A stretch of DNA of 64,000 bases from contig NZ_LT615367.1 in assembly GCF_900095885.1 (NCBI RefSeq), forward strand, positions 3,596,001 to 3,660,000, written 5' to 3'. This document shows, one piece after another, positions 1 to 64,000 of this stretch (position 1 is its first letter; each line of letters starts with the position of its first letter). A model generated the notes under the pieces. The model saw nothing but the letters and a program-made list of their open reading frames with translations, did not search any database and was not told the DNA's origin. Position numbers and translations under genes: made by a program. Source of the DNA: Dickeya aquatica. Lineage in GTDB: Bacteria; Pseudomonadota; Gammaproteobacteria; Enterobacterales; Enterobacteriaceae.

Positions 1-181
1 TTATGTCTGGTGGTTCAAACCCCAGTTCACCTTTCCCGTCGCCATGCTCTCGTGCCTGATTCTGATGCGCCACCACGATAATATCCAGCGCCTCTGGCGC
101 GGTCAGGAAAGCAAGGTGTGGAAGAAATTACGCCGCTCATCCTCCTCACCGGATGACGCGCCCCATCAGGACAATCACTGA
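1..181 (+). CDS. plsY: Glycerol-3-phosphate acyltransferase PlsY, 3' end only
   Basis: The open frame from base 2 to the TGA at 179-181 encodes about 59 residues containing [14 protein letters not shown] followed by a basic tail. This matches the C-terminal end of enterobacterial PlsY, the inner-membrane enzyme that transfers acyl groups from acyl-phosphate to glycerol-3-phosphate at the first step of phospholipid synthesis. The start and the membrane segments lie outside the window, so only the terminal helix and cytoplasmic tail are seen. The call rests on recognising this conserved tail. Confidence 0.82.
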
Positions 182-211
182 ATCCTGAGCCCAGCACTGC
201 GATGTTGCGTC

Positions 212-242
212 GCTTTAGCGCCGCGTCATCGGGCGCTAAAGC
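212..242 (+). terminator. Hairpin downstream of plsY
   Basis: GCTTTAGCGCC at 212-222 pairs perfectly with GGCGCTAAAGC at 232-242 across a 9-base loop, 30 bases after the plsY stop. No T-run follows, so it may stabilise the 3' end or act as a weak terminator between convergent genes. A short direct repeat (TAATACCA, C or G, TGCATT) lies just beyond it, around 277-310. Confidence 0.5.
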
Positions 243-313
243 CGGGTGACGTTCAGACCACCGCCATCACCCTTGTATTAATACCACTGCATTTTAATAC
301 CAGTGCATTATCA

Positions 314-1906
314 TCACTTTAATAGCGCCTGAGCGAAGTTTGCCGTCTGCGGGGACAGTCGGAATTGCGCCATGCTGGCCGCCAGTTCATGAGCCTGTTC
401 CTCCAGTGAGCGGGTGGCAGCGGCGGATTGTTCCACCAGTGAGGCATTTTGCTGAGCAACGGCGTCCATTTGCGAAACCGCCTGATTCACCTGCTCAATC
501 CCGTTACTCTGTTCACGGGTCGCCCCTGAGATTTCGCGCATCAGCGTCGTCACCCGCGCCACGGCCGAGGAGACATCGTTCATGGTTTCTCCCGCCACAC
601 GGGCAATTTCCGCCCCTTCATTCACCTGTGTTTGCGAGTCTTGCATCAACGCTTTGATCTCTTTAGCCGACTCGGCGCTACGCTGCGCCAGATTACGCAC
701 CTCTCCGGCGACAACGGCAAAACCACGCCCTTGCTCCCCGGCGCGAGCCGCTTCCACTGCCGCATTGAGTGCCAGAATATTGGTCTGAAAAGCAATCCCG
801 TCAATCATGGTCAGAATGTCAGCGACCCGCGCGGCCGTAGCCGAGATCATCTGCATTTTTTCCAGCATCTGATTTGATGCCTCGCTGCCTTTATCGGCAA
901 TGTCCGATACCTGTTTGGCCAGCAGATAAGCCTGATCGGCATTATCCGCATTTAATTTTACCGTCGAAGCCAGTTGCTCCATGCTGGACGCCGTTTGCTC
1001 CAGCGAGGCTGCCGACTCCTCAGTACGCTCGGCCAAATGGCTGTTGCCAGACGCCAGCTCACGAGTACCCACATCAATCTGCCCGCCGGCATCCCGCACT
1101 CGCCCGACCGCAACCGATAATGATGCTTGCATCAGCCTCATGGCCTGAATCAGACGACCAATTTCATTGTGACGTCCCTCCTCGATTTGGCCGGACAAGT
1201 CACCCTGAGCAATGATTTCAAGATGCTGCACTGCACCATCCAGCGGCCGTAATACCCACTGGCGAATCGCCCACCAGGCTAATACCGCCAGCAATATCGA
1301 GATACACAACGCACTTCCGATGCCCAATAACCGGCTGGATGCCAGCGTATCAGCCTGTTGCAACAGGTTTTCCCCGACTTGCAGCGCATAGTCACGAAAA
1401 TCGTTAATGGCGGTATCCATCGCCAGTGTCAACGCCGGCAGGGTATCTTGCATTAACGTGTAGTAATCATCGAGATCATCATTGCGTAATGCCGTTAACA
1501 GAGGCTGTACCCCCTGGCGATCGTAAGCCTCGTAGGCAACCTTAATATGTTCAGCCAGCTCTGCTCCGCGTTGCGTTACCGTGCCATAGGCCAAAAACCG
1601 CGTCATCTCGCGGCGAGAAGCCTCGGTATATTGCGCGACCTGCCCGGTGCTCTCGCGTGCCTTGTCAATCAGGCCTACCTCATGCAAGCGAACCGCCTGT
1701 GCCGCCGCTATTCTGGCCCGCAGCGTGGCGGTATAGCTCGCCGACAGCGCACTAAGTTCCTTGCCCTGAATTTTGTCTACCGACTGTAATGAGCGATTTC
1801 CCTGACTAATCGCACTTGTCCCTATTCCAGCCACCACTGCCAACAACACCAGCATCATTGCAAGCAATGCCAACAACCCTTGCTTGACCGTAATACGCTT
1901 TAGCAT
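314..1906 (-). CDS. Methyl-accepting chemotaxis protein (four-helix-bundle sensor type)
   Basis: Inner-membrane chemoreceptor of 530 residues that would signal through CheW/CheA. The ATG at 1904-1906 is chosen because AAGGGAG precedes it; an upstream in-frame start has no comparable site. TM1 is at about residues 10-30, followed by a mostly helical periplasmic domain of about 160 residues (Tar/Tsr-like four-helix bundle), TM2 at about 190-210, HAMP, and a cytoplasmic hairpin with a methylation region ([12 protein letters not shown]) and the invariant tip [20 protein letters not shown]. The C-terminus ends in AQALLK, so the NWETF tether for CheR/CheB is absent. It resembles the chemoreceptor at 34671-36251 in layout and sequence and is probably its paralogue. 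The ligand cannot be predicted. Confidence 0.93.
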
Positions 1907-2029
1907 CCGTACTCTCCCTTTGTGATACAAAATCATAAAAAATAAAAATAATTTCCTGTGCCACTCATCCGGCTAAAGCCATTCCCCCACAACCGGATTT
2001 TGCCAGATGAGACGATTCGGAATCAGAGA

Positions 2030-2057
2030 TTATCGGAATGCTGGCAGCATTTCTTTA
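2030..2057 (-). promoter_or_regulatory. Candidate flagellar sigma-28 promoter for the chemoreceptor
   Basis: Read on the minus strand, TAAAG is followed, with 16 bases between TAAA and the -10, by TCCGATAA (consensus TAAA-N15-GCCGATAA). It has one mismatch in the -10 box and a spacer one base longer than ideal. It lies about 125 bp upstream of the chemoreceptor start, and class-3 flagellar control is usual for such genes. Confidence 0.45.
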
Positions 2058-2216
2058 GCTTAATTAATTATTTACATATTACTAATTAGCAAGGTGTTCA
2101 TTTTTCACCCTTCTGCCTGCCGGGAGGCACGAGTAGCCTAAAAACTCACGACTTTCGCCATCAGTTGGCTATAATGACCGCCACTCCATTCTGGTTTGAA
2201 GAAGAAGGAAACCGAC

Positions 2217-2744
2217 ATGAGTTTGAATACCGTACCGGCGGGCAAAGACCTCCCGGAAGACATTTATGTAGTTATCGAAATCCCGGCTAATTCTGATCCC
2301 ATCAAATATGAAGTGGACAAAGAAACCGGCGCGCTGTTTGTAGACCGTTTCATGTCTACCGCGATGTTCTATCCGTGCAACTACGGCTATATCAATAACA
2401 CCTTGTCACTGGATGGTGATCCGGTTGACGTGCTGGTGCCGACGCCGTATCCGTTGCAGCCGGGTTCTGTGATCCGCTGCCGTCCGGTTGGCGTGCTGAA
2501 AATGACTGATGAGTCTGGCGAAGATGCGAAAGTGGTTGCCGTGCCGCACACCAAACTGAGCAAAGAATACGACCACATCAAAGACGTTAACGATCTGCCG
2601 GAACTGCTGCGAGCGCAGATAGGCCATTTCTTTGAGCACTACAAAGATCTGGAAAAAGGCAAGTGGGTAAAAGTGGAAGGCTGGGCGGATGCCGACGCCG
2701 CAAAAGCGGAAATTCTGGCCTCTTTCGAGCGCGCCAAAAAATAA
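2217..2744 (+). CDS. ppa: Inorganic pyrophosphatase
   Basis: Soluble family I pyrophosphatase of 175 residues (E. coli 176) that hydrolyses PPi to two phosphates and so pulls biosynthetic reactions forward. The start at 2217 follows GAAGAAGGAAACC; the frame is open seven codons further upstream without a ribosome site. Visible signatures are CNYGYINNT and [10 protein letters not shown], whose aspartates bind Mg2+, and [15 protein letters not shown] near the C-terminus. In E. coli ppa is also close to ytfP, tamB and tamA; here a four-gene accessory operon separates them. A strong hairpin follows the gene. Confidence 0.98.
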
Positions 2745-2797
2745 AGCCGCCACGACAGCGGACGTATCGCCTTCACTGTGACGGTGGCCGCGATACA

Positions 2798-2831
2798 AAC
2801 AACAACACCGCCACAGGCGGTGTTGTTGTTT
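2798..2831. terminator. Terminator between ppa and the accessory operon
   Basis: A 15-bp stem (AACAACAACACCGCC at 2798-2812, complement at 2816-2830) with a 3-base loop lies between the convergent ppa and SnoaL-like genes. Its T-rich distal arm favours termination of ppa, and its symmetry could also stop minus-strand transcripts. Confidence 0.75.
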
Positions 2832-2861
2832 TCAGGGATGTTAGGCTAACCTGCCCGTGTT

Positions 2862-3284
2862 TCACTCCTCTTCAAACGCAGGTCGCCACGAACTGCCAAC
2901 ACCAAACTCCGCTTCATAAGCCGGTCGTGCCGTTACCGTGTCGTAAATGATGTGCAATTTTTCAATCAACCCGGCGCTATTCATTTCCAGCACATCGACA
3001 CACTCAAAATGCGCAGGCTCACCCGACGGCAACGTCCACTTGAATTTAAACCAGATGGTTATCAGCGGTCGGCCATCAACCTGTGAACCTTTAGTCACAC
3101 CTTTCAGGTTAATTTTCGCGCGCCCGGTGTCTTTAAATAACGCAGTATAAAAATCAACCGCTTTTCTCGGGCCATACAGCGGTGAGAACACCACGCCATC
3201 GGGCGTATAGAGATCGAGAATGGCGCGAAGATCGCTCTTCTCCAGTGATTCAAGGTAAGTTTTAGCAATTTGATCCGGTGTCAT
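2862..3284 (-). CDS. SnoaL/NTF2-like protein, last gene of the accessory operon
   Basis: A 140-residue protein with a SnoaL-type (ketosteroid-isomerase/NTF2) cone fold: an N-terminal helical segment (TPDQIAKTYLESLEKSD), a YTPDGVVFSPLYG strand-loop, and C-terminal strands ending in IEKLHIIYDT. Members of this fold are isomerases, cyclases, hydratases or binding proteins, so the reaction cannot be named. Its ATG overlaps the TAA of the PheS-like gene (TAATG) and AGGAGG lies just upstream inside that gene, so the two are translationally coupled. This implies a shared pathway. It may process a small product or bind an intermediate. Confidence 0.8.
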   Translation of the reverse strand: MTPDQIAKTYLESLEKSDLRAILDLYTPDGVVFSPLYGPRKAVDFYTALFKDTGRAKINLKGVTKGSQVDGRPLITIWFKFKWTLPSGEPAHFECVDVLEMNSAGLIEKLHIIYDTVTARPAYEAEFGVGSSWRPAFEEE

Positions 3285-4765
3285 TATTTTTCCTCCTGAA
3301 GCGTGATATCCATTGTAATTTCACAGGCTGCCAGCGGCTCGGATAGCTGCCATGCAGACAAAACATGGGGGGCCAGTTGCCCGGCGTGGCCAATAATATC
3401 GCCCGCGTCAGTGACCAGCGCAGTGACGCCTGATGTGGCCCAGGGAAGCGGCTCATCTTCCCGGCAATGCACCGTCACACCTTGTGCAGCCAGTGCTGCC
3501 TGCACCGCTGTCAGCAACTGCCCGCCGTCCCGGCCCAAGGCTGCCAGATGAAACGGCTGGCGGGGAATCGCCGAATACAGTTGTGCCAGTTGTTCGTCAG
3601 ACGGCGCAGAGCCCGTGGCGATGGCCGGTGCCGCAGACAACAGGCCCGGCAAGAACACCCGCGCACGTTCAAAAATACCGTTACTGTGAGCGGGTAAGGC
3701 CGCGCTCTGTTGCTGCCAGAGGTTCAATAGCCCCGGCAACAGCAACGGACGCAGCACCGGTGCCATGCCCGCTATCGGGTTGCGTAGCTGCCAGTAATTT
3801 GGTGCGTTGCTTTGCGATGACGCAGGTAGCAGAGGAGCCAGTTCCTGAACGGATGTAAAAGGAAAAGTAGAAACCTGCACCAGCCCCTGCGAGGCCAATG
3901 TCCACTCCGTCAGGCTATCACCGCGGCTTGCAAACGCGGTTTCCACCCCGGCATGACTCAGTGCCGCCGCGTGGCTGTGGGCATAAGTCACATCACCATT
4001 TACGATCGGTTGTAAATCCTGCAAGCCGTCTCGCAGCATCAATGTACGCTCCACACCGATACCAAATGAGAAGGCGCGAAACTCATCCGGGTTCACCCCA
4101 CAGTTGATAAGTACATTCGGGTGAACCATGCCGCAACCGCCCCATTCAATCCAGCCTTCTCCCTGACAGGTCGGGCACGTTGTTGATTGCCCGTGGCACT
4201 GGTTACACTGAATGTCGATCTCTGCCGCTGGCTGGGCATAAGCAAACTCGTAAGGCCGCAATCGCGTCACCAGATCTTGCCCAAACAACGCATGCGCCAG
4301 TTCATCCAGCAGTTGCTTGAGATTATCCATCGTCAGATGGCGGTCTACCGCCAGCCCTTCCAGTTGATTGAAAACCGGGCTATGCGTGGCATCCAGCGCA
4401 TCAGGGCGATAGGTTCGCCCGATATGAAAGCGGTATAACGGCGGTGCTTGCGTGAGCAAGGTGCGCGCCTGTACCGGTGAGGTATGAGCCCGCAGCACCA
4501 GCCCGGAGCGCGGCCCGGGCGAGTCGGGCGGCGTTAACGAATCAGGCCGTTTCGCGCCAACCTGAGCCAGATAAAAAGTATTGTCCGGGGCACGGGCAAA
4601 ATGGTCATCCGCCATATTCAGCACATCAAAATTGAACCATTCAGCTTCAATTTCTGGCCCTTCCATCGGGGTATAGCCACGCGCCTGAAAAAACCCGGCG
4701 ATGTGTTGCCTGAGCAGCGTCAGCGGATGCAATGAACCGAGCGCAGGCTGGCAACAGGATGTCAT
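3284..4765 (-). CDS. Stand-alone PheS-PheT catalytic-core fusion (aminoacyl-tRNA-synthetase-like ligase)
   Basis: A 493-residue class II synthetase paralogue. Residues 12-260 are a PheS catalytic domain: GPEIEAEWFNFDVLN (36-50), HTSPVQART (94-102), motif 2 IGRTYRPD (115-122), FNQLEG (132-137), GCGMVHPNVL (210-219) and motif 3 FGIGVER (234-240). ATP- and amino-acid-binding residues look intact. A Cys4 knuckle (C187, C190, C197, C200) is inserted before GCGMVHPN, as I recall from Bacillus-type PheS but not E. coli PheS. Residues ~275-490 resemble the PheT core. The PheS coiled coil and the PheT editing, B5 and anticodon-binding domains are missing, so ordinary tRNA charging is unlikely. I infer activation of an amino acid for a small-molecule product. 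The start overlaps the preceding stop (ATGA). Confidence 0.87.
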   Translation of the reverse strand: MTSCCQPALGSLHPLTLLRQHIAGFFQARGYTPMEGPEIEAEWFNFDVLNMADDHFARAPDNTFYLAQVGAKRPDSLTPPDSPGPRSGLVLRAHTSPVQARTLLTQAPPLYRFHIGRTYRPDALDATHSPVFNQLEGLAVDRHLTMDNLKQLLDELAHALFGQDLVTRLRPYEFAYAQPAAEIDIQCNQCHGQSTTCPTCQGEGWIEWGGCGMVHPNVLINCGVNPDEFRAFSFGIGVERTLMLRDGLQDLQPIVNGDVTYAHSHAAALSHAGVETAFASRGDSLTEWTLASQGLVQVSTFPFTSVQELAPLLPASSQSNAPNYWQLRNPIAGMAPVLRPLLLPGLLNLWQQQSAALPAHSNGIFERARVFLPGLLSAAPAIATGSAPSDEQLAQLYSAIPRQPFHLAALGRDGGQLLTAVQAALAAQGVTVHCREDEPLPWATSGVTALVTDAGDIIGHAGQLAPHVLSAWQLSEPLAACEITMDITLQEEK

Positions 4766-5823
4766 GATGAAGCACCTTGTAATGTCCAGGCGGCAATACG
4801 CTCATGTACCAGATCCATCATGTCCCATGCCTGACGGCACAGTGGCAGCAGAGACTGTATTTTTTCAGCCGGCAGGCTATGCAAATACCCCTGGCCGATG
4901 GCACGGTGGTCATCATCGGCCTCCGCGTGAACATCAAAATAGTCACCTTCGACTTCTGGCTTGTGGAAGATCTCTGAGGTTGCCAGGCCAAACACATGAC
5001 CGCTCGACTCCACCACCAGATGCACAATCACCAGTTTTCCGGCTTCATCTTGCTGGTACATCTGAGAAACAAACCAGTTGCCTGCCGCTTCCAGAATCGG
5101 ATCGTACACCGTCTCGTTAATCTGATAACGTACCCGCAATAACTCATCATGCCCCACTTCTTCCATGAAATGACGCTGATACTCCTCCTGCAATGCCGGC
5201 GTCACACACAGCGCCTGACGCGCTAACACCATTTTCTGGAAATAGCATGACCATACATATAAGGCAGAAACAAAACGCTGGCGTAATTTCGCATCTTTTT
5301 GCAACCGACCGGAAGAGAATAATTTAAACAGTGCATTTTGCTGGTGACGCCCTAACAGGGTTTCATTCACCTGATGCAGGCTATTTAATGCATCACTGAA
5401 GGTGACTCTTGCCTGAGTTTCATCTTCATATAATCCTTTACCTTCAAACTGAATGGACAAGCCATGAAAGGTTTCACCTTCTCGTGTGGTAAAACCGTGA
5501 TTTTGAAATGGCTCGACACAGACAATATCTCCTTCATATAACTGACGCGGGCTGTCACCGGTTAATTGTACTGAACCACTCGTAACAATAATCATCGACT
5601 TTGTCGGATGCTGGTGCACATCCAGTGTTTCACCCTCTCTTAAACGCACCCAGGCAAATGACAGCCGACCATTCTCTGGAATAAAACGCGCCAGGTTTTC
5701 ATCCCGACGAAAATCTCGATGCTGCCCCAGCAAATGGGTTTCACCATTCACTTCGACATGGGTAATCGCACGAATTTGTTCACGCGCAATCACATTCACA
5801 ACCGCTTGCTGTTCCTTATTCAT
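4762..5823 (-). CDS. Cupin fused to a haem-oxygenase-like di-iron oxidase (HDO)
   Basis: A 353-residue two-domain metalloenzyme. The ATG at 5821-5823 is chosen because AAGGAG lies 9 bases upstream; 41 in-frame codons further up look like leader. Residues ~50-130 are a cupin with H70, H72 and H109 as likely ligands; the usual cupin Glu position is Ser/Met. Residues ~150-345 form an HDO/TenA-like helical bundle with E222-x2-H225, E272 and H299-x3-D303-x2-H306, fitting the HDO ligand pattern. HDOs such as SznF, UndA and BesC use O2 for N-oxygenation or C-C cleavage. SznF also combines HDO and cupin but in the opposite order. Coupling to the PheS-like gene suggests oxidation of an amino-acid-derived substrate. 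The exact reaction is unknown. Confidence 0.83.
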   Translation of the reverse strand: MNKEQQAVVNVIAREQIRAITHVEVNGETHLLGQHRDFRRDENLARFIPENGRLSFAWVRLREGETLDVHQHPTKSMIIVTSGSVQLTGDSPRQLYEGDIVCVEPFQNHGFTTREGETFHGLSIQFEGKGLYEDETQARVTFSDALNSLHQVNETLLGRHQQNALFKLFSSGRLQKDAKLRQRFVSALYVWSCYFQKMVLARQALCVTPALQEEYQRHFMEEVGHDELLRVRYQINETVYDPILEAAGNWFVSQMYQQDEAGKLVIVHLVVESSGHVFGLATSEIFHKPEVEGDYFDVHAEADDDHRAIGQGYLHSLPAEKIQSLLPLCRQAWDMMDLVHERIAAWTLQGASS

Positions 5824-6004
5824 TTCCAACGACTCCTTGTAATTCACATCTATTATATTTAACGCTATTGACGAGGCCGACCAGGCCCATAAAAACCATT
5901 CGCATAACTTTATAAGAAAACCTAAAAGCTTTCCGAAGATGCTCAAACATTATTTTGAATCGACACACTCACTATAATAATTTCATCTCCGTATTTTTAA
6001 CACC

Positions 6005-7042
6005 CTATTTATTACGCAACACGCCGATGAGATCATCCATCACATTAGCGGCTGCCAGTGAAATACGAATATATCCCACAAGCCCCATTGGATTTGGCAA
6101 AACATCAAATCCGGCATTGAGTAAACGGGTGGCAAAAGACTCAGGGGCTTTGATCGTGATAAACCCGGCATTGGAAAACACTTTTTCTATTTCGGGAATA
6201 TGTCGCAGCAGTTGCGCTACGCGTTCACGCTCCTGAATGAAGAGCGAAATCTGTTGCTTTAATTGTGTGGTATTTGACAGCGCCGCTTGCGCCTGCTCGA
6301 TAACCGGCTGTGGCAGCGCAAACGGGAGCCTCACCTTCATCATCGCGCGAATAAGCTCCGGCTGGGCCAGCACGGCACCTAGACGCAAGCCCGCAAGCGC
6401 CATACCTTTCGACAAAGAACGCACGACGATTAATTGTGGATAATCATGAATAAGATGACGAAATGAGCGCCGGGAGGCATATTCAACATAGGCTTCATCC
6501 ACCACGACCAGCCCGGAGAAATTTTCCAGAATATCCATCACCTCATCAACCTTCAGGCTACTGCCAATCGGGTTATTCGGGTCGCAGAGGAATAGGCCTT
6601 TTGCCTGGCTTGCCTTTATTTTTTCGACATTCAGGTGGTTAAAATTACTGCCTAAAAGAGGGATCGGCTCCAGTCGAACAGAATAAACCGTAGCGAGCTC
6701 ATCAAATAAGCGAAAATTAGGTGGCGTGACAATAACACTGTCTTTAGCCGGTTCAAAGAAGGCGCGAAAAATTAAATCCAGCCCATCTGAAGCTCCGCGT
6801 GTCATGAGCACCATATCCTGATGCCACTCCCGGCTATCATCATGGCCCTCTATCTCATTCAGGGCGTTAAGATAACACCCCGCAAGCGATGGATAGACAT
6901 TCGGAGGGTAACGATTTTGCTGGCCGCCAAAGGGATTTTCGTTATCGCGGAGGTTAATCATCCCTCGTTCCTCCGAGCGGGAGGAAAAACTGAAGGCGGG
7001 CGTCATATTATTGACTACATCCCTGATTAATAATTTTTTCAT
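6005..7042 (-). CDS. HisC-like PLP-dependent aminotransferase, first gene of the accessory operon
   Basis: A 345-residue fold-type I aminotransferase of the histidinol-phosphate aminotransferase-like group. The ATG at 7040-7042 is chosen over one two codons earlier because AAGGA is then correctly spaced. Visible motifs are TRGASDGLDLIFRAF (cofactor phosphate site), DPNNPIG, VVVDEAY (Asp to the PLP ring), SLSKG with the Schiff-base lysine at about K212, GLRLG, and RISLA with the carboxylate-binding arginine. This is probably not the histidine-pathway enzyme, as no his genes are near. It would make or use an amino/keto acid for the coupled synthetase-like and oxidase genes 181 bp downstream. 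Its bases are visibly more AT-rich than those of neighbouring core genes, hinting at transfer. Confidence 0.85.
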   Translation of the reverse strand: MKKLLIRDVVNNMTPAFSFSSRSEERGMINLRDNENPFGGQQNRYPPNVYPSLAGCYLNALNEIEGHDDSREWHQDMVLMTRGASDGLDLIFRAFFEPAKDSVIVTPPNFRLFDELATVYSVRLEPIPLLGSNFNHLNVEKIKASQAKGLFLCDPNNPIGSSLKVDEVMDILENFSGLVVVDEAYVEYASRRSFRHLIHDYPQLIVVRSLSKGMALAGLRLGAVLAQPELIRAMMKVRLPFALPQPVIEQAQAALSNTTQLKQQISLFIQERERVAQLLRHIPEIEKVFSNAGFITIKAPESFATRLLNAGFDVLPNPMGLVGYIRISLAAANVMDDLIGVLRNK

Positions 7043-7504
7043 TTTCATCCTTGTGCAAACAGAGCATAAAATGGCCTATCATGCTTTCTTTTTACACTTA
7101 TTGCATTTTAATATTAAACTTATTTCCTGCTACCATAAGTAGTGGCAGCCAACAAGGAAAAGTATTTAATATGAAAAGCAGAAAAGCATAAATCCAGGTA
7201 ACAGGCCTGCATTCTTCCCTGACCATAAATGGTGTTATCAAAAAACTGGCAGACAAACCCAAGCCAGAATGAAAAAATAAAAAGACACAGCATGACTGTT
7301 AATAATTTTCATTATTGAATCAAAATTACCACACTGTCAAGTATCATAAAAAACAAAACACACATAAAAATTAACAACAAAAAATTTCTTCAAGAACAAA
7401 AGATAGAATTAAAAAATATCAACAACATTTCTTTACACGAAAAAGAATAATAAAGAAATAAACCTATGGAAATAGGCAATAGTAAAACAGCCAGTGACTA
7501 TTTA
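7043..7504. other. AT-rich leader region upstream of the accessory operon
   Basis: About 460 bp with no credible gene. It is strikingly AT-rich, with long A-tracts around 7320-7450, unlike the GC-rich flanks. It should contain the promoter of the aminotransferase-HDO-PheS-like-SnoaL operon; a TTTAATATTAAA dyad lies about 70 bp upstream of the aminotransferase start. Such AT-rich DNA is a typical H-NS target and a common mark of acquired genes. Binding by H-NS is inference. Confidence 0.55.
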
Positions 7505-7547
7505 GTTAAAAAATTAATCCCGGTTACTGCTATCAGCAACCGGGATT
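7505..7547 (-). terminator. Terminator of the tamA-tamB-ytfP operon
   Basis: Read on the minus strand, AATCCCGGTT pairs with AACCGGGATT (7516-7525 with 7538-7547) around an imperfectly paired loop, followed by TAATTTTTT. It is a convincing intrinsic terminator 26 bp after the ytfP stop and marks the boundary between core genes and the accessory operon. Confidence 0.85.
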
Positions 7548-7572
7548 ATTTAGGGTGTGGCGTAATGTGAGG

Positions 7573-7926
7573 CTATGGCTCTTCGTGACGCTTTAACCAG
7601 TCTCCGCTGGTAATGCGACGCAGGCCAGTGACCGGGCGTTGGTACAGGTAAATCCAGGCACTGCCATAAGGTGTTGCAATCAGCTCACGCTTATAAGCCC
7701 CTACACTGCCTTCTCGCTTCAATTCATCCAATTCCGCCAGAATCGATGAACTGATCCGATAGATCTCGCAGTGAATCTCTCCTTCGCCTGCTACTGCCGC
7801 AGGGTAGTGGCCCAAATCATACAGCTCATAGCCTTCAAGCTGATGGTCCCCTAACCACTGGGCATTGGTCATCCAATGACTGTTTCCCTGTTTGCGCCGT
7901 AAACTGCCGTAGACAATAACTCGCAT
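7573..7926 (-). CDS. ytfP: YtfP, gamma-glutamylcyclotransferase-fold protein
   Basis: A 117-residue cytoplasmic protein of the gamma-glutamylcyclotransferase/BtrG-like superfamily. It has the characteristic N-terminal MRVIVYGSLRRKQGN (YGSL substrate loop), a LGHYPAAVAGEG strand and the conserved acidic ELDELKREG. The family cyclises gamma-glutamyl amines to 5-oxoproline, but the physiological substrate of YtfP is not established. It starts two bases after the tamB stop and is the last gene of the tamA-tamB-ytfP operon, the same order as in E. coli. Confidence 0.93.
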   Translation of the reverse strand: MRVIVYGSLRRKQGNSHWMTNAQWLGDHQLEGYELYDLGHYPAAVAGEGEIHCEIYRISSSILAELDELKREGSVGAYKRELIATPYGSAWIYLYQRPVTGLRRITSGDWLKRHEEP

Positions 7927-7928
7927 GG

Positions 7929-10900
7929 CTAAAACTCGAACTGATAGAGCACATCGAGCGCCTGGCTCACGCCAGACACCGCTTCCAGGTATAGTTTCGG
8001 CATTAAACGGTAACGTAAGGTTAGCGTTGCCAGTGAATCAAACAGGCCAACCCCGTATTTGACCTGTAGGCCCGGTAGAACGTAGCCGCTGACGACAACC
8101 TGTGATTTATCGCCAACACCCTGTGTATCCAGAGCTAAATTGCTTACGCCAAAGGCCTCGCCGATTTTACCCACAACTTGACCACTTTGTGCAACCCCCA
8201 AACCAATCAGCGCTGATGTCATCATCGCACTGTCCGTCCCCGTGCTGTTCAACCCTTGCCCGCGTAACAGATACGATAACGCTTCTTGCTGCGACAATGT
8301 GGGCTCGGAGAAGACCTCCAGTTTCGGCGTGGCCGCCGGGCCGGTAATTCTGACGCCAACCGTGACACTATCGGCGGTGTTATCCGGGTTACGGATGGCT
8401 TCAATATTGAGCACCGGCTGAGTGGGTGGCCCGGCAAACAGCAGTTGGCCTTTGCGCACCTGTAAATCTTGCCCATAGGCTTTAAAACGTCCTTCAGGCA
8501 TAACAATTTGCCCATTCAGGCCAAGCCCCTGAGTATCCTGCGTGACGTTCAGGTCGCCTCGTAACCGCGCCCGCAGGCCATACGCATCCAGCCAGACATC
8601 CTCTCCCACCCGCACAATCAGATTGCTGACAATCGGGATTGATGCCCCCGCCGTTGTGGCAGGCCGATGTTGTGCATCCAGCATCACCTCATCATCCGAT
8701 ACCGCCACGGTGCTCTGCGGCATCTCATGCACCACGATGCGTGCCCAGGGGATAGTCACGGTTCCATTGAGCGCCAATAACTGTGGGGAGGCGTCAAACA
8801 CAATGTCTGGAGACACATCCAGTCTTGCCATCGGCGGCACCGTCACGCGCATCCGCTCCCCCTTCACCGCCAGACGCGCCCGCCACGCCTGCGGCTGCGA
8901 CCAGTCGGCATTGCCCGCCAGATTGATTTGCCCCTGTGCGCTCGCCAGTACACCTTGCAGTGAAGAGGACATGCCGTTGAAGATAAACGTCAGTTGTCCC
9001 TGGTTTAAATCGACCGGAATGACATTGCTCTGCGCTGACAGCCCCGTCAGCGCCAGTTGGCCAAATACCTGCGGATGCGCCACACTGCCACCAAAGCGCA
9101 GGTCAGCATTCATCATGCCATTGGCATTTTCATTCTGGCGCAGCATCGGTTTTAGCAACGCCAGCGACACGTCGTTAATCGACAGGGTGCCGCCAAGCGC
9201 CCGCCGTTGCTGTGGGTCGGTTATCTGAATATCGCCCCGGATACGGCCATTCCCTTCAATGCCCGCCAGCCATGCCAGCCGCGCCTGCCCACGTTGCAAC
9301 GCGGCATCCAGCGTCAGGGTGTTGAATGTTACCGGCAGCGCTGCGCCACCTTGTAGCGCCTGACGCACACTCACGCCGCTGCCATTAAGCTTCAACCGGG
9401 CATCCGGCAGGCCGTCGCCGGGCTGCCAGCTCACCTGTGCGTTGCCGGTAATGTTGCCGCTCACCGCCGTCTGTGGGCTGATAAACGGCTTGAGTATCGA
9501 CAGGTTAAAGCGGTTAAGCGCCAACGTGGCCTTGCCGCTGGCTCCGGCTGCTATCGGCTGCGGCACACACAGTTCAGCCTCAGGATGACGCCAGCAATGC
9601 GCCCCCAGCGTCAACACCTGAGTGGTCGCCTGATAGGCCAGTGCCAGAGAAGGCACCAGCCGCCACTCACCAACCGGCGTATTAAAACGGGTATCGGTGA
9701 GCTCGCCTTGCCAGCGTTGTCTGGCCCGGTCAACATGGCCGTTCAATAACCACTGCCCGCTCAATGGCTCACCTTTTATCATCACCCGTAGCTGATGCTG
9801 ATTCTCATCTCCCGTGGCCCGCAGGCTCACAGAGGCCAGCCGCCATTCATCCTGCGTCAGTTGCTGCACCTGCAAGGCCAGCGAACCACGTACCTGCTGG
9901 CCTGTCTGTACATCGCCAGTAAGCGTTAGCTGCCCAATGCGCAGTTGCTGCCAGCGTAAACCGCTGGCATCCAGGCTGGTTTGCAAATGGGGTTGCTCGC
10001 GCGAGCCTGAAATACGCACGTTACCGGTTATCTTCCCGGCAAGCTCTGGCAGCAGGCCATTGAGTGACGGGGCATTGAGCTGCCCATCCAGCTGCCACTG
10101 TTCGCCCACACGGCCTTGTAGCGAGAGTTGATTGCGCCCTAGAGCCACCACAACGCCCGGTATCGACCACTGGCCACTGTCATCTCCGCTAAGAGTCCCT
10201 TTCACCGCCACCCGGTTCTGCCGCACCTGTCCATCCAGATTTAACTGCGGGATATCCAGTTGCCAGTGGGTGGCCGACAGGCTACCGCGTGTACTCAATG
10301 AACCGTCCAGCCGTACTGGCCATTGCGGCCATTGTTGCGCGCTGTTAATACCGCTAAGCGCCAATTCGGTACGCCAGTGCAGCGCATCAGGCCAGGCCAG
10401 TTCTCCGCTGATGTTTGCCGTGCCTTGCAGCGCCGCCAGTTGCAGTTGCCTGAAGGTAAATTGTTGTTCGCTGCCGTTGCCATCTAGCGTCAGCGTTGCC
10501 GGGGGCAATGCTTGTCCGGCGATGTCGGTGCGTAACGAGAGCGCATAGTCGGTCGCCCGGCCACCCAACGTGAGTTGCAGTTGTTTGAACTGATATAACG
10601 CCTCACCGGTGAGCGGCCAGCGCAACTGTGGGCTACTCAGGTTGATAGCCAATGGCAACCCGGCCTCGGCCAGTGAGGTTTCAATGCTCAGTTGCGCTGA
10701 CTGCGGGCCGGATAAATTCATCATGACCTGCAATTGCTGACGCAGGCTGCCTGCGGCCGTCAGCCGAATCCGTTCACCGCTGAGTACCTCATCACTGACG
10801 ATGACATTGGCCGTTAACGTGAGCGGCCAGTCATCGGTAAAGCTCATCTCGCCCTGCGCAGAGAGTGTGCCTTGTGGCAACACCACCCTTAATTGCTGTA

Positions 10901-11678
10901 ATACCAGCGCCTGTTTTCGCGTCTGAGCCTGTAGCTGAACGTTCGATATCCGCAGCGGTTGTTCGCCCTGAATTCGCCAGTCTTCACCGCGAAAATCATC
11001 AATGGTGAGATCCAAAGGCAGTGAAAACGCAGGCATGGCCGGTAGCAACGGAGTGGCAAACAGGGCGCGTAACCGCTCGCCCAAGGCAACGGCCGCCTCA
11101 GCAGGGGGACGCGCAGGCGCAGACGATGCGGGCGGCACAGTGAGCTCAAGCCCGGTCAATTGCGTGGGCAGTAACGTCAATGCTCTCCCCTGCCAGTTCA
11201 CCCCGGTTTGCAGCGTGCCAAGGGTGATTGCGGTGCCATCAATCACTATCTGGCTGTCGCTCAGGCGAAGATGGCGCAGTGCTATCGCAACCGGTGCACG
11301 GCCGTCACTCTCGGTTGGCGAGGAGGCGGCTTCGGCAGCCGCAGGCGTCTGTTGGCTGCTGTCCACCCGCACACGCAGGCGTTGTAATGACACCTCATCC
11401 AGACACACCTGGCTGTGCCACAGACAGGACGGTTGCACTGCCAGATGCAGCGCCTGCACCTCTACGCTGACGCCGGTTGTCTGATAACGGATGTCTTGTA
11501 ACGTCAGCGCAGTTAAGTCCCCCTCTACCTGTTCAATGGTTAACCCCGGCACCCAGCGTGTGGCCGTCGTGAGCAGCAGATGCAGCCCCGTCGCCGTGCT
11601 TATCAGCCACGCCAGCAAGAGCAACACCGTCAGTAATAACAGCGTCAGGCCAATACCGGCTTGTTTTATTTTGCTCAT
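7929..11678 (-). CDS. tamB: Translocation and assembly module subunit TamB
   Basis: A 1249-residue inner-membrane-anchored AsmA-like protein that bridges the periplasm to TamA and is implicated in autotransporter assembly and anterograde phospholipid transport. One N-terminal transmembrane helix (about residues 8-28) is followed by a long repetitive beta-rich region forming the hydrophobic groove. The DUF490/TamB domain occupies roughly the last 350 residues, ending in [23 protein letters not shown] outer-membrane-associated strands. Length is close to E. coli TamB (1259). Its ATG overlaps the TGA of tamA. Several long open frames on the opposite strand are codon-bias shadows. Confidence 0.97.
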
Positions 11679-13432
11679 AGCTCCGGCCCCAGCCCGATAT
11701 AAAATTGCACGCCGTGTCTGTCGCTATCGCCAACAGGCCGGGCGATATCGAATTTTACCGGGCCAACCGGCGAGGCCCAGCGCACGCCGATACCCGCGCC
11801 TGTTTTAACATGGGTTTGCGTCAGATCATTAATGGCTTCACCGCTGTCAACAAAGACCGCGCCCCACCATTTGCCGCTCAGGTTGTACTGATATTCGAGC
11901 GATCCGGTGGCAAGCTTCGTCGCCCCGGTCAGTTTGCCGTCACTGTCACGCGGGGAGATGGATTTGTATTTATAGCCGCGAATGCTGCGATCGCCCCCGG
12001 CAAAAAAGCGCAATGACGGCGGCACGCGGGAGAAACGGCTGGTTTCAATCCAGCCCAGATTGGCACGCGCCACAACGCGGTGTTTTTCCGCCACGGTACG
12101 CACCCAGGCGTGTTGCGCCTGAAATACCGCAAAATCGATATCCGAGCCCCACAGCGTATTCGATACATCGACCGAATAACGCTGGGTATCGCCCCACTCC
12201 GGCATCAACCCGCCACGCTGGCGGGTACGGTTGAGGCTCACACCGGGATAAAGCAGCATCGTGGTATGGGTGACATTGGCCTGAGTAAAGTGATCCAACG
12301 TCCAGCGCAGCTTCAGCGCCCGCTGCCACCCACTGGAAAGCTCCCAGTAGCGGGCAAGATTTAAGGAGGTGGAATCGGATTGGGTGTCGTTGAGATCTTC
12401 ACGCTTGAATCCGCCCTGCACCAGATAGTAGTGCTCCAGCGGGTTTTTCAGCAGCGGGATCTTGTAACTCCAGTCGAGCTGTTGCTCCGGTGCCGACAGG
12501 CTCAGACTGCTGCTCAGGCTGTGGCCATAGCTGTTCACCCAAGGCTTGTTCCAGGTGGTTTTCAGGCGAGGCCCGACATCGGTCGCGTACCCCACACCGG
12601 TTTCGACACTGTTACGGGTTCGCGGCGTTAACACCGCATCCAACGCCAGCCGATGGCTCTGACGCCCGGCGGCCAAATCTGGCGCAACCACCACCGAATT
12701 AAACCAGCCAGTGGCAGACAAACGCCGGTTAAGCTCCCCCAGGCGCTCCGAAGAATAGGCGTCGCCCTCCTTAAATGGCACCAGATTTTGCAAATAGTCG
12801 GGGCGAATTTGGCTACCCTGAAACACCACGTTACCGAAATGGTAACGCTCACCGCTGTCGTAATCGATATCCCACCAGGCCTGCCGGGTGGACTGCATGA
12901 CGGTTAAACGGTGCTGATTGAAGCGGCCATCAAAATACCCTTTACGCATAGACAGCGTATTGAGTTCGGTTTTGAAATCCTCGTAATTGCCGTGGTTCAA
13001 CACGCCACCCACCACCGGACGATGCATTCTCAGCAGCCGCTGGTAGTCATCATCCTGCTGAGCCTGCCCACGTAACGCGATGCGGGCACCGGCTATTTTT
13101 ACCGGCTCGCCGGGGCTAACCGTGACTTTCAGCACCGGGCGACCACGCCCCTCTGCGGGAATAAACTCAAAATCGATGGACGGGTCATAGTAGCCCAGCG
13201 CGCGAAGCCCCTGACGAATCGACTCATCGACGCGGGCGCGAAAGCGGTTATCGGCGTTAACTTCATCCGGTGTGATGGTTGAGAGCCGGGCCCGCACATT
13301 TTTTTGCAGCTCGCCCTCAAGCCCCATGAGCTGTAAACGTACCGTTGCCGCCCCCACCGCGGGAGACAACAACAGCCATAGCAGTACAAACGACGCTCGC
13401 CAGTACACCTTGTGATGCCGTAACTCTCGCAT
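11675..13432 (-). CDS. tamA: Translocation and assembly module subunit TamA
   Basis: Omp85-family outer-membrane protein. With the ATG at 13430-13432 it is 585 residues (E. coli 577) and begins with a normal signal peptide ending at about AVGA-A. Three POTRA domains follow ([17 protein letters not shown] begins the first), then a 16-strand beta-barrel with the [13 protein letters not shown] lid-loop motif, ending in the barrel strand FYIGLGPEL. An alternative GTG at 13496-13498 has a better ribosome site (AGGAAG) and would add 22 residues before the signal peptide, so the start is uncertain. TamA partners TamB, the next gene. The shared 5' region with msrA carries a tandem-repeat array. Confidence 0.95.
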
Positions 13433-13629
13433 CAGGTGATACGTGCCGTGAGATACGTTGCCAAAGACGTGGTTTTTTATTCTGATGAAAACGCTCACTT
13501 AACTTCCTGGTAGTGTCAGCAGAATTGACGTGATTTCGTGTCAACAACAGACAAGTCTCTCTGTTACTTTGTTAACTATAGATAGCCATCCTCATACAGA
13601 CAACGCCGTCGCTGCCATACACCGGTCAT

Positions 13630-13713
13630 ATTGCCGTGTTATTGCACTCTATAGCCGTGCTCTTGCACTATGTTGCCGTGTTATTGCACCATGCTGCTGT
13701 GCTATTGCACCAC
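13630..13713. repeat. Four in-phase 21-bp tandem repeats with internal dyads
   Basis: Four 21-bp units at 13630-13650, 13651-13671, 13672-13692 and 13693-13713 share the core GCCGTG-T-ATTGCAC with substitutions. Units 2 and 4 contain a perfect dyad GTGC-N4-GCAC; units 1 and 3 have one mismatch (GTGT-N4-GCAC). The 21-bp period is two helical turns, so all dyads face the same side. They lie between divergent tamA and msrA. I infer an operator array for an unidentified dimeric regulator. Confidence 0.75.
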
Positions 13714-13782
13714 AAAGACCGTTCACATTAACTCGGTTATGCTCTGAAAACGTCAGTTCAGGGTGAAATTCAGGAGCCAAAC

Positions 13783-14430
13783 GTGATAACCAATGTCGAT
13801 AAAACACAGCAGATAAGCCAGGCCGATGCCCTACCCGGCCGTACCACACCGATGCCGGTCGCACGGCTACACGCGGTCAGTCAACATTCAATGACCCATG
13901 TCCCCCAGCATATGGACGTTGCTTTCTTTGCCATGGGCTGTTTTTGGGGGGTGGAGCGTTTGTTCTGGCAACAGCCCGGCATCTATAGCACTGCCAGCGG
14001 ATACTGCGGAGGTTATACGCCAAACCCCACCTATCGAGAGGTATGCAGCGGTAAAACCGGCCATGCCGAAGCCGTGCGGGTGGTATTTGACCCTGCGGTT
14101 ATCGGCTATTCACAGCTGTTACAGCTCTTCTGGGAGCACCATGACCCGGCGCAGGGGATGCGTCAGGGCAATGATATCGGCACCCAATATCGTTCAGCGA
14201 TTTATGTCGTCGATGCGCAGCAAGACGCCGCGGCCAAAGAGAGTTACCAGCGCTTTCAGCAAGCGATGCGTGCAGCCGGTGATGCACGGGCCATTACCAC
14301 CGAAATCGCCCCGGCCGGGCCGTTTTACTACGCCGAAGATGAACACCAGCAATACCTGCATAAGAACCCACATGGCTACTGTGGTCTTGGTGGAATTGGT
14401 GTTTGCCTGCCACCACAGGGGGAATTCTGA
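13783..14430 (+). CDS. msrA: Peptide methionine-(S)-sulfoxide reductase MsrA
   Basis: A 215-residue cytoplasmic repair enzyme that reduces methionine-S-sulfoxide in proteins using thioredoxin. The GTG start at 13783 follows AGGAG with 6-base spacing. The catalytic [10 protein letters not shown] motif holds the nucleophilic cysteine at about residue 53, and the resolving cysteines lie in the C-terminal [10 protein letters not shown] segment. Length equals the E. coli enzyme class (212), with the same extended N-terminus. It is divergent from tamA as in E. coli. An intrinsic terminator follows at 14497. Confidence 0.97.
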
Positions 14431-14496
14431 CGGGCATTTAACCGTGCGGGTTTACCGTGTCTATTATCTAATGCCTGTTATACTGGAGTGCGCGAC

Positions 14497-14520
14497 GGGC
14501 CGTATAACGGCCCTTTTTTT
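14497..14520 (+). terminator. Terminator of msrA
   Basis: GGGCCGT (14497-14503) pairs with ACGGCCC (14507-14513), followed by seven T residues: a textbook intrinsic terminator 66 bp beyond the msrA stop. Confidence 0.9.
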
Positions 14521-14626
14521 GTGTGCAGCACTGCTGCTCGCAGGGGAAGCCCCGTCGCTGCATCATGCACGCTAATGTTATTTCCTTTCAGAGGTTCGCG
14601 GTCCGTGACGACTGTGCGAAAAAATT

Positions 14627-15949
14627 ATGCTAAACAGTCTGTTAATTATTTTATGCCTTATCGCCATCAGTGCGTTCTTCTCCTTATCTGAAATTTCGCT
14701 GGCCGCATCACGCAAGATAAAACTCAAGCTGATGGCCGATGAGGGTGACCTGAATGCTGCGCTGGTGTTGAAATTTCAGGAAACCCCCGGCATTTTCTTC
14801 ACCGTTATCCAGATTGGCCTCAACGCGGTGGCCATTTTGGCCGGTATCATTGGTGATGCAGCTTTTTCTCCGTATTTCGAGGTGATGTTCTCCCGTTTTC
14901 TGCCCGAAGATATGCTGGCCAGAGCCAGTTTTGTCAGTTCTTTCGTGCTCGTGACCAGCCTGTTTATTCTGTTTGGCGACCTGACGCCCAAGCGCATGGG
15001 TATGATTGCTCCAGAAGCAATAGCCATTCGGATTATCAACCCCATGCGCTTCTGCCTGCTGGTGTTTCGCCCGCTGGTGTGGCTGTTCAATGGCATGGCA
15101 AACCTGATTTTCCGCCTGTTTAAGCTGCCAATGGTACGTAAAGATGACATCACCTCAGATGACATTTACGCCGTGGTGGAAGCCGGAGCACTGGCCGGTG
15201 TCTTGCGTAAGCAGGAGCATGAATTGATTGAAAACGTGTTTGAGCTCGAATCACGTACCGTGCCATCGTCCATGACATCGCGTGAAAGTGTGGTTTACTT
15301 TGATCTCAAGGAGAGTGAGAGCAGCATTAAGGAAAAAATCGCGCACCAGCCGCATTCCAAATTTCTGGTCTGCAATGGTACCATCGATCAGATTGTCGGT
15401 TATGTCGATTCCAAAGACTTGCTCAATCGGGTATTGGGCAACCAGAGCCTTGAGTTAACCAGCGGGGTGCAAATTCGCCCGGCGTTGATAGTGCCTGATA
15501 CCCTGACGCTTTCCGAAGCGCTGGAGAGCTTCAAAGCCGCAGGTGAAGACTTTGCGGTCATCCTAAACGAGTATGCATTGATAGTCGGGATAATCACGCT
15601 AAATGATGTGATGACCACGCTGATGGGTGACCTGGTCGGCCAGGGGCTGGAAGAGCAAATTGTGGCCCGTGATGAAAGCTCGTGGCTGATTGAAGGCGGC
15701 ACGCCAATCGACGATGTTATGCGCGCACTGGGTATCGATGCGTTTCCGCATTCCGATAATTACGAAACCATCGGCGGCTTTATGATGTATACGCTGCGCA
15801 AAATTCCTAAACGTACCGATTTTGTGCGCTATGCCGGATATAAGTTCGAAGTGGTGGATATCGACAGCTATAAAATAGACCAGTTACTGGTCACCCGGCT
15901 GGAAGAAAAAACGGCGACCAGCAACGAGCCTCATCCCGACACTCCCTAA
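14627..15949 (+). CDS. ytfL: YtfL/PaeA, CNNM-CBS family membrane exporter
   Basis: A 440-residue inner-membrane protein of the HlyC/CorC (CNNM) family. Residues ~1-190 form the DUF21 membrane domain with helices near 3-25, 60-80, 95-120 and 130-155. A CBS pair (about 210-340) and a C-terminal CorC/HlyC domain (about 350-430) follow. The Salmonella/E. coli orthologue, renamed PaeA, exports cadaverine and putrescine and supports survival in stationary phase. The leader between the msrA terminator and the start contains a small GGGG-AAG-CCCC hairpin near 14543-14554. I see no reason to call it a known riboswitch. Confidence 0.93.
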   Translation: MLNSLLIILCLIAISAFFSLSEISLAASRKIKLKLMADEGDLNAALVLKFQETPGIFFTVIQIGLNAVAILAGIIGDAAFSPYFEVMFSRFLPEDMLARASFVSSFVLVTSLFILFGDLTPKRMGMIAPEAIAIRIINPMRFCLLVFRPLVWLFNGMANLIFRLFKLPMVRKDDITSDDIYAVVEAGALAGVLRKQEHELIENVFELESRTVPSSMTSRESVVYFDLKESESSIKEKIAHQPHSKFLVCNGTIDQIVGYVDSKDLLNRVLGNQSLELTSGVQIRPALIVPDTLTLSEALESFKAAGEDFAVILNEYALIVGIITLNDVMTTLMGDLVGQGLEEQIVARDESSWLIEGGTPIDDVMRALGIDAFPHSDNYETIGGFMMYTLRKIPKRTDFVRYAGYKFEVVDIDSYKIDQLLVTRLEEKTATSNEPHPDTP

Positions 15950-15961
15950 CCCGCCATAAAT

Positions 15962-15989
15962 CATAACGGCCCGCAAGCGGGCCGTTATG
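15962..15989. terminator. Hairpin between ytfL and ytfK
   Basis: A 13-base arm CATAACGGCCCGC (15962-15974) pairs with GCGGGCCGTTATG (15977-15989). It lies in the 66-bp gap between convergent genes. There is no T-run, so it may act as a bidirectional 3'-end structure rather than a classical terminator. Confidence 0.65.
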
Positions 15990-16015
15990 GGGATACAGGC
16001 AACCGATTGAGCGCC

Positions 16016-16222
16016 TCAGCCCCAGTCTGCCTGTAATTTCAACACCTGACGGTTAATCTCGGACATCACCACCAGATGCTGTTTATCCTGCGTCTTCGGC
16101 AGCAGGATTCGCCCCTGATCGAACTCAAAAGCGCCAACCCCTTTAATATAGAGTCTGCCACGAAACAAAATCTTCACGTATTTGGCAACCTTCAGGGGAT
16201 TATAGCGTTCGAAGATCCTCAT
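16016..16222 (-). CDS. ytfK: YtfK (DUF1107), SpoT-stimulating stress protein
   Basis: A 68-residue protein nearly identical in layout to E. coli YtfK: it opens with [19 protein letters not shown] and carries the [14 protein letters not shown] strand pair. In E. coli YtfK binds SpoT and promotes (p)ppGpp accumulation during phosphate or fatty-acid starvation. The start at 16222 is supported by GGGAGGAGAG upstream. The AT-rich stretch at about 16330-16430 probably holds its promoter. Confidence 0.93.
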
Positions 16223-16636
16223 CCTCTTTCTCTCCTCCCGTTATTTTCACCACATAGACCCGAAAGAAAAATCCTCTATCAGGTGTGTAGCGACTATCAG
16301 ATTAGTCCACCAAGCCGGGAATAGGTTCCCACATCAGCAGAGTTTTTTATGGTTTTTACACATTTTTACGGAATAGATTAATGCCACACAAATTAAATCA
16401 GTATAAATAACCAGCTTATTGTAATGACATGCATTCCCCCCGAGAACAGGGTGCTGCGGGCTTCTCTCTCAACGGCGGCTAATCTAGCGTGCAAATATGA
16501 CCAAAAAACGACAACCCAGCCTGACTGGCTGGAGCATCGCAAAGAAAGCCTTCGCAAGCAGAGCAAAAGAAAGGGTCAGGATGGCGGAGCGCATATCGGC
16601 TGGCGGCTGGGCACCAGCCGATATGCGGGGCAAGAC
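16223..16636. other. Intergenic region between ytfK and cysQ, with a long hairpin
   Basis: The 414-bp gap is AT-rich next to ytfK. Near cysQ it contains a perfect 13-bp inverted repeat, GCATATCGGCTGG at 16591-16603 with CCAGCCGATATGC at 16614-16626 and a 10-base loop, 11 bp beyond the cysQ stop. That hairpin probably ends or protects the cysQ message. A 64-codon plus-strand frame through it (16497-16691) runs into antisense cysQ and is not credible. Confidence 0.6.
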
Positions 16637-17377
16637 TCAGAATAACGACACGCGAAAGCCGGGGTTCAGGAAGGACTCACGCGGCAGATAAGACAGCGTA
16701 TTGCCTTGCCAGTCGTGCACCTGGGCTCCGGCAGCCAGCGCAACGGCATGACCCGCAGCGGTATCCCACACATTGGTCGGCCCAAAGCGCGGATAGAGCT
16801 GCGCGTTACCTTCCGCTACCAGACAAAATTTCAGTGACGAACCCACCGACACCGTTTGATGTTCACCTAACTGGCGCAGGTAATCCTCCAGCTCCTTATC
16901 CGAATGCGAGCGGCTCACTACCACCAGCGGTGGCCTGGCATCCCGTACCCGAATCGGCTGGCGCTGGCCGCGATCTTCTTTCCAGGCCTGCCCTTGCGCG
17001 GCGGCATATAACACCCCGGTCACAGGCACATACACCACGCCGAGTACCGGCTTGCCATCCTCAATCAACGCGATATTGACAGTGAACTCACCGTTGCGGC
17101 TCAGAAACTCCTTGGTGCCATCCAGCGGGTCAACCAGCCAGTAACGCTGCCAGTGCTGACGTTCAGCCCAGTCTTGCGGATCTTCTTCTGACAACATCGG
17201 CACATCAGGAAAATGCGCAGCCAGGCCGCGTGCGATTACCCGATGGGCAGCAAGGTCAGCGGCAGTCACGGGCGAAGCATCTTTTTTATGCTCCAGCTCC
17301 AGCGGCTGCTGACCGTTATAAACGTGCATAATGGCGTCACCGGCTTCACGCGCCAACTGACAGATCTGTTCTAACAT
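16637..17377 (-). CDS. cysQ: 3'(2'),5'-bisphosphate nucleotidase CysQ
   Basis: A 246-residue inositol-monophosphatase-fold enzyme that hydrolyses PAP (3'-phosphoadenosine 5'-phosphate) to AMP, removing the by-product of sulfate assimilation. Metal-binding motifs are [20 protein letters not shown] (DPxDGT) and the C-terminal [14 protein letters not shown] precedes two consecutive ATG codons; the second (17375-17377) gives the E. coli length and a better spacing. It is divergent from cpdB, which acts on related 2',3'- and 3'-nucleotides, as in E. coli. Confidence 0.96.
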
Positions 17378-17618
17378 CATTTCACCTCGGTTATACCTGC
17401 AAGCCCGATTTCAGCTGTTATACCGGGCTATACGTGTGTTTACTGATGGAATTTCATGCTGTATCTCACATTTTTTGCTGATATTTAACACCATATTCAT
17501 CAAAATCTGCGATACACATTCAGATTACGCTGCCGACATGTCCCACCGCTCTCAGAGAGGCATCGGCACGTTGAAGCGACACTTCGTTACAGAATACCTC
17601 GTCACAGGAGCGACTTTT

Positions 17619-19568
17619 ATGAAGCACAAGCTGGCGTTAAGCCTGCTGGCGATAGCCACCGCTAGCGCCGTTCAGGCAGCCACCGTTGATTTACGGGTGC
17701 TGGAAACCACTGACCTGCACAGTAACATGATGGACTATGACTACTATAAAGACAGTCCAACCGACAAATTCGGACTGGTTCGCACCGCCAGCCTGATTCA
17801 GGCCGCCCGCCAGCAGGTGATTAACAGTGTACTGGTCGATAACGGTGACATTATTCAGGGCAGCCCACTGGGTGATTATGTCGCCGCGAAGGGTTTACAG
17901 AAAGGGGAAATTCACCCGGTCTATCTGGCGATGAACACGCTGGATTATGCCGTCGGCAATATCGGCAACCATGAATTCAACTATGGGCTGGATTATCTGC
18001 ATAACGCACTGGCTGGAGCCCACTTCCCGTATATCAATGCCAACGTGCTGGATGTAAAAACCGGCAAACCGCTATTCAAACCCTATCTGATTGAAAACAA
18101 AACCGTCAAAGACCGGGATGGCAAGTCTCACACGCTGCGCATTGGCTATATCGGCTTTGTGCCGCCACAAATCATGGTGTGGGACAAAGCCAACCTGAGC
18201 GGTAAAGTCACCGTCACAGATATCACTGAAACGGCGAAAAAATGGGTGCCTGAGCTGCGAAAACAGGGCGCGGATGTGGTGATAGCCATCGCGCACTCGG
18301 GGCTTTCTGCCGAGCCTTATAAAGCGATGGCAGAAAACTCGGTGTATTACTTAAGCCAGGTTCCCGGTATTGACGCCATCATGTTCGGCCATGCTCACGC
18401 CGTTTTCCCCAGCAAAGATTTCGCCGCCATCAAAGGCGCTGATATTGCTCAGGGGACGCTTAACGGTATTGCGGCAGTGATGCCCGGCCAATGGGGCGAT
18501 CACCTTGGCGTGGTCGATCTGGTGGTGGATAACGCCAGCGGCTCGTGGCAAGTGACGCACGGCAGCGCGCAAGCCCGCCCTATCTACGACAAGGCACAAA
18601 AAACATCGCTGGCGGCAGAAGACGCGCAATTAACCCATGTATTGTCTGATGCGCATCAGAAAACCCGTGAGTTTGTCAGCAAACCGATCGGCCAGGCAAC
18701 GGATAACATGTACAGCTACCTGTCGTTGATTCAGGATGACCCGACGGTACAAATCGTCAACAACGCGCAGAAAGCCTACGTTGAACATTTCATTCAGGGC
18801 GACCCGGATTTGGCCAACCTGCCGGTGCTTTCAGCCGCCGCGCCGTTTAAAGCCGGTGGCCGTAAAAACGACCCGGCCAGCTATGTGGAAGTCGAAAAAG
18901 GCCAACTGACGTTTCGTCACGCCGCCGACCTCTATCTCTACCCGAATACGTTGGTGGTGGTGAAGGTGAAAGGCGAACAGGTGCAAGAGTGGCTGGAATG
19001 TTCTGCCGGGCAGTTCAACCAGATAGACCCGCACAAACGTGAAGCACAATCCCTGATCAACTGGGACGGCTTTCGTACCTATAACTTTGACGTGATTGAT
19101 GGCGTTAATTACCAAATTGATGTGACGCAACCAGCGCGTTATGACGGCGAATGCCAGTTAATTAACCGTGATGCACACCGCATTAAGGCGTTGACGTTTA
19201 ACGGTAAACCGATTGACCCCAACGCCACATTCCTGATTGCCACCAATAATTACCGCGCCTACGGCGAAAAATTTGCCGGCACCGGTGAAAAGCACATAGC
19301 ATTCGCCTCACCGGATGAAAACCGCTCTGTACTGGCGGCTTACATCAGTGCTGAGACGAAAAAGACCGGCGCGGTTAAACCGTCTGCGGATAACAACTGG
19401 CGGCTCGCGGCTATCACCAGCGACACCCCGCTGGACATCCGGGTAGAAACCTCGCCATCGCTCAAAGCGGCTGCGTTTATCAAAGAAAAAGCGCAATACC
19501 CACTCACGTTAGTGGGTAATGACGACATCGGTTTTGCCGTCTACCGACTGGATTTGCAGCAGCACTAA
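17619..19568 (+). CDS. cpdB: Periplasmic 2',3'-cyclic-nucleotide 2'-phosphodiesterase/3'-nucleotidase CpdB
   Basis: A 649-residue bifunctional periplasmic enzyme (E. coli 647) that converts 2',3'-cyclic nucleotides to nucleosides for salvage. The ATG at 17619 follows CACAGGAG and starts a clear signal peptide ([20 protein letters not shown]). The N-terminal metallophosphoesterase domain (about 25-360) has [31 protein letters not shown] and FGHAHAVFP, which supply the two-metal centre. The C-terminal 5'-nucleotidase domain (about 400-620) binds the base. The frame is open 61 codons upstream but without coding character or a ribosome site. Confidence 0.97.
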
Positions 19569-19575
19569 GTTCACC

Positions 19576-19602
19576 AAACCGCGCTTAACCGGCGCGGTTT
19601 TT
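19576..19602 (+). terminator. Terminator of cpdB
   Basis: AAACCGCGC (19576-19584) pairs with GCGCGGTTT (19592-19600), with two further T residues, directly after the cpdB stop. Confidence 0.85.
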
Positions 19603-19661
19603 CTCCTCTCTTCATAACAGACGTCACTCTTTTAATCCTTTCGGGGGATGGCTAATCTTTA

Positions 19662-19684
19662 AAGATGCATTTAAAATGCATTTT
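19662..19684 (+). promoter_or_regulatory. NsrR operator upstream of ytfE
   Basis: Two 11-bp half-sites, AAGATGCATTT (19662-19672) and AAATGCATTTT (19674-19684), flank a single A. This matches the well-established enterobacterial NsrR consensus, with one symmetry mismatch. It ends 30 bp before the ytfE start, so nitric oxide should relieve repression. The gene for NsrR lies in this same window at 33883-34308. Confidence 0.9.
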
Positions 19685-19714
19685 ATAAACGATACCGTTC
19701 AGAGGACGCCCATC

Positions 19715-20380
19715 ATGCAATACCGTGACCAATCGCTAGGCGAACTGGCTATTACCCTTCCGCGCGCTACCGCGCTGTTCCGTGAGTTTAATCTTGATTT
19801 CTGTTGCGCAGGCAAACAGACGCTGCAATACGCCGCTAACAAGCAGTCACTGGATATCGAGATGCTGGAAGCTCGCCTGGCAGAGCTCGCCGGTGAGCCG
19901 TCAACCGCCCGGAACTGGCAACAGTCTCCATTAAGCGACATGATTTCGCATATCATCAGCCGCTTTCATGACCGCCACCGCACACAATTGCCGGAACTTA
20001 TCCAAATGGCCGAAAAAGTCGAGCGGGTTCATCATGATAAGCCCGGTTGCCCGCGAGGTCTGGCATCACAGCTGATGCTTATCCATGATGAGCTGACTCA
20101 GCATATGATGAAAGAAGAGCGCATCCTGTTTCCGATGATCAAATCCGGCATGGGGGCTCAGGCAGGCGGGCCTATCTCGGTGATGGAGCATGAGCATGAT
20201 GATGCCGGCCAGCAACTGGAAAGGGTTAAAGAACTGACCAATAACGTCACGCCACCGGAGAAAGCCTGCACCACCTGGCGCGCACTGTATGCTGGTATTA
20301 ATGAATTCATTGATGATCTGATGGAGCACATTCATCTGGAAAATAACCAGCTGTTTCCTCGTGCGCTGCGGGGCGAGTAG
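19715..20380 (+). CDS. ytfE: Iron-sulfur cluster repair di-iron protein YtfE (RIC)
   Basis: A 221-residue di-iron protein (E. coli 220) that repairs nitrosatively or oxidatively damaged iron-sulfur clusters. The ATG at 19715 follows AGAGGA; a frame extension of 13 codons overlaps the operator and is not translated. The N-terminal ScdA domain carries the CC pair in [13 protein letters not shown]. The hemerythrin-like domain supplies His/Glu ligands in [34 protein letters not shown] and [14 protein letters not shown]. NsrR-controlled from the operator just upstream. Confidence 0.97.
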
Positions 20381-20476
20381 TGTTGCCGATGCGCACACCT
20401 GTTCACCCCCGGGCTTATTACGCCGGCGAAGGGCGCGGGCAACGCGGATGAAATCAATCCGGGTGATAAGAAAGCA

Positions 20477-20505
20477 AAAAACCGCACAGCATCTGTGCGG
20501 TTTTT
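20477..20505. terminator. Bidirectional terminator between ytfE and the DUF2502 gene
   Basis: A 12-bp arm AAAAACCGCACA (20477-20488) pairs with TGTGCGGTTTTT (20494-20505) around a 5-base loop. A-tract and T-tract ends make it functional for both convergent genes. Confidence 0.9.
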
Positions 20506-20529
20506 CTCATTGAATACAAGCAGAATGCG

Positions 20530-20874
20530 TTACCAACGCGGGCCACCGTGATGATGACCCCAGCCAGGCCCTGGGCCACGAGGGCCACGAGGGCCACCAG
20601 GCACGATATATACCGGCGGTGGTGGCTCAACAACCACAACGCGAGGCGGCGGCGGTGAGTAGTAATACACCGGGCGGGCATGGTGCCGACGACCGTACCA
20701 GCTCTCTGGGTCACACCAGCGATTGCCATCCCAAACATAGCCACGCTCATCGCGATCGCCGATGTGCAAATACACCCCCGGCAGGGCCAGACTCAGGCTA
20801 TTCGCCTGTGCCGCAGGCATGGCTGAGAGCAACATCCCCGTCATAATGGCACCCAATAAAAGTGGCTTAATCAT
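20530..20874 (-). CDS. DUF2502 (YpeC-like) small secreted protein
   Basis: A 114-residue exported protein with a signal peptide ending near AAQA-N (about residue 24). The conserved DUF2502 core follows (SLALPGVYLHIGDRDERGYVWDGNRWCDP, about 27-55). The C-terminal half is a low-complexity tail rich in Pro, Gly, Tyr and His (SPPPPRVVVVEPPPP, then Gly-Pro repeats and a HHHG stretch). YpeC-type proteins have no defined biochemical role. The His-rich tail could bind metals, but that is speculation. GAGG precedes the ATG. Confidence 0.8.
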   Translation of the reverse strand: MIKPLLLGAIMTGMLLSAMPAAQANSLSLALPGVYLHIGDRDERGYVWDGNRWCDPESWYGRRHHARPVYYYSPPPPRVVVVEPPPPVYIVPGGPRGPRGPGPGWGHHHGGPRW

Positions 20875-21036
20875 AGTATTAACCTCGACTTAACCGCGAT
20901 GCGGCTGATGGCTCATTTATACGGCGCGCCTATCTTATCTGCCATCAGAAAATGGCTAAATTTTGTAACGCCCATTGCCATTGGCTGACGATGCTCCAGC
21001 TACGCGACGTCCTATCACAGGCAAAGAGATCGTAGC

Positions 21037-21069
21037 AAAAAAACAGGCCGGGCATGGTTGCCCGGCCTG
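21037..21069 (-). terminator. Terminator of fklB
   Basis: On the minus strand an 11-bp arm, CAGGCCGGGCA, pairs with its complement (21044-21054 with 21059-21069) and is followed by seven U residues. It lies about 110 bp past the fklB stop. The intervening stretch has no gene. Confidence 0.88.
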
Positions 21070-21181
21070 CTATCAACGCGCAGTCACCTGTCATGTAGCC
21101 ATCGCCCTGATACGACAATTATATGGTCACAGCAATCGCTGCTTCTACCGTGTCGCATCCTCTGGCGCTGCACCGCTATGA

Positions 21182-21802
21182 TTACAGAATTTCCAGTAAT
21201 TCCACTTCAAAAATCAGGGTACTGAACGGTGGAATGGATGCACCAGCGCCACGCTCACCGTAAGCCAGATTGTGCGGAATATACAGCTCCCACTTAGAAC
21301 CAACCGGCATGAGCGTCAGCGCTTCAATCCAGCCAGGAATAACACCGCTGACCGGGAATTCCGCAGGCTGACCACGCTCGACGGAGCTGTCGAATACGCT
21401 GCCGTCAATCAGGCGGCCGGTATAGTGCACACGAACCCGGTCCTGACGCGCCGGGATAGCCCCGTCACCCTGAGTCAACACTTTGAACTGTAAACCGGAT
21501 TCAGTGCTGTTGACGCCTTCTTTGCCCACATTCGCTTCAAGAAAGCGCAGCCCCTCTTGCGCCTGTTCACGCTGGCGCTCACGACGCACGGCATCCGCCC
21601 GCTCATGCACTTCACGCAGTGCACGGTGCACCACATCAACTGGCACCGCAGGTGCACTGCCGCTGAGCGCATCCGTCAGCCCGGCAACCAGCGCATCAGG
21701 CAGTAATCCCTGTAAACCGGATTCCTGCAATTGCTGGCCTATTTGCAGCCCAATGCCGTAGCTTGCCTGTGCTTCGATGCTGTCATAAGAAGGGGTTGTC
21801 AT
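21182..21802 (-). CDS. fklB: FKBP-type peptidyl-prolyl isomerase FklB (FKBP22)
   Basis: A 206-residue cis-trans prolyl isomerase, exactly the E. coli FKBP22 length. The ATG at 21800-21802 follows AAGGA. Residues ~1-90 form the helical dimerisation domain ([13 protein letters not shown]). The FKBP domain (about 95-205) shows [40 protein letters not shown] and [14 protein letters not shown], which line the proline pocket. There is no signal peptide, so it is cytoplasmic. The reading frame continues 56 codons upstream without a ribosome site. It is divergent from oapA/ytfB. Confidence 0.96.
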
Positions 21803-22024
21803 GAGTGATCCTTTAATCTGTCGAATTCGAGCAGGCAGCATAACAGCGAGCGGGTTGAGGGTAAAACGTTCTGTTATCAGTGAGGTTGAACCGCCTGTTC
21901 CCCCAGAGACAGGCGCTTGCGGCCTCGTATAGAGCAATGGCTGTGCGGCAAACTGGTTATCTGTCCTCAATTGCCGATATAATCAGACTGTTTTTACATT
22001 GATACGGTTCTAAGAGAGGTCACC

Positions 22025-22759
22025 ATGGGCAGAATCGCGCCCAGGAGAAAGCAATCCACCTGGAATCATCACATGCTGTGGCAATCGTGCCAGAACTGGT
22101 GGCATCAATGGCGCGGAAACACCGTGATTCCCGTTGAATCGCAAGGCAATACAGAGGATGACAGTCTCGATGATGGCATCAGCGGTGCGCAAGATACGCT
22201 GACAACAGCATCCCCGCCACCACGCCGCCGCGTTCGCCCATTGCCATCCTGGCTGAACACACTGTGGCATATGCCAGATAATTTCAGTTGGATGGATCCA
22301 CTGCCTTATTTCCACCGCCGTTGTATTTTCATTGTGTTGGGTTTGTTGCTGCTGGTGCTACTCTGGCCAGGCCCGGCTCCCGCACCGGCCATTCCCCGTC
22401 TGGTGGATGTGCCTTTGTCACAACACGCGCCGATACAAGCGCAACTGGTGTCCCCTGTGGACACCCCCACTCAACCGCCGCCCCCGGCACCTGAGGCTAA
22501 CTGGCATACCTATCAAATTGCCTCAGGGCAAACGCTGGCACAGCTCTTTCGTGATAACAATCTTCCGGTCAACGATGTGTTTGCCATGGCACAGGTCGAA
22601 GGGCAAGGTAAACCACTCAGTAATTTACGCACCGGGCAAAGCATCCGGCTCCAGCGCAACGCGCAGGGAATAGTCACTCAACTGGCAACCGACACCCCGG
22701 ATGGCAAGCCAGTGCTCTTCGCCCGCCAGCAAGATGGCTCCTTTATTCGCGTACACTAA
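22025..22759 (+). CDS. ytfB: OapA-family cell-envelope protein YtfB
   Basis: A 244-residue bitopic inner-membrane protein. It has a cytoplasmic N-terminal region (about 1-100, with the LPSWLNTLWHMPDNFSWMDPLP segment split by conserved Trp/Pro), one transmembrane helix (about 101-119, CIFIVLGLLLLVLLW), a Pro-rich linker, and a C-terminal LysM-like/OapA domain (about 160-244, SGQTLAQLFRDNNLP) likely to bind glycan. E. coli YtfB localises to the division site and its overproduction causes filamentation; Haemophilus OapA affects colony opacity and adherence. AGAGGT precedes the ATG. Confidence 0.9.
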   Translation: MGRIAPRRKQSTWNHHMLWQSCQNWWHQWRGNTVIPVESQGNTEDDSLDDGISGAQDTLTTASPPPRRRVRPLPSWLNTLWHMPDNFSWMDPLPYFHRRCIFIVLGLLLLVLLWPGPAPAPAIPRLVDVPLSQHAPIQAQLVSPVDTPTQPPPPAPEANWHTYQIASGQTLAQLFRDNNLPVNDVFAMAQVEGQGKPLSNLRTGQSIRLQRNAQGIVTQLATDTPDGKPVLFARQQDGSFIRVH

Positions 22760-23086
22760 TCCATTGTTTATGCTGAAAATTCAGATATCCCGTTTTTTGT
22801 CATCAATGATTTTTTCGCACACAGGCACAAGCCGGCGACGTTAGTACGCTGATTACGCGGAATTGGCATGAAACCATAAGGAAAGTGGAATGGGGAAAAG
22901 GAACGGTAGGCTCATAAACCAGCCATTGCACAACCACATGCATCGGATGAGTTTCAGGACATAACGCTGGCGTATTCTCTGAGAGAAATAAAGCCATAAA
23001 ACAGGGTGCAGTCCGGTCGCTGCCGTGAAATGCAAAACGCTGGCCGAAGCCAGCGTTTTAGGTATTGTCATGAAGCGAAGTAAAAA
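22760..23086. other. Intergenic region with the ribosomal-operon terminator
   Basis: There is no gene in this 327-bp gap between convergent ytfB and rplI. Near rplI a strong hairpin (AAAACGCTGGC at 23034-23044, complement at 23049-23059, CGAA loop) ends the minus-strand rpsF-priB-rpsR-rplI operon. The rest shows nothing I can interpret. Confidence 0.75.
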
Positions 23087-23548
<462 letters not shown>

Positions 23549-23577
23549 TCAAAGTCTCGTTAATGGACAGTGGCCGA

Positions 23578-24130
<553 letters not shown>

Positions 24131-24135
24131 AACAA

Positions 24136-24546
<411 letters not shown>

Positions 24547-24568
24547 TTATTCAGCCTCCTGTCAGGGT

Positions 24569-24613
24569 CAGCCGTGGCCCATGGAAGCAAGGAACGTATT
24601 GTGTGTACGGCTG
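24569..24613 (-). promoter_or_regulatory. Structured leader of the rpsF operon (candidate S6:S18 site)
   Basis: Read on the minus strand, CAGCCGT (24607-24613) pairs with ACGGCTG (24569-24575) to close a hairpin whose upper part is purine/pyrimidine-rich. It sits between the promoter and the rpsF ribosome site. S6:S18 complexes autoregulate this operon in many bacteria by binding a leader hairpin. The identification is from position and stem only. Confidence 0.5.
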
Positions 24614-24629
24614 AAAAAAATGACGCGTA

Positions 24630-24658
24630 ATCATACTGGCCATGAGAAATGAACACAA
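24630..24658 (-). promoter_or_regulatory. Sigma-70 promoter of the rpsF operon
   Basis: On the minus strand TTGTGT (24653-24658) is followed after exactly 17 bases by TATGAT (24630-24635), about 100 bp upstream of rpsF. Both hexamers are near consensus. Confidence 0.7.
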
Positions 24659-24669
24659 GCCATATTCTT

Positions 24670-24698
24670 GTGTGACGTGAAAAAGCCCTACGTCACAC
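24670..24698 (-). terminator. Hairpin downstream of yjfP
   Basis: GTGTGACG (24670-24677) pairs with CGTCACAC (24691-24698) across a 13-base loop, about 40 bp beyond the yjfP stop. There is no U-run, so it is a weak terminator at best. Confidence 0.4.
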
Positions 24699-24740
24699 AG
24701 GGATGAGGAATTCGGGAACAATCACCTGGCAATAACGGCA

Positions 24741-25490
24741 TCACAGCGTGCGCAAAAAGAAGTCCGCCGCGGCCTGTAATGCTGAAGGGGTGATTTTATG
24801 GCCGATACCGGCCTCAGTCAGGTAGGTTAATTGCCGGGTCGCGCCCTGGCCAAGCATTGCCTGATAAAGTCGCTCGCTCTCCTCGGCCGGTACCAGTTCA
24901 TCCGCCAGCCCATGCCAGAGCAACAGCGGCCGGCTCGCCAGCGTATCTAGCTGGTGTGAAACATCAAACGGTGCCACGCGTTCAGCGAGCAATTGAAGCT
25001 GCGCAGACGCGCCCGCTTCATCAGGCCTCACGGGCGGGAACAGGGTTTGCGACAATGAAGAGAAATACCCTGAGCCCATAAAGCAGGCCGAAGCGCGTAA
25101 CCAGGGATATTGCGTCATGGCTGCCAGCGCCGTCATCCCCCCCATTGACGCGCCACAAATGCCAACGCGGTCGCCCTCAATCCACCCCTGCTGATGACAC
25201 TCTTGCAGATAAACGGGTAATTCTTTGACGTTATTGAGCAAAATGTCCCAAAAGCTGCGCCTGCGTAGCGCCTCATCCCCATCAAAGCGTGCGCCATGCA
25301 TCAGGGCATCTGGCGCAATCACCCGGAACCCCACCTTCGCCAGCGCATACGCAAAGTAGGAATAGACCTCTTTTGACGAGGTGTAGCCATGAAAAAAGAA
25401 CACCGTGGGGCGCGGTCGCGCCCTGTCACCAGCAGGAAAAGCATGCAGCACTTCAACGCCAGAAATCACCTCAGATCCCATCTCAACCAT
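24741..25490 (-). CDS. yjfP: Alpha/beta-hydrolase esterase YjfP
   Basis: A 249-residue cytoplasmic serine hydrolase, same length as E. coli YjfP, which has carboxylesterase activity on short acyl esters. The oxyanion motif FFFHGYTSSKEVYSYF, nucleophile elbow GASMGG (Ser at about residue 120), and the acid and base of the triad in LLWHGLADELVP and GIGHKITP are all present. The ATG at 25488-25490 follows AAGGAG with ideal spacing; a GTG two codons earlier overlaps that site. Its natural substrate is unknown. Confidence 0.93.
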   Translation of the reverse strand: MVEMGSEVISGVEVLHAFPAGDRARPRPTVFFFHGYTSSKEVYSYFAYALAKVGFRVIAPDALMHGARFDGDEALRRRSFWDILLNNVKELPVYLQECHQQGWIEGDRVGICGASMGGMTALAAMTQYPWLRASACFMGSGYFSSLSQTLFPPVRPDEAGASAQLQLLAERVAPFDVSHQLDTLASRPLLLWHGLADELVPAEESERLYQAMLGQGATRQLTYLTEAGIGHKITPSALQAAADFFLRTL

Positions 25491-25652
25491 TATCACTCCT
25501 TGTTTATTTTCATCATGACGCGGCAGGTAAAACGCGATAGACCACCTACAATTATATCGTACAGCCTCTGCCCGTGATTAAATGGTCAAGCACATCGCGC
25601 AACTTACAGCAATGACGCACATCAAATTTACTTACAAAACCAATCGTAAATG

Positions 25653-25679
25653 TAAAATTTCGCACTTTTTTGCCGTTAA
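25653..25679 (+). promoter_or_regulatory. Sigma-28 flagellar promoter for the Cache chemoreceptor
   Basis: TAAA (25653-25656), exactly 15 bases, then GCCGTTAA (25672-25679): one mismatch from the consensus GCCGATAA. It lies 54 bp before the chemoreceptor start. The -10 overlaps a perfect 12-bp palindrome, GCCGTTAACGGC. Confidence 0.8.
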
Positions 25680-25733
25680 CGGCTTAACACAAACGACTCA
25701 TTACAACTCACACCATACATAAAGAGAATTATC

Positions 25734-27674
25734 ATGCAGCTTGCTTTTAGGCGCTGGAGCCTCGGTGTCAAACTTTCAGTGATTGCCTCCCTGAGCGTGG
25801 CGGTGCTGTTTATCGCCTTCAGCCTAAGCCTGACACGATCGGCCGGGAATAAACTGGAGGCCCTGACCCTGCATGACATGGAAAGTCAGGTTACGGGGAT
25901 TACCGACATGGTAGCAATGTACGATGCCAGCTTGCAGGCAGGCGTTGACAGTTATACCACGCTGTTTGCCAGCTTCCTGCCCGCACGGTTTACCATCGAT
26001 AATCAGGCACGTTTACCGCTTGGCGAAACCAGCGCGCCCACGCTGAAATCCGGGGAGACGGTGCTCAATATGAACACCGCCGTTACCGATGACTTCCTCA
26101 GCCGAACGGCGGCCATCTCCACCATTTTCGTGCGTGATGGTGATGATTTCGTGCGTATTACCACCTCACTCAAGAAAGAAGATGGTTCCCGCGCGATTGG
26201 CACCAAGCTTGACAGAACCAGCCCGGCTTTCGCCAGCGTCTCTGCCAATAAGGTCTTTAGCGGTCTGGCCGTACTGTTTGGCAAGCAGTACATCACCCAG
26301 TACAAACCGGTAACAGACGCCAGTGGCAACGTCATTGCTATCTTGTTCGTCGGTATTGATATCAGTAAAGAATTTGCCCAGATGCAAAAACGGATTCTGG
26401 AAAAACGACTGGGCGAAAATGGCCACTTTATTGCGCTCAGTAAAGCAGGCCCGACAGCTGGCAACTATCTGGTGCATCCAACGCTGGCAGGCAAAAAGCC
26501 AGACTGGTCTGCCGATACCCTGCAACAGGTTATGAACAATGACAGCGGCACCCTGGAGTATCAAGACAGCACGCTGAATGGCGATGAACGCACCCAGGTG
26601 CTGGTCTATCGCAGCATCCCCCAATGGAAATGGGTGGTGGCAGGCACCGTCAGCAAGGCCAGTTTGCTGGCGGAGGTAAACACTATCCGTAACCTGTTCC
26701 TCGCAGGCGGCATCGTACTGGTGGCGCTGTTCGCCCTGTTTTTCGTCTACCTGACTCGCCGCTGGTTAAGCCGTCCGCTGGAAGCGGTGATAAAAGTGGC
26801 AGAGCAGTTCGCAGCAGGCAATCTGCATGCCTCGCTGACTACTGACAGTCAGGACGAAGTCGGGCGTCTGGTCGATACCATCAACGGCATGGGCAATGGC
26901 CTGACGCAGTTGGTTGCTCAGGTGCGCGATGCCGCCCGGGAAATTGCGGAGGGAACGGATGCGCTGGCAGAAGACAGCGGCAATATTACCGAGCAGATTT
27001 CCCGTCAGGCCAGTAGCGTGGAGCAAACCTCTGCCACCATGGAACAATTGGCCGCGACGGTAAAACAAAACGCCGATAACGTCTCCAGCGCCAAACACCT
27101 GGCTTCACAAAGCGCCGGTGCCGCACAGCATGGCAGCAAAACGGTGCTGGACTCTGTGGCAACCATGAGCGATATCCAGCGCTCGTCGCAAAAAATAGCC
27201 GATATCACTACCACCATTGAGTCTATCGCCTTCCAGACCAATATTCTGGCCCTCAATGCCGCCGTGGAGGCATCGCGCGCGGGTGAAAATGGCCGTGGCT
27301 TTGCGGTCGTGGCCGCAGAAGTGCGCTCTTTAGCCCAGCGGAGTTCGTCTGCGGTAAAAGAAATTGAAGCGCTGATTAGCGAATCGTTGCGTCAAATTGA
27401 AGCGGGTTATCGCAGCTCGGAAAGAACCCGGCAGGCAATGGATGACTTGTTGCACCGTATTGAGCAAGTCAGCACCATTGTTAATGACATCGATATCGCT
27501 TCGCGTGAGCAATCCCTCGGCATCGATCAGGTCAATGTGGCGATAAACCAGATAGGGCAAGCGATTCATCAAAATGCTTCGCTGGTGCAAAACTCGCAGG
27601 ATACCGCGCAGGGGCTGCGTGAAAAAGGCCATCACCTGAGCGAGGTAGTCAGCGTGTTCCGCATCCATCCTTAA
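25734..27674 (+). CDS. Methyl-accepting chemotaxis protein with a Cache sensor
   Basis: A 646-residue chemoreceptor. TM1 is at about residues 13-33. A large periplasmic Cache 3/Cache 2-type module (about 40-315) follows, with [28 protein letters not shown] and [17 protein letters not shown] typical of dCache-like folds that bind small organic ligands directly. TM2 is at about 320-342, then HAMP, then a signalling hairpin with [18 protein letters not shown] at the tip. Three positions at the tip differ from the other receptors here ([21 protein letters not shown] instead of EAARAGEQ). No NWETF tail. A sigma-28 promoter precedes it and an inverted repeat follows. The ligand is unknown; organic acids or amino acids are common for this fold. 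Confidence 0.94.
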
Positions 27675-27694
27675 GCCGTCACGGTGTAACAGGC

Positions 27695-27728
27695 CCTGTT
27701 GCTGCCTTTTTTCATAGGCAGCAACAGG
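27695..27728 (+). terminator. Terminator of the Cache chemoreceptor
   Basis: CCTGTTGCTGCC (27695-27706) pairs with GGCAGCAACAGG (27717-27728) around a T-rich 10-base loop, about 20 bp beyond the stop. Confidence 0.65.
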
Positions 27729-27813
27729 TTATACCCGGTTACATGCCAGGGCTATCTCTCTTCTCATCAAGGCGTTACACTTCACCTGTATAAAACCAGA
27801 GCCGGAGGCTGCT

Positions 27814-28191
27814 GTGCTGAGAGGTTTTTTACCGCTCGTGAGTGCCGCGATAGTGATGTTATCCGCCGGGTGCTCGCTGCTGGCCGGCAAACCTGTTGCG
27901 CCACCACCACCGGGAAAACACGCCGTTGAAATCACCACCGAGCAGAGCTATCTACTGGAGAAAGTGGCTAGCCTGTCGGTTGATATCTGCTGCACGCTGG
28001 ATGATGCGCTGGAGGACATTGCCCGTCAGGCGAACGCGCGCGGCGTTGCTTACTACCGCGTTGTCAGTTTGATGCAAGCTGAACGTTTTCGACGTGATAC
28101 CTGGCATGGCTACGCCATCTTTTACCAGCCACGTCCCACGTCTCAAGCGCACCCGGCCGTTGTCAGTTCCCGAGAAAGAGGACAAAGATGA
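27814..28191 (+). CDS. bsmA: BsmA/YjfO-like lipoprotein (DUF1471 group)
   Basis: A 125-residue lipoprotein. The GTG at 27814 follows CCGGAGG. The signal peptide ends in the lipobox LSAGC (Cys20). A Pro-rich linker leads into a compact domain (about 40-108) with DDALEDIARQANARGVAYYRVV and GYAIFYQP, the pattern of the YdgH/BhsA/McbA (DUF1471) family. E. coli bsmA, near yjfP in the same neighbourhood, affects biofilm formation and stress tolerance. It carries an unusual CC pair (DICCTLDDA). The start of the next gene overlaps its stop. Confidence 0.72.
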   Translation: MLRGFLPLVSAAIVMLSAGCSLLAGKPVAPPPPGKHAVEITTEQSYLLEKVASLSVDICCTLDDALEDIARQANARGVAYYRVVSLMQAERFRRDTWHGYAIFYQPRPTSQAHPAVVSSRERGQR

Positions 28192-28463
28192 GAAAAAAAT
28201 ATGTTGCCGTCGCGCTGCTCACCCTGGCGGCCAGTATGAGCGGTACCGCCGCTGCATCAAACTATCCGTGCCGCAGCCCGGAATGGAACCTGTGGATAGA
28301 ATCCCTCGTCAATACCCGTGACCAATACAGTAATCTTGAGATTGGCTCACCGATTTGGCAACAGGCGGTGGAAAGCCGTTTACCCGCCTCGTCCTGGCCA
28401 TCACGCAACTCGGTGTTGTGGTGCGCCACCGTTGAACAAAAAATCGCCAGCATAAAAAAATAA
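28188..28463 (+). CDS. Small secreted protein with two cysteines, unknown function
   Basis: A 91-residue protein with a clear signal peptide (MRKKYVAVALLTLAASMSGTAAA, positions 1-23 in two parts: basic start, then hydrophobic core), leaving about 68 residues. The mature part has exactly two cysteines (SNYPCRSPEWNLW and LWCATVEQK), probably a periplasmic disulfide, and a central Trp/Ser-rich stretch. Its ATG overlaps the lipoprotein TGA (ATGA), so both are made together. I do not recognise the family. It occupies the position of E. coli yjfN beside bsmA but lacks the DUF1471 pattern. Confidence 0.7.
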   Translation: MRKKYVAVALLTLAASMSGTAAASNYPCRSPEWNLWIESLVNTRDQYSNLEIGSPIWQQAVESRLPASSWPSRNSVLWCATVEQKIASIKK

Positions 28464-28475
28464 TTCGGCCACGTT

Positions 28476-28502
28476 CTCCGCATCGCTCTGTGCGATGCGG
28501 AG
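28476..28502 (+). terminator. Hairpin after the lipoprotein operon
   Basis: CTCCGCATCGC (28476-28486) pairs with GCGATGCGGAG (28492-28502) with a 5-base loop, 13 bp after the stop. No T-run follows directly. Confidence 0.6.
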
Positions 28503-28571
28503 ATAAACCGTAAATAGCCTGCCCTTCCCCGCTTCATCCGCATTTTTTGCCACGTTTTTTTTACACAGATA

Positions 28572-28598
28572 TAAACGTTCTTTTGTTTAAGCCGATAA
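28572..28598 (+). promoter_or_regulatory. Sigma-28 flagellar promoter (perfect match)
   Basis: TAAA (28572-28575), exactly 15 bases, then GCCGATAA (28591-28598), the full consensus. It would drive the chemoreceptor starting at 28799, giving a leader of about 190 bases with no recognisable gene. Confidence 0.88.
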
Positions 28599-28798
28599 AA
28601 TGCCGACGCCAGGCATGCGCGCCTGCACCTTCCGAGCTTCTGTTACGTGGCCGATGGTCTGCTGCCATCACGTGACCTCATGCCCCGGAAAGAGGCCCGT
28701 TAGCAATATGGAGCGGCTCTGCGAGCAACCCATCGCCGCACGATGCCGTAATCACACGACATTGGGACAACGACAGAAACGAAAAAGGAAGCCGATTT

Positions 28799-30361
28799 AT
28801 GCTACAGCGACTCTCACTTAAAAACCTGCCCGTTACGCGCAAGCTGTTGCTGGGATTTGGTTTATTACTTCTTATGGGCATCATGCTGTCTTTGGTAGGT
28901 TTTGATGGTTTACACAACAGCGATCAATCTTTAAAACGCATCAGCCGCCTCGGAGCCCTGTATGACAAGACCGTTGTGGCACGCGAAGGCAATTTCAGCT
29001 ATGCACTGGAGCGCAAAGCGCAATACCTGGAACAACACGATACGGCCATCAACACCATCAGCCAGGAGTTAACCAGCCTGCTGGAAGAGATCCGAGGCGG
29101 AAACTGGCCGCAGGAGGATGAAAATGCCATCACGCAGGTGCATTCCGTACTGGGCGATTACATCCGCCAGCGTCAGCAAGTGATGAAAAGTGATGTCAGC
29201 CAGCAGGAACTGAGCGCACTCAACACCCAGATGGCAACACTGCAAGACAGCATCAACCAGCTTTACTTTACCGAGGAGAGCCGGGCGGCTCACAACGTCA
29301 CCAGCAGTGATATCCGGCTTGCCATTATTACACTGGTGGCGGTGATCCTTGGCCTGACGGCAGCCATTGTCATCTCCCGCCAGATAGTACGTCCATTACA
29401 GCTGGCATTACAGGCAACCCGCGCCATCTCCGAAGGTGACTTGACGGTGCGCCTCAGCAGCGAACGCCGCGATGAGCTGGGCCAGTTGATTAGCGCGATG
29501 GCCAAAATGAACGACAACCTGCACGGCATGATAGACAATATCCGCTTCAGTGCAGACCAAATCTCCCACGCAGCCAGTGAGATTGTTGCCGGGAATACCG
29601 ATTTATCCGCGCGTACCGAAGAACAGGCCGCAGCCATTGAACAGACCGCAGCCAGCATGGAGCAATTAACCTCGACGGTGAAACAGAACACCGACAACGC
29701 CCACCATGCCAATTCACTGGTGATGAGCGCCTCATCAACGGCTCGTCAGGGCGGAGAACAGGTCAGTAGCGCCGTGCAAACCATGGGCGACATCGCTCAG
29801 GGCTCCCGCCGTATCGCGGAAATCACGTCGGTTATCAACAGCATTGCATTTCAGACTAACATTCTGGCGCTCAATGCCGCGGTTGAAGCTGCTCGTGCCG
29901 GTGAGCAGGGTCGCGGCTTTGCGGTCGTCGCCGGTGAAGTGCGCAACCTCGCGCAGCGCAGCGCCCAGGCGGCCACCGAAATTGAAAACCTGATTGCCAC
30001 ATCAGTATCGCAAATTAACAATGGTGCATCGCTGGTAGAAAACGCAGGTAAAACCATGGCAGACATTGTGCAGGCCGTCACGCAAGTGCACGATATCATG
30101 GGGGAAATTGCTGTTGCTTCCGACGAGCAGCACCGGGGGATTTCTCAGGTCGGTTCCGCGATTGTAGAAATGGATCAGACCACACAGCAGAACGCGGTGC
30201 TGGTCGAGCAGTCTTCTGCGGCCGCGGTATCACTGGAGCAGCAGGCAGAGCGGCTCTCTCATGCGGTATCAGTCTTCCGTCTAACCACCAATGCAGGCCG
30301 CCACGCCAGCAACGGTTCGGCCTCCGCCCCGCTGCCGCGCCTTAGCATGCAAAACGCCTGA
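28799..30361 (+). CDS. Methyl-accepting chemotaxis protein
   Basis: A 520-residue chemoreceptor with TM1 at about 15-36, a helical periplasmic domain of roughly 150 residues (about 37-182), TM2 at about 183-204, HAMP (about 205-257), and a signalling hairpin with RTEEQAAAIEQTAASMEQL and the tip [20 protein letters not shown]. The tail (SNGSASAPLPRLSMQNA) has no NWETF. AAGGAAG precedes the ATG. Terminated by a hairpin shared with rlmB. The ligand is unknown. Confidence 0.94.
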   Translation: MLQRLSLKNLPVTRKLLLGFGLLLLMGIMLSLVGFDGLHNSDQSLKRISRLGALYDKTVVAREGNFSYALERKAQYLEQHDTAINTISQELTSLLEEIRGGNWPQEDENAITQVHSVLGDYIRQRQQVMKSDVSQQELSALNTQMATLQDSINQLYFTEESRAAHNVTSSDIRLAIITLVAVILGLTAAIVISRQIVRPLQLALQATRAISEGDLTVRLSSERRDELGQLISAMAKMNDNLHGMIDNIRFSADQISHAASEIVAGNTDLSARTEEQAAAIEQTAASMEQLTSTVKQNTDNAHHANSLVMSASSTARQGGEQVSSAVQTMGDIAQGSRRIAEITSVINSIAFQTNILALNAAVEAARAGEQGRGFAVVAGEVRNLAQRSAQAATEIENLIATSVSQINNGASLVENAGKTMADIVQAVTQVHDIMGEIAVASDEQHRGISQVGSAIVEMDQTTQQNAVLVEQSSAAAVSLEQQAERLSHAVSVFRLTTNAGRHASNGSASAPLPRLSMQNA

Positions 30362-30378
30362 TTAGCGCGAACGAAAAA

Positions 30379-30407
30379 AAGCCTGAGCCCGGAGCGGGTT
30401 CAGGCTT
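30379..30407. terminator. Terminator between the chemoreceptor and rlmB
   Basis: AAGCCTGA (30379-30386) and TCAGGCTT (30400-30407) form the base of a hairpin that continues through GCCC/GGGT. A preceding A-run makes it effective for the minus-strand nsrR-rnr-rlmB transcript, with seven U residues after the stem. Confidence 0.8.
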
Positions 30408-30412
30408 CTCTC

Positions 30413-31147
30413 TCAGGCCAGCCGCTGGCGTACCGCTTCAAACAGGCACACGCCGGTTGCCACCGAAACATTCAGTGACGACACGCTGCCCGCCATCGGA
30501 ATACGGATAAGCTCATCGCAGTGTTCACGCGTCAAACGTCGCATACCTTCACCTTCTGCGCCCATCACCAGCGCCAGCGGGCCAGTTAACTTGCTTTGGT
30601 ATACCGAGTGATCGGCTTCCCCGGCGGTGCCCACCACCCAAATATTCTGTTCCTGTAACAAACGCAACGTGCGTGCCAGGTTGGTCACACGGATCAGCGG
30701 TACGGTTTCCGCCGCACCACACGCCACTTTTTTCGCCGTTGCATTCAGTTGCGCTGACCGGTCGCGCGGCACGATCACCGCATGCACACCAGCGGCATCC
30801 GCATTGCGCAGGCACGCCCCCAGATTATGCGGGTCAGTCACTCCGTCGAGCACCAATAAAAAAGGCGTCTCCAGCGATGCCAAAAGCCCCGGTAAATCAT
30901 TTTCCTGATATTGCCGCCCTTCTCTGACACGCGCGACAATCCCCTGATGTACCGCCCCTTCTACCTTTTCATCCAGCCATTGGCGATTGGCGAGCTGTAC
31001 CGCGATACCGTTCGCTTCCAGTTCCGCAATCAACGGCATCAGGCGGCGATCTTCGCGCCCTTTGAGGGTAAACACGTCCAGAAAACGTTGTGGATCGCGC
31101 TCCAGCAGGGCTTTCACCGCATGGATGCCATAAATAATTTCACTCAT
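30413..31147 (-). CDS. rlmB: 23S rRNA (guanosine-2251-2'-O)-methyltransferase RlmB
   Basis: A 244-residue SPOUT (TrmH-type) methyltransferase (E. coli 243) that methylates the ribose of G2251 in the peptidyl-transferase P-loop of 23S rRNA. The N-terminal substrate-binding domain begins [19 protein letters not shown]. The C-terminal knot carries motif 1 ([21 protein letters not shown]), motif 2 ([13 protein letters not shown]) and motif 3 ([22 protein letters not shown]). It is the third gene of nsrR-rnr-rlmB, as in E. coli, but separated from rnr by 190 bp. Confidence 0.97.
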
Positions 31148-31337
31148 GAATGCTCTTCAAACAGGTTACAGAGCCGCTGCAAACGGCCCTTGCCATAATT
31201 AATCACGTTAGTAAAAATCTTTTAATACCATGATATCTAAAACGAAAACACTGCCACACAGCGCTCTGGCATGAAAACGGCATGGTGCGAAAAACGCACC
31301 ATGCCGCACCTGAGCTGGCCGTGATAACACGCAGCCG

Positions 31338-33842
31338 CTATGGCTGCGCCGGTTTGGCCTTTTTACTGGCCCGTTTTGCCCGCGTTGCCTCGGCAATTTT
31401 ACGCGTTTTCTCCGCGTTTTTTTTCGCCTTTGCCGACGCCTTCACGCCCGTTTTTGCCTTGTCGGTTTTTGGCTTGTCGGTTTTTGACTTGTCAGTTTTC
31501 GCTTTGGCAGCCGGTTTACGCTTGCCGTCACTGTCCGCACGAAAGGCGCTGTCTGGCTCAAAATTAGTCCGTGGCCCGGTGCGACGACGACGCGGTGTTT
31601 TTGCCTCATCCCCGGCGTTTTTCTTTGCCCGGTCACGCGCGGTTTTACCTTCACCGCGCACCTTACGTGATGACGAAACCAGCGCAAAATCGATTTTACG
31701 CTCATCCATGTGCACCGCTTCAACACGAATACGCACTTCATCGCCGAGGCGATACGTCTGACCGCGGGACTCGCCAATCAGCCGCTGACCAACATTGTCA
31801 TAACGGTAGTAGTCATTATCCAGGGTAGAAACATGCACCAAACCATCGATGAACAGATCGTTGAGACGCACAAAAAAGCCAAAGCCGGTGACACTGGCGA
31901 TAATGCCGGTAAACGCTTCACCGACATGGTCTTGCATAAAATCACACTTCAGCCAGTCAGCCACATCGCGGGTGGCTTCATCTGCCCGGCGCTCGGTCAT
32001 TGAGCAGTGTTGACCCAGTTGCAGCATCTCATTGAAATCGCAATGCCAGCCACCGGTTGCCGTCCAGCGCGCTTTACGATCGCTCAGGATATATTTGATG
32101 GCGCGATGCAGCGACAAATCAGGATAGCGGCGAATCGGTGACGTAAAGTGGGCATACGAGGTCAGCGCCAGACCAAAATGCCCCCGGTTTTCCGGGTCAT
32201 AGATGGCCTGTTTCATGGAGCGCAACAGCATGGTTTGCAGCATCTCACGATCCGGGCGGTCAGCAATCGCCACCATCAGCTCGGCATAATCTTTTGGCTG
32301 CGGTTTCATGCCGCCGCCGAGCGACAGCCCCAGTTCACCCAACACGCTGCGCAATGCCAGAACGTGATCTTCACTCGGTTGATCATGCACACGGAACAGT
32401 GCCGGTTCTTCACTCTTCTCAACGAATTTCGCCGCTGAAATATTCGCCAGAATCATGCACTCTTCAATCAGTTTATGCGCATCGTTGCGCACCACCGCTT
32501 CCACTCGCTCGATACGGCGCTCGGCGTTAAAAATGAACTTGGCTTCTTCTGTTTCAAAAGCGATACCACCACGCTCTTCGCGGGCTTTTTCCAGCACCTT
32601 GTACATGCGGTGCAGTTCTTCCAGTGGTGCCACCAGCGAGGCGTAATGCTCGCGCAATTCCAAGTCACCTTGCAGAATGCTCCACACTTTGGTGTAGGTC
32701 AGACGGGCATGTGAGCTCATCACCGCTTCATAAAATTTATAGCTGGACAGTTTACCCTGCGCGGAAACCGTCATCTCACAGACCATGCATAAACGGTCAA
32801 CCTGGGGGTTGAGTGAACACAGGCCATTGGAGAGCACTTCCGGCAGCATCGGCACAACCTGTGACGGAAAATACACCGAGGTGCCGCGCGCGCGCGCTTC
32901 GTGATCCAGCGGCGTACCAGGGCGAACATAGTAACTGACATCGGCAATCGCCACCCACAGCCGCCAGCCGCCGCCGCGTTTCTTCTCACAGTAAACCGCA
33001 TCGTCAAAATCGCGCGCATCTTCACCGTCAATCGTCACCAGCGGTAATGTGCGCAGATCGACGCGGCCTGCTTTGGCGCTTTCGGGCACTTTATCGGTGA
33101 GCGAACTGACCTGCTCTTCCACTTTTGGCGGCCAGCTGTGGGGAATCTCATGGGTACGCAAAGCGATATCAACCGCAAGCCCGGTACCCATATTATCGCC
33201 CAGGATTTCAACAATTTTACCGATAGCCTTGGTTCGACGGGTGCCTCGCTGGGTCAAGTCCACGACCACCACAGACCCCATGCGGGCTCCGCCAATAAAC
33301 TCAGGCGGGATGAGGATATCAAAGCTCAGGCGACTGTCGTCAGGCACCACAAAACCGGTGCCTGCTTCGGTGAAATAACGCCCGACGATTTGGCTGGTGC
33401 GCGGCTCCAGAATACGCACAATGCGCCCTTCGCGCCGTCCTTTGCGGTCTTCGCCGAGCGGCTGGGCCAGCACCACATCACCATGAATCACCGTCTTCAT
33501 CTGCTCGGCACTGAGGTAGAGGTCGTCTTTGCGCCCCTCGACCCGCAAAAAACCATAGCCGTCACGATGGCCCAGTACCGTACCGCGCAGTAAATCAAGT
33601 TTTTCCGGCAAGGCGTAGCATTGACGACGGGTAAACACCAGTTGCCCGTCGCGTTCCATGGCGCGCAACCGACGGCGCAGCCCTTCCAGTTGTTCCTCTC
33701 CGCTCAGTTCAAGAGAAGCGGCCAGTTCCTCGCGGCTGATGGGGGTATCCCGTTTGGCAAGGTGTGCCAAAATAAACTCACGGCTGGGAATGGGGAATTC
33801 GTATTTTTCTGCTTCACGTTCCAGAAACGGATCTTGTGACAT
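31338..33842 (-). CDS. rnr: Ribonuclease R
   Basis: An 834-residue 3'-5' exoribonuclease that degrades structured RNA and takes part in tmRNA-dependent quality control. The ATG at 33840-33842 follows GGAG and gives the conserved [20 protein letters not shown]; 16 further codons upstream are not needed. Order: winged-helix domain, two cold-shock domains, the RNB catalytic domain ([17 protein letters not shown] contains the Mg2+ aspartates), S1 domain, and a basic tail. The tail has a run of 5-residue repeats of the [10 protein letters not shown] type, encoded by three 15-bp DNA repeats at 31458-31502. In E. coli the Lys-rich tail binds RNA and SmpB and controls protein stability. It lies directly after nsrR. 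Confidence 0.98.
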
Positions 33843-33882
33843 TGCGGTTTCTCCGTTGTCATCAGCAAGCGGCTGAACAGGC

Positions 33883-34308
33883 TTATTCAACCAGAAGTAA
33901 TTTATAGAGCGGCGGGTTTTCGTTCACCATGTCGGCAAGCGTATATTTATCAAGCTCCTGCAAAAAATTCTGCACGGCTTGTTGCAATACCTGCTTGAGA
34001 CGGCAGGCGGGCGTGATATGGCAAAATCCCTCGCTACAGTTAACCAGCGACAGCGGTTCCAGCTCGCGCACCACATCACCGATGCGGATCGTCGCCGGGT
34101 CACGCCCCAGCCGGATGCCACCGTTTTTGCCGCGCACGGCCATCACCAGCCCGGCGCGGCTGAGCTGATTAATAATTTTCACCATATGATTGCGCGAAAC
34201 GCCATACACCTCGGTCACTTCTGAGATGCTGGTCATGCGGCCATCCGGCAATGACGCCATATAAATCAGCGCCCGCAAACCATAATCCGTAAAACTTGTT
34301 AACTGCAC
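33883..34308 (-). CDS. nsrR: Nitric-oxide-sensing repressor NsrR
   Basis: A 141-residue Rrf2-family repressor with an iron-sulfur cluster that is destroyed by nitric oxide. The start is GTG at 34306-34308: AGAGG lies upstream, and the protein then begins with the conserved [19 protein letters not shown] at the E. coli length. The HTH covers about residues 28-50 ([20 protein letters not shown]). The cluster ligands are the three cysteines in [16 protein letters not shown] (about 91, 96 and 102). It heads the nsrR-rnr-rlmB operon. A near-perfect operator for it lies before ytfE at 19662-19684. Confidence 0.97.
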
Positions 34309-34670
34309 AGAAACCTCTGGGTACATTGCCAGACAGTCAAAAACTGCCCTGAAGAAACACCGCCTGAAACCGGGAAGAACGCCACCTGCCACGGCTCGCG
34401 CACGTTATGTTCATTTTTTATCAGCAGATGATAAACCAGTGGCAGACGGGGGGCGAATTTATTTAGCACCAGACAATTCTTCCTAAAGCAGAATTTCCGC
34501 TAATCTTTATATTTTAAGACACAAAAGATAAGAGAATCATGCTTCCTCAGTGGTTGTTTCATCTGTTATGTTCTGAACAAAAATACCCTGCGACATTATC
34601 TTAACGGACGGCAAATCCAATCCGGCTTTGCCAGTGTTTTTTTGCTCTGCACACACTAGGAAATGGAACC

Positions 34671-36251
34671 ATGCGTTTGAAAAATCTCTCCATCCGTACC
34701 GGTTTGTTGACATTGCTGTCTGTCATCACACTGCTGTTGCTGCTCGTCAGTGGTATGGGGATTCAGGCCATCAACAAGAGTCGGGACTCACTGACCGCAC
34801 TGAATCAAATTCAGGGTGAGCAATTGGGCTCACTGATGAATGGCTATAACCTGACGCTGCGCGCCAGAGCCTCCGCCACGCTGGCGGTACGTAAGATTGA
34901 AATTGGCCTGCTGGATGTTGGGGCGAAAGAAACCGAAAAACTGGATGTGTATGTACAACAGTCAGAAAAAGACATACGCCAGTTCAACACCATACAGACC
35001 AATAGCGAGCAGGAGCAAAAACTGGCCCAGCAGGTGCAAAAAAGCTATCAGGACTACCTGAATCAAGGGCTTAAACCCATGCTGGACTCGTTGAAAAAAC
35101 AGTATACCGATGAATACTACACGTTACTGGAAAACAACCTGACGCCGTTAAGCGACGCCTTTGATAAATCCATTCAAAACTTCCGTCTCTATTCTCAGCA
35201 ACTGTCCGGGCAGCATATCCAGCAGGCCAATCTTAACGAGCGACTGATGCTGCTGCTGATTGCTGTCGCCTGCGTAATGTCACTGCTGTTAGTGGTACTC
35301 GGCTGGCTGGCGCTGCGCCATATGCTGCTGAAACCGCTTGATAGCGCCATTGAACAACTTGAGCACGTTGCTTCCGGTGACTTGACTCACCGCATTACGC
35401 AAGGCGGCAGTAACGAACTGGGGCGGCTGAGTGACGCCATTGAACGGATGCAACTGGCGCTACTCGACTCGGTCAGTCAGGTGCGCGATGCCAGCCAGCA
35501 AATCGACCAGGGCAGCCGGGAGCTGTTTAGCGGCAACCGCCATCTGGCCGAACGCACCGAAGAATCTGTCGCGGCACTGGAACAAACCAGTGCCAGCCTG
35601 GAAGAACTCAGTGCGACCGTCAAGCGCAACGCGGACAATGCCGAGCTGGCGCACCAGCTCACGAATCAGGTATCCAGCACCACCGATCGCGGTAATGAAT
35701 CCGTCAATTACGTGGTGGAAAAAATGCGTGAAATCGCCAACAGCGCCAAACGCATCAGCGACATTCTCGGTGTGATAGACGGCATCGCGTTTCAGACCAA
35801 TATTCTGGCCCTGAACGCCGCCGTTGAAGCTGCGCGTGCCGGTGAACAAGGGAAAGGGTTTGCGGTGGTGGCGGGCGAGGTTCGCAATCTGGCCCAGCAC
35901 AGCGGCCAGGCGGCGAAAGAGATTCGGGCGCTTATCATGGATTCGCAATCCCATGTGACAGAAGGGCTTGATCTGGCTGCCAAAGCCGGGGAAACCATGG
36001 ATGAAGTGGCCGATGAAATCACCCGCATCACCACGCTGATGAAAGAGATTTCTTACGCTTCACAAGAACAGCACAAGGGCATTGAGCAGGTGCACATCGC
36101 CTTTAGCCAGATTGATAAAGTGGCCCAGCAAAATGCCACGCTGGTGAAAGCCTCAACCGACACCACCCAGTCACTGGAAGAGCAATCGCGTCAGTTGGTG
36201 CAAGCCATGGCAATGTTTCGCATCGAGCAGCACAGAGGCCTGCTACAGTAG
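34671..36251 (+). CDS. Methyl-accepting chemotaxis protein (four-helix-bundle sensor type)
   Basis: A 526-residue chemoreceptor starting [21 protein letters not shown]1 is at about 10-31, then a helical sensor domain of about 155 residues ([20 protein letters not shown] begins it), TM2 at about 193-214, HAMP, and a signalling hairpin with [18 protein letters not shown] and [20 protein letters not shown]. It resembles the receptor at 314-1906 in sensor length and motifs ([15 protein letters not shown] versus IQGKEL), so they look like paralogues with diverged sensors. No NWETF tail. I found no convincing sigma-28 promoter in its 280-bp upstream region. Confidence 0.94.
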
Positions 36252-36389
36252 CCTTGCCAGACCTTAGCGGGCGTTAATTTTGCACCAACGCGCTAAAACA
36301 TCACGTTGGTGCATCATGCGGCTCTTCGTTATGGTCATCACAGCGGGCAGACCAAACAGGCAGCGCAGCGATACACACAGGAGGGGTGA

Positions 36390-37628
36390 ATGAAGATTAT
36401 TAATGCCGTTTTACGCCACCAGCCGGGCTTGTATACGCTGCAATGCCATCAGGGCGTGATTGCCGCTATCACGGCGCAACCCGACACGTTACTCGTCAGC
36501 CCGGATAGCATTGATGCCGACGGGCAACTGGTTATTCCGCCGTTTGTCGAGCCACATATTCATCTGGATGCGGCTCTCACCGCGGGCGACCCGCAGTGGA
36601 ACATGAGCGGCACGCTGTTTGAAGGCATTGAGCGCTGGAGCCAGCGTAAGGCGACCATCACCCACGAAGACACCAAGCGCCGGGCGCATGCGGCTATCGC
36701 TATGCTGCGCGATCACGGTATTCAGCATGTGCGCACGCATGTTGATGTGACTGACCCGACGCTGGCGGCACTCGAAGCAATGCGGGAAGTCAAAACCGAA
36801 GCCCGCGATGTTATCGACCTGCAAATCGTCGCCTTCCCGCAAGAAGGAATTGAATCCTACCCGGATGGCCGTGCGCTGATGGCGCGCGCCATCGCACTTG
36901 GTGCGGATGTGGTCGGCGGTATCCCGCATTTTGAGAACACACGCGAACAGGGCGTCAGCTCCATCAAGTTTCTGATGGATCTGGCAGAACATAGCGGTTG
37001 TCTGGTGGACGTCCATTGCGATGAAACCGACGACCCAAATTCACGTTTTCTGGAAGTCCTGGCAGAAGAAGCACGGGTCAGAAACATGGGCGAGCTCGTC
37101 ACCGCCAGTCACACCGTTGCGATGGGTTCTTATGACAACGCCTACTGCGCGAAGCTGTTCCGCCTGTTGCACCGTTCAGGCATTCATTTTATCTCCTGCC
37201 CGACCGAGAGCATCCACCTGCAAGGCCGTTTTGACAGTTTCCCTAAACGCCGGGGCGTGACCCGTGTGGCAGAACTTGACCGTGCCGGTATCAACGTTTG
37301 CTTTGGCCAGGATTCCATACAAGACCCGTGGTATCCGCTCGGTAATGGCAACATTCTGCGGGTGCTTGATGCCGGGCTGCACATCTGCCACATGATGGGC
37401 TACAAAGACTTGCAACGCTGTCTGGATTTTGTCACCGATAACAGTGCCCGTGCGCTGCATCTCGGCGAGCGTTACGGCCTGGCGGTGGGCCGGCCGGCCA
37501 ATATGGTGATTCTGGATGCACCGGACGACTATGAGGCGGTTCGCCGTCAGGCTAAAGCGCGCGTCTCGATTCGTCACGGGCAGGTCATCATGCAACGTGA
37601 CACTGAACGAGTGCACCGGTTCGGGTAA
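36390..37628 (+). CDS. codA: Cytosine-deaminase-like amidohydrolase with altered active site
   Basis: A 412-residue amidohydrolase close to E. coli CodA (427), preceded by AGGAGGGG. Shared residues: H56 and H58 (VEPHIHLD), Q151 (FPQEG), H209 and E212 (DVHCDE), H241 (ASHT) and D308. Two changes stand out: the E. coli FGHDD segment is FGQDS, so the equivalent of D314, which contacts the cytosine ring, is S309; and IANPLVNIHL-type residues are SCPTESIHL. Substitutions at E. coli D314, including Ser, are known to shift preference toward 5-fluorocytosine. So the enzyme may act on a modified cytosine or another imino-heterocycle. No codB permease is adjacent. It lies between a chemoreceptor and a GGDEF-EAL gene. 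Confidence 0.85.
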   Translation: MKIINAVLRHQPGLYTLQCHQGVIAAITAQPDTLLVSPDSIDADGQLVIPPFVEPHIHLDAALTAGDPQWNMSGTLFEGIERWSQRKATITHEDTKRRAHAAIAMLRDHGIQHVRTHVDVTDPTLAALEAMREVKTEARDVIDLQIVAFPQEGIESYPDGRALMARAIALGADVVGGIPHFENTREQGVSSIKFLMDLAEHSGCLVDVHCDETDDPNSRFLEVLAEEARVRNMGELVTASHTVAMGSYDNAYCAKLFRLLHRSGIHFISCPTESIHLQGRFDSFPKRRGVTRVAELDRAGINVCFGQDSIQDPWYPLGNGNILRVLDAGLHICHMMGYKDLQRCLDFVTDNSARALHLGERYGLAVGRPANMVILDAPDDYEAVRRQAKARVSIRHGQVIMQRDTERVHRFG

Positions 37629-38251
37629 ACGACATCGCTCAGCCAGTCCGGCCAACCGTGCCCCAGCCAAGGCGTTGACCGCTACCGCAGGTGATGATGA
37701 CACCACCTGCCGGAGAACATGCAGTATGGCTTATCTATCAATGACTCATTTACCGCCCGCCGTTTAGCTGCTCAATGCTCCTCCCCTGACTTACCTGCCC
37801 GTCATTACTGCAACCCACCAGATAGCCTGATCTTTTCGCTTGTCGCTGATTTTTTTTCCTTAAATTCAATGGGGCCTCTCAGAAGTTGCCGCTCATGGTC
37901 GATAATTTCTCTGATAGGGTTATTGGCTCAACATGAGTGACAAGAAAATTCGTGGGGCGCATCACGGCATCAAACCGGTTCACCTCTGCTTCGTCGCCCC
38001 GGTTTGATGCCAGCAAATACATTCACTTTAAAAATAATTAATCAAAAAATCAGAAACAAAACACACAGCACAAGCCGTAACAGCGCGTCCCGCATCGGAT
38101 GGCAACATCATCACTGTCATGACCGTAATGCTGTGATGACAAATAATCGTGTGAGGGTGAATAACAACACTATTGCTATCACACTCTCGCTATGTTGTTG
38201 CCCGTTCGCCTGCGCGGTTTGTCATAAAAACAGCATGAATAGATGAGGTGA
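37629..38251. other. 620-bp intergenic region with a 12-bp inverted repeat
   Basis: I see no gene. A short repeat (GCAGGTG at 37687-37693 with CACCTGC at 37704-37710) may end codA. A perfect 12-bp inverted repeat (GCATCAAACCGG at 37967-37978, complement at 37999-38010, 20-base loop) lies further on. A 24-codon frame from 37933 ends inside its right arm but lacks a good ribosome site. The remainder is AT-rich and presumably holds the promoter of the GGDEF-EAL gene. Confidence 0.5.
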
Positions 38252-40324
38252 ATGATGACAGGTTCTTCATGGAATACGGAAAGTCTGTTTCAGGCTATTC
38301 TTGACCGTTGTCCGGTAGGCATTGCCGTTATCAGTTATGACGGAAACTATGTCACCGTTAACCCCGCCTATAGCGCTATCTATGGTTACACCCAGGAAGA
38401 AATGATTAACCATCGCTTTACGATGGTGTTCCCCGAGTCCGCCCATGCATCCGTACTGGCTCGCCACCAGAACTTTTTGGATAATGGCGGCAGCTTAGGT
38501 GGAGAATGGACGGTGATGCGTCGCGATGGCACCGTCCTGACCGTGTGGTCTGAATCGGTTCCTTTTGCACAGCAAGGTTCTCGTGCCGACAGGCTGGTAT
38601 ACGTACTTGATATTACCGAACGGCAAAAAGCCCGTGAACAAATGAAGATAGCCGCCGCTGTTTATGAAAGCAGTCAGGAAGCCATCATCGTCACCGATAC
38701 CAGCAATCGAATTATTGCTATCAACCCGGCCTTCACCCGCCTGACCGGCTATAGCGCCACGGACATCGTCGGCCAGCAGGCCAATATGCTGCGTTCACCA
38801 CGACACGATCCCGCGTTCTATGATGCGATGTGGCAAACCATACACGCAGAAGGGCTGTGGATGGGGGAAATGTGGGATCGCAAGAAAGACGGCAGCGATT
38901 TTCTCAAAGAGATGACCATCAATGTGGTGAAGGACAGTGCAGGCAATCCTCTGAACTATGTGGGTATGTTCTCCGACATCACCCAGCGCAAAAAACAAGA
39001 AGAGCTCATCTGGCGGCAGGCTAACTACGATGCCGTAACCACGTTACCAAACCGCCATATGTTTCAGGACAACCTCGAGCGTGCCGTTGAACGCGCCAGG
39101 CTGAGTGGCAAGCCGATGGCGCTGATGCTGATAGACCTCGATCATTTCAAATCCGTCAACGACAGCCTGGGACACAGCGCAGGCGATGCGCTGCTGCTTG
39201 CCGTCTCAACGCGCATTACCGAGTATGTGCAGGGAGTCGATACCCTCGCTCGCCTCGGGGGAGATGAGTTTGCCATTATCCTGACCGATCTTATCCGCCT
39301 CGACGATAGCGAGCGCATGGCCAGAACCCTGCTCGAACAACTGGCACAACCGTTCGACATTGAAGGCGAAAGCATGCTGGTTTCGGCAAGTATCGGTATT
39401 GCCTTTTTCCCCAATGACAGCGACACACTGGACAACTTATTCAAAAATGCTGACCAGGCGATGTATGCCGCCAAAAGTGCCGGACGTAACTGCTTTCACT
39501 ATTACACTCCCGCCCTGCACCAGGCTGCGCGCGCACGCCTGCGCATGACCAGCGATCTGCGCAATGCCATTGCCCATGAGCAGTTCGAGGTTTACTACCA
39601 GCCTATCATTGAGCTTGCCACCCATCGGGTGGTTAAAGCCGAGGCGCTGGTACGCTGGCATCATCCCACTCGCGGCATGGTCAGCCCGGCGGAGTTTATT
39701 CCCCTGGCCGAAGAGACCGGTATGATAGTTCCGCTCGGTGACTGGATAGCCCGCCAGGCGATTCACCAGCTCGCACAGTGGCGCAAACAGTTCGATGCCC
39801 ATTTTCAGGTCGCCATTAACCAGTCTCCCATTCAGTTACGCTGTAAAGACTTTGCCGATATGGACTGGGTTCAAGAGCTGGCACGGCAAGAACTGGATGG
39901 TAGCGCCGTGATAATCGAAATTACCGAGGGGTTGCTGCTGAATGCAGAATCGCGGGTAAACAACAACCTGCACCTGTTTCGCGAAGCCGGTATACAAATC
40001 GCCATCGATGATTTCGGCACCGGTTATTCGTCGCTTGCCTATCTCAGAAAATTCGATATCGACTGCCTGAAAATCGATCGCTCTTTTATTGAAGACCTTG
40101 AAGGCGTCGGGTTCGAGCTGTGCGTGGCTATTGTCGCCATGGCACACAGCCTGGGCCTGAAAGTCGTGGCCGAAGGCGTCGAAACACCGCAACAGTGCAG
40201 CACGCTGGCACGCATCGGTTGCGACTATGCCCAGGGATTCCTGTTTTCGCGCCCGGTTCCGGCATGTGAGTTTACCGCCATGTTACAAGCCACGGCCAAC
40301 ACCTCGTTGACCAAATCACAATAG
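38252..40324 (+). CDS. PAS-PAS-GGDEF-EAL cyclic-di-GMP protein
   Basis: A 690-residue soluble protein with two PAS domains (about 12-120 and 135-245; the second has a PAC segment NPLNYVGMFSDITQRK), a GGDEF domain (about 260-420) and an EAL domain (about 430-680). The cyclase loop LARLGGDEFAI is intact. The RxxD inhibition site five residues before it reads QGVD, so product feedback is probably lost. The phosphodiesterase motifs AEALVRWHHP, EITEG, and DDFGTGYSSLAYLRKF with KIDRSFI are also intact, so both activities are possible. Such proteins tune motility and biofilm. No membrane segment is present, so the PAS domains probably sense a cytoplasmic cue. GAGGTG precedes two adjacent ATGs. Confidence 0.93.
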   Translation: MMTGSSWNTESLFQAILDRCPVGIAVISYDGNYVTVNPAYSAIYGYTQEEMINHRFTMVFPESAHASVLARHQNFLDNGGSLGGEWTVMRRDGTVLTVWSESVPFAQQGSRADRLVYVLDITERQKAREQMKIAAAVYESSQEAIIVTDTSNRIIAINPAFTRLTGYSATDIVGQQANMLRSPRHDPAFYDAMWQTIHAEGLWMGEMWDRKKDGSDFLKEMTINVVKDSAGNPLNYVGMFSDITQRKKQEELIWRQANYDAVTTLPNRHMFQDNLERAVERARLSGKPMALMLIDLDHFKSVNDSLGHSAGDALLLAVSTRITEYVQGVDTLARLGGDEFAIILTDLIRLDDSERMARTLLEQLAQPFDIEGESMLVSASIGIAFFPNDSDTLDNLFKNADQAMYAAKSAGRNCFHYYTPALHQAARARLRMTSDLRNAIAHEQFEVYYQPIIELATHRVVKAEALVRWHHPTRGMVSPAEFIPLAEETGMIVPLGDWIARQAIHQLAQWRKQFDAHFQVAINQSPIQLRCKDFADMDWVQELARQELDGSAVIIEITEGLLLNAESRVNNNLHLFREAGIQIAIDDFGTGYSSLAYLRKFDIDCLKIDRSFIEDLEGVGFELCVAIVAMAHSLGLKVVAEGVETPQQCSTLARIGCDYAQGFLFSRPVPACEFTAMLQATANTSLTKSQ

Positions 40325-40374
40325 GCCGCTGGCAACACCTAAGATAAAGGTGGCCACACGATAAGATGACCAAA

Positions 40375-41400
40375 CTATGATGAAAACAGGCCATCAGCGG
40401 CATCATCCGGCAGTCGGCCTTCACGACGCCGCTGCTGATAGCTGTGCTCAAACGTTTGCATACCGAATTGACTCCCGGTTTGCAGCAGGCTGAGTAACTG
40501 ATGCGTTTTTCCTTCACGAATCAGGTGACTGACCGCCGGTGTCGCTATCAACACCTCAAATAATGCCACACGCCCGCCGCCAGAGGCGGGCAGTAATTTT
40601 TGCGCAACCACGGCTTGCAGGCTGGCGGCCAGTTGTGTGCGAACAAATGCCCTTTCTTCTGCGGGGAACACCTCCACCAGCCGTTCTACCGCGTGAACCG
40701 CACGGCGGGTATGCAGCGTCGCCAGCACCAGATGGCCGGTTTCGGCTGCCGTTAATGCCAGCTGGATAGTTTCCCGGTCACGCAGTTCACCCAGTAACAG
40801 CACGTCCGGGTCTTCACGCAGCGCCGCCCGCAACGCACTGCTGAAACCCTCGCTATGCCGGCCAATTTCCCGCTGCTGAATAAGACACTGCTGACCGCGA
40901 TGCAAAAACTCAATCGGGTCTTCCAGTGTGATGATATGACGCGCACAGCGGTGATTCAGTGCGGCCACCATCGCTGCAAGCGTTGTCGATTTCCCGCTGC
41001 CGGTCGCCCCTGTCACCAGCATCAGGCCATCGGTACAGTTCAGCAACGTCTCCAGCACTGGCGGCGCACTCAACGCCGCCAAGTCCGGTGGCTGAGCGGG
41101 TATAAGACGCAAAGCAATCGACACCCCCAGACGCTGCATAAACAGGTTCGCTCTCAGGCGCGTGCCGTCTGGCAATGTCAGTGCACAATCGGTTTGCCCG
41201 TATTGTTGCAATTGTTGCTCGCAGGCAGGTTCGAGCCAATTGCGATACCACCTCTCAAGATCCGCATGCTGCAACGAAGGCGTACGGGCATCGGCCACCA
41301 GCGCACCATTAATGCGGCATACCGGCGGATAACCGCTACACAGGTGCAGATCGGAAGCATTCTGTTTTACACTAGACCTCACCCATTCACTCACATCCAT
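40375..41400 (-). CDS. yggR: PilT-like retraction ATPase YggR
   Basis: A 341-residue type II/IV secretion ATPase of the PilT branch. The ATG at 41398-41400 follows AGGAGG, giving MDVSEWVRSSVKQNASDLHL. Walker A is TGATGSGKST, the Asp box is LEDPIEF, and Walker B with the His box is LLLGELRDRETIQLALTAAE followed by HLVLATLHT. PilT normally powers type IV pilus retraction; in enterics without the main pilus operon this orphan copy beside yggS has no clear role. Its start is only 21 bp from the divergent yggS start. Confidence 0.92.
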   Translation of the reverse strand: MDVSEWVRSSVKQNASDLHLCSGYPPVCRINGALVADARTPSLQHADLERWYRNWLEPACEQQLQQYGQTDCALTLPDGTRLRANLFMQRLGVSIALRLIPAQPPDLAALSAPPVLETLLNCTDGLMLVTGATGSGKSTTLAAMVAALNHRCARHIITLEDPIEFLHRGQQCLIQQREIGRHSEGFSSALRAALREDPDVLLLGELRDRETIQLALTAAETGHLVLATLHTRRAVHAVERLVEVFPAEERAFVRTQLAASLQAVVAQKLLPASGGGRVALFEVLIATPAVSHLIREGKTHQLLSLLQTGSQFGMQTFEHSYQQRRREGRLPDDAADGLFSS

Positions 41401-41421
41401 TGACTGGCCTCCTGAATCATC

Positions 41422-42141
41422 ATGACGACAACAATCGTGCAGCAAAATCTACAGGACGTGCGGCAAAGAATCCTGAACGCCGCAGCACAATGCGGGCGTG
41501 CGCCAGAAAACATTACTCTGCTTGCCGTTAGCAAAACCAAACCTGTGAGCGCCCTCGAAGAAGCCATTGCCGCGGGTCAGCGGGCATTTGGCGAAAACTA
41601 CGTGCAGGAAGGCTGCGAAAAGGTGCGCTATTTTCAAACGCACCACCCGGAACTGGCGCTGGAGTGGCATTTCATCGGGCCATTGCAGTCCAATAAAAGC
41701 CGGGCGGTGGCCGAGCACTTTGACTGGTGCCATACCATTGACAGGCTGCGTATTGCCCAACGCCTGAGTGAACAGCGCCCGGCGCATTTACCGCCGCTAA
41801 ATGTGTTACTTCAGGTCAATATCAGCGAAGAAGCGAGCAAATCCGGCGTACTGGCTGGTGACTTGCCAGCACTCGCCGCTGGCGTTGCCCGGCTGGCGAA
41901 TGTGCGGCTGCGCGGGCTGATGGCCATTCCTGCGCCCCAGACAGACCACGCGCACCAGTTGGCGGTATTTCGCCAAATGACCGAACTTTTTCTGCAACTT
42001 AATGCGGATTATGGCACTTTGGATACCTTATCGATGGGCATGACCGACGACATGGCGGCGGCAATAGAAGCAGGCAGCACGCTGGTTCGCATCGGCACGG
42101 CCATTTTTGGTGCGCGTGATTACGCCACCCCGGCCTCTTAA
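41422..42141 (+). CDS. yggS: PLP homeostasis protein YggS (PLPBP)
   Basis: A 239-residue single-domain fold-type III PLP protein (E. coli 234) that carries PLP without catalysis and maintains B6 and amino-acid homeostasis. The PLP lysine is in LLAVSKTKP. The conserved FGENYVQEG, WHFIGPLQSNK and LSMGMTDDM(A) phosphate-binding motifs are present. It is divergent from yggR and heads the yggS-proC-yggT-yggU-rdgB-hemW run. Confidence 0.97.
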   Translation: MTTTIVQQNLQDVRQRILNAAAQCGRAPENITLLAVSKTKPVSALEEAIAAGQRAFGENYVQEGCEKVRYFQTHHPELALEWHFIGPLQSNKSRAVAEHFDWCHTIDRLRIAQRLSEQRPAHLPPLNVLLQVNISEEASKSGVLAGDLPALAAGVARLANVRLRGLMAIPAPQTDHAHQLAVFRQMTELFLQLNADYGTLDTLSMGMTDDMAAAIEAGSTLVRIGTAIFGARDYATPAS

Positions 42142-42179
42142 CGCCAGATAACCACAGACAGACCAACAGCGAGAATTCG

Positions 42180-43001
42180 ATGGAACACCGTAAAATAGCC
42201 TTTATCGGCGCAGGGAACATGGCACAGGCGATTATTGCCGGGCTGATGGACAGCGGCTATCCCGCTGACCATATCTGCGTCAGCGCCCCTTCCACCACGC
42301 ACCGCGATGCGCTGGCTGCCCGTTACGGCACCACCAGCCTGAGTGACAATGTGGCCTGCGCCCGCGCAGCCGATGTGGTGGTACTGGCCGTGAAACCGCA
42401 ATTGATGGCGGGCGTCTGTGAGGCACTGGCACCGCATGTGGATTTCAGTGGCAAGCTGGTGTTGTCGATTGCCGCAGGCGTCAGTGTCGCGCGTTTTCGT
42501 CAGTTGCTGGGGGCGTCTCTCAATATCGTGCGCATTATGCCCAATACACCGTCGCTGGTGGGCAAGGGGATGAGCGGGCTGTTCGCCCCCGCCGGGGTGA
42601 ACGACGCCGATCGCGCCTTCGCCGCCGGGCTAATGGAGAGCGTCGGGAAGTTGTGCTGGGTTGCCGACGAGTCGCAGATTAACGGCGTGATTGCCGCCGC
42701 AGGTAGCGCTCCTGCTTATTTCTTCCTGTTTATGGAAGCCATGCAGCAAGAGGCGATGCGCCAGGGGTTTGATGCCGATACCGCGCGCCTGCTGGTGCAG
42801 CAAGCGGCCAGCGGTGCGGCCGCATTAGTCGAAGCCAGCCCGGATGTTGCGCTGTCACAACTGCGCGAAAACGTCACTTCCAAAGGCGGCACCACCGCCG
42901 AGGCGCTGCGCGTGTTTAATGAACGCCAGCTCGGCCAGGCCGTCGCCGATGCCATGCAGGCGGCGGTACACCGGGCACAAGAAATGGAATCGCTGTTCTG
43001 A
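42180..43001 (+). CDS. proC: Pyrroline-5-carboxylate reductase
   Basis: A 273-residue decameric-type enzyme that reduces 1-pyrroline-5-carboxylate to proline with NAD(P)H. The N-terminal Rossmann motif is FIGAGNMAQAIIAG. The P5CR signature is present near the C-terminus (LRENVTSKGGTTAEALRVF, split at positions ~222-240), with MPNTPSLVGKGMSG in the middle. It sits between yggS and yggT, an arrangement common in bacteria, whereas E. coli K-12 has proC elsewhere. Confidence 0.97.
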   Translation: MEHRKIAFIGAGNMAQAIIAGLMDSGYPADHICVSAPSTTHRDALAARYGTTSLSDNVACARAADVVVLAVKPQLMAGVCEALAPHVDFSGKLVLSIAAGVSVARFRQLLGASLNIVRIMPNTPSLVGKGMSGLFAPAGVNDADRAFAAGLMESVGKLCWVADESQINGVIAAAGSAPAYFFLFMEAMQQEAMRQGFDADTARLLVQQAASGAAALVEASPDVALSQLRENVTSKGGTTAEALRVFNERQLGQAVADAMQAAVHRAQEMESLF

Positions 43002-43044
43002 TTGCTGTCTGAAACGTGACTTTTACTGAAGGAATGACCGTCTT

Positions 43045-43599
43045 ATGTTGACCCTGACTTTTTTGGTCAAGACCCTGCTTGACCTGTACGTGATGGTACT
43101 GTTACTGCGTATCTGGATGCAGTGGACACGCAGTGATTTTTACAACCCGCTGGCGCAGTTCGTGGTCAAACTCACTCAGCCGATTATCGGGCCGTTGCGC
43201 CGCATCATCCCCTCGCTTGGGCCTATCGACAGCGCCTCGTTACTGCTGGCTTTTTTACTCACCACGCTGAAATACCCGCTGTTGCTGTTAATTCAGGTCG
43301 GCTCACTCTCGTTAAGCCCGATTAATCTGGTGGTCGGGTTACTGGCATTGTTGAAGTCTGCCGGTTATCTGGTGTTCTGGGTGGTGATTATCCGCTCGCT
43401 GATGAGCTGGGTCAGTCAGGGCCGCAGCCCGGTAGACTACATGCTCCACCAGTTAACCGAACCGCTAATGAGCCCTTTCCGGCGTATTTTACCGGCCACC
43501 GGCGGGCTGGATTTCGCACCAATGGCATTGATTCTGGTGCTTTATCTGCTTAACTACCTCGGCATGGACTTTTTCCCGGGGCTGTGGTTTTTGCTGTGA
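43045..43599 (+). CDS. yggT: YggT family membrane protein
   Basis: A 184-residue inner-membrane protein with two YggT/CcmK-like repeats: each has a hydrophobic helix followed by a conserved RP/LxxPF/PLRRIIP segment ([20 protein letters not shown] and [20 protein letters not shown]). About four transmembrane helices. Some homologues affect osmotic tolerance or envelope function; the molecular activity is not established. The next gene overlaps its stop. Confidence 0.93.
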
Positions 43600-43886
43600 G
43601 TGCCATCAGTCATTGCGAAGACGGGCTGGTGATTCGGCTGTATATTCAGCCGAAAGCCAGCCGTGACCAGATTGTCGGGCTGCATGGCGATGAGCTGAAA
43701 GTCGCCATCACGGCTCCACCGGTAGATGGGCAGGCCAATGCCCACTTAATCAAATTCCTCGCCAAACAATTTCGTGTGGCCAAAGGCTGCGTGAAAATTG
43801 AAAAGGGCGAGCTCGGGCGTCACAAACAGATTAGAATCATCGCCCCGCAGGCCATCCCGACGGATATCGCGGGTCTTATCCCCTGA
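43596..43886 (+). CDS. yggU: YggU family (DUF167) protein
   Basis: A 96-residue protein (E. coli 96) with the DUF167 core [18 protein letters not shown] and [20 protein letters not shown]. Fold known, function unknown. The GTG at 43596-43598 overlaps the yggT TGA (GTGA) and gives the family length; a frame extension of four codons lies inside yggT. It belongs to the yggS-to-hemW run. Confidence 0.93.
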
Positions 43887-43917
43887 GTACCTTCTTCAAA
43901 CAGTGCAGGAAAAACAG

Positions 43918-44511
43918 ATGCAACAAGTGGTGTTAGCGACCGGTAATGCCGGTAAAGTGCGTGAACTCGCCGGTCTGTTGGCAGATTTCGGTCTTGATGT
44001 GGTGGCACAAACCGCGCTGGGTGTCGATTCTGCCGAAGAAACCGGTTTGACCTTTATCGAAAATGCCATTCTCAAAGCGCGCCACGCCGCCCGTGCAACC
44101 GGTTTGCCTGCCATCGCCGATGACTCGGGGCTTGCCGTTGATGCGCTGGGCGGTGCGCCGGGTATTTATTCGGCACGCTATGCCGGTGAAGAAGCCAGTG
44201 ATAGCGAAAACCTGGAAAAACTGCTGATTGCGCTGAAAGCGGTGGCGGATGAACGCCGTCAGGCCAGTTTCCACTGTGTTCTGGTGTACCTGCGCCACGC
44301 CGATGACCCAACGCCGCTGGTGTGCCACGGCAACTGGCAGGGCGTCATCACCCGTGCACCGTCTGGCACGGGCGGTTTTGGTTACGACCCAATTTTCTTC
44401 GTACCGGCTCTTGGGAAAACCGCAGCGGAACTGAGCCGGGAAGAGAAGCATGCCCATTCGCACCGGGGGCAGGCGCTGCGTCAGTTACTGGATGCACTAA
44501 ACCATGCTTAA
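43918..44511 (+). CDS. rdgB: XTP/dITP diphosphatase RdgB
   Basis: A 197-residue house-cleaning enzyme (same length as E. coli) that hydrolyses dITP, dXTP and dHAPTP-like non-canonical purine triphosphates, preventing their incorporation into DNA. It starts [17 protein letters not shown] after AGGA. Signatures [21 protein letters not shown] and [11 protein letters not shown] line the substrate pocket. It overlaps hemW by 8 bases. Confidence 0.98.
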
Positions 44512-45643
44512 GCTGCCGCCACTGAGCCTGTACATCCACATTCCCTGGTGTGTGCAAAAGTGCCCGTATTGCGACTTCAACTCCCACGCGCTCAAAGGTG
44601 AGGTGCCGCACGATGATTACGTGGCGCACCTGCTGGCCGACCTTGATGCTGACCTGCCGCTGGCAAGCCATCGCCCTGTGCACAGCATTTTTATTGGCGG
44701 CGGCACGCCCAGCCTGCTCAGCGCCCGTGCGATGCAGCAACTGCTCGATGGCGTGCGGGCGCGCCTGCCGCTGTCTGCAACGGCAGAAATCACCATGGAA
44801 GCCAACCCCGGCACGGTGGAAGCCGACCGGTTTAGCGGCTACCAGCAGGCGGGTATCAACCGCATTTCTATCGGCGTGCAGAGTTTCAGCGCAGAGAAAC
44901 TCACCCGGCTTGGGCGCATTCACGGCCCGCAGGAAGCCATACGCGCCGCCCATCTGGCAGCAAGCCTCGGGCTTGGCAGCTTCAATCTCGATTTGATGCA
45001 TGGCCTGCCCGATCAGTCACTGGATGAAGCGCTCGATGACCTGCGTCAGGCAATAGCGCTCAACCCGCCGCACCTGTCGTGGTATCAGTTAACCATTGAG
45101 CCGAATACCCTGTTCGGCTCACGCCCGCCGGTGCTGCCGGACGATGACGCGCTGTGGGAGATTTTCGAGCAAGGCCACCGCCTGCTCAGTGACGCCGGAT
45201 ATCAGCAATACGAAACATCGGCCTATGCAAAGCCAGGCTATCAATGCCAGCACAACCTGAACTACTGGCGTTTTGGCGATTACCTTGGCATCGGCTGTGG
45301 CGCGCATGGCAAACTGACGTTTGAAGATGGCCGCATTATGCGCACAGTAAAAACCCGTCACCCACGCGGTTACATGCAGGGCAACTACCTGCAACAGTGC
45401 AACGACGTCGCCATGAGTGAGCGGCCATTCGAGTTTTTCATGAACCGCTTTCGCCTGCTGGAGCCTGCGCCACGCGCCGATTTCACCGCCTATACCGGTG
45501 TGGCACAAAGTGCCATTGCGCACCAGATTGACGCCGCACTGGCACAAGGCTACCTGACGCAAACCCCGCAGCACTGGCAGGTGACGGCGCATGGCAAACT
45601 GTTTCTGAATTCGCTATTGGAGCAGTTTCTTAACGAAGAGTAG
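44504..45643 (+). CDS. hemW: HemW, radical-SAM haem chaperone (HemN-like)
   Basis: A 379-residue radical SAM protein. The cluster motif is in [21 protein letters not shown] (Cx3Cx2C, read across two pieces). GGGTPSLL and MEANPGTVE follow in the TIM barrel, with the HemN C-terminal domain (about 300-375). HemW-type proteins bind and deliver haem and lack coproporphyrinogen oxidase activity; older annotations call it oxygen-independent coproporphyrinogen III oxidase. It overlaps rdgB. Confidence 0.95.
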
Positions 45644-45681
45644 TGCGGCATACAACACCACGACAAGTAAGGTAAAACACC

Positions 45682-45810
45682 ATGAAAACCCTCGCATTAT
45701 TGGTTGCCACCGTGTTGATGGCAGCAACACTGAGCGGTTGTAACACCGCGCGCGGTTTCGGTCAGGATGTGCAAAAACTCGGTAGCACCATCTCCCATTC
45801 CGCCAGTTGA
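45682..45810 (+). CDS. ecnA: Entericidin A-like small lipoprotein
   Basis: A 42-residue lipoprotein. The signal peptide MKTLALLVATVLMAATL ends in the lipobox LSGC, followed by NTARGFGQDVQKLG and a short Ser/Ala end. This closely matches entericidin A (CNTARGFGEDIKHLG). E. coli ecnA and ecnB form an antidote/toxin pair next to efp. Here only one copy is seen, after hemW, with no EcnB partner in sight, so whether it is the antidote or a solitary member is unclear. TAAGG lies about 9 bases before the ATG. Confidence 0.85.
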   Translation: MKTLALLVATVLMAATLSGCNTARGFGQDVQKLGSTISHSAS

Positions 45811-45875
45811 GCGAATGCCGCTCGCTCAGGGGCGGCATCAACAGCGAACAGCCGCGGGGGCGTATCGGGCCTGCG

Positions 45876-46331
45876 CTATCCGGCGGTGCGCATCGGGACA
45901 TGAGGAATGCCATCCTCATCGTAGCCTGCGCCACACACCACAAAACCAAACTGCTGATAGAATGCTTGCAAGTGCGCCTGTGCCGACAGGTAATGCGCCC
46001 GCCCCGGCCAGTGGCGCGTGCAGGCCGCCTGTGCGTGCATCAGCAACTGCTGACCAAGCTGCTGGCCACGCACCTCCTGTGCCACCACCACCCGGCCAAT
46101 CGTTACCGCATTCTGCCCGTCATGAGGAGCCAGCAAACGTGCGCAGGCTATCAGGCGGCCATTTTGCCAGCCAGTAATATGGCGGTGGCCGTCTATCAAA
46201 TCCAGCCCGTCCAGATCCTGATACGCACAGCGTTGCTCAACCACAAACGCCTGACTACGCAGACGCAAAATGTCATACAGCGCGTAAACATTCAGGTCTT
46301 TCACACCCCAGTCATGCCAAATCAGACTCAT
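45876..46331 (-). CDS. elaA: ElaA-family GNAT acetyltransferase
   Basis: A 151-residue GNAT protein (E. coli ElaA 153). The ATG at 46329-46331 follows GGAG. The conserved start WHDWGVKDLNVYALYDILRLR, RSQAFVVEQRCAYQDLDG, and the acetyl-CoA loop VTIGRVVVAQEVRGQQLGQQL (split around residues 87-107) are present, with HLQAFYQQFGF near the end. The acceptor is unknown. It lies 10 bp after the lplT stop, probably the last gene of aas-lplT-elaA. Confidence 0.9.
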   Translation of the reverse strand: MSLIWHDWGVKDLNVYALYDILRLRSQAFVVEQRCAYQDLDGLDLIDGHRHITGWQNGRLIACARLLAPHDGQNAVTIGRVVVAQEVRGQQLGQQLLMHAQAACTRHWPGRAHYLSAQAHLQAFYQQFGFVVCGAGYDEDGIPHVPMRTAG

Positions 46332-46341
46332 CGCTACTCCG

Positions 46342-47577
46342 TTATTCGCGGCCCGCACGGCCTTTTTGCGCGCCATACCGCCTCTGCGTCAGTTGCATCC
46401 ATCCCCACAGCGCCACTATCGACAGAGCAAAGAGCGCCCCGAAAACGCAACCAATCACCCGCACGGGTACCCCGAGTTTCACCGCCAGTGAATAGAGTGC
46501 CAGCATCAGCAACATGGCGGTATTTTCACCCAGATTTTGTACCGCAATGGCATTGCCCGCCCCAACACTTTGCTGGCCCCGCGCCTGTAATAATGCATTT
46601 AGCGGCACGATAAAAAAGCCGCCCAGCGCCCCCAGCAGCAGCAGGCAGGTATAGGCACTGATAAGGCTGTGCTGAAGGGTAAACACCACCACCATCACCC
46701 CAATCAACACGCCAGCAGGCAGACAACGGCGCACGGTTTCCAGCGTCACCAGCCTGCCTGCCGCCGCCGCCCCGATGACAATCCCCACCGCCACCATCGC
46801 GTTAAGCAATGTCGGTGTCGAATTATCATGGATACCCAGAGCCAGCGGCACCCACAGCACCAGTAAGAAACGCAGCGTGACGCCCGCGCCCCAAAACATA
46901 CTGGTGCCAACCAGTGAAAAACGGGTTTCACCGTCACGCCATAGCTGGCGACAGGCTGAGAAAAATGCCTGGGTCATCCGTAACGGACGCCACGATACAC
47001 CGGGGCGGGCTGCCGCAAGCCGAGGGATCATCACATTGGCGGCCAGCGCAATCGCGTAAGCCAGCGCACACACCAGCAACGCGCCATACAGATGCCAGTC
47101 AGCCAGAAGGCCTCCGGCGACAGAGCCGGTGAGGATAGCCGCAATGGTTGAGGCTTCCATCAGGCCATTGGCTTTGACCAGCTGACCGCCGTGAGTGATT
47201 TCGCCCAAAATACCGTACTTGGCCGGCGAATAGGCCGCGGCCCCCACGCCAACCAGCGTATAGCCCAAAAACGGATTACCCCCCAGCGCAATCAGCGAGG
47301 CACCGGTCAGTTTTAGCGCGTTGGCCAACATCATCACCCGGCCCTTGGCAACGCTATCGGCAAACTGGCCGACAAACGGCGCGAGCACGATATAGGCAGC
47401 GACAAACCCCATCTGTAAAAACGGCTGGCTCCATTCGGGGTAAGCCTGAGATTTCACCAGCGCCAGTGTGGCAAACAACAGGGCATTATCCCCAAAGGCA
47501 GAAAAAAACTGCGCCACCATTACCGCGTTCATGCCTCGGGAAAACAGAGAATCGGTCGTCGTGCGTGTCCCCGTCAT
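46342..47577 (-). CDS. lplT: Lysophospholipid transporter LplT
   Basis: A 411-residue major-facilitator protein with 12 predicted helices that flips lysophospholipids across the inner membrane to Aas for re-acylation. The ATG at 47575-47577 overlaps the aas stop (ATGA) and gives [48 protein letters not shown] and [10 protein letters not shown] are conserved. Together with Aas it recycles 2-acyl lysophosphatidylethanolamine. Confidence 0.95.
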
Positions 47578-49778
47578 TTCGGCTGCTCCGTCGCCGTCCC
47601 GGTGGCATCCGCCTGATGAAGCGTATCGGCAGGCTGTTGCGCCCATGCGCGCAGCGTAACAAAATCGGGCTTGCCGCTACCAAGCAGCGGCAGGCATTTC
47701 TGATAACGGATGTCGCGCGGCACCGCCAGTTCCGGCAACCCGTTCTGGCGCGCCTGCGCCAGCAGGCTCTCACGGGTTAATGTCACTTCGGTCGTAAACA
47801 GCACCAGCGCCTCACCCTTGCTGGCATCCTGACGTGCGCAGGCCACATGTTGCGCCTGTGGTGACACCTGACTGGCCAGTTGCTCAACCGCTTCCAGTGA
47901 CACCATTTCCCCCGCAATTTTGGCAAACCGCTTCACGCGGCCGATGATGGTGCAAAACCCGGCCTCATCCAGAGCGACGATATCCCCGGTGTCATACCAG
48001 CCCGCCTCACGCACGCCCTGTGCGTTGAGAGCCGCCGGGCGCTCCAGTTCACCGGGATGTTCGACCCGCAGATACCCTTGCATTACATTCGGCCCGCGCA
48101 GTTGCAGGCAGCCACCGCGCTCAATGCCGGCCACCGGTATCAGCCGGGCGTCAATGCCCGGCAATAAACGCCCGACGCTTTGGCCCTGACAGGCCATCGG
48201 GACATTAATTGCCACTACCGGCGCGCACTCTGTCACGCCATACCCTTCCAGAATGCGAATGCCAAAACGCGCCTGCCAGCTATCACGCACCCGCTCAGAG
48301 AGCCTTTCCGCGCCGGCAACCACATAGCGCAGGCGGGCAAAATCATAGGGGTGGGCAAAGCGGGCGTAATGACCAAGGAAGGTCGAGGTGCCAAACAATA
48401 CGGTGCAGTTTCGGTCATACACCAGTTCCGGCACAATGCGGTAGTGCAACGGGCTTGGGTAGAGAAACACCCGTGCACCGGTCAGCAGCGGCGTTAACAG
48501 CCCCACCGTCAGCCCGAAGGCGTGAAACAGCGGCAATGCCGACATAAACTTATCGCGCGGGGTGAAATCGGCCACGCAGCGGATCTGCTCTACATTGGCA
48601 AGCAGGCTGTCATGGGAGTGAACCACGCCTTTAGGCTCACCTTCCGACCCCGAGGTAAACAGGATAACGGCGCTATCCTCCGCCTGCTGCGCCGCAGCCG
48701 CACGCCACGGAAATAGCCAATGCAACACAATCCAGGCTTTATCAGCCAGCGTTACCGTTGCTTTCAGATCTTCCAGATAGACCCAGTTGGCCTCACTGAC
48801 TTGTGCGGGCAGGTGGGTCAGCTTGCCTTTTTCCAGAAACTGCCGCGAGGTCACAATGGTTTTCAGGCAGGCGGCACGCATCGCACTCTGAATGCCTTTC
48901 GCCCCGGCGGTATAGTTCAGCATCGCCGGGATGCGGTTGCCTAACGAAGCCCCCAGTATCACCGCCGCCGTGACGGTGGTATTGGGCAGCAAGACGCCTA
49001 TCGCCTCCCGCTCGGCGCTAAAGCGTTGCACAATGCGCGACACACCAAGCACTTTTTTCAACAAACCGTGATAGCGATCTTCCTTCAGCGTGATGTCTTC
49101 AATACATGGGCTGCTGTAGCCATAACGGGCGCAGGCCGCCAAAAACGCCTGATAGAGCGTATGGCGCGGACGCACAGCCATGCGCGCCTGCATCATTATC
49201 TGGTGCAGTGCCTCCCCCGCTTTTTCCCGGCGCTCACGGCCTGAGGCAGCCACCGGCATAGCCAGCGTTTTTGGCGGCAGAAAATGCAGGGAAATGTTAG
49301 GGAACAGACGACGGCGCACCACGCCGCCCAGGCGACCAAACGGCGAGAACTCCGCGCCTTCGATGCGTACCGGCACCACACTCGCCCCGGTGCGCGCAGC
49401 CACAAACGCGGCACCGCTGTAGACTTTCATCAGCGAGCCGGTCACGGTAATGCGCCCTTCAGGGAACACCACCACCGGGCGGCCAGCCTCCACCAGGCGG
49501 ATAAGCTGCTTGATGGCCAGCGGTTTGGTGGGGTCGAGCGGCAGAAAATCAATATACGGTGACAGCCAGCGCATAAACCAGCGGTTGGCGATATTCGAAT
49601 ACACCGCAAACACCGGTCTGGCGGGCAGCGGCAAAAACAGCGCCATAAGCGCGCCATCCAAAAAAGAAACGTGGTTTGGCGTAATCAAGAGCCTTGGCTG
49701 TCGGAAGACGCTTTCATCGCCAGTTATTTCAATACGATACAGGCTCTTTAGTAACCAGCGTAAAAAGGTATAAATCAT
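47574..49778 (-). CDS. aas: Aas, 2-acylglycerophosphoethanolamine acyltransferase / acyl-ACP synthetase
   Basis: A 734-residue bifunctional inner-membrane enzyme (E. coli 719). The N-terminal PlsC-type domain (about 1-200) has the acyltransferase motif NHVSFLDG and the [10 protein letters not shown] block. The C-terminal AMP-binding domain (about 230-720) has [31 protein letters not shown] and WYDTGDIV. It ligates fatty acids to ACP and re-acylates lyso-PE supplied by LplT. The ATG at 49776-49778 follows GGGAGAGG; 39 open codons upstream are not conserved. Confidence 0.97.
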
Positions 49779-49953
49779 CCCGCCTCTCCCGATATATTTT
49801 ACCTGCGGCCCTGCCCGGTCTGGATGTGCCAAAACGCTCACCATACCATAAACCGTTGCGACATCCGTCATCCAAACGCCCGCTGATAGCGTCACCTCAC
49901 GGGCGGGTTATCGGGCCGAACAGTATGATTTTAGGAGAATAAAAAGCGCAGGC

Positions 49954-50045
49954 AAAAAAAAACCTACGCATCCGCGTAGGTTGGTGCAATTTGAATGGTT
50001 CAATGTGAAGAACACATCGATTTGTCACCCATCAATACCTCTGGG
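49954..50045 (-). ncRNA. omrA: OmrA/OmrB-type small RNA
   Basis: On the minus strand a ~92-nt RNA begins CCCAGAGGTATTGAT (50045-50031), the hallmark 5' end of E. coli OmrA and OmrB. It has a variable middle and ends with CACCAACCTACGC-GGAT-GCGTAGG plus a run of at least eight U (stem 49961-49969 with 49974-49982). It lies between aas and galR, exactly where omrA and omrB lie in E. coli, but here only one copy is present. The RNA represses outer-membrane proteins and csgD/flhDC via Hfq and is activated by OmpR in E. coli. Whether it is A or B cannot be told. Confidence 0.93.
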
Positions 50046-50365
50046 ACTTGCTACTCTAAAGAGAGTGCGGTGGGATAACTAGCGCAGAATCGAAAGATAA
50101 ACGTTCGAAGTGCAACCAACTGTAAAATTCTCAGGAGGAGTGTAATAAAGGCGTGAAAATGCACGAATAACCTGACAGTGACACGCCTGTCCACGCCCGT
50201 TTCACCCACTGAACAGCCACCATGCGGCCCGTTGGCAGCCGCGCTAAACTGACGATGGCCAAAGTTGCGATCGCCACCTCTTGCGGTAGTGCGCCAATTC
50301 CGTGACACTCAGGCTGTCCGTCCATTTGGCACACTCATTTAGAGTCAGCAAGCACAGGAAATCTC

Positions 50366-51376
50366 ATGGCCACCATTAAGGACGTCGCCAGACTGGCAGG
50401 CGTATCGGTCGCAACCGTCTCTCGCGTCATTAACGATTCGCCAAAAGCCAGTGAACAGGCCCGCAGCGCCGTTCTTCAGGCCATGCAACAGTTGCAGTAC
50501 CATCCCAATGCCAACGCCCGCGCCCTGGCACAGCAATCCACCGAAACCCTTGGGCTAGTGGTGTCTGATGTGTCTGATCCCTTTTTCGGCACCATGGTCA
50601 AAGCCGTAGAGCAAGAAGCCTACCGCACAGGAAATTTCCTGCTGATTGGTAATGGTTATCATCTGGCGCACAAAGAGCGTCAGGCTATCGAACAGTTGCT
50701 GCGCCATCGCTGTGAAGCGCTGGTGGTTCATGCCAAAACCATCACCGATGACGAGCTATCACAACTGATGGCGCAAGCGCCGGGAATGGTGCTGATTAAC
50801 CGCATTCTGCCGGGGTATGAAGCACGCTGTGTGGCACTCGATAACCGCCACGGAGCCTGGCTTGCCACCCGACATCTCATTTTACAAGGGCACCGGCAGA
50901 TAGGCATTCTGTGCTCCAACCACGATATTTCTGATGCCGCAGACCGCCTCGCCGGGCACCGGGATGCGCTGGCCGAGCACGGTATTGCGCTCGATGAGCA
51001 ACTGATTGCCTACGGTGAGCCGGATGAAACCGGTGGCGAGCAGGCCATGACAGCCTTGCTGGAGCGAGGCCGACCCATGACGGCGCTGACCTGCTACAAC
51101 GACCCGATGGCCGCCGGTGCGCTGGCGGTATTGAGCGATAACGGTATCGACGTACCGAGGGATATGTCGCTGATTGGCTTTGATGATGTACTGTTATCGC
51201 GCTATCTGCGCCCGCGGCTGACCACCATCCGTTATCCGATAACCGCGATGGCGACCCAGGCCGCGCAAATGGCACTGGCGCTCGCCAACAACACGCCGCT
51301 GCCCAACGCCATCAACCTGTTTCATCCCACGCTGATTCGCCGCCATTCCGTCGCCAGTCTGAATAATGGGCACTAA
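50366..51376 (+). CDS. galR: Galactose operon repressor GalR
   Basis: A 336-residue LacI-family repressor. It has the HTH MATIKDVARLAGVSVATVSRVIND (residues 1-24, given in two pieces: MATIKDVARLAGVSV and ATVSRVIND), the hinge helix at about 45-60, and a periplasmic-binding-like sugar domain (about 62-330) with VSDVSDPFFGTMV and IGFDDVLLSRY. Its position beside aas and the Omr RNA matches E. coli galR; it would respond to galactose. In E. coli lysA follows immediately, but here a 7-kb PTS module intervenes. Confidence 0.93.
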   Translation: MATIKDVARLAGVSVATVSRVINDSPKASEQARSAVLQAMQQLQYHPNANARALAQQSTETLGLVVSDVSDPFFGTMVKAVEQEAYRTGNFLLIGNGYHLAHKERQAIEQLLRHRCEALVVHAKTITDDELSQLMAQAPGMVLINRILPGYEARCVALDNRHGAWLATRHLILQGHRQIGILCSNHDISDAADRLAGHRDALAEHGIALDEQLIAYGEPDETGGEQAMTALLERGRPMTALTCYNDPMAAGALAVLSDNGIDVPRDMSLIGFDDVLLSRYLRPRLTTIRYPITAMATQAAQMALALANNTPLPNAINLFHPTLIRRHSVASLNNGH

Positions 51377-51821
51377 ATTAGTAAGGCATTAAGACGCAGC
51401 AGACACTGGTAAGTCCCTTTAGCTGAAGGTAATGGTTTTACGGCGTCAAAAACTGTGCTGAGGCAGGCGACTTCGCCGGGTGAGCGGCAGGACGCCGCGA
51501 AAACCCGTGCCGTGCCGGACAAAAACGTCGGGAACGTTTTTGAACAGCGTTTACGCTGGCCCGAAGGGCGAGCCCCAGGGATGGGGCGAGTAACCACGTC
51601 ACGGGTGGCCCGAATAGCGAAGGCGAACACCGAAGGCACCGCGCCAGCGGCACGGTTTAGCCCTCAGCCAGTGGTCAAGGAGAGGCGGCGTTTGAGCCTC
51701 TCCTTGTCGTGCGTGCGACGATGTTGCAAAGGGATACCAACGTCATCAAGCACGAAATTTCTCCCCACTCGCAAATGAATCGGCAGTAAAAAACAACAAG
51801 GCTGTTTGTAGACAGCACAAA
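51377..51821. repeat. GC-rich intergenic element with hairpins after galR
   Basis: This 445-bp gap holds no convincing gene. It includes a hairpin AAAAACGT/ACGTTTTT at about 51521-51541, a stretch rich in short G/C words (about 51545-51660), and a 10-bp stem AAGGAGAGGC (51677-51686) with GCCTCTCCTT (51696-51705). The composition and word pattern look like a dispersed, structured intergenic repeat rather than decayed coding DNA. No second copy is in the window, so repetition is unproven. Confidence 0.4.
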
Positions 51822-52313
51822 TCAGCCGAGAGAACGGTGGTACAGCCGTACCTGCTTATCGGGGTACTCGGGTGCATCGCCGATGTAACGCCAGCCGTGG
51901 CGCTCGTAGTAACCGCTAAAACTGGCGTACAGGTAGAGAGAGTCAAAACCGCGTTCGCGGCTGAATTCGATGACAAAACGCTGAAGATCCGCCCCCAGAC
52001 CGCGATCGCGGTAGCGTTCGTCCACATACAGCGCCGCCAGCCACGGGGTTAAATCCTGGCGGCTTATCAGATCACAGCGCCACAGCCCGACCGTACCGAC
52101 CAGTTGGTCGCCTGCCAGCGCCACGAACGTCAGCGGCAGCGCCTGCTTATCCATGCTGTGATGCACCACACTGGCAAAAAAGGCCCGGTTGACACCATCG
52201 CCAAACGCCTGCCATAGCCAGTCGGCAACCTGCGCCTCAAAGTGCGGATAATCCGCCAGATAGCCAATCGAGACAGGAGAGCCTATCGTTGCCTTAGATT
52301 CCATCGTCGTCAT
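51822..52313 (-). CDS. GNAT family N-acetyltransferase
   Basis: A 163-residue GNAT protein. The acetyl-CoA-binding motif A is LAALYVDERYRDRGLGADLQRF (RxxGxG-type RDRGLG), with ALAGDQLVGTVGLWRCD before it and the motif B segment LYASFSGYYERHGWRYIG after it. The acceptor is unknown; small molecules such as amino acids or amines are likely for this group. It starts two bases from the stop of the GntR regulator gene and is probably co-transcribed with it. Confidence 0.85.
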   Translation of the reverse strand: MTTMESKATIGSPVSIGYLADYPHFEAQVADWLWQAFGDGVNRAFFASVVHHSMDKQALPLTFVALAGDQLVGTVGLWRCDLISRQDLTPWLAALYVDERYRDRGLGADLQRFVIEFSRERGFDSLYLYASFSGYYERHGWRYIGDAPEYPDKQVRLYHRSLG

Positions 52314-52315
52314 AC

Positions 52316-53083
52316 TCAGACCAGTTTTCCCTGAAAGATAGGCACCGAATCGAACAGGTAGCCGTCAAATTCCGGCGCTTCGGCGTCAGAAATTTCCATC
52401 AGCGTGGTTTTGACGTTTTCCAGATGCTGCCACATCGCCTGATACGAGCCGCTGACGTCGCGACGACGCAATGCCGCCAGTATCGTCTGGTGATCCGCCA
52501 GCCATTTCAGCCGATAACCGTGGTTGCCGACATGGCTGTAAAGCTGCTGCCAGATGGGGCTTTCGTCCCGGCAAGACCAGATATTGCTGACGGTTTCCAG
52601 CAGCATCTGGTTTTGGGTCGCCCCTGCTACCTGCAAGTGAAAGATTTTATCGAAATCGCTGCGGTAATCGTTCGCGGCGATAGCCGCCTGTTCCTGCTCC
52701 AGCGTGCGCCGCAGGATATCAATGTCATTGCGGGTCACCATGCGGGCAGCAAACGCGGCAATATTGCTTTCCAGAAACTGACGCGCCTGCAACATTTCAA
52801 ACGCACCGATACGGTTTTGCGCATTTGGCGACGGCTCTTCCGCCGACGGCACGCGCAGCACATAAACGCCCGACCCCTGACGGATATCCACCGTGCCTTC
52901 CAGCTCCAGCATCAGCAAGGCTTCACGCACGATGGTGCGGCTCACGCCGTAGGTTTCCGCAATATTCCGCTCCGGCGGAAGACGCGCCCCGACCGGGTAC
53001 TCCCCCTGCTGGATTTTCTCCCGCAGGTCACACCCTATTTCCTGGTATTGCTTTCTGTCTTGTAGAACCACAACCTTCGTCAC
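52316..53083 (-). CDS. GntR/FadR-family regulator related to UxuR/ExuR
   Basis: A 255-residue transcription factor. The N-terminal winged helix (about 10-75) has YPVGARLPPERNIAETYGVSR and TIVREALLMLELEGTVDIRQG (two pieces of one domain). The all-helical FCD effector domain (about 90-235) has FEMLQARQFLESNIAAF and MWQHLENVKTTLMEIS. These strings closely follow E. coli UxuR/ExuR, whose effectors are hexuronates. Three TTGG-N4-CCAA palindromes resembling the UxuR box lie in the PTS promoter region, so it probably regulates that operon and may respond to a sugar acid or phospho-sugar. Start is GTG at 53081. Confidence 0.85.
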   Translation of the reverse strand: MTKVVVLQDRKQYQEIGCDLREKIQQGEYPVGARLPPERNIAETYGVSRTIVREALLMLELEGTVDIRQGSGVYVLRVPSAEEPSPNAQNRIGAFEMLQARQFLESNIAAFAARMVTRNDIDILRRTLEQEQAAIAANDYRSDFDKIFHLQVAGATQNQMLLETVSNIWSCRDESPIWQQLYSHVGNHGYRLKWLADHQTILAALRRRDVSGSYQAMWQHLENVKTTLMEISDAEAPEFDGYLFDSVPIFQGKLV

Positions 53084-53213
53084 AATGCCACCCCGAACAG
53101 CTGAGAATTGAACACCGCTGCCGCCCCGACACGGGGCCGGATACCAGGCTGCTTCCTTTCGTCATCGTCACTGCGGCTTCACACCGCGTTCGTCAGGTCC
53201 ACAGCCTAAACAC

Positions 53214-53241
53214 GAGCCGGTGCGTCGTCCTACACCGGCTC
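53214..53241 (-). terminator. Hairpin after the PTS operon
   Basis: GAGCCGGTG (53214-53222) pairs with CACCGGCTC (53233-53241) across a 10-base loop, 20 bp beyond the PTS IIB stop. It may end the minus-strand IIC-bgl-IIB transcript before the GntR gene. Confidence 0.6.
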
Positions 53242-53260
53242 ACGTTTACAGCAATCAAAC

Positions 53261-53578
53261 TCAGTTTACCAAACTCAGCGCCTGATCGAGTACCTTTGCA
53301 CCGTTCAGGGTGCCGTAGGCCACCGAGTCGATAACGGCGATAGGAATGTGATACTCGTCGGTCAGTTTTTTGTTTTCCGTCAGCTTGAAGCGCACCTGGC
53401 GGCCCAGCAACACGGCGATAATGTCATTGCCGTAAGTCTGCAACTCATCGCGCAGGTTCTGTTCCGGGATAGCGTAAATCTGGTATTCCATACCGCGCGC
53501 CGCCGCTTCTTTTTCCATTTTAGTCACCACCAGCGAGGTAGACATGCCTGCCGAGCAGGCCAGTACGATCCGTTTCAT
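53261..53578 (-). CDS. PTS lactose/cellobiose-family IIB component
   Basis: A 105-residue phosphocarrier that passes phosphate from IIA to the incoming sugar. The active-site Cys8 lies in MKRIVLACSAGMSTSLVV, with the P-loop-like CSAGMSTS. Closest in type to E. coli ChbB. It follows the 6-phospho-beta-glucosidase gene by 8 bp. The matching IIC is at 55062-56408 and IIA at 56644-56970. Confidence 0.92.
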   Translation of the reverse strand: MKRIVLACSAGMSTSLVVTKMEKEAAARGMEYQIYAIPEQNLRDELQTYGNDIIAVLLGRQVRFKLTENKKLTDEYHIPIAVIDSVAYGTLNGAKVLDQALSLVN

Positions 53579-53586
53579 CTTTCCCC

Positions 53587-55023
53587 CTATTTCTCTTCAT
53601 CGTCCAGTTCGAGCGCCAGCACGCCGCTGTCCCGTACCTGTCGAAACCAGCTGGCCGATTTCTTCGCTCTGCGCTGCCGGTCGTGTTCCAGGTCTATCTC
53701 AATCAGGCCGTAGCGGTTTTTAAACGCGTTCATCGGCGAGACGTTGTCGGTAAACGCCCACAGCATGTAGCCCAGACAATTGGCTCCGTCTTCACGCGCC
53801 TTCAGCGTCCAGTAAAGATGCTCGGCGATAAACGCGATGCGGTAGTCGTCCTGTATCACGCCGTGACTGTCTTTGAACTGGCCTTCGTTTTCAATCCCCA
53901 TGCCGTTTTCCGACACAAACCAGGGCACGTTGCCGTACTCCTCTTTCAGGCGCATCGCCATGTCGTAAATAATGCGGGGGTTAATCTCCCAGCCGCGCGA
54001 CTTGTTCATGCGGCGGCCAGGCAGCTCGAAATGCTCGTAATAGTAAGCAGGGTGGAACGGCGTATTGCTGTGCCACGCCCGGCTGGGCGCTTTGACCCGG
54101 TGCGGGTAATAGAGATTGATGCCCACCTCATCCACGGTATTGGCGCGGATAATCGCCAGCTCTTCCTCGGTGTAATCCCACTTCACCTGATGCTTTTCCA
54201 GCAGCGCCAGCAGCTCCGCCGGGTATTCGCCTTTCAGCGCCGGGTCGAGAAAGACCCGGTTGTAGAACAAGTCATACAGGCGCGCCGCCGCCACATCATG
54301 CGCCGCGCTGGAGCGCGGATAGGTAACTTCCGGGTTGAGGATCACCCCGATGCTGCCGCCCTGCCGGTGGTAACCGTTATCGCGGAACAGCTGCACCACT
54401 TTGGCGGTTGCCAGATTCTTGTGGTGGTTCCACTGCATCCAGACGCCGGTGTCCTGCTGGTAAGGGTAGCGCACCGCGTCCAGATAGACGCGGGTCTGCA
54501 CCACAATCGGCTCGTTAAAGGTGAACCAGCGTTTGACTTTGCCAGCGTAGCGGGCGAATACGGCGTCGGCATACTGCACGAACCACTCCACCACCAGCTT
54601 TGATGACCAGCCCTGATATTTCTCGAACAGCACCGCCGGGAGCTCATAGTGTTCCAGGCACAGCATGGGTTCGATGCCTTCACGCTGCATTTCATCGATC
54701 AGGTTATCGATGTAGGCGGCGTACTCTTCATCCACCACGCCGTTTTCATAGTCCAGCATGAAGCGTGACCAGTTAATCGAGGTACGAAAATGCGTCAGCC
54801 CAGCCTGCTTCATCAGCGCCACGTCTTCGCGGTAGCGGTTGTAGAAATCGGTGGCGACCGCCGGGCCGTAGCCGTTGTGCCACACCTGACGATCGCGCTT
54901 GTACCACAGATCCAGATAGGAATCCTGCCCGCTTTTCTTGCCTGACCACCCCTCGGTCTGCCAGGCGGACGCCGCCGCCCCCAGAATAAAACCTTCAGGC
55001 AGGGCCATTGATACCTTGCTCAT
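53587..55023 (-). CDS. GH1 6-phospho-beta-glucosidase
   Basis: A 478-residue retaining beta-glycosidase that splits phosphorylated beta-glucosides delivered by the PTS. The acid/base glutamate is in RWFTFNEPIVV and the nucleophile in WFVSENGMGIENEG. The phosphate-recognising Ser, Lys and Tyr appear in VSPMNAFKNRYGLIEID near the C-terminus, which points to a 6-phospho substrate. Substrates could be cellobiose-6-phosphate or plant aryl-beta-glucosides such as arbutin or salicin; this cannot be resolved. It lies between the IIB and IIC genes. Confidence 0.92.
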   Translation of the reverse strand: MSKVSMALPEGFILGAAASAWQTEGWSGKKSGQDSYLDLWYKRDRQVWHNGYGPAVATDFYNRYREDVALMKQAGLTHFRTSINWSRFMLDYENGVVDEEYAAYIDNLIDEMQREGIEPMLCLEHYELPAVLFEKYQGWSSKLVVEWFVQYADAVFARYAGKVKRWFTFNEPIVVQTRVYLDAVRYPYQQDTGVWMQWNHHKNLATAKVVQLFRDNGYHRQGGSIGVILNPEVTYPRSSAAHDVAAARLYDLFYNRVFLDPALKGEYPAELLALLEKHQVKWDYTEEELAIIRANTVDEVGINLYYPHRVKAPSRAWHSNTPFHPAYYYEHFELPGRRMNKSRGWEINPRIIYDMAMRLKEEYGNVPWFVSENGMGIENEGQFKDSHGVIQDDYRIAFIAEHLYWTLKAREDGANCLGYMLWAFTDNVSPMNAFKNRYGLIEIDLEHDRQRRAKKSASWFRQVRDSGVLALELDDEEK

Positions 55024-55061
55024 TACCGTTCTCCCTTAGATTCAGTATTGCCATACATTCA

Positions 55062-56408
55062 TTATTTCAATGCATTGGCCTGTGCCGCGGCCTCTGACTC
55101 CGCCTCACGCTGTGCCTGCTCAGCACGACGAGACGCTACCTTGACGAACGGCAGGTAAATCAGGGTGGCGACGATGATGCACACCACCTGTGTCACCACT
55201 GCCCCCATCGAACCGGCAGTAGACAACCAGGCGTTAATCAATGGCGGCGTAGTCCAGGGCACCATCACCACCGCTTTACCGGCAAAGCCCATGCTGGTGG
55301 CGAAGTAACCGATGGTGCCGGTGACCAGCGGCGTGATGATGAACGGGATAGCCAGAATCGGGTTGAGCATGATGGGCATCCCGAAAATCACCGGTTCATT
55401 GATGTTGAACATTCCGGGGCCGAAAGAGATCTTGGCTATCTCTTTCATTTCACGGCGTTTAGAGGCGATCATCACCGCCAGCAACAACCCGATGGTCAGC
55501 CCGGAGCCGCCGATGCTCATGTACACGTCCCAAAACGGCATGGTGATGATGTTCGGCACCTCATGCCCTTGCTCAAACGCGGTCATGTTCACCGTAATCG
55601 CCCCCAACAGCAGCGGCTCGCGGATCGGTTTGATCATCTGGTTGCCATGAATACCGATAACCCAAAACAGCTGTGCCACAAACATCAGGATCAACAGCCC
55701 CGGCAGGCTCTGCACCACCGACTCCAGCGGCTGTTGCACCACCTTATAGATAGCGTCATACAGGTACATGCCGGTCACTTTCTGGAAGGTAAAGCCGAAG
55801 GTCGCCACCAGCGTCACGGTGATGATCGCCGGGATCAACGCCGAGAACGACGCGGACACATTCGGCGGCACGCTGTCCGGCATCTTGATGCGCAGCCGGT
55901 TTACCGATTCCAGCTTCGAGTAGATTTCCACCGACGCAATGGCGATAAACATGCCGAGAAACAGGCTCTTGGTGTCGGAGAACTGGCGCGCCAGCACGTC
56001 TTTCACCGGCAGCGTCTGACCGTTGATCACCATATCAATGGTGGTCGGGGTAATAGAAATAAAGCAGATCACCGCCAGCAAGCCGGGGAACAGGCTACGA
56101 GAGCCGTTGATCTTTCCAAGCTCGATGCCTATCAGGAACACCGCACCAATGGTGAGGAAATTGAGCGTGGCGTAGTTAATGCCGCTCATGATCGGTTTGA
56201 GCGGTGCCAGAAATGAAAACAGAGCGAAACTCGCCAGCCCGTTCTTCGGGTCCAGCACCATGTTGGAGATCAACACAGAGAACGCGCCCACGATGATCAC
56301 CGGCATCAGCGTGATGAACGAGGCTTTGATAGCCATGATGTATCTCAGGCTGTTGAACTGGTTGGCGAACGATCCGAGTGAATCGATGGCCCTATCCTTG
56401 AATGACAT
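55062..56408 (-). CDS. PTS lactose/cellobiose-family IIC permease
   Basis: A 448-residue membrane component of the cellobiose/diacetylchitobiose PTS group, with about ten helices. It starts MSFKDRAIDSLGSFANQFNS. The conserved IIC segment GIHGNQMIKPIREPLLLG and the NEPVIFGMPIMLNP stretch, with the substrate-binding glutamate, are present. It is the first gene of the minus-strand IIC-bgl-IIB operon, and its promoter lies in the region of three palindromes shared with the divergent IIA gene. Confidence 0.93.
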   Translation of the reverse strand: MSFKDRAIDSLGSFANQFNSLRYIMAIKASFITLMPVIIVGAFSVLISNMVLDPKNGLASFALFSFLAPLKPIMSGINYATLNFLTIGAVFLIGIELGKINGSRSLFPGLLAVICFISITPTTIDMVINGQTLPVKDVLARQFSDTKSLFLGMFIAIASVEIYSKLESVNRLRIKMPDSVPPNVSASFSALIPAIITVTLVATFGFTFQKVTGMYLYDAIYKVVQQPLESVVQSLPGLLILMFVAQLFWVIGIHGNQMIKPIREPLLLGAITVNMTAFEQGHEVPNIITMPFWDVYMSIGGSGLTIGLLLAVMIASKRREMKEIAKISFGPGMFNINEPVIFGMPIMLNPILAIPFIITPLVTGTIGYFATSMGFAGKAVVMVPWTTPPLINAWLSTAGSMGAVVTQVVCIIVATLIYLPFVKVASRRAEQAQREAESEAAAQANALK

Positions 56409-56523
56409 AACTCCACCTCTTTGATTTACCTGAACTTCAGGGGTTGTTGTTATCAGAGGCTATCGCCCCCGTAGTGGCCGTTACGCGCGCAAGAGAATGG
56501 ACGGCAGGTTCAGCGCTTTCGCG

Positions 56524-56632
56524 TTTGGCATACCAAAAATAAAACAAACGAATAATTTTTCTGTGACATTGTTCTCACAAGCCACCATTGGAATTCCAAT
56601 AACATAAAAAACACCAATTTTGGCATACCAAG
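56524..56632. promoter_or_regulatory. Three TTGG-N4-CCAA operators in the divergent PTS promoter
   Basis: Perfect palindromic cores: TTTGGCATACCAAA (56524-56537), ATTGGAATTCCAAT (56587-56600) and TTTGGCATACCAAG (56619-56632, core 56620-56631). The GNATNCC centre and TTGG/CCAA arms resemble the ExuR/UxuR consensus (AAATTGGTATACCAATTT). The third overlaps the IIA ribosome site. They control the divergent IIC and IIA genes; the best candidate binder is the UxuR-like regulator at 52316-53083, although the LacI regulator downstream is an alternative. Confidence 0.75.
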
Positions 56633-56643
56633 AGGGCATTACG

Positions 56644-56970
56644 ATGGAATGGGATATGGAACAGACGGTGATGGAACTGCTGATCAACGCGGGCGAGGCG
56701 CGATCTTGCGCCATGATGGCGATTCAGGCCGCCCGCGCGCAGGACTGGGTGGCGGCAGATGCGCAACTTCTGGCCTCGCAGGCGGCGGCCAAAGCGGCCC
56801 ACCAGCTCCAGACGCGGCTGATCGGGCTGGACGAAGGCGAAGGCAAAGTGCCGGTTAATCTGATCATGGTACACGCGCAGGATCACCTGATGACCGCCAT
56901 GCTATGCCGGGATCTGGCTGACGAAATGGTACAACTGCGCAAAGAACTGTTTGGTCGTCCCCACGCCTGA
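56644..56970 (+). CDS. PTS lactose/cellobiose-family IIA component
   Basis: A 108-residue trimeric-type IIA. The ATG at 56644 follows AGAGGG; an earlier in-frame start overlaps the operator. The phosphorylated histidine is in IMVHAQDHLMTAML, the lactose/cellobiose IIA signature. Helical throughout (GEARSCAMMAIQAARAQDW). Divergent from IIC and on its own transcript, probably with the LacI gene 129 bp downstream. Confidence 0.92.
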   Translation: MEWDMEQTVMELLINAGEARSCAMMAIQAARAQDWVAADAQLLASQAAAKAAHQLQTRLIGLDEGEGKVPVNLIMVHAQDHLMTAMLCRDLADEMVQLRKELFGRPHA

Positions 56971-57099
56971 TGGTTGCGGGCGCACAACATGCCGCACTTC
57001 ACCTACTGACGTCGTTCCAGTGTGCTAGTATGTGGCCAACACACGCAACCATGCTGTCAGCAACGTCGGTAATATTCGGCAATACAGGGAAGAAAAACG

Positions 57100-58110
57100 A
57101 TGATAACGATGCTGGATGTGGCTAAACACGCCGGTGTATCCAAAGCCACGGTATCACGGGTACTCAACGGTACAGGTCAGGTGAAGCAAAGCACGCGCGA
57201 CGCCGTGTTCAACGCCATGGAAGAGCTGGGCTATCGCCCCAACTTTCTGGCGCGTTCGCTGGCGCAGCGCAGTTCCAGCAGCCTTGGGTTAGTGGTCTCC
57301 AATTTCGACGGCCCTTATTTTGGCCGCCTGTTGCGCCGCGCCGCAGAACGCACCGAAACCAGCGGTAAACACCTGATCGTCACCGACGGCCACGATACGC
57401 CGGAAGACGAGCAACAGGCGGTGCAATTACTGGCCGACAGGCGCTGTGATGCGATTGTGCTGTATACCCGTCACATGTCCGATACCGCGCTGATGGCGCT
57501 GCTGGAGCACGCCAGTGTTCCGATAGTGGTTATCAACCGACATTTACCGCTGGCCCCGGAGCGCTGCGTCTGGTTCGAGCAACAGCAGGCCGTGTTCCAG
57601 TTGGTGGATTATCTGGTGCAGCAAGGGCACCGGGAAATTGCCTGCGTGACCGGCCCTATCAATACCCCAACGGCCCGTGCCCGGCTGGCGGGTTATCGTC
57701 AGGCGCTGGCTCACCACCGCATCGCCTATGAGCCGTTGCGGGTCATCCATGGCGATAATCTGGTGCCAGGCGGTTATCAGGCGGTAAGGGAACTGCTGGC
57801 ACACGACGTTGGGTTTAGCGCGTTGTTTTGCAGCAATGACGATATGTGCATCGGTGCGATGAAAGCATTATCAGAGGCAGGCAAACGTTTGCCACACGAA
57901 GTGTCGCTGTTCGGCTTTGATGATATTCCCAGCGCCGCCTACCTTAGCCCGGCGTTGTCAACCGTACATTTGCCGATTGAAGAGATGATCAGCGCCGCGA
58001 TATCGCAGGCGCTGAAATTATCACAAGGGGAAACCGTCAGCGCGATAGCCCCCTTTACCGGCACATTAAGACTGCGTGAATCGGTGAGCAAAGGGCCTTA
58101 TGCCCGCTAA
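57100..58110 (+). CDS. LacI-family regulator (AscG-like) of the beta-glucoside module
   Basis: A 336-residue repressor with HTH MLDVAKHAGVSKATVSRVLNG (residues 4-24, split MLDVAKHAGV and SKATVSRVLNG), hinge, and a sugar-binding core with FCSNDDMCIGAMKALSEAG and LFGFDDIPSAAYLSP. It resembles E. coli AscG, the repressor of the arbutin/salicin/cellobiose asc operon, which fits the adjacent PTS and 6-phospho-beta-glucosidase. So the module may have two regulators. No operator is assigned to it with confidence. Confidence 0.87.
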   Translation: MITMLDVAKHAGVSKATVSRVLNGTGQVKQSTRDAVFNAMEELGYRPNFLARSLAQRSSSSLGLVVSNFDGPYFGRLLRRAAERTETSGKHLIVTDGHDTPEDEQQAVQLLADRRCDAIVLYTRHMSDTALMALLEHASVPIVVINRHLPLAPERCVWFEQQQAVFQLVDYLVQQGHREIACVTGPINTPTARARLAGYRQALAHHRIAYEPLRVIHGDNLVPGGYQAVRELLAHDVGFSALFCSNDDMCIGAMKALSEAGKRLPHEVSLFGFDDIPSAAYLSPALSTVHLPIEEMISAAISQALKLSQGETVSAIAPFTGTLRLRESVSKGPYAR

Positions 58111-58179
58111 GTCGCCGCGTAACGCTATGCTAACGTACGGCATGTCAACGTTCAGCATGCCAACGTACCGGCATCGCGC

Positions 58180-59442
58180 TTAGACGCGCTCCAGCGCCAG
58201 CAACTCGTCCAGCGTCTGGCGGCGGCGAATCAACCTAGGCTGGCCTTGCTCAAACAGCACTTCGGCAATCAGCGGGCGGCTGTTGTAGTTCGATGACATC
58301 GATGCACCGTAAGCACCGGTATCATGAAACACTAAATAGTCGCCGACCTGTGCAGGTGGCAGCGCGATCGTTTCCACACCACCACCGGCCTGCTGGGTAA
58401 ACACATCACCGGATTCACACAGTGGCCCGGCCACCACCGTTTCTCGCGCGGCAACGCCCGCCAAATCGCGCCCGTCACCGGCCAGCAGCGTAATGTGGTG
58501 ATAACTGCCGTACATTGCCGGGCGCATCAGATCGTTAAAACCGGCATCCACCAGTACGAAATGGCGGCTGCCCATGTCTTTTACCGCCCGCACCTGCGCT
58601 ATCATCACCCCGGATTCAGCCACCAAAAAACGCCCCGGTTCGATTTCTAATGTCACCGGATGCCCCAGATGTGCGGCAATCTGCTCGCGCGCGCGGTTCC
58701 ACAGGCCATAATAGTGTTGAGTATCAATACTCTCGCCGCCATGACGATACGGAATCGACAACCCGCCGCCCGCAGAAATCGCGTCCAGATCCTGCCCCAG
58801 CGCCACCACCTGCTGCACCATCGCCTCACACACCTGCTCAAGATGCCCGTAATCGACGCCGGAGCCAATGTGCATATGAAGGCCGACTAATTTCAGATGA
58901 TATTGCTGCACAGCGGCCAGCGCTTGCGGCAAATGCTCATGCCAGATGCCATGCTTGCTGTTTTCACCACCGGTATTGGTTTTCTGGCTGTGGCCATGGC
59001 CAAAACCGGGGTTAATACGCAGCCATACCGGATGACCCGGCGCGCGCGTGCCCAATTGATGCAGCATGTCGATGGAACCGGCATTCACCGGAATAGCCAG
59101 CTCATGCACCCGTTGCAGCGTGGCGTCATCCAGCACATCAGCGGTAAACACTATCTCGTGTGCGTCCGTACCGGGCTCAAAACCGGCGGCCAGCGCCCGT
59201 TCAATTTCGCCAAGCGACACCGAATCCACCTTCACGCCGTGCTGGCGCATCAGGCGCAGAATATGAATATTCGAACAGGCTTTCTGGGCAAAACGGACCG
59301 TGTCGAACTGGCGCAACTGGCCGATGCGCTCAACGATAGTAGCCGCATCATAGGCCCACAGCGGGCAACCAAACTGGGCAGGCAGCGCGCGCAGGCTCTC
59401 GGCATTCAGCGCATGAGACAGGTTATTCAAATCGTGTGGCAT
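58180..59442 (-). CDS. lysA: Diaminopimelate decarboxylase
   Basis: A 420-residue PLP enzyme (E. coli 420) that decarboxylates meso-diaminopimelate to lysine, the last step of lysine synthesis. It is an alanine-racemase-type TIM barrel with the PLP lysine in VRFAQKACSN, the phosphate-binding MHIGSGVDYG, and the active-site Cys in GPLCESGDVF. It is divergent from lysR, its activator, across 125 bp that should hold the LysR site. A GGCATG/CATGCC inverted repeat lies just after its stop, near 58138-58160. Confidence 0.98.
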   Translation of the reverse strand: MPHDLNNLSHALNAESLRALPAQFGCPLWAYDAATIVERIGQLRQFDTVRFAQKACSNIHILRLMRQHGVKVDSVSLGEIERALAAGFEPGTDAHEIVFTADVLDDATLQRVHELAIPVNAGSIDMLHQLGTRAPGHPVWLRINPGFGHGHSQKTNTGGENSKHGIWHEHLPQALAAVQQYHLKLVGLHMHIGSGVDYGHLEQVCEAMVQQVVALGQDLDAISAGGGLSIPYRHGGESIDTQHYYGLWNRAREQIAAHLGHPVTLEIEPGRFLVAESGVMIAQVRAVKDMGSRHFVLVDAGFNDLMRPAMYGSYHHITLLAGDGRDLAGVAARETVVAGPLCESGDVFTQQAGGGVETIALPPAQVGDYLVFHDTGAYGASMSSNYNSRPLIAEVLFEQGQPRLIRRRQTLDELLALERV

Positions 59443-59567
59443 GGAGATATTACCGAAACGTTATCAGATAGAACGGATTGTGCTGGCCCACAGGCTATAA
59501 TTCCAATATCCTTTTTCGCGCACTCTATTCATTATTGATATGGATAACCAGAACCAAAGAGGAACGG

Positions 59568-60503
59568 ATGGCCAATATTTCCCTGCGCCACATCGAGATT
59601 TTTCACGCGGTGATGACCACCGGCAACCTGACGGAAGCAGCGGCGCTGCTCAACACCTCGCAGCCCACCGTGAGCCGCGAACTGGCGCGCTTCGAGCATC
59701 TGGTGCAGATGCCGCTGTTCGAGCGCATTCGCGGGCGGCTGCACCCCACCGCGCAAGGGTTACAGCTGTTTGAGGAAGTGCAGCACTCTTATTACGGGCT
59801 GGAGCGCATCATCAACGCCGCACAGGATATCCGCCAGTTCAGGCAGGCCCCGCTCTCGGTAGCTTGCCTGCCGGTGTTCTCCCAGTCGTTATTGCCCGAG
59901 GTGTGCCAGCCACTGCTGGCACGCTACCCCGAACTCAACCTGCACGTCATCCCACAGGAATCACCGCTGCTGGAAGAGTGGTTGTCGGCACAGCGCCACG
60001 ATCTGGGGCTAACGGAAAATCTGAATACGCCCGCAGGCACCGGGCGGCAAACGCTGATGGAATTAAACGAAGTCTGCGTGCTGCCCATCGGCCACCCGCT
60101 GGCAGGCAAAACGGTGCTGACACCGGAGGATTTCCGCGACCAGCCCTTCGTCAGCCTATCCATGACCGACAGTTACCGGCAATTGCTCGACCAGCAGTTT
60201 GAACAGGCGAATGTCACGCGGCGGCTGGTGCTCGATACCCATAGCGCCGCCTCGGTGTGCGCGATGGTGCGCGCCGGGGTAGGATTATCGATAGTCAATC
60301 CGCTAACGGCGGTGGATTACGCCAGCAGCGGTGCGGTGGTGATGCGGCGATTCAGCATCGATGTGCCCTTTACCGTCAGCCTGATTCGTCCGTTACACCG
60401 CCCGGCCTCGGCGCTGGTGGCGCAATTCACCGAACAGTTACTCATCTTCGCCGAACATTTTCCCGCACGGTTACAGCGCTGGCTGACGGCCTCGCCCGTC
60501 TAA
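59568..60503 (+). CDS. lysR: LysR, activator of lysA
   Basis: A 311-residue founding-type LTTR (E. coli 311). The ATG at 59568 follows AGAGGA and starts MANISLRHIEIFHAVMTTGN; 30 open codons upstream are leader. HTH at about 18-40 (LTEAAALLNTSQPTVSRELA), then a two-lobed effector domain. In E. coli LysR activates lysA when diaminopimelate is present and represses its own gene. Divergent from lysA. Confidence 0.97.
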   Translation: MANISLRHIEIFHAVMTTGNLTEAAALLNTSQPTVSRELARFEHLVQMPLFERIRGRLHPTAQGLQLFEEVQHSYYGLERIINAAQDIRQFRQAPLSVACLPVFSQSLLPEVCQPLLARYPELNLHVIPQESPLLEEWLSAQRHDLGLTENLNTPAGTGRQTLMELNEVCVLPIGHPLAGKTVLTPEDFRDQPFVSLSMTDSYRQLLDQQFEQANVTRRLVLDTHSAASVCAMVRAGVGLSIVNPLTAVDYASSGAVVMRRFSIDVPFTVSLIRPLHRPASALVAQFTEQLLIFAEHFPARLQRWLTASPV

Positions 60504-60516
60504 AAAACCGCCCCGT

Positions 60517-61509
60517 TTAAGCCACCTCACGCAGTGCGTCAGGATCAATCTGCACACCAACCCGGCTGCCAACGGCGAATAAGTCAGCCACCGAGCGGTT
60601 AAGCACGTCCACTGACAATTCTATCTCGCTGATGCGCACCCGATAGCGCACCACATTGCCGAGCAGACTATGGCCGATAATTTCTCCGGCCAGCCCCTGC
60701 GCTGGCGCACACAACTGCATGGACTCCGGGCGCAGCGCTACCTGGCCGGAAAAACGCCCACCGGTCAGGCGCATCGCCTCGTCGGCGCTCAGCAGGTTAT
60801 AACTGCCGATAAATCCGGCGGCGAACAGGTTCGCCGGTTGGGTATAGAGTGATTCCGCATCGCCATTTTGCACAATTTCACCTTTATTCATCAGCACGAT
60901 GCGATCAGAAAGCGTCAGCGCTTCTTCCTGGTCGTGGGTGACGAAAATGGTCGTCAGATTCAGCTCTTGCTGAATGCGGCGAATCTGCTCGCGCAGATGG
61001 CGGCGAATACGCGCATCCAGCGCGGAGAGCGGCTCATCGAGCAGCAGCAGGCGCGGGCGCGTGACCAGCGATCGCGCCAGCGCCACACGCTGACACTGCC
61101 CGCCAGATAACTGATGCGGGTAACGGCGGGCATAATCGCTCAACTCCACCAAAACCAGCACCTCTTCGATGCGAGCGCGGATCTCGCGCGCAGGCAACTT
61201 TTGCATTTTCAGGCCAAACGCCACATTGCCTTCTACGGTCATATTGGGAAACAGCGCATAGTTCTGAAACACCATACCGATATCACGCTGTTGCGGTGAC
61301 AGCGGCACAATGTCACGCCCTTGCAGTAGGATGTTGCCGCTATCGACCGACGTTAACCCGGCCAGGCAGCGCAGCAGCGTCGATTTACCGCAGCCACTCG
61401 GCCCTAACAGCGTGACGAACTCACCTTCATCCGCCGAAAAGTGGATATCCTGAAACACCCGGGTCGGCCCATAGTGTTTATTCAGGTTAATGACATCAAG
61501 GTAGGCCAT
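60517..61509 (-). CDS. ABC importer ATP-binding protein (spermidine/phosphonate/iron-type)
   Basis: A 330-residue ATPase. The ATG at 61507-61509 follows AAGGGA with 10-base spacing. It has Walker A LLGPSGCGKST, signature LSGGQCQRVALARSL, Walker B LLLLDEPLSALD and switch TIFVTHDQEEA. The C-terminal TOBE-type domain (about 240-325) has GQVALRPESMQL. This is the PotA/FbpC/PhnT class. It serves the two permeases directly upstream on the same transcript. The substrate is unassigned: the phosphatase-superfamily partner suggests a phospho-compound. Confidence 0.9.
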   Translation of the reverse strand: MAYLDVINLNKHYGPTRVFQDIHFSADEGEFVTLLGPSGCGKSTLLRCLAGLTSVDSGNILLQGRDIVPLSPQQRDIGMVFQNYALFPNMTVEGNVAFGLKMQKLPAREIRARIEEVLVLVELSDYARRYPHQLSGGQCQRVALARSLVTRPRLLLLDEPLSALDARIRRHLREQIRRIQQELNLTTIFVTHDQEEALTLSDRIVLMNKGEIVQNGDAESLYTQPANLFAAGFIGSYNLLSADEAMRLTGGRFSGQVALRPESMQLCAPAQGLAGEIIGHSLLGNVVRYRVRISEIELSVDVLNRSVADLFAVGSRVGVQIDPDALREVA

Positions 61510-61526
61510 ATTCAGCGAATCCCTTT

Positions 61527-62309
61527 TTATTGAGTGCGGTTGAGCGCGTTCGCCAGCCAAGTCACCAGCAGCACCACCAGAAAATAGGAGATAACCAGCG
61601 CGCTGGTGAAATGCCCGCTGTCATTGCGTTTGTTATAGAGATAGACCTGCAAGGTTTCGTAGTTGGTGCCCGCCAGCAGGTTGGCAAACACAAACTCGCC
61701 AATCAAAAACGAAAACGACAGCAGCACGGCAACCATCACGCCTTTGCGCAGGTTCGGTAACACCACCCACAGCGCCGCTTGCCAGGTGCTCGCGCCCAGC
61801 AACTGCGCGGCATCCAACAACTCTTGCAGGTTGATGGCCTGCATGTTGTTGGCAATGGCGCGGTAGATAAACGGCAGCGCAATGGTGAAATAACAGCCGA
61901 TCAGGATCCACGGTGTGCCGGTCAGCGCCAGCGGTGGCGCGGAATAGAGTTGCAGTAAGCCCACCGACGACACCACGGGCGGAACCGCGAACGGCAGCAA
62001 AATCAACACGTTCATCACCCCGTCGAGTTTCGGAAACGCCCAGGCAATCACAAACATCGCCGGTAGCACCAGCAGCAGCGAGAACACCAGTGCCCCCAGG
62101 CAAATCAGCAGTGAATGGCCTAACGCCAGCAAAAAGCGGCTGTCGCGCCACAGTTCCGTAAACCATCTCAGGGTCAGCCCCTGCGGCAAAACGGTGGCTC
62201 CCCATTCGCTCGCCAGGGCATAGCCCAGCGTTGCCAGTAAAGGCAGCAGCAAAATGAGTAACACCAGCCACACCACCAACAGGTGGTAACGGCGTTCAGC
62301 ACGGGTCAT
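61527..62309 (-). CDS. ABC importer permease (PotC-like)
   Basis: A 260-residue inner-membrane permease with six predicted helices. The EAA loop reads LQELLDAAQLLGASTWQAALWVVLPNLRKG (given in parts: LQELLDAAQLLGAS and the following VVLPNLRKG), and it has the N-terminal basic MTRAERRYH. It is 17 bp upstream of the ATPase gene and 18 bp after the other permease. PotC/YdcV/PhnV type. Confidence 0.9.
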   Translation of the reverse strand: MTRAERRYHLLVVWLVLLILLLPLLATLGYALASEWGATVLPQGLTLRWFTELWRDSRFLLALGHSLLICLGALVFSLLLVLPAMFVIAWAFPKLDGVMNVLILLPFAVPPVVSSVGLLQLYSAPPLALTGTPWILIGCYFTIALPFIYRAIANNMQAINLQELLDAAQLLGASTWQAALWVVLPNLRKGVMVAVLLSFSFLIGEFVFANLLAGTNYETLQVYLYNKRNDSGHFTSALVISYFLVVLLVTWLANALNRTQ

Positions 62310-62327
62310 AACAGCCTCCGGTAAGCA

Positions 62328-63170
62328 TTAGCGAGCCACACTCAGGTAACTGCGTCGCAACAGCCACTGATGGACGGCCGTTATCAGCGCCATCAGCAGA
62401 ACCAGCAGCATCGACAACGCGCTGCCAAGGTTCGGCTCAAGCGAAATATCCCCAGACACCAGCGCCGCGATGCGTACCGGCACCACGTTAAAATTACCGG
62501 TGGTCAGCGCATAAATCGTGGCATACGCCCCCAGTGCATTGGCCAGCAGAATCACGAAGGTGCCTAATAACGCCGGTGAGAGCACCGGAATACCGATATG
62601 CCACCAGTAGCGCCAGCGGCTGGCTCCCAGCAGAGCGGCAGACTCCTGCCACTCGCTGCGCAACCCGTCAAAGGCCGGGTAGAGCAGCAACACGCCAAGC
62701 GGGATTTGAAAATAGGTATAAATCAGGATCAGGCCATCACGCGAGTAGAGGTTAAACCCATCAATCAGCCCGTTCTGGCGCAGTAGCAGGGTCATAAAAC
62801 CGTTTAATCCCAGCATGATAACGAAGGCAAATGCCAGCGGCACACCGGCGAAATTGCTGGTCATGTTGGCAAACGACATCACAAAACGCCGCAGCCGCCC
62901 TTCACCCAGTTGTTGCAACGAATAACCGCCAGCCAGCGCGATAATCAGCCCGTACAGGCTTGACCAGAATGAAATATCCAGTGAAAAGCGCATCGCCTGC
63001 AAATAAAACGGCGAGGTCAGTAAATCCTGATAGTTCGCCAGCCCCCAGGCACTCTGCGTCTCACTGTAAAAGCTGTTGATAGCCATCCACACCAGCGGGG
63101 CTATCTGAAAAGCGATAAATACCGCTAAAAATGGCAGCAAAACCAGCGCCGCCAGCCATCGTGTCTTCAC
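62328..63170 (-). CDS. ABC importer permease (PotB-like)
   Basis: A 280-residue permease with six predicted helices, starting MKTRWLAALVLLPFLAVFIAF. Its EAA loop is SEWQESAALLGASRWRYWWH followed by IGIPVLSPALLG. It pairs with the PotC-like permease as the heterodimeric channel. Its ATG overlaps the stop of the phosphatase-superfamily gene (ATGA), indicating coupled translation. Confidence 0.9.
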   Translation of the reverse strand: MKTRWLAALVLLPFLAVFIAFQIAPLVWMAINSFYSETQSAWGLANYQDLLTSPFYLQAMRFSLDISFWSSLYGLIIALAGGYSLQQLGEGRLRRFVMSFANMTSNFAGVPLAFAFVIMLGLNGFMTLLLRQNGLIDGFNLYSRDGLILIYTYFQIPLGVLLLYPAFDGLRSEWQESAALLGASRWRYWWHIGIPVLSPALLGTFVILLANALGAYATIYALTTGNFNVVPVRIAALVSGDISLEPNLGSALSMLLVLLMALITAVHQWLLRRSYLSVAR

Positions 63171-63991
63171 ACTCGCGCCTCCCTATCCCGTTTCACCAGC
63201 AGGTCGCGGCTCACCGGCTTGTCGTGCGCCACACCGAGCAACTGGCACACCGTGCCGCACAGTTCGGTTTGCTGCACGGCAGCATCCGGGCGCAAGGAGA
63301 ACGCCGAGCCGAACACATATAGCGGCACCTGGCGCTCGTGTGGCAGAATTCCACCGTGACTGCGGTCATCATTCATGCCGTGATCGGACGTCACCAGCAC
63401 CTGATAGCCCTCCTCCAGCCAGCGCGGCATCCAGTGCGAGAGATAGCCATCGGCCATGCGCGCCTTGTTGCGGTACTGCGGGGTGGACAAGCCGTGGCGG
63501 TGCCCGGCGTCATCAATGTTCATGGGGTGGATAAGCAAAAAGTCCGGCTGATAACGCAGGCGCAGGCTTTCAGCATCCTCAAACAGGTGGGAGTCAGGGT
63601 AGCTGTCATCATGGTAGAAATGGCCATACTGGATAGGTAACGACGGTTCAACGCTATGACGATCGCGCGCAGCATTAAACGGCGTGCGGTTATACAACTC
63701 GCTCACCCAGTGATAGGCTGCGGCGGCGGTGGTTAATCCGGCGTCGCGCGCATAATGAAAAATGCTGCGCTCGCGGCTTAACCGGTCAACGCCGTTGTGG
63801 ATAATACCGCTTTGTACGGGCACCACACCGGTCAGGATGCACTCGTAGAGTGGGCGCGACAGCGACGGCAGCTCGCACTCCAGCTGATACAGACACCCGC
63901 GCCCGGCGGCGCACTCCGCCTGCAAATAGCCCATCGCCTCTTGCCCAACCTGAAAACTCAGGCCATCGAGGATAACCAGAATCGTTTTCAT
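63167..63991 (-). CDS. Alkaline-phosphatase-superfamily hydrolase coupled to the ABC importer
   Basis: A 274-residue cytoplasmic protein (no signal peptide) of the nucleotide pyrophosphatase/phosphodiesterase type. Metal- and substrate-binding residues of the superfamily are visible: D8 in MKTILVILDGLSF, the Ser nucleophile region ELPSLSRPLYECILTG, IHPMNIDDAGHRHG, VTSDHGMN and DDRSHGG. The ATG at 63989-63991 follows AGCAGGGG. Its stop overlaps the permease start, so it is part of the importer operon. Phosphodiesters, phosphonates or phosphorylated amines are possible substrates. The periplasmic binding protein is not in the window and is probably just upstream. Confidence 0.83.
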   Translation of the reverse strand: MKTILVILDGLSFQVGQEAMGYLQAECAAGRGCLYQLECELPSLSRPLYECILTGVVPVQSGIIHNGVDRLSRERSIFHYARDAGLTTAAAAYHWVSELYNRTPFNAARDRHSVEPSLPIQYGHFYHDDSYPDSHLFEDAESLRLRYQPDFLLIHPMNIDDAGHRHGLSTPQYRNKARMADGYLSHWMPRWLEEGYQVLVTSDHGMNDDRSHGGILPHERQVPLYVFGSAFSLRPDAAVQQTELCGTVCQLLGVAHDKPVSRDLLVKRDREARV

Positions 63992-64000
63992 CCCCTGCTC

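Follow-up and report, generated by a model that had tools for sequence, protein, structure and literature searches.

A mobile four-gene cassette in Dickeya aquatica, probably for a small oxidised amino-acid derivative

What is made by an aminotransferase, a cupin-bearing oxidase, a fused core of phenylalanyl-tRNA synthetase (PheRS) and a SnoaL-like protein that are encoded in one small operon? This question was raised by a locus within a 64,000-nucleotide stretch of the Dickeya aquatica genome (contig NZ_LT615367.1, positions 3,596,001 to 3,660,000), here called the window. The reading favored, with a probability of about 0.6, is that the locus is a biosynthetic cassette spread by horizontal transfer and that its product is a small oxidised derivative of an amino acid, probably an aromatic one (Phe/Tyr-like).

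Gene content, coupling and distribution of the cassette

The four-gene set named by a prior sequence-only reading was confirmed by open reading frames (ORFs), Pfam domains and, for the heme-oxygenase-like di-metal domain (HDO), by predicted fold and metal ligands. The features of the locus were:

6005-7048, minus strand: aminotransferase (AT), fold type I, 347 aa
4762-5823, minus strand: cupin-HDO, 353 aa counted from the ATG, with an N-terminal cupin domain (about residues 50-125; Cupin_2, E 6.4e-7) and the HDO (about residues 143-352)
3284-4765, minus strand: PheST, the fused PheS/PheT core, 493 aa
3980..4741, minus strand: PheS-type class II core of PheST (PF01409, tRNA-synt_2d; residues 9-262; E 4e-73)
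3314..3907, minus strand: PheT catalytic-like module (CLM) of PheST (PF17759, tRNA_synthFbeta; residues 287-484; E 3e-18)
2862-3284, minus strand: SnoaL-like protein, SnoaL/NTF2 fold, 140 aa (PF12680)
2797..2831, unstranded: hairpin with 16 perfectly matched pairs, lying between SnoaL and the convergent ppa, a possible two-way terminator
7515..7548, minus strand: terminator-like hairpin 3' of ytfP, a 15-pair stem followed by a T-run
7311..7340, minus strand: promoter-like site upstream of AT (TTGACA-18-AATAAT, 11/12)

The AT start at 7042 given previously is the Met at codon 3 of the 6005-7048 ORF, and the longest cupin-HDO ORF begins at a TTG at 5946. Measured from the ATG start, the gap between AT and cupin-HDO was about 180 bp. 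The overlaps claimed for the last three genes were found: the cupin-HDO stop overlapped the PheST start by 4 nt (ATGA) and the PheST stop overlapped the SnoaL start by 1 nt (TAATG). The cassette was flanked by ytfP on one side and ppa on the other. Behind the hairpin at 2797..2831 (minus strand: -31.5 kcal/mol, z -4.4) a T-run occurred on the plus strand (ppa side) only, and this hairpin was missing from the list of the consensus terminator scan. The hairpin at 7515..7548 was terminator-like and would set ytfP apart from the operon; terminator-like sites in the region overall showed no excess (6 vs 6.1 in shuffles). The promoter-like site at 7311..7340 was suggestive only because such sites were likewise not in excess over shuffles (5 vs 6.1). 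An Rfam search of positions 1-14000 gave no match.

The cassette was absent from five other Dickeya genomes examined, and in all five ytfP and ppa were adjacent. Samsonia and five genomes of Streptosporangiaceae (names inferred) also carried the four genes, in identical order and at different sites. Altogether, gene order was identical in all ten loci, from two phyla, in which all four genes were read at length (the window, L001, L109, L110, L103, L127, L128, L130, L163 and L164). A further genome, G002, also carried all four genes; its identities equal those of L001, so that the two may be one genome, and it was left out of this count. Because the same genes occurred in the same order in Dickeya/Samsonia and in Streptosporangiaceae, the cassette appears to move between phyla as a unit, and the constancy of order at different sites in two phyla indicates that the grouping is more than chance. 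Among the top 64 cupin-HDO clusters, 32 were paired with an AT cluster (longest contigs exactly equally long), and the AT partners in all 32 pairings ranked 63rd or higher among the 120 AT rows listed; none of the 42 lower cupin-HDO rows was paired. AT and cupin-HDO are the core of the cassette. The sequence-only reading had suggested looking for co-occurring homologues and had named scattered homologues as evidence against a common pathway; what was found is that the four genes recur and move together, and that they belong together.

A search of genome contigs with PheST listed 80 loci, mostly canonical actinobacterial PheS, with the cassette in L001 (Dickeya oryzae) only. Restriction of PheST to Dickeya was rejected, as genome searches found it in Streptosporangiaceae and the search that had suggested the restriction overlooked even Samsonia. 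Within the class of the window's genome, 5 of 369 genomes were matched, including the window's genome itself; of the other four, three had the HDO part only and G375 had both AT and cupin-HDO. Matches in the order of G786 came from 2 of 293 genomes (HDO part alone), and in its class from 1 of 394 (the HDO part of G816 alone). Nothing useful was obtained from viral contigs or the viral fold library, and the plasmid search gave one distant Embleya record. Next to the distant Embleya cupin-HDO lie genes for an alcohol dehydrogenase and for a fusion of ALDH and MaoC. In the GC-rich actinobacterial genes the start sites were uncertain.

Protein families and conserved residues

AT matched PF00155 (Aminotran_1_2; E 1.4e-40). 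Its score against TIGR01141 (HisC) was 220.2 bits, below the curated cut-off of 276.55, and the AT subfamily was separate from five HisC rows in a tree (support 100/100). One AT branch comprised Acinetobacter, Pedobacter, Caballeronia and Enterobacter ludwigii. The C-terminal substrate-phosphate column, whose Arg is R322 in E. coli HisC, held R in 56 of 58 HisC-side rows (57 HisC and one HisD). In AT this column was L317 in the window, and the commonest residues among 63 AT rows were V (30), L (19), A (8) and T (3). Phe occupied positions 98, 112, 115 and 243 in 61-63 of the 63 rows, where HisC has Cys or Tyr. Identity of AT with HisC was rejected on the TIGR01141 score and the replaced Arg; by sequence AT is placed in a subfamily beside, yet distinct from, HisC.

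The Haem_oxygenas_2 match of cupin-HDO was below threshold (E 0.0044; 17.3 bits vs a cut-off of 28.9), and the HDO was assigned because of its predicted fold and conserved metal ligands. The predicted fold was nearest to AetD and CADD (10-16% identity). The 3-His/3-carboxylate set E222, H225, E272, H299, D303 and H306 was present in 106-107 of 107 homologues, so that modeled heme-oxygenase-like fold and ligand set together point to membership in the HDO superfamily. The first HDO ligand helix reads E-x2-H. The cupin histidines H70, H72 and H109 were each conserved in 106 of the 107. Residues 194-203, where spacing places the extra-carboxylate site of SznF, held no Asp or Glu in the 107 homologues; of the 107, 11 had an acid at residue 193, none of them among the top 65, and 47 had one at residue 186.

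In PheST the Pfam scan found PF01409 and PF17759 only, with no tRNA-binding, anticodon-binding-like or editing domain. The PheS N-terminal arm was missing, residue 9 of PheST aligning to residue 106 of M. tuberculosis PheS. The claim of a stand-alone PheS/PheT core lacking tRNA-binding domains thus held, and this anatomy excludes a normal PheRS. HTS, the motif 2 Arg, Q-x-E and the motif 3 E-R were kept in 10 of 10 PheST. The pocket was F[A/S]Y (A or S at 175 and Y at 176 in 10/10), as opposed to the canonical FPF (P and F at these columns in 10/10 canonical PheS). TIGR00468 scores were 204.7 bits for PheST and 214 bits for the L130 homologue, both below the curated cut-off of 237.45. PheST formed one clade against canonical PheS (100/100; 8 rows) in a tree flagged for long branches that meet, with two canonical PheS rows and cores trimmed by motif. 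A separate canonical PheS was present in all eight PheST-bearing genomes searched, and an ordinary PheRS duplicate was rejected on this ground and on the anatomy. The PheS core also carries a Cys4 zinc-ribbon-like insert, rejected as a PheST-specific trait since actinobacterial canonical PheS share it. The predicted structure model of PheST was poor and was left out of all readings.

The SnoaL-like protein scored 34.5 bits (E 3.3e-8) against PF12680 (SnoaL_2), above the gathering score of 27, and was 61-97% identical to eight others across two phyla (L110 left out). Two loci, here type II, kept AT and cupin-HDO and had a tyrosine-decarboxylase-like enzyme in place of PheST and SnoaL. Against TIGR03811 (tyrosine decarboxylase) this partner scored 319.5 bits (E 4e-95) in L126 and 269.9 bits (E 4e-80) in L125, an ORF with an uncertain start; both were below the curated cut-off of 905.3 bits, and by sequence the partner is a relative of tyrosine decarboxylase rather than an established equivalog.

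Proposed pathway and alternatives

Gene set, conservation, metal ligands, absence of known tRNA modules, pocket and decarboxylase swap were read from sequence; substrates, step order, chemistry and product are what we infer. AT would convert a 2-keto acid to the corresponding amino acid or the reverse. The free amino acid would then be oxidised with O2 by the HDO domain at its 3-His/3-carboxylate di-metal site, after which the fused 3-His cupin may finish or isomerise the product. PheST would activate the carboxylate of the amino acid so formed, or of a partner amino acid, as an aminoacyl-adenylate, without tRNA, and either hand it to a small nucleophile or let it cyclise. The SnoaL-like protein may catalyse or steer the final step after this activation. 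The tyrosine-decarboxylase-like enzyme would take over the carboxylate step in type II clusters, the carboxylate being removed and not activated. Counted in favor of this reading were the conserved gene set and order, the ytfP-ppa adjacency in Dickeya genomes that lack the cassette, the AT/cupin-HDO pairing, the PheST anatomy, clade and pocket beside a separate canonical PheS, the missing HisC-type Arg and the Phe residues of AT, the nearness of the HDO fold to AetD and CADD (which act on Trp and on internal Tyr, respectively) and the TIGR03811 match of type II. A bolder version falls a little short of even odds in our estimate: the PheRS catalytic halves (PheS core and PheT CLM) were fused once, were stripped of tRNA modules and now activate, in a natural-product pathway that crosses phyla, an oxidised aromatic amino acid supplied by a cupin-first HDO that is itself new, a decarboxylase being interchangeable at the carboxylate step. 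We know of no PheRS recruited to small-molecule biosynthesis.

The sequence-only reading had proposed an N-oxidised or N-N-bonded product. Here the cupin-HDO would N-hydroxylate an amino acid and the cupin rearrange it (SznF-like), or an amino acid would be linked to a hydroxylamine by PheST and the cupin (hydrazine-synthetase-like). An HDO and a 3-His cupin do share one protein, as in SznF, the operon also encodes an amino-acid-activating core, comparable to cupin/MetRS systems, and N-oxygenation is compatible with a 3H/3C set, HrmI being a 3H/3C N-oxygenase according to excerpts of PMC13108848. Nonetheless, the cupin sits on the opposite side of the HDO from that in SznF, residues 194-203, the site suggested by spacing, are acid-free and may differ in this respect, the E-x2-H core helix differs, PheST is class II PheS and not MetRS, the operon has no separate N-hydroxylase, and type II keeps AT and cupin-HDO but replaces the activating enzyme. 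This proposal was not supported; an N-N-bonded product is possible, not favored, and we consider this chemistry unlikely. Slightly less probable again is an operon for catabolism or detoxification, in which an aromatic compound resembling an amino acid would be broken down. Aminotransferases, oxygenases and cupins occur in catabolism as well, and the Embleya neighborhood would suit it, but an ATP-spending amino-acid-activating core is unusual there, the operon lacks an uptake gene and the distribution is sporadic.

PheST could also still load a non-standard amino acid onto tRNA for use by a later enzyme. Its class II core retains the motif 2 and 3 residues, and mitochondrial PheRS illustrates that a one-chain PheRS can work; against this stand the missing arm and tRNA-related domains of PheST and an operon with no tRNA-using transferase, which make this route improbable. 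Least probable, at long odds, is a role in self-protection or regulation, with PheST either protecting against a product that targets PheRS, as a decoy or spare PheRS, or sensing an amino acid. Spare synthetases serve as self-resistance genes in biosynthetic clusters, but tRNA charging is indispensable in a spare PheRS and the PheST anatomy argues against it, and the tight SnoaL coupling and the decarboxylase swap point to a metabolic step.

With four genes only, the biosynthetic pathway favored here could be reconstituted in full in a single tube or a single E. coli strain; the natural type I (PheST-bearing) and type II variants are a built-in control for the activating step. The cassette points to an unexplored metabolite in Dickeya, a genus of plant pathogens.

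Comparison with known systems

Among the literature matches listed (open papers mostly), no description of the four-gene set was recognised and no characterised cupin-first HDO was present; the excerpts of PMC13061610 and PMC10849742 held nothing decisive on the cassette. SznF/StzF (streptozotocin), GrbD and ChmM resemble the cassette in joining an HDO and a 3-His cupin in one polypeptide (SznF cupin histidines H407/H409/H448; PMC11705231, in excerpt). SznF H311/D315/H318 and cassette H299/D303/H306 share the motif His-x3-Asp-x2-His. However, the domain order is reversed, the SznF cupin being C-terminal to its HDO; SznF carries the extra carboxylate E189 (3H/4C, auxiliary helix 2) for which the cassette has no acid at the position inferred from spacing; its core helix 1 ligands are E215-x9-H225; and no arginine-pathway genes were seen in the cassette operon.

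The cupin/MetRS-like hydrazine synthetases likewise use, within one pathway, a cupin together with an activating domain derived from an aminoacyl-tRNA synthetase. Their MetRS-like domain is fused to the cupin, whereas the cassette has a class II PheS and PheT-CLM core as a separate protein, adds an HDO and has no lysine N-hydroxylase in its operon, placing it outside that family. The matched chains of the nitrile synthase AetD and of CADD have no fused cupin. The first ligand helix is D-x2-H in AetD and E-x2-H in MboA (ligands E86, H89, E143, H172, D176 and H181), as in the cassette. The mangotoxin mbo operon of MboA is similarly small and combines an HDO with amino-acid ligases; these are ATP-grasp enzymes, whereas the cassette ligase is PheRS-derived and is joined by AT and a cupin, and no counterpart of mboB, the redox partner gene, was recognised. 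In the bacilysin pathway, the cupin BacB, the aminotransferase BacF and the ligase BacD make and cap a Phe/Tyr-like amino acid, a combination of cupin, aminotransferase and amino-acid ligase that may parallel the cassette. Compared with bacilysin, the cassette dispenses with a prephenate decarboxylase and an ATP-grasp ligase and adds an HDO and a SnoaL-like protein.

Gene layout and occurrence in Dickeya and its family

The window's genome (G000) is a Dickeya genome of one 4.5 Mb contig. The four-gene cassette lay between ytfP and ppa with the following features:

2217-2744, plus strand, ppa, flanking the cassette
2797-2831, 16-pair hairpin in the SnoaL-ppa gap (z -4.4), T-run on the ppa side
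2862-3284, minus strand, SnoaL-like gene
3284-4765, minus strand, PheST (PheS core fused to a PheT catalytic-like module)
4762-5823, minus strand, cupin-HDO (N-terminal cupin fused to a heme-oxygenase-like di-metal domain, HDO)
6005-7048, minus strand, aminotransferase
7340-7311, promoter-like match (11/12)
7515-7548, terminator-like hairpin after ytfP
7573-7926, ytfP, flanking the cassette

The cupin-HDO and PheST genes overlapped by 4 nt, and PheST and SnoaL by 1 nt. The hairpins after ytfP and between SnoaL and ppa suggest that the four genes may be a separate transcription unit; neither promoter-like (5 against 6.1) nor terminator-like sites (6 against 6.1) were commoner than in shuffles. 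The stretch upstream of the operon (7001-7500) was A+T-rich, with 30% GC; the ytfP-tamB side had about 50-60%.

Among 58 genomes in the relatives search, cupin-HDO was found in four, all of them among the nine genomes of the window's genus. In all five same-genus genomes without it (G003, G004, G005, G007, and G008) ytfP and ppa were adjacent, with 89 to 259 bp between match ends. The complete four-gene set was present in G001 and G006 (loci L109 and L110), in Dickeya oryzae (L001), and in G002, which is possibly the same genome as L001. Within the window's family, 3 of 392 genomes gave a match: G000 itself, G502 (putative Samsonia erythrinae), and G650. G502 contained all four genes (identities to the window: aminotransferase 59%, cupin-HDO 74%, PheST 50%, and SnoaL 84%) at a site other than ytfP-ppa; neither ytfP nor tamB was found within 20 kb. 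The cupin-HDO of G650 was distant, and the other three genes were not found nearby. The cassette is a mobile unit.

Spread across phyla and two locus types

A protein search with cupin-HDO returned 106 clusters, including Streptosporangium, Streptomyces, Nonomuraea, Microtetraspora, Nocardia, Vitiosangium, Pedobacter, Acinetobacter, Shewanella, Burkholderia, and Caballeronia. The aminotransferase alignment matched 2321 proteins, of which the best 120 were used. By size of longest contig, 32 cupin-HDO clusters paired exactly with an aminotransferase cluster, all of them in the top 64 of the 106 cupin-HDO rows and the top 63 of the best 120 aminotransferase rows; the remaining 32 of those 64 had no partner among the best 120.

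In the family to which G1131 belongs (putative Streptosporangiaceae), cupin-HDO was present in 6 of 200 genomes; it was also present in 4 of 16 genomes of one genus, two of which overlapped with the family-wide count, giving eight genomes in total. Five of the eight (L127, L128, L130, L163, and L164) had type I loci, in which the gene order was aminotransferase, cupin-HDO, PheST, and SnoaL. Two (L125 and L126) had type II loci, with aminotransferase, cupin-HDO, and a PLP decarboxylase matching TIGR03811 tyrosine decarboxylase (E 4e-95 at L126, score far below cut-off). PheST and SnoaL were not found in the 15 and 20 kb fetched at these type II loci, and the PheS and PheT found in both genomes were canonical only. 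The PheST distribution is that of 10 loci read. In the eighth genome (L129), no aminotransferase was found in the fetched 14 kb, and the contig ended 3.6 kb downstream. The cupin-HDO there (9372-10781) lacked two of the HDO metal ligands, with A in place of E222 and Y in place of H299, as expected of decay, and is apparently a decaying gene.

An EF-hand protein was encoded directly upstream of the aminotransferase at four actinobacterial loci (L125:6427-6990, L126:11661-12281, L128:7632-8240, and L130:11560-12141), hinting at calcium-linked control; the L126 copy as query gave no match at L127, L163, or L164.

Other cupin-HDO contexts were also seen. In G650 (L104:9187-14732) the genes after the cupin-HDO (35%) encoded a malate/lactate-dehydrogenase-like protein, a protein of 743 aa without a Pfam match, and an MFS transporter, a candidate for another pathway. 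On an Embleya plasmid (L114:8835-13023) cupin-HDO (33%) adjoined an ALDH-MaoC fusion (PaaZ-like) and an alcohol dehydrogenase. On a gammaproteobacterial contig (L108:7381-9547) two overlapping frames encoded the cupin part and the HDO part, and the aminotransferase came next, the reverse of the cassette's order; the aminotransferase ran into an N-filled gap with phage-like genes beyond. A 557-aa metagenomic protein (P0071) had a partial FAD-binding domain ahead of the cupin.

PheST origin and residues

PheST consisted of a PheS catalytic core (residues 9-262; residue 9 aligned with residue 106 of M. tuberculosis PheS) and a PheT catalytic-like module (287-484), with no further domain above cut-off in the domain search. 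In a 37-row tree, PheST formed one clade (8 rows, 100/100, stem 0.69) among canonical actinobacterial PheS. Identity of the window PheST was 43% with the PheS of Dickeya itself and 51-56% with the cores of actinobacterial PheS. PheST was likely derived from actinobacterial PheRS; the rooting is not certain, because the sole non-actinobacterial canonical row, Dickeya's own PheS, was a long branch and the tool warned of long branches meeting. A separate canonical PheS was found in 8 of 8 PheST-bearing genomes searched (G000, G001, G002, G006, G502, in two pieces, G1507, G1477, and G1540), a set not including PheST-bearing G1597 and G1599.

The HTS, Q-x-E, and motif 2 Arg residues, which in the Thermus enzyme bind the amino-acid head and ATP, were kept in 10 of 10 PheST sequences. 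Non-overlapping positions between 10 PheST and 10 canonical sequences included P121 (motif 2; canonical T/S/N), S129 (T/M), A/S175 (P), and Y176 (F). The FPF stretch presumably lines the phenylalanine side-chain pocket, as in the Thermus enzyme. With head and ATP residues kept and this stretch changed, an aminoacyl-adenylate is most likely still the product of PheST, formed from another aromatic-type amino acid, perhaps a more polar one. In the F-A-F-G stretch, Dickeya PheST had S at the first Ala position, where Samsonia and actinobacteria had A.

Another PheS-derived family of unknown role, the NCBIfam 'PheS-related mystery ligase SrmL', matched the window PheST (3284-4765; 82 bits) and L130:7641-9188 (113.7 bits) below its cut-off of 300; a literature search on the name SrmL gave no relevant paper among the best 8 of 28 matches.

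Aminotransferase, SnoaL-like protein, and proposed pathway

The aminotransferase retained the PLP lysine region (SLSKGMALAGLR), lacked the Arg column typical of histidinol-phosphate aminotransferase (HisC), had Phe at several substrate-side columns, and scored below the HisC cut-off. In the tree, the first 63 of the best 120 rows formed a group split from five HisC rows (100/100). A second large branch held Acinetobacter, Enterobacter ludwigii, Caballeronia, and Pedobacter; deep forks had modest support. Type II rows were nested inside a larger group, several branches of which carried type I rows; this makes type I the probable older form in that group.

At 4 of 5 actinobacterial loci, no other protein of the cassette was as well conserved relative to Dickeya as the SnoaL-like protein (62-64%; cupin-HDO 50-63%). 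The same held against Samsonia (84%), and this conservation argues for a catalytic role and not that of a loose accessory. PDB sequence matches of the SnoaL-like protein, MonB and ketosteroid isomerases, were weak.

From these sequence comparisons, the aminotransferase and cupin-HDO are the core of the set. The carboxylate step would be interchangeable, performed by PheST (with SnoaL) in type I and by the tyrosine-decarboxylase-like enzyme in type II. The activated acyl group would be passed to a nucleophile, with cyclising or hydrating as candidate roles for SnoaL. The clues agree, each weak alone, and point to an aromatic-type amino acid: the PheS-type core, the tyrosine-decarboxylase-like partner, the Phe-rich aminotransferase pocket, and the AetD/CADD-like fold.
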